Positions 1 to 21,668 are shown, counted from the stretch's first letter. The stretch is 21,668 nucleotides of DNA from a virus (IMGVR_UViG_3300032893_003188:1-21668), one strand, 5' to 3'. The notes: generated by a model from the letters alone, not told the origin. Numbers and translations are program-made.

Positions 1-369
1 TCAAGAAGCTGCTCCTTGCACCAAAATCTTGCGCGACTCCTTGCCCATCGGATTCACCGACGACACGTAGACGTTGTGCGTGGCGTGGTCGCTGAGACTG
101 ATCTGCGCGCTCGTTCGCGCGATGTCCCCGATGGTCTCCACCAGGTTGCTCTCGGTGTCGAGGTAGATGCGCCACGAGGCCACCCCCTGCAGTTGCACCG
201 GAGCATCCCACGCCACCGTGATGTAGCCGGTCCCCGATTTCACCCGAAGGTTGCGCGGAGGCGACGGCAACACCGTCACGCCGCGCTTCGCCATGATGTC
301 GCCCTGCCTTCTCGACTCGCGATTGACCTCCGGCGTCTTGGGCCAGTTGAATTGCTGGTACGAGCGCAT
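1..369 (-). CDS. FN3-domain protein
   Basis: A 122-residue protein made almost wholly of one fibronectin type III domain: PSPPRNLRVKSGTGYITVAW (37-56), then WRIYLDTESNLVETIG and a closing HNVYVSSVNPMGKES. The frame ends in a TGA at the very edge of the window, so it appears complete. The ATG shares a base with the nozzle stop; an ATG at codon 26 would give the domain alone. FN3 domains are common on virion surfaces, where they help to hold carbohydrate or the cell. A tail accessory protein is the simplest reading. Confidence 0.8.
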   Translation of the reverse strand: MRSYQQFNWPKTPEVNRESRRQGDIMAKRGVTVLPSPPRNLRVKSGTGYITVAWDAPVQLQGVASWRIYLDTESNLVETIGDIARTSAQISLSDHATHNVYVSSVNPMGKESRKILVQGAAS

Positions 370-2672
370 CAGTGCCCTCGCCCCGGCTTGATGTTCGGCA
401 TCACGAGGTAAATGCGGCCGTAGGTTTCCAGCGGGAGATGCGGTGGGTCGTTCAAGTCCTGTCCCGAGGTCGCGTGGGTCGCAAGCTGCGCCCTCACGTA
501 CACCCGCTTCGCTTCTGGGAACGGCAGAGACACCCGGTACTGGAAGTCGTGCTCTCCCCCGGGCACGGCCTCAAGGCTTGGAGTCAGGTCGGTAAAAGCC
601 GCTGGCGAAGCCGTGTCGAGCGTCATCGCCACGCTCCAGGCCACCGCCCCGTCTCCAAACCACTCCAGATATTCCACCAGCGGACGCTCTTCTCCGGCAT
701 TGAGCAGCGCAATCAGGTCGCCGGAAAAACCCGTCTCGGCATCGTCGTACCCGTTGTAAAGCTGGTAGATCTGGCCGTTCTGTGCTCCCGCGTAGAGTTG
801 CGGATGGTCGTTACCGTCGCGCACCGCGGCCAGCGCATAATCGTTGGCCAGTGGCCCGGCGAACTGGTCTTCGTATCCCTGCCCCACCGGGCTGCTCGAA
901 TAGCTGTAGGTGAGGTACGAGTCCTTGAGGGTGAAATCGTGAATCACCCGGAACACGTTGCCGTTCGCGTCCTTCGCTTTGATGGCGATTTGGTCAATCA
1001 CCTTCTGCGGGTCGCGGTAGTACCGCACTTGCACCTGCGACAGGTAGGCGTCGCCGATCTTAGCCAGCAGCGCCGCTTCGTACTCATCCGAAACGACCTG
1101 AGGTCCGCTCTGCGACATGCGGACCAGTTGCTTGTTGCCGGAGAGCCAATAGGGGCCGTAGGGCGTGTTGACGAACGCATCCCATCCCGCTGCGCCGCAC
1201 TGCCAAGTCCCCTCCCAGCCCATCACGCCGCTCAACTCGCTCAGGATGCCCATGTCTTGTAGGCTGAAGACGAACGCTCCGCCGTTGGACTCTCCGATGC
1301 AGTTGATTGCCGCGCCTGTCTGCATGGTCTCGACGTTATTCCCCGGCCAGCACTGCGCCGCATCGCCCACGAAGTTATAGTCCTGACTCTGCGCCGCGTC
1401 TGTCTCCGACTCTGTCCAGTACACGTAAGGGCTGTTCGGGAGCACGCCCATGAGGCGCGAGCCAACCCGCACAATCTTGTCGAACGCCGGTGGCGGTGAA
1501 TTGCGAGTCGGGAGTTCTGAGTTTTGGTCTGTCCCGGCGACGTTTACAGTAATGCTCCCCGGAGTGCCGACATACCACGTTGCGGTTCCGGTTTCCGCCG
1601 CCCAATTCGACGTTTCGGTAAAGGTCTGGCTCGGGAGCCAGAACAAGCCCTGGTTGGGGTCTTCGCTTGGGCCAGCACACACCACCGTGACGCCGTTCAG
1701 CGCTGGATAGCCTGTTAGACCACTCAGCACCACGCTCTGGCCAGAAACAAACGGATTAGGCCCGGTGAACTCCAGCAGTAAAAAGGTTGGATGGGGATGC
1801 GCTTGCGGGGTGTGTGTTACCCAGAGTTGCGCTATTGTCGCTTGTGACCCCGTCGCCCCGGTATGCGTGCTCGCGTTCGGAGAGTACAGCCAATTACCAA
1901 CACTGTCCACGCAGGGGTGAGGAACTTCCCCACCATCATCTGTGCGGCCAATCAGGATGTCCCACTCATCATCCCACCCGCCAGCAGTCGAGCAGTCCGG
2001 AAGTCCCGTGATGCTGATGTCGCTGGCAACAGTCGGAACGACGCGGGAGCCGATAGCCACCCGGTTGCTGACATGGTTGGTGACGCGGTTCCAGAGCGCG
2101 GCAAAGAACTGATAACCGGCCTGCGCTCCACCCACCGAGGAAGCCGGAACGCCATTGGCGTCTGCCGCCCCAACCACGACAGTCACACCCCCGAAATCAG
2201 GGTGTACTAGATTCTGCGGCCTGTGCGGATTCAGAGTTGACGGGTCGGGAAGCCCGCTGTTGCGCATGACGCCGGCATAGTCCACCATCTTGACCTGACT
2301 GCCGTTGGCTCCGTGCAGCATATTCTTGGCGAATGCCCACGACCACCGATTCGAGGATGCGATGGCGCTTCCCTTCACGGTAACCGCAGCGACATTGCCA
2401 TTCGACAGGTCGAGACGGTTGACCGTCGTGCCCTGTCCAAAAACCAGATAGCGGTTGTCATTCAGCAACCGGAAGGAGACAAGCGAGTGGATGGGGGCCG
2501 CGTTCACCGGGTTCTGCGTGATGGCGGTATAGCCCCGCCGTAACTGCAGGTGTCCCGAGCGCATGGGGACCCAATTCACGCACCGCAGACTACGGTTCGA
2601 GGGCATGTTCAGCGGATTGCTCCGGCTGTCCACCCCGCCGAACTCGTAAAACTCCAGCACCCTTTGGCTCAT
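369..2672 (-). CDS. Tail nozzle-like protein
   Basis: A 767-residue, beta-rich protein that fits the nozzle, the beta-propeller ring that closes the tail tube of podoviruses (gp12 of T7 and its SU10 counterpart). Features are the opening VLEFYEFGGVDSRSNPLNMP, RSGHLQLRRGYTAI, repeated strand blocks such as RYLVFGQGTTVNRLDLSNG and MLHGANGSQVKMVDYAG, and a late YPYW-rich section (TPYGPYWLSGNKQLVRMSQ). Residues about 295-370 (LEFTGPNPFVSGQSVVLSGL onward) look like an Ig-like insert. AAAGGTG lies just upstream of the ATG. The stop shares a base with the next ATG (TGATG). No catalytic motif is seen. Role is inferred from fold-like pattern and position. Confidence 0.68.
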   Translation of the reverse strand: MSQRVLEFYEFGGVDSRSNPLNMPSNRSLRCVNWVPMRSGHLQLRRGYTAITQNPVNAAPIHSLVSFRLLNDNRYLVFGQGTTVNRLDLSNGNVAAVTVKGSAIASSNRWSWAFAKNMLHGANGSQVKMVDYAGVMRNSGLPDPSTLNPHRPQNLVHPDFGGVTVVVGAADANGVPASSVGGAQAGYQFFAALWNRVTNHVSNRVAIGSRVVPTVASDISITGLPDCSTAGGWDDEWDILIGRTDDGGEVPHPCVDSVGNWLYSPNASTHTGATGSQATIAQLWVTHTPQAHPHPTFLLLEFTGPNPFVSGQSVVLSGLTGYPALNGVTVVCAGPSEDPNQGLFWLPSQTFTETSNWAAETGTATWYVGTPGSITVNVAGTDQNSELPTRNSPPPAFDKIVRVGSRLMGVLPNSPYVYWTESETDAAQSQDYNFVGDAAQCWPGNNVETMQTGAAINCIGESNGGAFVFSLQDMGILSELSGVMGWEGTWQCGAAGWDAFVNTPYGPYWLSGNKQLVRMSQSGPQVVSDEYEAALLAKIGDAYLSQVQVRYYRDPQKVIDQIAIKAKDANGNVFRVIHDFTLKDSYLTYSYSSSPVGQGYEDQFAGPLANDYALAAVRDGNDHPQLYAGAQNGQIYQLYNGYDDAETGFSGDLIALLNAGEERPLVEYLEWFGDGAVAWSVAMTLDTASPAAFTDLTPSLEAVPGGEHDFQYRVSLPFPEAKRVYVRAQLATHATSGQDLNDPPHLPLETYGRIYLVMPNIKPGRGH

Positions 2673-2750
2673 TGCTCACCTTTAGCTACGAATTGCTTCT
2701 TCGAGGGACCCATTTGGGACCGCTCTGCACGGTATGGCCAGGGTTTGCGG

Positions 2751-2782
2751 CAAAAGAAAAACCGCCCGGAGATGGGCGGTTT
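2751..2782 (-). terminator. Intrinsic terminator after cargo gene
   Basis: On the transcribed strand AAACCGCCC and GGGCGGTTT form a perfect nine-base stem with a six-base loop (ATCTCC), followed by TTCTTTTG. It lies 32 bases past the stop of the secreted protein gene and 79 bases before the nozzle gene. As it would also stop late transcripts reaching the nozzle and FN3 genes, read-through, antitermination or a promoter in the short gap is required; no clear promoter is seen there. Confidence 0.9.
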
Positions 2783-2814
2783 CACTTTGTCAAGGTCCGG
2801 TCGTTTCGTGTTGC

Positions 2815-4095
2815 CTATTGCAGCGTCACCAGCACTTGAACTATCCCCGTGCCGTGCGGCAGAGGCTCGAGCGCCTTCCCTACAACCGCACCAAGCATTC
2901 GCTTCCGATCGGTGCCTTTCATCGCGTGACCGGGAGTTGAGGAAGTCACTAGCAGATCACCCACATGGATCGGACCATTTTCCGCCGTAACTTTACAGGG
3001 CACGATGCCCACGACACCAAGGGGAACTTCGTCGTTCGGGACAGCTTCGTTCAGCTTGCGGTTGGAGCCCAACATCCCGGGCTTGGTGGAATAGATACCT
3101 GCCACGAGCGTGGAATAAGGCTGCTGTGCCAGAGCCAAATGGCGGTTGGCGGTTGGGTCTATGACTAGCAAGTCTCCGGCGGCATACTTTGTGCGATCGC
3201 CCGTTACTGCCATGGACTCGGCGAAGTCGGCGCCGCTAGCTTGGAACCCTCCGTCGGCATAGACCCTGCCTGTCCCATCCACCCTGAAGACCGTCGTTTC
3301 AGGCTGGCCGTATCCGCCCTCCAGGATATTGCCGCCCGCAACATTGGCGAACAGACCGGCGGTTCCATTGGGACTATATGTCTGACCGAAGACCCCAACG
3401 GATCCTCCTGTGGCAGCGGTGGCAACTCCAGCCACCCCATAGGTGAAAACGAAATTCGCAGCGGAGGTTAGGCCGCGCACTCCACCGCCTCCAAATCCCG
3501 ATGCGGAACCATTAAATCGATTTCCAAGCACGCCTATGCCCTGATCGCTTGCGGTCGCACCATAAACACCGAAGCCAGTTCCTGTATTGGCGATTGCGTT
3601 TCCGCTGACCCCAGCGCCAAAGCCAGTAGTTCCAGCAAACGCACTCTGACCATACACGCCAGTGCCCCCGTCTGGGGAGGTCGCGGCACCCGATACTCCG
3701 TCCCCATTCGGACTGGCGCTACGTCCAAATACCCCGTTGTTGATGCCACTCCTTGCGGTAGAATCTCCCACCACGCCGTTGCCGCTGGTGCTGGCCGTCC
3801 TACCAATTACACCCGTAGCATACTGGCTGGTACTGGAGGTCGTTCCCAGGATGCCGAAGTTGTCAGTGCTCTCAACATCCAGTGTTGCTTGCGGATTTGT
3901 GGTGTTCACTCCAACGTCACGGCCCGCCTGGAAAATGTTCGAGTTTCCCAACTTATTCTTCTTGATGAACTGTGGAATGAAGTTGGGCGTTCCCCCACCA
4001 CTGATTTGGTCATCCCCGCTCTTGCTTGGACTCTGAGCCAAGGCCCCAGAAGCGACAGATACGCACAAGATCAGAAGCGAAATCCTGTATTTCAT
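2815..4095 (-). CDS. Secreted glycine-rich protein with acidobacterial C-terminal domain
   Basis: A 426-residue protein with a Sec signal (residues 1-20, LLILCVSVASGALA core, cut near ALA). Residues 35-75 (GTPNFIPQFIKKNKLGNSNI and VGVNTTNPQATLDV) match the opening of fibre-like surface proteins. Residues 80-250 are Gly-rich repeats of the type GVxG, often every 15-25 residues, probably a beta-solenoid. The C-terminal 140 residues (GADFAESMAVTGD, YSTLVAGIYSTKPGMLG, AENGPIHVGDLLVTSSTPGH, MLGAVVGKALEPLP) form a domain I recognise from secreted Acidobacteriota proteins and which recalls the Peptidase_G2 domain of phage tails. Own promoter, strong ribosome site and terminator make it an independent unit in the tail operon. 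It may be a surface coat or an accessory fibre. Confidence 0.78.
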   Translation of the reverse strand: MKYRISLLILCVSVASGALAQSPSKSGDDQISGGGTPNFIPQFIKKNKLGNSNIFQAGRDVGVNTTNPQATLDVESTDNFGILGTTSSTSQYATGVIGRTASTSGNGVVGDSTARSGINNGVFGRSASPNGDGVSGAATSPDGGTGVYGQSAFAGTTGFGAGVSGNAIANTGTGFGVYGATASDQGIGVLGNRFNGSASGFGGGGVRGLTSAANFVFTYGVAGVATAATGGSVGVFGQTYSPNGTAGLFANVAGGNILEGGYGQPETTVFRVDGTGRVYADGGFQASGADFAESMAVTGDRTKYAAGDLLVIDPTANRHLALAQQPYSTLVAGIYSTKPGMLGSNRKLNEAVPNDEVPLGVVGIVPCKVTAENGPIHVGDLLVTSSTPGHAMKGTDRKRMLGAVVGKALEPLPHGTGIVQVLVTLQ

Positions 4096-4098
4096 AGA

Positions 4099-4107
4099 AC
4101 CTCCTTT
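4099..4107 (-). promoter_or_regulatory. Strong ribosome binding site
   Basis: AAAGGAGGT on the transcribed strand includes the full AGGAGG core, four bases before the ATG at 4095. It is the best match to the 16S anti-Shine-Dalgarno in the window and fixes the start of the secreted protein at the residue that opens the signal peptide, excluding the longer frame that begins 15 codons upstream. Confidence 0.85.
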
Positions 4108-4221
4108 AGCTCCAGATTTTCGAGACGAAATGAAGCCCAACTGGCGGGAGGCGGCAAAAGTGTTGTTGTGCCTCTGTATGTAGGGGCCGGATATGAAGCC
4201 GGTTCAGTAGAGCCATCGCAA

Positions 4222-4240
4222 GGGGTGGGAGGGCACGGCT
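4222..4240. repeat. Possible REP remnant in cargo leader
   Basis: The sequence GGGGTGGGAGGGCACGGCT ends in ten bases, GGGCACGGCT, identical to the left arm of the REP-like hairpins near 16511 and 16601. The right arm is absent. It sits between the promoter and the ribosome binding site of the secreted cargo gene. Ten bases is short, so chance cannot be excluded. Confidence 0.35.
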
Positions 4241-4251
4241 GAATGGGGACA

Positions 4252-4279
4252 AGTTTACCACCATGAAACATTGTGTCAA
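4252..4279 (-). promoter_or_regulatory. Sigma-70-type promoter for the secreted cargo gene
   Basis: On the transcribed strand a perfect TTGACA (4279-4274) is followed after 16 bases by TAAACT (4257-4252), which keeps four of the six -10 consensus positions. It lies about 155 bases before the start of the secreted protein gene and past the end of the adaptor 2 gene, so it would give that gene its own expression outside the late operon. Spacing of 16 is slightly short of ideal. Confidence 0.6.
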
Positions 4280-4350
4280 CGAAAATCACGAAGTCGAGGG
4301 AATCGGTTTTCTTGTTAAATGTTCTTAGACCGCGGCCTTGCCTATCTCAG

Positions 4351-5082
4351 TCAGCTGCGGATTGCTTCTTCCTGGTTCGACCACTCCCTGCCCTGTTCCA
4401 CGGTGAACTCGCGCCGGAGCGCCGCTTTGTCGCGTGCCTCTTCGTATTCCCCTCGCGCGACCTGGTAGGCCGGCGCCCTTTCGCCAATCACCGCGCGGTA
4501 AATCTGCGCTTCCAGTCCCTTCACCAACAGACGGTGCAGGTAGCCCGGAACCAGCGGTATATCGTTGCTGAGATCGTCGAACGCCAGATTCGGCATCGCC
4601 CAATACGGAACACGAATCGAGTAGCTTTGGTCGGGCGTCGGACACAGGCGCAAGATGTTCGAACTGCCGGGGTCGATGAAGTAACTTCTCGGCGGTCCCT
4701 GCATCGCCTCGTTGTAAATCGCCACTTCCTGCGCTTCCGGGTCGAGTATTGGGTTGAGATTCTTGTAAGAGTGGGTATCGTCTGTCCCCGGAACCCCAAA
4801 CGCCAGCACGCGGATGATCTGCTCGCAGTCCACCGCTGGAATCGAATTGTCCGCCGCCGCAAGACCGTAGGACGGCACGCCAGGAGTGGTATCGAAGCCA
4901 ACCGATTTCCGGCGCCAGTACCAGCGATACTCGCCGCAAAAGTCCTGCAACACCGCCACGAACTCAGCGTCGAGGTTCACCTTGCCCTGGGCGATCTTGC
5001 CCGTGCGCTGGTCTGCCAGTTGGATGATGCGCTGGCGGCTCATCCCCGCCCGGTCGGTGCGGGTTGTGTCCATCACTGCCAT
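4351..5082 (-). CDS. Adaptor-like head-tail connector protein 2
   Basis: A 243-residue paralog of the adaptor at 7991-8611. Matching blocks are VNLDAEFVAVLQDFC with YWRRKSVGF, SYFIDPGSSNILRLCPTPDQ, RVPYWAMPN, and DIPLVPGYLHRLLVKGLEAQ. It is longer by about 15 residues at each end and has an extra loop (AFGVPGTDDTHSYKNLNPIL). The ATG is preceded by AAGGGG at nine bases. It follows the spike gene by 35 bases. SU10-type tails contain stacked neck rings, so two adaptor types in one virion would make sense. The alternative is recent duplication with one copy redundant, but divergence between the copies looks too great for that. Confidence 0.75.
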   Translation of the reverse strand: MAVMDTTRTDRAGMSRQRIIQLADQRTGKIAQGKVNLDAEFVAVLQDFCGEYRWYWRRKSVGFDTTPGVPSYGLAAADNSIPAVDCEQIIRVLAFGVPGTDDTHSYKNLNPILDPEAQEVAIYNEAMQGPPRSYFIDPGSSNILRLCPTPDQSYSIRVPYWAMPNLAFDDLSNDIPLVPGYLHRLLVKGLEAQIYRAVIGERAPAYQVARGEYEEARDKAALRREFTVEQGREWSNQEEAIRS

Positions 5083-5117
5083 GGTGATGTCCCCTTGGAG
5101 CTACTCGTCGAAGGTTG

Positions 5118-7994
5118 TTACTGGATGGTTTCGCAGTAGCCGAAGATGGGCGTGACCTGCTCAGTGTTGGCGACGTTGAAAGAGAACTTCAACGTCGCCG
5201 AGCTACTCAGGTTTTCCGAACTGGTGTTGTAGGTGCCGGACACCGGTGTCGCTCCGCCCTGCTGTAGCGGCATCGTGAGGGCCACCTGCGACGACAGCGA
5301 ACTTGGAGTGTAGATTTCGATTTCCGCGCGCCCTATGTTCGTCGTACTGGCACCGCTGGTGATGGTCTGCGCTGTGTACGCAGTGCTCCCAAGCTGCCAT
5401 TGGAACAAGATGGCTACGCTGCCCCCAGAGTTATGGGTCCACCGGACGCTGCACCGCGCACCCTGCCCGACCGCAAACGTGCCCGCGGGAAGCGTGAACG
5501 AGTACACGGTCTGATAACCGCTGTTGCCCGTGATCGCACTCCCAACGCTTTGCATGGTGCCCGATATGTTGTGGTGCGCGCCCACATCGCTGGCCGTGAC
5601 GGTCACGTTGCCGCTCAGGGCGTGCCCGTTGACCGTGGTGGTCTTGGGAACCAGCGAAGTATCGGTGGGGTGAACGTGTCCCTCGCGAGCGAAGTTCGTG
5701 CTCGTTCCAGGTGTCGCCGCACCATCCATGAGCGGATTCACCATGCTCGGTGCAACCGCAGACCCATTCAGAACGAGAGCATTGGTATCGACGTTGAGCG
5801 AATAGATGTTCGACCAGCGGCAGGACACGGTGGTACTCCCCACCTGGCACACTGTCAGCGGGTTCCCGATGTTCTTCTCCGTCGTGTCGCCGCTCTTCCA
5901 CGCAGGTATCAGGTCAAACTTCGTCGTGTCGTAGCCCAGGCCCACTCCCAGCCAGCGGTATCCCCAACGCGCCATCAGTTCAGGCGGTGTACCGTAGGCC
6001 GCACGATTATGACCCATGATGGCGATACCGCCAGATGCGATAGACAGGTTGTCGCCATTCCCCAACGTAGCCAATAGGGTCTGACTCGCCGTCGTGGCGC
6101 CAAAGATTTCGGTCGGTGTCGTTGACTGTTGGCCCTGAATGAACGTACCAGCCCGCAAATTGAAGGCTTGGTTCGCAAATACCGTGCCTTCCGGCTCATA
6201 GAGAAACGGCTGCTTGATGTAGCTGTTCGTTGCCGGAACAGTGTATGTACGCACCGTGTCGTTAATGGTGTTGGTGTAGCCCGTGATGTAGAAGCCTTCG
6301 AGTTCGAGGATGGCATTGCCCGCACCGATGAACTTGGCGAAGTCGTTTTGTGCAGTACCGAAGGCATACCCGCCGATGATCTTCACATGGTCATTAAAAC
6401 CCGCGAGGCCGTCCATGAGAATCACGGGGTCATGGTGCAGACTGTCGCCGCAGACACTGGCCTCTCCTTCCGATTTCAGTCCCAAGATGATGAGCGAACC
6501 CGCCGCATTCTCTTGCACCGAGACCAGCGAGCCAAAGTTGCAATCCCCGCTCAGGCCGTCGATCTTGGCGACGCCGGCTAAAGCCGTGAAGCGCACGCCG
6601 CTGCCATGTTGCGACCTGAACGTGCTGATGTTGGCGATCGCGCTCTGCGTCGCCGAGGCCCCAACGATTTCGATATTGTTGCTGTAGCAGTTCTTCACCA
6701 GAAGGTTGGCGATCTTCGCCGTCTCGCCCATATTCTCGACGTGGACACATTCACCCGCCGTCTGATTCGCCCCGTTGATGTTCAGGTTCTCAATCGAACC
6801 CCAATGCCACCACTGAGCAGTTCCGCCGATGCCAGTTCCCACGCTAGTGGTAGCGATGATGTCACTTGTCCACCCAGACGCCACGGTAATAACCGTGCCG
6901 TGATTCGTAGAGGTACTGGCTCCGAGCAGGTGTCCGCCCTGCTCCACCACAACCGCCGCCGTCACGTTGTTATTGCCATTGTTGTGCGTGACCGACGAGA
7001 GGAACTGATAGGACACGGGCGCGAGTTGCACCGTCACCGAGTCGGGAATGTAAAAGCCGGGACCCTGATAGAGGTCAGTGCGGTCGTCGATTACCACTCC
7101 CGACACCGTCCCGGTGCCATAGGCCGCGTTGATTGCGGTCTGGATGTCAGGGTACTGACTGACGTAATAGGCGACGCCAGGGTGACTCTTGGGCTGCAAA
7201 TTGCCGCCCCTTAGGACGAACTGGCTACCGTTGTAGATGTAGGCCCAATCGCCCGTTCCGTCCACCTGCCCATTGTTAGAACTCTTGAATTGCAGTGCTC
7301 CAAGCTGACCAATTCCGGTGCTCTGGCCGCGCACCGTCGAATAGTTGCTACTCCCATCCGACACAAACATCACGCTGGAACCCGGAGAGACGCGGAACGT
7401 GTAGTTGAAAGTGTCGATGGTTAACGTTAGGTCGCTGCCGTCGCCGATCTGAACATTGACGTAGTACGCTGGAAAGAAGAATTGGGTTTGGTTCGAAATG
7501 GTCACGCACTGTCCGGCCGGAGGTAGCGGCGAGGGAAGGGACACCGTTGCGTTATTGCCAGAGCCTGGGTTAACCGGGACAACCTTGCAACCCTTGAAAT
7601 CGTTGGACGATACGCTGTAGGCAAGTCCCGTCTGCGGATTCAGCGCAAAACCAGCGAGTCCGCCCCCGCCAGGCAGCGTAACGTCAAGGGTCTTGACCGC
7701 ATTCCCGTAGGTGGTCTGCTCGTAAAAGTGCGACCCCACCGCAGCACAGTAGGTATAGTTGCCGTCCGCGTCCGCCCCGAAGGGGTTGGGCCTCTGCATG
7801 GTCAACCCGGAGTCCGCGTAGATGGTCGGCAGCGTCTGGGCGCACGCGGCATCCGCGCACACCTTGACTTTGACGCCGCCCGTGGGCTGGCCGTACTTGT
7901 TGATGGCCATGCCGTTCTGGCAGGCGCCCGTGGTCTGCGCTTGGGCGACGAGCCCGGCCAGCATGAGCACCGCTGTGATCAAGAATCGCCTCAT
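5118..7994 (-). CDS. Tail spike or fibre with Sec signal peptide
   Basis: A 958-residue receptor-binding protein. Residues 1-20 are a textbook Sec signal (MRRFLITAVLMLAGLVAQAQ, likely cut after AQA). A small N-terminal domain follows with Cys pairs and YADSGLTMQRPNPFGADADG, a motif common in phage tail fibres. About 275-575 is a right-handed beta-helix of pectate-lyase type (YYVSQYPDIQTAINAAYGTG, SIENLNINGANQ, ITGYTN). The C-terminal section has STNFAREGHVHPTDTS and TVNGHALSGNVTVTASDVG, typical tail-fibre linkers, and ends in a beta-rich tip. ATG at 7994 overlaps the adaptor stop; an ATG four codons up is less likely. No catalytic residue for sugar cleavage could be assigned. A signal peptide on a virion protein is unusual. 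Confidence 0.82.
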   Translation of the reverse strand: MRRFLITAVLMLAGLVAQAQTTGACQNGMAINKYGQPTGGVKVKVCADAACAQTLPTIYADSGLTMQRPNPFGADADGNYTYCAAVGSHFYEQTTYGNAVKTLDVTLPGGGGLAGFALNPQTGLAYSVSSNDFKGCKVVPVNPGSGNNATVSLPSPLPPAGQCVTISNQTQFFFPAYYVNVQIGDGSDLTLTIDTFNYTFRVSPGSSVMFVSDGSSNYSTVRGQSTGIGQLGALQFKSSNNGQVDGTGDWAYIYNGSQFVLRGGNLQPKSHPGVAYYVSQYPDIQTAINAAYGTGTVSGVVIDDRTDLYQGPGFYIPDSVTVQLAPVSYQFLSSVTHNNGNNNVTAAVVVEQGGHLLGASTSTNHGTVITVASGWTSDIIATTSVGTGIGGTAQWWHWGSIENLNINGANQTAGECVHVENMGETAKIANLLVKNCYSNNIEIVGASATQSAIANISTFRSQHGSGVRFTALAGVAKIDGLSGDCNFGSLVSVQENAAGSLIILGLKSEGEASVCGDSLHHDPVILMDGLAGFNDHVKIIGGYAFGTAQNDFAKFIGAGNAILELEGFYITGYTNTINDTVRTYTVPATNSYIKQPFLYEPEGTVFANQAFNLRAGTFIQGQQSTTPTEIFGATTASQTLLATLGNGDNLSIASGGIAIMGHNRAAYGTPPELMARWGYRWLGVGLGYDTTKFDLIPAWKSGDTTEKNIGNPLTVCQVGSTTVSCRWSNIYSLNVDTNALVLNGSAVAPSMVNPLMDGAATPGTSTNFAREGHVHPTDTSLVPKTTTVNGHALSGNVTVTASDVGAHHNISGTMQSVGSAITGNSGYQTVYSFTLPAGTFAVGQGARCSVRWTHNSGGSVAILFQWQLGSTAYTAQTITSGASTTNIGRAEIEIYTPSSLSSQVALTMPLQQGGATPVSGTYNTSSENLSSSATLKFSFNVANTEQVTPIFGYCETIQ

Positions 7995-8611
7995 TGTCCT
8001 CCCCATGCCCGAACCAACTGGGCCTCGTACTCGGCTTTGGCGCTCTCGTACTTGGCTGACTCCTCGCCGAGCGTGTACCGCAAAATGAAAGCCTCAAAGC
8101 CCTTCGCCAGGACGCCGTGCAGTTGCGGAGGAACCAAAGGAACCGCAGAGTCTTGCGTAATCGCGTCCACGGGGATGGCCCAATACACCAGCACCATCGG
8201 ATACACCGCATCTGGAGTAGGCGAGAGGATGAGGCTGGTGTAGTCGCCGAGCGCGCGGAAGTAAGAGTCCGGCCGCTCCGAAGTGTCCATGCTCTGCCGC
8301 CTCGCCTGGTCGATCTCCGACACCACCTCGTCCAGCAGGTCGGCATCATCGGGCGCGGTGATGATCTGCACGTTTTCGATGTCATCCACGTCGCAGGCCG
8401 AGCCTTGCGTACTTTGGCTTTCCACTGGCAGAGCGTATTTCGGCGTTGTCGCCACCGTGCTGAAGCTGTAAATCTTCTTGCGCCACTCCCAGGCGTGCGA
8501 CTTGCAAAATTCCTGAATCACGATGAGCAGTTCGGCGTAGAGGTTGAGCACCTTCACGCCGCGCTGTTCCGTCCGGGCTGTAGCGAGAGCAACGATGTCC
8601 CCACACGTCAC
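7991..8611 (-). CDS. Adaptor-like head-tail connector protein 1
   Basis: A 206-residue protein that resembles the adaptor rings placed under the portal in SU10-type podoviruses. Landmarks are LNLYAELLIVIQEFCKSHAW then EWRKKIYSF near the N-terminus, SYFRALGDYTSLILSPTPDA in the middle, and VLVYWAIPV with VPLVPPQLHGVLAKGFEAFI toward the end. The same landmarks recur in the protein at 4351-5082, so these are paralogs. The start is GTG overlapping the glycosyltransferase stop (GTGA), with GGAGG six bases upstream. Its stop overlaps the spike start (ATGA). Family naming is from recall; homology between the two copies is seen directly. Confidence 0.75.
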   Translation of the reverse strand: MTCGDIVALATARTEQRGVKVLNLYAELLIVIQEFCKSHAWEWRKKIYSFSTVATTPKYALPVESQSTQGSACDVDDIENVQIITAPDDADLLDEVVSEIDQARRQSMDTSERPDSYFRALGDYTSLILSPTPDAVYPMVLVYWAIPVDAITQDSAVPLVPPQLHGVLAKGFEAFILRYTLGEESAKYESAKAEYEAQLVRAWGGQ

Positions 8612-9528
8612 GATTCGCCTCCAGCGGCCTTCGCCTGTTCCTCCTCCATCAATTCCTGCTTGTAGATAAGGAAATCCGTGACGCTGTAGCCGTAATCGCC
8701 GTGGTGTTTGGGCTGCACCGCGGTGTCACAGAACACGGGAATCCCGCAGAATTTCGCCTTGAGGCAGAAGCTGATGTCCTCGCCGTACTCCCCGCGCCCA
8801 TTCAAGGCCGGCAGACATTGGAACCAGCATGCGTTCTTCCACCAGCGCGGCTCCCGCTTGTCATCGAACTCGACGCGCCGCCGCACCGCGAGAGCCTGTA
8901 TTTCTGGGGTGTCCCCGTACAACCGCTTCTCGTAGCCGCACGACAGGTAGAACTCTCCGACCTCATCGAGCGCCTTGCGCGAAACCAGCATCATGCCCGT
9001 TCCGATGCCGTCGATCTGGAGCAGTTCGTTGCGCTTCCAGTGCAGGCGCGACTTGAAATCGCCCGTCATATCGTCGAACTCCCGCAAGGTGACATTCGGA
9101 GGGTCGGTGCGAACCGTGCAGAGCGCCCCCACGATGTCCTTCTCATGCGAGAGAAGCCGGACGAGCGAGTCCGGGCCTGGCTCAATGTCGTCGTCAATGA
9201 ACAGAACGTGCGTCCATGGCGTTCCGCTCTCCCGGTAGAGTTCGGCCACCATTTCGTTGCGCACCCAATGCACCAGAGAGTGCCCATAGACGATGACGCT
9301 GTGGATCGCCACACCGGCCTCCCGCGACGCGCACAGCATCTTCTCCATCGCCTTCTCGCAGTCGCGCTTGACGTTATCGAGGCTCGGAATGAGCACCGCT
9401 ACGCACGCGCCATGCTTGGGCGGAATGACGCGGAAGCCGAGCTTGCGCAGCAGTACCTCGCGCCCATCGGGGTCGCGCACCATGCGGTCGATCTGGCGCT
9501 CCCAATTCTGGATTCTGTCGTCTGTCAT
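8608..9528 (-). CDS. GT-A fold glycosyltransferase
   Basis: A 306-residue protein with the layout of GT-A glycosyltransferases, which transfer a sugar from a nucleotide donor. ACVAVLIPSLDNVK (41-54) is the first strand and nucleotide site; HVLFIDDDIEPGPD (107-120) contains the metal-binding DDD (112-114); QIDGIGTGMMLVSRKAL (171-187) and GEYGEDISFCLKA (246-258) hold the acceptor loop and the usual acidic catalytic pair (E250, D251); PKHHGD (273-278) supplies late His residues. It overlaps its neighbours on both sides (ATGA, GTGA) and so is part of the structural operon, not a loose cargo gene. A virion protein is a plausible acceptor; host surface sugar is an alternative. Confidence 0.82.
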   Translation of the reverse strand: MTDDRIQNWERQIDRMVRDPDGREVLLRKLGFRVIPPKHGACVAVLIPSLDNVKRDCEKAMEKMLCASREAGVAIHSVIVYGHSLVHWVRNEMVAELYRESGTPWTHVLFIDDDIEPGPDSLVRLLSHEKDIVGALCTVRTDPPNVTLREFDDMTGDFKSRLHWKRNELLQIDGIGTGMMLVSRKALDEVGEFYLSCGYEKRLYGDTPEIQALAVRRRVEFDDKREPRWWKNACWFQCLPALNGRGEYGEDISFCLKAKFCGIPVFCDTAVQPKHHGDYGYSVTDFLIYKQELMEEEQAKAAGGES

Positions 9529-9974
9529 GGAAGTATCAGTCCCGCCGCTTCTGCGCCCATCAATCGCTCCGCCATCTCGAACTGAGCGCGAAAACCGCTG
9601 ACCCTGGCCTCAATCTCCGCAGGGGTAAGTGGCCGCAGGTTGCGTTCTCGGGCGAACTCCCGTTTGCGCGCAATAGCTTCCTGTTCCTCGGCCTTCGCCA
9701 CCGGAGCGTCGGCGACGAGCTGCTCGAACTCCCCTTTCGCCCAATCCTTCACAATAGGGACGCGCTCTCCGTCTTCAAACTCCAGCGTGTCGTAGTGCTC
9801 TGGGTAGGCGACGTGGTACGGGGTGAACTCCAGCGTCGGCTCGTTCGAAGGAAGTTCAGGGTGACACGCGGAGCATTCGTCCTTCGGCTCCCGCAGCGGC
9901 ACCCCGCTTTTGTCCGTATAAATAATGATGAGGCGCGAAGGATTCTCCGCGCCGCACGATCGGCAGCGGTTCAT
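9525..9974 (-). CDS. Zinc-ribbon-like small protein
   Basis: A 149-residue protein with two CxxC pairs in its first 40 residues, CRSCGAEN and CSACH, spaced like a zinc ribbon and followed by an acidic middle (EFEDGERVPIVKDWAKGEFE) and a helical, charged C-terminus (AIARKREFARERNLRPLT). Start is the ATG overlapping the previous stop (ATGA), and its own stop overlaps the glycosyltransferase start in the same way. Function is unknown. It directly follows another CxxC protein, so the pair may act together. The zinc site is read from spacing alone. Confidence 0.7.
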   Translation of the reverse strand: MNRCRSCGAENPSRLIIIYTDKSGVPLREPKDECSACHPELPSNEPTLEFTPYHVAYPEHYDTLEFEDGERVPIVKDWAKGEFEQLVADAPVAKAEEQEAIARKREFARERNLRPLTPAEIEARVSGFRAQFEMAERLMGAEAAGLILP

Positions 9975-10432
9975 GACGGCTGCCCGTTCGCCTTCTGCGG
10001 CGCCGGAGCGTTCTTCGCCGCCACCTGCTTCTGCAGTTCCTGAACCTGCGCAAGCAGTTCGTTGTTTTGCTTCTCCAGGCGCTCGTTCTTGCGCTTGTTC
10101 TGTTCCTCCCGCTCCTTGGAGGTGAGGTGCGTTTCGACCCACACCTCGTAGGACACGCAGCCGGGATACTGGTCGAGGAATTCCTGCTGCTCGGGGTCGG
10201 CGGTCTGGAAGCTGCCTCGCGCGAACGAGATCACCTTGCGGACATGGTTCATCACGCCTTCGCCGCTGACGGGGCCGTAATGGACGTCGAGTCCCTCGGT
10301 CTTGACGTAGTAGGTCTTGAGTTCGACCGTGTGACGGCTGCCGTCATCGCACGTCCACTTGCCGGATGAAAAGTCCCCGCCGCAGCGAGTACACGTCCAG
10401 TCCCGCAATCCTTCGGGCTTTCCTTTTGCCAT
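9971..10432 (-). CDS. Small protein with CxxC and coiled coil
   Basis: A 153-residue protein in two parts. The N-terminus has WTCTRCGGDFSSGKWTC, a CxxC pair with one further Cys that could be half a zinc site. The C-terminal third (KEREEQNKRKNERLEKQNNE onward) is a clear coiled coil rich in Gln, Glu and Lys, ending in a Pro/Ala tail. ATG at 10432 is chosen because GAGGTG lies six bases before it; a GTG three codons upstream would overlap that signal. The stop overlaps the next start (ATGA). I do not recognise the family. Position between capsid and connector genes suits a head decoration or completion protein, but this is only inference. Confidence 0.65.
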   Translation of the reverse strand: MAKGKPEGLRDWTCTRCGGDFSSGKWTCDDGSRHTVELKTYYVKTEGLDVHYGPVSGEGVMNHVRKVISFARGSFQTADPEQQEFLDQYPGCVSYEVWVETHLTSKEREEQNKRKNERLEKQNNELLAQVQELQKQVAAKNAPAPQKANGQPS

Positions 10433-10444
10433 ATTGCTCACCTC

Positions 10445-10472
10445 AAAACAAAGGGCAGGCCGAAGCCTGCCC
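10445..10472 (-). terminator. Intrinsic terminator or attenuator after capsid gene
   Basis: On the transcribed strand GGGCAGGC and GCCTGCCC form a perfect eight-base stem closed by a TTCG tetraloop, one of the most stable RNA loops, followed by TTTGTTTT. This is a textbook intrinsic terminator 27 bases past the capsid stop. The T-run runs directly into the ribosome binding site of the next gene, with no new promoter visible, so partial read-through is likely and would lower expression of the later genes relative to capsid. Confidence 0.9.
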
Positions 10473-10498
10473 CTCCAGGTTGGTCACGCAGCCGCCAG

Positions 10499-11710
10499 CT
10501 AAGCGAACGCGGTGGCGTTGTAGCCGCGGGCGTGTTTCTTCTCGTGGCGCACCTGCCACCCCACCATCGAGCGGTACTCGTCCACCGTCCGGGCGCTGCC
10601 GTCCTGAACGACGTTCTCGTACAGCTTGGTGTTGAGGTTCTTGCCGTTCCCCGCCAGGTAGCGGTAGGTCACGGAGGGCAGGTCGATGAGGTACAACTCA
10701 TCGTCGAAGCCCGCCGCACCCGCAATGCCCGCTTCCATACGGAAGTTATTGGCAATCATGTAGGTGCCGTGATTGGTGACGATCTTCTTGATGGTCACTC
10801 CGAACACGTCGTCCTGCACGTTGGTGAGAATCTTGTTGGCGCTGAAATAGTCGAACGCCGACAGGATCGTGGGGCCGGCCATGCACAGCTTCTGCTTTTC
10901 GCCGTACCGGAAGCCCTTTTCACCGAACTTCAGCATCGAGGTGTACGTCAGAGTGGTCGAGAAGTCCGTGATGTTGGTTGCGATGGTCGCCTTGACGCCC
11001 TGCGTCGCCCACCGGGAGCCCGTCGCCTCCAAGTCTTCGTAGCCCTGGCCCCAAAGGCCGGCCGCTTCGATTTCCGAGCGGTGACGCACCAGCGCGACGC
11101 CGCGCTGATAGTTTCGCTCGCCCTCGGGAGTGGCGAACGCCTCCGTCGCTTCCATGATCTCCGTCGTCTTGATCGGAGTACGGAAGTATTGGCACCAGGA
11201 CTTCTTCGGGACTTTCTGGGTCGTGCGAACGGTCGGAACGGCCGCACCTTCCACGCACGCCTGCCCCAGGATGCGGAGCGAGGAAGTCGCGCTGATGGTG
11301 TCGGCGGTGGTCGCTCCGCCAATCGCACGGGTGATGTTGAGCGTGTTGCCGTTGACCGCCGTGACCAGGATGATCTCCTCAATCGCCGAGATCCCGGCGC
11401 CCGTCGCCTTCGGCACGATGACCAGATCATCAACGGCGAAAATCGTGCCGTCCACGACCACAATCTGCGTCGCGTTGGAGGCGTAATTCGTGGTGCCGTT
11501 GTTGACCTGGCCCCACAGCGGAGCTTCTGCGTCCTCGAACCACTCAAACTTCGGAGTGACCGAGGCCGCGCGCTTCTTGGCTTGGTTCGTGAGGACCCAC
11601 AGGGGAGCCGCATCCGGCTCCAGCTTCAACATGGACTCGTCCACGTCACGCTTGAGCGTGGTTTCCTGCGAGGCGTTATAGACAGCGCGAGTGGTCTGAA
11701 TCAAAGACAT
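10499..11710 (-). CDS. Major capsid protein
   Basis: A 403-residue major capsid protein that resembles the DUF5309 or SU10-like group of HK97-fold coat proteins. Evidence: an N-terminal arm without a cleavable propeptide domain, the segment VTPKFEWFEDAEAPLWG (about residues 52-68), an inserted beta-rich stretch (VDGTIFAVDDLVIVPKATG onward) and a long E-loop/P-domain section including the RTTQKVPKKSWCQYFRTPI and ERNYQRGVALVRHRSEIEAA helix. The C-terminal part (DVFGVTIKKIVTNHGTYMI, then LPSVTYRYLAGNGKNLNT) suits the A-domain. The ATG is preceded by AGAGAGG five bases upstream. It follows the scaffold gene by 44 bases and is followed at once by a terminator, as expected for the most abundant product. 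Confidence 0.9.
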   Translation of the reverse strand: MSLIQTTRAVYNASQETTLKRDVDESMLKLEPDAAPLWVLTNQAKKRAASVTPKFEWFEDAEAPLWGQVNNGTTNYASNATQIVVVDGTIFAVDDLVIVPKATGAGISAIEEIILVTAVNGNTLNITRAIGGATTADTISATSSLRILGQACVEGAAVPTVRTTQKVPKKSWCQYFRTPIKTTEIMEATEAFATPEGERNYQRGVALVRHRSEIEAAGLWGQGYEDLEATGSRWATQGVKATIATNITDFSTTLTYTSMLKFGEKGFRYGEKQKLCMAGPTILSAFDYFSANKILTNVQDDVFGVTIKKIVTNHGTYMIANNFRMEAGIAGAAGFDDELYLIDLPSVTYRYLAGNGKNLNTKLYENVVQDGSARTVDEYRSMVGWQVRHEKKHARGYNATAFA

Positions 11711-11754
11711 AGCATCCTCTCTTTCAACAGTCTCGCCCGCGCCTTACGACGACC

Positions 11755-12945
11755 TTACTTCTTGGCGAACACGTTCCCATTCCGCGCGTTGTAGGCCGCG
11801 ATAATGGAAGCGTTGATGTCGTTTTCAGGTTGGGCAAACTGTCCTCTGGACTGACCCGATCCCAGCGCCTGACCCGCCCGGCGAGTTTCGTTCGCCTTGC
11901 GCTCCAGTTTCTTGCCCGTTTCCACCGCTTCTGCCACCACGGCAGGGTTGACCTTCTGGCCCGTCATGAGCTTCGCCAGTACCGCGTAACGCGCCCGTGT
12001 TTGCTCCCGGAACGGCAGCACGCGCCCCGCCTTGTCGCGGAACACCATGCCATCGAATCCTGGAATCTGTTTCGCCGCCTGGCGAATTGCCGTCCGAAAC
12101 TCTTTCGAGCCATAGTCCGGCAAGTCCGCGTACAGCGGTTGGCCGTTCTCCCCCTGTGTGTTGCGAACCTCGTCCCACTCCTCCGCGTAAGCCACGCGCT
12201 CGTACATGCGTGCGATGCCCGGAAATGCCTGCTCCATAACTGCCGGAAGGAAGCGAGGCATCGTGGTGAGCATGAGATCGACTGCGCCCGTCGCCAAGAC
12301 CCTCCCCACCTGCGGGGCCTTCTCGACGACAGCCTTCATTTCGGGGTCGTTTACGTCCACGCTCAACGCCTGCAGCACGTTCATGCCGAGTTCGTTGAAC
12401 GCCACGGGGTCGCAAGTCTGATTGACGATGTTCTCGACCTGCGAGTAATACTGCTTCCGCTGCTCAGCGGGGTCGGTTGGGGTCTGCGGTGCGTCGGCCT
12501 CAGCCTCGTCGGTTTCGAGGGTGGGTCCCTCTCCTTCGTCGCTCTGACCGTCGCGCATCTTGGCAAGGAAGATGTCGCTGTTGATCTTGTCGTGCAGGAG
12601 TTGCCGCAGTTGAGGGTTCTGCTCAATCTGCTCCTGCGTGTAGCCGTAGCGTTTGGCGTACCGCGCAATGGCATCGTCAGGAAAGACCTTTTGCTGCTCG
12701 TCGGGGAGCCAGTTTGGGTCGTCCTGTTCGTCGCCCTCCGGTGTTGCCGGAGCCGCTTCGGTTTGGGCGTCCGTTCCGTCAGTCTCGGTGGCTACGCTGG
12801 TTTCGGGATCTTCCGCAGTCACTTCGATTGCCGGCCGGACGCCGAGGAAACTGGAATGTCTTTCCAGTTCGCTGGTCGCCTCGGATGAGGCAGTGGTGGT
12901 CGCTGCCGGTTGCGGTGGGTTCGCAACCTGCTCAGTTGTTTCCAC
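11755..12945 (-). CDS. Scaffolding-like head assembly protein
   Basis: A 396-residue hydrophilic protein directly before the capsid gene, the usual place for the scaffold that shapes the procapsid. The first 90 residues are low-complexity and acidic (many Thr, Ala, Glu). A helical section follows, with DPNWLPDEQQKVFPDDAIAR, YGYTQEQIEQNPQLRQLL and a long helical region around EKAPQVGRVLATGAVDLML. The C-terminus is basic (ETGKKLERKANETRRAGQA), as needed to touch the inner capsid. No protease motif is seen. The start is GTG, fixed by the strong AAGGAG six bases upstream. Identification rests on position and composition, as scaffolds diverge quickly. Confidence 0.7.
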   Translation of the reverse strand: METTEQVANPPQPAATTTASSEATSELERHSSFLGVRPAIEVTAEDPETSVATETDGTDAQTEAAPATPEGDEQDDPNWLPDEQQKVFPDDAIARYAKRYGYTQEQIEQNPQLRQLLHDKINSDIFLAKMRDGQSDEGEGPTLETDEAEADAPQTPTDPAEQRKQYYSQVENIVNQTCDPVAFNELGMNVLQALSVDVNDPEMKAVVEKAPQVGRVLATGAVDLMLTTMPRFLPAVMEQAFPGIARMYERVAYAEEWDEVRNTQGENGQPLYADLPDYGSKEFRTAIRQAAKQIPGFDGMVFRDKAGRVLPFREQTRARYAVLAKLMTGQKVNPAVVAEAVETGKKLERKANETRRAGQALGSGQSRGQFAQPENDINASIIAAYNARNGNVFAKK

Positions 12946-12963
12946 GTTGTGCTCCTTATTATT

Positions 12964-13003
12964 CTCAGCAGTGGGTCTGCCGAGATTCGGCGGTGGGTCC
13001 GCC
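12964..13003 (-). promoter_or_regulatory. Twin hairpins with ACCCA loops
   Basis: Two stem-loops lie six bases upstream of the scaffold ribosome binding site. As read on the transcribed strand, the first is GGCGG-ACCCA-CCGCC (13003-12989) and the second CTCGGCAG-ACCCA-CTGCTGAG (12984-12964), the latter including one G-U pair. The loops are identical. The stems next to the loop differ by a compensatory change: a C-G pair in one is a T-A pair at the same place in the other. Duplicated loop plus compensated stem argues for selection on RNA shape, for example a protein-binding site. No T-run follows, so they are not terminators. Confidence 0.6.
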
Positions 13004-13203
13004 AGAACTCGGGTGTTGCGACGGGAACGCTAACCCGCGGCGTTGCTTCCCTAAGACGAACGAAGATGAATCACTCTGGATAAAGGAAGAAGAGAGCCAC
13101 TACTTCTGACTGGTAAAGAACTCCTCTGTGGCGAAGGCTCTCCAGATTAACAACTGAGTATCGGCGTATCGCGGATCGATCGCGCACATGATACCGGGCA
13201 AAC

Positions 13204-13219
13204 CAGTGAAGCGTCACTG
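13204..13219 (-). terminator. Weak hairpin after membrane protein gene
   Basis: One base past the stop codon of the membrane-anchored protein, CAGTGA and TCACTG can pair around a four-base loop. The six-base stem is followed on the transcribed strand only by GGTTTG, not by a run of T, so it is a poor intrinsic terminator. It may simply protect the transcript end. Confidence 0.3.
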
Positions 13220-13220
13220 A

Positions 13221-13877
13221 TTAGGGCTTCTCAGACACGTAGTTATATGCCCCGTCATTCATCTCTAGGCGCTCGACCCGATTGTGCACGTCCACGTTCC
13301 AAAAAATGGACCATTCCTTTACTCCTGGTGCACCCAAGATACTCGAAGGGCTTGCAAACTCAGGACCCCATGACATGTACGAGTAGTCAGATGAAATAGA
13401 CTGAACCGAGGCCCCAAGTTCATTCGCCTTCGCCATCACAACACCATTCGAGTCTCCTAGATGGAGACCATGTATTGTCCCTTGGAACGGCGGCATAACG
13501 CTTACCTTGATTACCCTGGAGTCACGCCAGTTCGAGAGCGGAGAGTCCAGCACTGTGGTTACGGTTAACCCCGCCGGATACGAATAGTGACAATCGGCTG
13601 GAAAATGTTTGAGGTTTCGTGGTTGAGCGCAATCTTGGTCTGCTGAGGAGAAGATTTGCTTTGGGTCCTTTCCCAGGGCGGCGGTTATTGAGCTGAGCCT
13701 CAACCAAGGGGAGGGGGTATCCAATGCCAGTTCGAGTGTGGCAGTCTTTGCAACGTCTTCTTTACTGTCTCCGCCAAAAAAGAAAAGGAATATGACGAGC
13801 CCAACAAGCAGGACCATAAAGAAAAGCCCGCACCCTGCAACGAAGTTACCGGTCTTTGAAATTTTCGCCCTAGCCAT
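13221..13877 (-). CDS. Membrane-anchored protein of unknown function
   Basis: A 218-residue protein with one strong membrane segment (residues 12-35, containing CGLFFMVLLVGLVIFLFFF) after a short basic N-terminus (MARAKISKTG), predicting an inner-membrane anchor with the remainder outside the cytoplasm. The outer part has two cysteines about 15 residues apart (DQDCAQP and ADCHYS) that could form a disulfide, and a GLHLGDSNGVVMAKANELGA stretch that faintly recalls SmpA/OmlA-like folds. I do not recognise a family. The ATG at 13877 is chosen because the membrane segment follows it; the frame is open further up but without sense. Lower GC than the flanking head genes and 136 bases of spacing suggest an acquired gene, perhaps acting on the cell envelope. 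Confidence 0.7.
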   Translation of the reverse strand: MARAKISKTGNFVAGCGLFFMVLLVGLVIFLFFFGGDSKEDVAKTATLELALDTPSPWLRLSSITAALGKDPKQIFSSADQDCAQPRNLKHFPADCHYSYPAGLTVTTVLDSPLSNWRDSRVIKVSVMPPFQGTIHGLHLGDSNGVVMAKANELGASVQSISSDYSYMSWGPEFASPSSILGAPGVKEWSIFWNVDVHNRVERLEMNDGAYNYVSEKP

Positions 13878-14013
13878 AGAAGTCTTCGCGACGACAATAG
13901 TAGCCCGTCCAGCCCGATTGCGGCACTGTAGACTTTCGTTCCTCTTGTTTTTGGAATCTAATTCTGAGACCCGCGGACAGGCTTTTACAGGGGCATCCTG
14001 ACAGGGCAATCCA

Positions 14014-14235
14014 TCAAAGGTCCAGCAGCTCCTGCATGAACGTCTCATACGCCTGCGCTTTGGCCGCATAATCCGCCGCCACTTCAGGGTCGCGCGGTAC
14101 GTGCGCCATCGCCTGCGCGCAGGCCCGGCGGCACTCGTCAGCCTTCATCTCGCAGAACTTCTCCAGCAACGCCCTGAGGTGTGTGCTGTCCTTCAGGTCT
14201 TCCAACACATGCCGTTCCAGATCGGAGAAGTCCAT
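14014..14235 (-). CDS. Small helical protein after portal
   Basis: A 73-residue protein, mostly charged helix, that I do not recognise. It is rich in Glu, Lys and Ala, with CEMKADECRRACAQAMAHV in the middle carrying three cysteines. No membrane segment is present. The ATG shares its first base with the portal stop (TGATG), and AAGG lies six bases upstream inside the portal gene, so it is very likely translated by coupling to the portal. A GTG one codon earlier is in frame. Position and size would suit a head accessory or assembly factor, but this is inference from context only. Confidence 0.7.
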   Translation of the reverse strand: MDFSDLERHVLEDLKDSTHLRALLEKFCEMKADECRRACAQAMAHVPRDPEVAADYAAKAQAYETFMQELLDL

Positions 14236-16505
14236 CACGCGCCTTGCCCTGCCGCCGCGAGCTTTTGCTGGCCCGCGTCCGTCTGTTCGGCCGCCGATAG
14301 CAAGTTGCTCGCGTGGTCGGCCGCCTGGGACAACTTCCCTACCGCGTTGATCGTCGCCTCGTGCTTGAGTTCCTGGCTCGGTTGCAGCCCCAACATCGGC
14401 AGGATTTGGTTCTGCACGTCCTCCGGCAGGTTGTCGAAGGGCATCGACAGCGAGATATTGATCTTCGCTGGTGGAGGCCCGGGATTCGGATTCTCGGGCT
14501 TGATGTAACTGTCCGGGTCGCCAATCCCGCGAATCGTGCCCAGATGGAACCGCACCACCTTGCGGATGTCGATCACGTCCGGCGCCGAGAGTGCCACTTG
14601 CTCCAGATCGTTCGCCGCCGCCCTCCGCAGATCATCGTCTACCGCGAGGTACGAGCCGGCCTCAGCTTCCACCTGGAAGTCCTCTTGAATCTCCAGCGGA
14701 TTGACGCGGATGGCAGCGGTCTTACCGTACCCGCTCGACAACACCCACTGCTCCGGCTGCATCACCGTAGGGTCGAAGTTGATGCCGCGCTCCGCCAGTT
14801 CCTGCGGGTCCATCTGCGACAGCATCTTCCGCAGTTCGGGCGACCAGTAGCGCGACTCAATCTCCCAATCGTCCGACGCTGCCTGCTGGATCATCCAGAG
14901 CTTCTTCTGGCCGAGTTCGCGAAGGTAGATGTTGCGCCCGTCGATCTTGAACTGCAGCAGTGCGTCATACGCCTTCGCCGCCAGCATCGAGGTGGTCGCC
15001 GTCTTGCCGGCTTGCGGATTCATCGAAGTGCCGGACTCGACACTATTCAGCGACGGCTCTGCGATGCCCAGAATGCGCCACAACTCCGCACTCCGCTCGA
15101 ACGCTCCGCTCGGCAGCGGAGGCTCGTTCAGGAATTGGAAGTTCTTGATGTCCTTCACCCGCAGTTCGCGCCAATTCCCGCGGTTCGTGGCCTCGTCGGC
15201 AACATCCTCCTTCCCCTGTACCAGCAGGAACTTCTTGAGCAAGCTGGTGATGTAGTCGAAGTTCTGCCCATACGTGTAGTTGAGCAGCATGTGGATGTAG
15301 CGCAGCAGCCGGGGCGTCGAGTCGCCCACCAGCGAGATCAAATCAGGCAGCGGGACGAACTCCGTGTAAACGTACTTCCCATAAAGCTCCCACGGATACG
15401 GCATCCTGCCGAGGGGCTTGTCGCGCAGGTGCTCACTCACCCACGTTACCCACATGCGGCCATCGTCGCCCTGCTCGTGGCACTCCAGAATGTCGAACCG
15501 CTTGCGGGGCAAGAGCCTCCGATTCATGTACGGAGTGCTCTTTCCAATCACGTCGCGGAACATCTGCCGCAGATTGGAAACCTTCGCGTCCTCTTGCTCC
15601 GGCCCGGGGTTCAGGTCGAGAAGCTCCTGGCAGGCTTTCGGGTCGAACGCATTGATTGCCTGTCCGCTGTCGTCCCGGTACGTGACCTTCTGCATCTTCT
15701 CCAGCCAGAGGTCGTTTTCGGTGTAGGACTCGACGATATAGGAGGAATCGTCGAGGTACAGGATGCCAGGCTCGAAAAACAGGTCGCCAACGAACAGCGA
15801 TTTCACCGTTGGGCCTTCGTACTGCTTCACCTTCTGGGGCACGATGATCTCGTTGCCGCCCTTCCCGAGGAACTGCGTAATCTCGTCGTCGCTCATGTCC
15901 GGCCCGAGCGTATCCACCGCGCTCTGAATCTCCTCCTCGGGAGCGCCTTGCGCCGCCATCACCGAGCGCCTGTCTCGGAAAATGACCTGGTTGCCCTTCA
16001 TCAACGCCTGCCGATAGACGCGAGTGGCCGCGATGGTGTTCCACCACAGCTTTCCCTGGCCGAAGCCGAACGCCTCTGCCATCATCACCACACGCCGATC
16101 ATCCCGCGCCTCGTTCGAACGGTCGTACTGCTGCCCCGCCTGAGCGCTCAGCGCCTCGGCAATCAGCGGGTTGCTGCCACCGATGTAGCGCAGGGTGTAC
16201 GGCTGCGCGGTCATCCGGGCAGCGTTGCGCCGGAACATCATGTTCAGGTCGGGCATAGCCACGGCGGTGCGTTGCTTGTCCTCTACTTCCCTGCCGTTGG
16301 CATCCAGCTTCTTGAACGGCTCCACACGGCACTTGATCGCGCGATACGTCTCCACCAGCTCGTCGTAATAGTTCGCCACCATCCAGTCGCGGGACTGGTT
16401 CCTGCGCTCAATGATGTCGGTCACCGTGGCATCGACGGGAGTTGTCCCGTCGTTTACCTTGGCGTCCTGCGTGTCCGTGTTGGAGCCGTCGTAGGAAGTG
16501 TCCAT
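14235..16505 (-). CDS. Portal protein
   Basis: A 756-residue portal of the P22 type, the ring at the capsid vertex through which DNA enters and leaves. Support comes from the large size, the opening with ERRNQSRDWMVANYYDELVE, the crown and wing features (MPDLNMMFRRNAARMTAQPY, VKSLFVGDLFFEPG), a long central section with PLPDLISLVGDSTPRLLRYI, the segment SGTSMNPQAGKTATTSML, and a helical, Gln-rich C-terminus that suits a barrel. The position just after the terminase and before scaffold and capsid also fits. The start is uncertain: ATG at 16505 is chosen, with a GTG at 16520 possible, but neither has a ribosome binding site, because REP-like sequence runs to within two bases of the ATG. The stop overlaps the next ATG (TGATG). 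Confidence 0.88.
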   Translation of the reverse strand: MDTSYDGSNTDTQDAKVNDGTTPVDATVTDIIERRNQSRDWMVANYYDELVETYRAIKCRVEPFKKLDANGREVEDKQRTAVAMPDLNMMFRRNAARMTAQPYTLRYIGGSNPLIAEALSAQAGQQYDRSNEARDDRRVVMMAEAFGFGQGKLWWNTIAATRVYRQALMKGNQVIFRDRRSVMAAQGAPEEEIQSAVDTLGPDMSDDEITQFLGKGGNEIIVPQKVKQYEGPTVKSLFVGDLFFEPGILYLDDSSYIVESYTENDLWLEKMQKVTYRDDSGQAINAFDPKACQELLDLNPGPEQEDAKVSNLRQMFRDVIGKSTPYMNRRLLPRKRFDILECHEQGDDGRMWVTWVSEHLRDKPLGRMPYPWELYGKYVYTEFVPLPDLISLVGDSTPRLLRYIHMLLNYTYGQNFDYITSLLKKFLLVQGKEDVADEATNRGNWRELRVKDIKNFQFLNEPPLPSGAFERSAELWRILGIAEPSLNSVESGTSMNPQAGKTATTSMLAAKAYDALLQFKIDGRNIYLRELGQKKLWMIQQAASDDWEIESRYWSPELRKMLSQMDPQELAERGINFDPTVMQPEQWVLSSGYGKTAAIRVNPLEIQEDFQVEAEAGSYLAVDDDLRRAAANDLEQVALSAPDVIDIRKVVRFHLGTIRGIGDPDSYIKPENPNPGPPPAKINISLSMPFDNLPEDVQNQILPMLGLQPSQELKHEATINAVGKLSQAADHASNLLSAAEQTDAGQQKLAAAGQGA

Positions 16506-16507
16506 GC

Positions 16508-16657
16508 TTTGAAGGGGCACGGCTTCAGAAGCCTGCCGATAGAGTCGAACTGGTGGTAGAGCTGGCCTTCAGGCCTGCGTTCACGCGCGTTTGTTTTGAA
16601 GGGGCACGGCTTTAGCCGTGCCGATACTCGGCATTTAAAAGAGGGGCTTTAGCCCCT
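16508..16657. repeat. Cluster of REP-like hairpins
   Basis: Four short GC-rich hairpins lie in tandem between the terminase nuclease gene and the portal gene. Three have a four-base TTTA or TTCA loop: GGCC-TTCA-GGCC (16564-16575), GGCACGGC-TTTA-GCCGTGCC (16603-16622, perfect 8-bp stem) and AGGGGC-TTTA-GCCCCT (16642-16657, perfect 6-bp stem). The fourth, at 16516-16537, is a degenerate version of the third. An 18-base direct repeat, TTTGAAGGGGCACGGCTT, starts at 16508 and again at 16595. Stem, loop and flanks resemble REP elements moved by Y1 (RAYT) transposases in GC-rich bacteria; I recall such sequences as common in Acidobacteriota. In RNA these hairpins could also dampen transcription or protect transcript ends. 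Confidence 0.7.
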
Positions 16658-16661
16658 AAGG

Positions 16662-17699
16662 TCAATACGCGATTCCGGGCGTCGCCTGCCTGAATCCTTC
16701 CGTTGCTCCGCGTGGCGGAACGTAAGTCGGATTCGCCATGCAGAGGTAGCGCAGGTTGTCCGTCATGTGCTTGCGCACGTCCACTGGCTCTCCCGTTGGG
16801 TCCATGCGTTCCACCTGCAGAGGCGAAAGCGTCTGCCTCCGCACCGTGTCGAGTTCGTAGATCAACTCCGGGCAGCGGTCTTCGAAGATGTGCAAGCGGC
16901 TGCTCTTGCGGAAGCCATCGACGCCGTCGTCCACCTCGCGCGGCAGCAGGTACTCGTTGACGCAATCCTCGCCCACGCCGCGGTCTTTCTTCGCATCCTT
17001 GAAGCGCAACTCCCAATCGACGTCCAGTTCCTCGGCCAACTCACGCGCCTTCTGCTCGAAGCGTTGCTGGAAGTTCGGCTGCTCCGGGTCGTCCGAAGTG
17101 CCCTTGCCGAAGGCCCGCACCGCGTAGTCAATCTCGCGCTCGTAAACCGCCTCGTCAAACCGCTCGCCGTTGTACTCGTTCTGCGGGTTCTCCTTCGATT
17201 CCAGGTAATAGATCGTCTCGACGTAGTGCCGAATCCGGTAGCGGTTATCGTCCGCCGGACACGGGCCGGGCTTGCCGTAAGCCCTCGACGGCCACAACTC
17301 GCGGTAAATCCACAGGTCGCCCCACGGGTCAACCGCTCCCCACAGACAGGCGTGCGGAACCGCCGGATGCGGGTCAATCGAGAAGTACCGCGTCCAGCTC
17401 GGCGGAATCGGAAACGACTGACACAGCGTCGCCTCCTTATCGAGGTGATAGACCTTCTGACCCTGCGTAGCGCCGAAGTCGATCTCGTACTCTTGCAGGT
17501 ACATCTCCTTCTTGGTCATGCCCCGGTACTGCGCCAGCGCCCAAGGCGACAGTGCCAGCCCGAGTTCGGGCACCACCGTCTTTTCCCCGTTGCCCTTGTC
17601 GGGGTCGGCGGAATAGTGCAGGAACACCAACTTGATGCCATGCGGGTTCGTCCGCACGGCAACGCCGGGATGAGGAAATTCCGTCTGTGAGTTGCTCAC
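16662..17699 (-). CDS. terL: Terminase large subunit, nuclease half (split gene)
   Basis: A 345-residue protein matching the linker and C-terminal nuclease domain of a terminase large subunit. HYSADPDKG (28-36) and MYLQEYEIDFGATQG (66-80) are the conserved run-in to the nuclease. YFSIDPHP (105-112) provides the first catalytic acid, D109, and VDVRKHMTDNLRY (306-318) the late acidic cluster, D308 and D314. It starts almost exactly where the ATPase half at 20235 stops, and the two together total 564 residues, a normal full length. The only in-frame start is GTG; no good ribosome binding site precedes it, and GTGAG-CAA-CTCAC can fold over the start codon. The frame is open for another 25 codons upstream without a start. 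Confidence 0.9.
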   Translation of the reverse strand: MSNSQTEFPHPGVAVRTNPHGIKLVFLHYSADPDKGNGEKTVVPELGLALSPWALAQYRGMTKKEMYLQEYEIDFGATQGQKVYHLDKEATLCQSFPIPPSWTRYFSIDPHPAVPHACLWGAVDPWGDLWIYRELWPSRAYGKPGPCPADDNRYRIRHYVETIYYLESKENPQNEYNGERFDEAVYEREIDYAVRAFGKGTSDDPEQPNFQQRFEQKARELAEELDVDWELRFKDAKKDRGVGEDCVNEYLLPREVDDGVDGFRKSSRLHIFEDRCPELIYELDTVRRQTLSPLQVERMDPTGEPVDVRKHMTDNLRYLCMANPTYVPPRGATEGFRQATPGIAY

Positions 17700-17764
17700 T
17701 GAAGTGTTACTCAGGTTGGCCTTTACGACGCTAGCTGGCGCGAGCGCCTCATTCGGGCCTTCTG

Positions 17765-18895
17765 CTAGTGCTCAGGAAGCTCGGACGCTTTCATCCTAGA
17801 TAAACGAGAATCTTCGAGTTCTTGCAAAATTGTCCTCCCACGCGCAAGCTGCTCTTCCGTGAGAGGGAGCTGATCCACGTATTCGGCCCCTGCTTCCACC
17901 TGATCAACGATATTGTCGAAGTCGAATCGGGACATCCAGCTCTTTTCCACCAAACACTCAAAGAGGGTACGACAATTACCTCTCGGCTCATCACCTCGAT
18001 CAAGTACTCGCTTCACAAGCCACAAGCACACGTCCACAATCTGCAAACCAAAACTGATGGAGGATGACCGTACTACCAACGGGCAGTCGAAAGTGGGAAG
18101 TACTCTAATATCGGAAATAAGTGACATCGGCCTCTCGTCACCCTTAACCTTCGAGAGGAAGTCGAAGGCCCTTGCAAACGACGGAACGAATTGATTCTGT
18201 TCATCGTGGACGAAACTCCCGATCACGTGACCGTGCTCTTCATGTAAATCATGGAGATGATTGAAAAGACCGGCAAACGCCACGAAATTCGGCGAATCGC
18301 CCTCTCCAAAAGGATCGAGCACGACGTCAGGATGTTCACTTGCCCAGTTCAACACGTCGGACAGGATTTGAAGGCTCCGCTTGTCGTAGGGACTTCCCGC
18401 GACTCGACCAGCAATCGCACGCAACAGGACACTGAACCGTTGTGTATCTCGCGACTCGAAAACGGACCAGAATTCCTTCAAATCATCCAGAGTCAAAAGC
18501 TGAACAAAATGCATTAGATTGATCAGCCGTAACTGCCTTATTCCATAGCCGTGCGACGGCATAGCCGCGTTGGCGCCAGAGTCGAACACGAGGTCGAACA
18601 GTTTTGAGGCCGCAAGGAACGGTTTGTGTACTCGGCCAAAAGTGAAATGCAGCTTCTTCTCACGAATAAACCAACTGAGGCGGCCACCTATCTTTTCAAT
18701 TCCTCCGAAGCCAAGCTCAGATCCATGCAGTTCCGTCTTGCCCACCGTATCGAGCAACTCTTTGTGAAATGTCTTGTACTTTGCGTCGACATCTGCGAAG
18801 GCGATGAGCGTCCCAGTCCAGAACGTCTCCTGGTCCACGTCGAAAAGCCTCAGTCCAGAATTACCGGACTCGTCGGTGTATGCGTAGCATCTCAT
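17765..18895 (-). CDS. DUF3800 protein, cargo gene
   Basis: A 376-residue member of the DUF3800 family. The family signature is visible: YTDESGNS at residues 6-13 near the N-terminus, HGSEL at 57-61, HDEQNQF at 230-236, and SFGLQIVDVCLW at 281-292. The spaced acidic residues (D8, E9, D231, D288) suit the RNase H-like fold proposed for the family, but no activity is established. The gene is noticeably richer in A and T than its neighbours and is separated by 75 bases upstream and 65 downstream, unlike the overlapping genes before it; this points to separate acquisition. A TATATT box lies 17 bases before the ATG (18913-18918), but no convincing -35 accompanies it. Ribosome binding signal is weak. 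Confidence 0.85.
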   Translation of the reverse strand: MRCYAYTDESGNSGLRLFDVDQETFWTGTLIAFADVDAKYKTFHKELLDTVGKTELHGSELGFGGIEKIGGRLSWFIREKKLHFTFGRVHKPFLAASKLFDLVFDSGANAAMPSHGYGIRQLRLINLMHFVQLLTLDDLKEFWSVFESRDTQRFSVLLRAIAGRVAGSPYDKRSLQILSDVLNWASEHPDVVLDPFGEGDSPNFVAFAGLFNHLHDLHEEHGHVIGSFVHDEQNQFVPSFARAFDFLSKVKGDERPMSLISDIRVLPTFDCPLVVRSSSISFGLQIVDVCLWLVKRVLDRGDEPRGNCRTLFECLVEKSWMSRFDFDNIVDQVEAGAEYVDQLPLTEEQLARGRTILQELEDSRLSRMKASELPEH

Positions 18896-18970
18896 TAGGC
18901 GGTTCTGCTCTCAATATACCGAAGTCCGCGCCGTGAAATTGACCTCTTGGATGCGAGCCGAGAGACAACG

Positions 18971-19423
18971 CTACATGCCCCTCGGTCTGCCCCCGAAGTC
19001 GCCCATAAAAGCGCTGAGGGCGGGCTTCGTCTTGCCCTTCGGCATGCCCTTCGGGACACCCCTGCCGACCGCGCGCTTCATCAGCCGACTCATTGGCGGT
19101 TTCCTCTGCAACTGCACCGGGCCGCGCCTGCTCACGTCGCGCCTCAACCCGCCCGCGATCGCTTCCTGTGCGAGAGATTCCTCCATGGGATTCACCGCCT
19201 TCTGGCTGTCGTCCGCGTCGAAGTCCGGAGTGCGCCGCGCGGCATCCATCAGGTCGTCGTCGTCCGGTTCCATCGTGGGCAGGGGCGAGTTGCCGAGTTG
19301 AACGTTCGGGGAGAGTCGGCTTTGCAAGTGCGGTTTGAGGTGCTTCGGAGTCCTGGGTGATTTCATGGCGGCTGCCACCCCCTTCATCATGTGTTGGCGC
19401 TGTCGCGGATGCTGGAATCCCAT
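18971..19423 (-). CDS. Unknown basic phage protein
   Basis: A 150-residue protein that I do not recognise. It has a basic N-terminus containing MKSPRTPKHLKPHLQSRL, an acidic centre with EPDDDDLMDAARRTPDFDAD, and a C-terminus rich in Arg, Lys, Pro and Gly (VGRGVPKGMPKGKTKP). No membrane segment, enzyme motif or cysteine is seen, and it looks largely disordered. The ATG at 19423 is favoured because GGAGAG sits eight bases upstream; a GTG three codons earlier (19432) overlaps the previous stop and is an alternative. It travels with the methyltransferase and the small basic protein as a tight three-gene unit placed between the two terminase halves. Confidence 0.65.
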   Translation of the reverse strand: MGFQHPRQRQHMMKGVAAAMKSPRTPKHLKPHLQSRLSPNVQLGNSPLPTMEPDDDDLMDAARRTPDFDADDSQKAVNPMEESLAQEAIAGGLRRDVSRRGPVQLQRKPPMSRLMKRAVGRGVPKGMPKGKTKPALSAFMGDFGGRPRGM

Positions 19424-19428
19424 GTCGG

Positions 19429-19650
19429 TCACTCTCCGTAGAAGGCGTCGCGCCTCGGCTTGCGCGTGCCTTTTTTCTTTCCCTTGGGGCGGTACCTCTC
19501 GAATGTCTCCGCCAGACGCGCCTCCTCGCCAAGAGCGCCAGGTGCGCCGGATTCCTCCCTGGCATACTCCGCCGTTGACTTTCCGGCAGCCTTAGCCTTC
19601 GCGCTAAAGCGGCCAGGATGCTTCACAGCGCCCGCCATCCAGTCAGTCAT
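19429..19650 (-). CDS. Small basic phage protein
   Basis: A 73-residue, Lys/Arg-rich protein beginning MTDWMAGAVKHPGRFSAKAK. The pattern of a W..xAVKHPG opening, a Lys/Ala-rich middle and a late ARLAETFERY plus basic tail resembles a small protein of unknown function found beside structural genes in many phages. The ATG shares one base with the stop of the methyltransferase gene (TAATG), and GGAG lies eight bases upstream, so translation is probably coupled. Its role is unknown; a nucleic-acid-binding or internal virion protein would suit its charge, but that is inference. The original frame is open for another 52 codons upstream inside the methyltransferase gene, which I regard as chance. 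Confidence 0.75.
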   Translation of the reverse strand: MTDWMAGAVKHPGRFSAKAKAAGKSTAEYAREESGAPGALGEEARLAETFERYRPKGKKKGTRKPRRDAFYGE

Positions 19651-20156
19651 TACATTGACTCCACCATCGGTGTGAAGTTGGCGTACCCAACGACTTCCTT
19701 TAGTTCCATGCCCGGCCCGTGCTTCTCGTACACACAGATCCTGCACGTCCCTCCTACCCGCATCGGCACCACCAGGCGCCCGCCGTCCTTGAGTTGCGCC
19801 ACCCACGAGGCCATGATCCTCGGCGCCGCGAAGGTCACCAGCACCTCGTCGAACTGCTCGCCGGTATCGTAGGTGCAGCCGTCCGCTTTCACGAGCGTGA
19901 CGTTGGCTGGCAGCTTGTCCTGCAACAGCCCAGTTGGCGGCTGCACCTCGATGCTTAGAACCTCTTTACACCGCTCGGCGAGAATCGCTGTCTGATAGCC
20001 CGAGCCCGTACCAATCTCCAGCACCTTCTCTGCCGGCCCGAGCAGCGACGCCAGCCATAGCGCCATCTCCTCGGTCGGCACCGTGCAGTAAGGCGAAATC
20101 ACTACCGGATAAGTTGGGTTCGTTCCGTCCGGGGTGAACGCGCGTCGGTCGATCAT
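19650..20156 (-). CDS. PCMT-like methyltransferase
   Basis: A 168-residue class I SAM-dependent methyltransferase close to protein-L-isoaspartate O-methyltransferases. The SAM-binding motif I is clear (VLEIGTGSGYQTAILA, about residues 40-55), preceded by the family's VISPYCTVPTEEMALWL segment, and followed by EVLVTFAAPRI and GGRLVVPM. Host PCMTs usually run near 210 residues; this one is shorter at the N-terminus. I chose the ATG at 20156 because GAGG lies five bases upstream; a TTG nine codons further up is in frame but less likely. The stop overlaps the next start (TAATG). It is the first gene inside the terminase split. The substrate is unknown: virion protein repair and modification of a host protein are both possible. 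Confidence 0.85.
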   Translation of the reverse strand: MIDRRAFTPDGTNPTYPVVISPYCTVPTEEMALWLASLLGPAEKVLEIGTGSGYQTAILAERCKEVLSIEVQPPTGLLQDKLPANVTLVKADGCTYDTGEQFDEVLVTFAAPRIMASWVAQLKDGGRLVVPMRVGGTCRICVYEKHGPGMELKEVVGYANFTPMVESM

Positions 20157-20234
20157 GCTGGCCTCGACAAAAACGGGGCACAACCCTGAATAAGGTCATG
20201 CCCCAGCCTTCGCTCCTCGTCGTCGGTGGTATCT

Positions 20235-20894
20235 CTATACCGCTGTCGGCATCGCGCCGCACTGGTCTGCAAACCAACCAGGGCCGGCGGACGAAACTGC
20301 GATGATCTGCTTGGCTACCGGCTGCACCGTGTCATAGCACTGCTGCGCTTCCGGCAGGAACGATGCTTCGTCCATCATGTAACCGTAGGGGTGGAACAAT
20401 CGCACCTGGTTCGCGCCCTTCGGAATCCCGAAGATGCACGACCCATTGGAGAGGGTCAGCGACCGCACATTGTCGCCCACGACCTTCACCCGCGACTTCA
20501 TCCACGGCTCCTGCCGCTGGTACAGAATGCGGCAGTAATTGACCAGCTCGATGGCCTTTTCTTCCTTCTCCGTCTGCAGAATCCACTCGATGTACGGATA
20601 CCACTGGCACATCCACGCGATGTACCCGCACACCAGCCACGAGGTCATCATCTCGCGGCTCTTGGGGATGAAGATTCGCGGCGACTCCAGGATTTCCCGC
20701 AGCACCACCGCGAAGTATTCTTTCACCGGAAAGGGAGCCACCGGAGGCGTTCCCTTCGCCAGCCAATGAAGGTCCTCAGTCGCCGTGTACCTTGTGAGCC
20801 ACAGTAGGCAGCCGGCGTCGAATGACGCTACCCGCTGTCCCATCTTGCGCCACAGCTTCTCGCGGTAGAAAACCTGTTTGCGGTCACGGCTCAC
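20235..20894 (-). CDS. terL: Terminase large subunit, ATPase half (split gene)
   Basis: A 219-residue protein carrying only the motor half of a terminase large subunit. It shows a deviant Walker A (IPKSREMMTSW, residues 76-86), a Walker B (YGYMMDEAS, 170-178, with the acidic pair at 175-176), and a coupling motif (SSAGPGWF, 201-208). It then stops seven residues after FADQC, at the point where family members continue into the nuclease domain. The nuclease half is a separate gene at 16662-17699. The GTG start overlaps the terS stop. The reading frame is intact with no internal stop, so it looks like a kept gene, not debris. Whether it works as a separate polypeptide, is restored by splicing, or is dead cannot be told from sequence. 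Confidence 0.9.
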   Translation of the reverse strand: MSRDRKQVFYREKLWRKMGQRVASFDAGCLLWLTRYTATEDLHWLAKGTPPVAPFPVKEYFAVVLREILESPRIFIPKSREMMTSWLVCGYIAWMCQWYPYIEWILQTEKEEKAIELVNYCRILYQRQEPWMKSRVKVVGDNVRSLTLSNGSCIFGIPKGANQVRLFHPYGYMMDEASFLPEAQQCYDTVQPVAKQIIAVSSAGPGWFADQCGAMPTAV

Positions 20895-21415
20895 ACGGTC
20901 TCCGCTTCCTTCCGGTAGGCCTCGTTAAATTCCTCGTCCGTCATGCGCGAAACACTGTCTTCGAGGTTGCCTACCTCGACGCGCTCAACAAACAGCTTCA
21001 GGTGCTTCCCCAGCAGCTCGCAGCCCTTGAGAACGTTCGCCGGGTCAAACTTGAACGCGGGAGCCACCTCTCCGCTGGGAGTGGGCACCATCACGGGCTC
21101 ACCCTTCTTGTCCACTACCGGAGCGGCCTGTTTGCACCGCTCTACTGTTTCCGCGATGTCTTGCAGCACCTTCTCCGCGGTGATCTCGTACCTCTGGATC
21201 ACGCGCTCTCTTGCTTCCTCCATTCGTTGAGTAACGCGCTGTTCGTTCTTCGCGATAATCGCCGCAACGGTTGGATTCTTGAGGAGGCGGCACGCAGTTT
21301 TTGCGGCAGTCTTTGGGCTATATCCGGCCGCAATCGCAGCTCGGGTTCCGTTTCCGTCAGTCAGGTACTCAAGAACGAAGATTCGTTGTCGGTTGCTGAG
21401 AGTCGGACTGCCCAT
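20891..21415 (-). CDS. terS: Terminase small subunit
   Basis: This 174-residue protein is the DNA-recognition subunit of the packaging motor. The N-terminus (LSNRQRIFVLEYLTDGNGTR, then AAIAAGYSPKTA) is the helix-turn-helix typical of the Terminase_2 family: recognition of the genome followed by a GYS-type turn. A helical middle section (about residues 55-95) fits the oligomerisation region, and the C-terminal tail (MTDEEFNEAYRKE) is typical of the part that contacts the large subunit. The ATG start lies inside the upstream membrane-protein gene. The stop overlaps the GTG start of the terminase ATPase gene (GTGA), so the two are probably translationally coupled. Family assignment is secure. 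Confidence 0.93.
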   Translation of the reverse strand: MGSPTLSNRQRIFVLEYLTDGNGTRAAIAAGYSPKTAAKTACRLLKNPTVAAIIAKNEQRVTQRMEEARERVIQRYEITAEKVLQDIAETVERCKQAAPVVDKKGEPVMVPTPSGEVAPAFKFDPANVLKGCELLGKHLKLFVERVEVGNLEDSVSRMTDEEFNEAYRKEAETV

Positions 21416-21668
21416 TGCTATCCAGTCTGTTGCTGCCCCAGGCGAACGCCACCTTGTTCGTGCCGTAGAACACGCCGCCCACGGCCACGATTAGCCCGGC
21501 GACTCCCGCGAGATCAGGGATAGTTCTCGTCTTGACCGTGACGAAGATCACGCAGAAGCAGCACGTGGCAACAATGGCGCCCGAAGCCGACCGGGCAAAC
21601 GATGGTTGCCCGGTCGGTTCCGAGAGTACGCTGGCGACAAATTTGACGAACTTGCCCGGCCAGGTCAT
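21369..21668 (-). CDS. Two-helix membrane protein, holin-like
   Basis: A 99-residue protein starting with ATG exactly at the window edge. It has two hydrophobic segments, about residues 30-46 (GAIVATCCFCVIFVTV) and 52-70 (LAGVAGLIVAVGGVFYG), joined by a short charged turn, then a polar tail rich in Ser, Gln and Asn. That topology and size fit small phage holins, which sit in the inner membrane and time lysis. No lysin gene is visible in the window to confirm the role. Its 3' end overlaps the start of the terminase small subunit gene by 47 bases, in a different frame. It could equally be a membrane protein of another function, so only the topology is firm. Confidence 0.6.
   Translation of the reverse strand: MTWPGKFVKFVASVLSEPTGQPSFARSASGAIVATCCFCVIFVTVKTRTIPDLAGVAGLIVAVGGVFYGTNKVAFAWGSNRLDSNGQSDSQQPTTNLRS

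Follow-up and report, generated by a model that had tools for sequence, protein, structure and literature searches.

The large terminase (TerL) encoded in the window, a 21,668-nt virus record of the IMG/VR type, is highly likely to be a natural two-chain enzyme of an uncultured lineage of tailed soil phages, probably of Acidobacteriota. All packaging genes of the window are located on the minus strand (Table 1). The N-terminal (TerL-N) and C-terminal (TerL-C) open reading frames are both intact and lie 2,535 nt apart, in agreement with an earlier note on this DNA, which had described a TerL split into two genes separated by 2.5 kb. The order TerS-TerL-portal is retained, with the gene for the small terminase subunit (TerS) preceding TerL-N, the TerL-N start being overlapped by the TerS stop (GTGA), and the portal candidate following TerL-C.

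Table 1. Features of the packaging region, with positions counted from the first nucleotide of the window.
Feature	Position	Strand	Basis
TerS, terminase small subunit, 174 aa	20891..21415	-	Pfam Terminase_2, E 3e-23; phrog_51, 4e-29
TerL-N, ATPase core, 219 aa	20235..20894	-	PHROG matches; conservation in 34 members; AlphaFold and Foldseek to T4 gp17
Terminator-like hairpin, 14 pairs, T-rich tail, directly 3' of TerL-N	20174..20205	-	Fold z -2.7; pattern scan
PCMT-like methyltransferase	19650..20183	-	PF01135, E 2.7e-20; likely true start ATG at 20156
sm1, basic, 73 aa, C-terminal RDAFYGE (FYG tag)	19429..19650	-	Sequence; tag statistics
sm2, basic protein	18971..19432	-	tblastn, 50% to L002 gap protein; likely start ATG 19423
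DUF3800-like protein	17765..18895	-	PF12686, E 8e-4, just under cut-off
TerL-C, lid/linker and RNase H-type nuclease, 345 aa	16662..17699	-	phrog_10250 and phrog_2 (relatives); joined-TerL profile matches; Foldseek to D6E/P22
Repeat GGCTAAAGCCGTGCCCCTTCAAA between TerL-C and portal candidate	16595..16617	-	Genome-collection matches
Portal candidate, 3' of TerL-C in window and relatives	14235..16520	-	Named from position and conservation; no Pfam match

Pfam TerL models matched neither TerL-N nor TerL-C. TerL-N matched PHROG TerL families weakly (phrog_5989, 9e-4; phrog_2, 6e-3), and in relatives the two halves matched phrog_2 collinearly, N at 258-409 and C at 423-596. The best PDB match found by Foldseek for the AlphaFold model of TerL-N (pLDDT 92.5, pTM 0.90) was the ATPase of T4 gp17 (2o0j; E 2e-11, TM 0.75 on the query). 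The elements of a terminase ATPase core are present in TerL-N: a deviant Walker A without the usual GK (PKSREMMTSW), a Walker B with the catalytic Glu (MMDEA), and motif III (VSSAGPG), one helix past which the window protein terminates. K78, R80, S85, E176 and S201 were invariant in an alignment of 34 members, and D175 was nearly so. TerL-C comprises a lid/linker (approximately residues 20-85) and an RNase H-type nuclease (approximately residues 100-320). Its AlphaFold model (pLDDT 80) matched the D6E TerL and the P22 nuclease domain in Foldseek (E about 2e-5), its profile matched several joined TerLs in their C-terminal region, and the nuclease residues D109, E134, D191 and D314 were invariant in 38 members. 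Conserved catalytic positions are thus found in both halves, as had been claimed.

The location of the break was read from P0006, a joined TerL of 491 aa from an acidobacterial genome. The N profile matched this protein on residues 26-210 (E 2e-16) and the C profile on residues 235-327 with modest support (E 9e-5, probability 60%). The lid subdomain was located, with the same modest support, at the start of TerL-C, which aligned to P0006 from residue 235. Given that the N profile extends to approximately residue 210 and the C profile begins at 235, the break falls, judging from these alignments, between motif III and the lid and hence within the ATPase domain, not at the ATPase-nuclease linker. 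The earlier division into an ATPase half and a nuclease half therefore needs to be amended: both are parts of a TerL, but the lid of the ATPase resides on TerL-C.

Relatives carrying both halves were collected by scanning IMG/VR, and after removal of duplicates the set consisted of 34 distinct contigs including the window, to which 4 aligned contigs with TerL-C only were added. The ATPase and the nuclease were encoded by separate ORFs in 34/34 contigs, with an identical split point, and the joined form was found in none. Most TerL-N stop no more than approximately 10 aa past motif III, the longer one of L052 being an exception, and TerL-C starts within approximately 15 aa of an FPHPG motif. 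The gap between the halves ranges from 0.7 kb in L052, the most distant relative, to 5.6 kb in L033 (median 2.7 kb in the 34 contigs). All records are derived from metagenomes, in which an assembly chimera or a mixture of strains might simulate a split, and the contig that shares 13,004 nt with the window at 100% identity (IMGVR 3300032829_000294) may derive from a related sample and does not count as independent proof. However, the split is common to 33 diverged contigs from many metagenomes. We regard the likelihood of an assembly join or strain mixture, which the earlier note had named as one way in which its reading might fail, as practically negligible; the split is a genuine, inherited trait.

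Purifying selection acts on both halves, with dN/dS values of 0.13 (TerL-N) and 0.16 (TerL-C) between the window and L002, and of about 0.03-0.18 in other close pairs with a finite estimate. Open frames and conserved catalytic residues are kept in the 34 contigs at identities down to about 30-50%. These findings bear on the proposal that the split TerL is a relic of a decaying or stalled phage or of a defective element that no longer packages DNA. When gp17 of T4, the best studied of these motors, was cut at the linker in the laboratory, ATPase and nuclease activities were retained and translocation was lost (PMC3012670), a result that fits such a relic; it is nevertheless an extremely improbable explanation for a split that is shared by 34 contigs under purifying selection, and none of the contigs is a prophage of a sequenced host.

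The halves might alternatively be rejoined into one TerL chain before they function, either through an RNA splicing step, in cis or in trans, or through a split intein. TerL genes are known sites of such elements: the Mic1 TerL contains two inteins (PMC7156551) and that of Campylobacter phage IBB_35 an intein and an intron (PMC3322345), and both resemble the present case in that a TerL is interrupted by foreign sequence. Moreover, LAGLIDADG and HNH genes lie within the gap of L048, L026 and L018, while none was recognised in the window. However, no intron of the types known to Rfam was detected in the window including the gap (E 5) or in 13 relatives (gathering score), and extra residues that could accommodate an intein are present neither at the end of TerL-N nor at the start of TerL-C, which leave no place for intein halves so close to motif III and FPHPG. 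The TerL-C start lies between -6 and +8 nt from the stop of the upstream ORF in 25/34 contigs, the start codon being ambiguous in four, and the PCMT start coincides with the TerL-N stop in 9/24 contigs with PCMT. In sequence terms, these stop/start overlaps are marks of separately translated genes, together with the hairpin downstream of the window TerL-N, albeit that terminator-like matches overall were near chance level (7 vs 5.1). Gap length and content, in addition, vary freely among contigs. Rejoining thus appears very improbable, and the Mic1 and IBB_35 TerLs, which are restored to one chain, differ in this respect from the TerL described here, for which an intron or intein is not detectable. 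Among the options left by the earlier note, the evidence runs against rejoining and against a stalled phage, and the separate starts and stops, the purifying selection and the same split in 34 contigs favour a two-chain motor.

Whether relatives share the insert genes as they share the split point was evaluated for the same contigs, and the insert genes were found to turn over. PCMT is present in 24/34 contigs and is the first gap gene in most relatives, while histidine phosphatases, a sugar epimerase, homing endonucleases and others appear and vanish among the gaps. PCMT, sm1 and sm2 are tightly packed in the window, the sm1 start overlapping the PCMT stop (TAATG), consistent with the tight coupling of three insert genes noted before. 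The cargo-like composition ascribed to the fourth was likewise confirmed, with a GC content of 51% for the DUF3800-like gene vs about 62% for its surroundings. This gene, a probable recent cargo, is absent from L002 (a 72% relative), L005 and L006, and in L002 another gene occupies its place. Because it is AT-richer and missing in L002, its sequence supports the earlier suggestion that the gap was filled in steps.

Small basic proteins encoded in the gap carry F-(Y/F)-G as a C-terminal tag, in most cases with E, D or G after it. The tag occurred in 80/357 same-strand gap ORFs vs 2/1,081 ORFs outside the gap and 4/1,569 antisense ORFs, counts in which homologues are included repeatedly, such that the Fisher value overstates independence. 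With duplicates removed, 81 tagged ORFs from 33/34 contigs formed 15 sequence clusters (tag left out) with a median net charge of +12. The codons of the tag vary freely, indicating that the peptide and not the DNA is conserved; on this ground, the tag was ruled out as a consequence of Shine-Dalgarno sequences (GGA GAG) located where genes end. Two FYG-tagged proteins had no match in cultured phages. The tag looks like a docking peptide. A motor of more than two kinds of chain, in which exchangeable TerL-N and TerL-C would be held or regulated by the small basic FYG-tagged gap proteins, is a tentative idea that we consider unlikely; if it were true, the gap would be a functional module and not a mere cargo dump.

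Next, we compared the histories of the two halves. In one sub-clade TerL-C are 83-91% identical, while for TerL-N the identity falls to 56-64% between the set L041, L044 and L047 and the set L006, L039, L040 and L048, and is 83-86% within the first set. By this comparison TerL-N has been exchanged independently of TerL-C at least once, and the divergence of the N halves despite close C halves indicates that a new N chain can be acquired with the C chain retained. Trees of the two halves are broadly concordant (r 0.89), with 6 conflicting pairs of supported splits. The best joined-TerL relatives differ between the parts, being T4-type for the N core and P22/HTVC033P-type for the nuclease, and an 8/8 partition of profile matches is biased in that the test proteins had been chosen by one half. 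The differing relatives may stem from an older mosaic event within the C chain, or simply from limited sensitivity. A chimera at the split was dropped as their cause: P0006, the T4-type joined TerL matched by TerL-N, is also matched by the lid on the C chain, and any mosaic junction would therefore lie inside the C chain. An origin of the halves from different TerL families, considered in the earlier note, could thus apply to the N core and the nuclease, but not to the lid, which is T4-type like the N core. The search started from P0006 revealed no joined relatives among viral contigs.

The independent recombination of the N halves and the differing best relatives of N and nuclease would also be compatible with two genes that do not serve one motor, TerL-N acting with another, unrecognised nuclease or a second TerL carrying out packaging, and TerL-C being employed elsewhere. 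No second TerL was found with phrog_2 in 25 whole relative records, a profile that is insensitive for these diverged TerLs (4/25 detected), which leaves room for such an arrangement. A diverged second TerL could be missed, and most of the 25 records may be incomplete. Still, we judge this arrangement to be quite improbable, given that no contig of sufficient length had one half without the other, that a single TerL-N was present per record (25/25), that both halves lie within the order from TerS to portal, and that TerL-C supplies the lid which the ATPase requires, this lid matching a joined TerL of the N type. TerL-N and TerL-C would most likely associate without a peptide bond.

For the repeat GGCTAAAGCCGTGCCCCTTCAAA, 34/34 matching stretches in the genome collection were titled Acidobacteriota. 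Since the repeat matches only Acidobacteriota and no prophage of the split-TerL clade was found in the genome contig collection or in 396 Acidobacteriota genomes, it is from the repeat that the host is assigned, and it is probably a member of this phylum. The 396 genomes contained only joined distant TerLs and, in some of them, TerLs in which a break at the linker gives neighbouring ORFs. Among isolates, the only relatives were joined TerLs with matches of about 22-37%, and none was found for the window TerL-C. Searches of the open-access literature brought up no report of a TerL that is naturally encoded by two genes in this manner. In the actinophage community, the ATPase and the nuclease domain of TerL go by different names, a hint that TerL may be split in other phages too. 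In herpesviruses, the two exons of the terminase gene UL15 flank other genes and are rejoined by mRNA splicing in the eukaryotic nucleus.

CBB/Rak2-like and Sinorhizobium phages carry a truncated second TerL (PMC5259590); in CBB, in distinction from the present pair, one gene is seemingly complete and the other truncated (PMC5259590), and they are not described as complementary halves. Arthrobacter cluster AT phages similarly have two TerL-related genes per genome (PMC5513430), which are not described as complementary halves either.

TerL-N and TerL-C together display the same order of Walker A, Walker B, motif III, lid and RNase H nuclease as T4 gp17 and other single-chain TerLs. At first sight the loss of translocation in cut gp17 counts against a two-chain motor. 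However, gp17 is one chain that was cut artificially at the linker, whereas here TerL is encoded by two genes, and the cut lies elsewhere, before the lid, and has been kept through deep divergence. Working phage genes-in-pieces are known for NrdA and DNA polymerase (PMC2988022): in Aeh1 NrdA, the gene 43A/43B DNA polymerase and T4 topoisomerase gene 60, two separately translated chains reassemble, and homing endonuclease genes are associated with the split (PMC2988022). Those examples are enzymes of replication and metabolism with short inserts, whereas the present case concerns a packaging motor with changing multi-gene inserts in a whole lineage, for which we infer reassembly.

In the two-chain motor that we favour, TerL-N (the ATP-binding core) and TerL-C (lid, linker and nuclease) are translated separately; the lid of TerL-C would close on the nucleotide site of TerL-N and thereby complete the ATPase, and the paired chains would assemble at the portal as a ring-shaped motor. 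A single origin of the split in the common ancestor is probable, perhaps when a homing endonuclease gene or other genes entered the loop that joins motif III to the lid. Since then, genes have come and gone in the gap, and the halves have recombined there. Phage surveys based on TerL can miss this lineage, as Pfam TerL models match neither half. The coupling of ATP hydrolysis in the TerL core to DNA movement by the lid and nuclease has been studied with single-chain TerLs; in a motor that is naturally cut between core and lid, the halves could be mutated, labelled, mixed and titrated separately. If the motor works in its cut form, covalent linkage at the core-lid point would be dispensable.

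Among relatives carrying the large terminase as separate ATPase (TerL-N) and nuclease (TerL-C) genes, the N halves have been exchanged in a comparison of the contigs L041, L044 and L047 with L006, L039, L040 and L048, while the C halves are still near-identical, which amounts to recombination between the two motor genes. Directly after TerL-N, the window holds a strong terminator-like hairpin, which could set unequal levels of the two chains. In some relatives, the gap between the halves contains genes for endonucleases, HNH as well as LAGLIDADG-like (the latter below cut-off).

Other TerLs, in Acidobacteriota genomes, differ from the window type in the site of the split: the break falls at the ATPase-nuclease linker, and the resulting ORFs lie next to each other or overlap. 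A Terminase_6N ORF comes first and a Terminase_6C ORF follows, the latter clear in L118 and weak in L120 and L125. GC-rich repeats, GGCTAAAGCCGTGCCCCTTCAAA for example, lie between TerL-C and portal in the phage and occur in Acidobacteriota genomes as well. Amid the head and tail genes of the window lies a 306-aa ORF, judged by eye to be a putative glycosyltransferase.

Features of the window and of related or compared loci
Feature	Locus	Position	Strand
F-(Y/F)-G-tagged small basic protein	window	19429-19650	(-)
Terminator-like hairpin	window	20174-20205	(-)
GC-rich repeats	window	16570-16660	(-)
Putative glycosyltransferase ORF	window	8608-9528	(-)
LAGLIDADG-like/HNH endonuclease genes	L048	5178-5597	(-)
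	L026	7440-7814	(-)
	L018	6973-7383	(-)
Linker-split TerL	L118/L153	1306-2861 / 6971-8460
	L120/L154
	L125
Linker-split TerL, possible only	L119, L129
Small proteins with shared ending	HTVC033P (L109)	4341-4859

The gap of 33 contigs encodes small basic proteins that fall into 15 unrelated clusters by sequence and have in common a C-terminal F-(Y/F)-G tag that is nearly confined to this interval. Codon usage of the tag is variable, so the signal lies in the peptide. In Pelagibacter phage HTVC033P, two small proteins of the TerL-portal interval share a different C-terminal ending (MADEKDY and MAEERDY); common tails may be a wider habit of small proteins neighbouring TerL.
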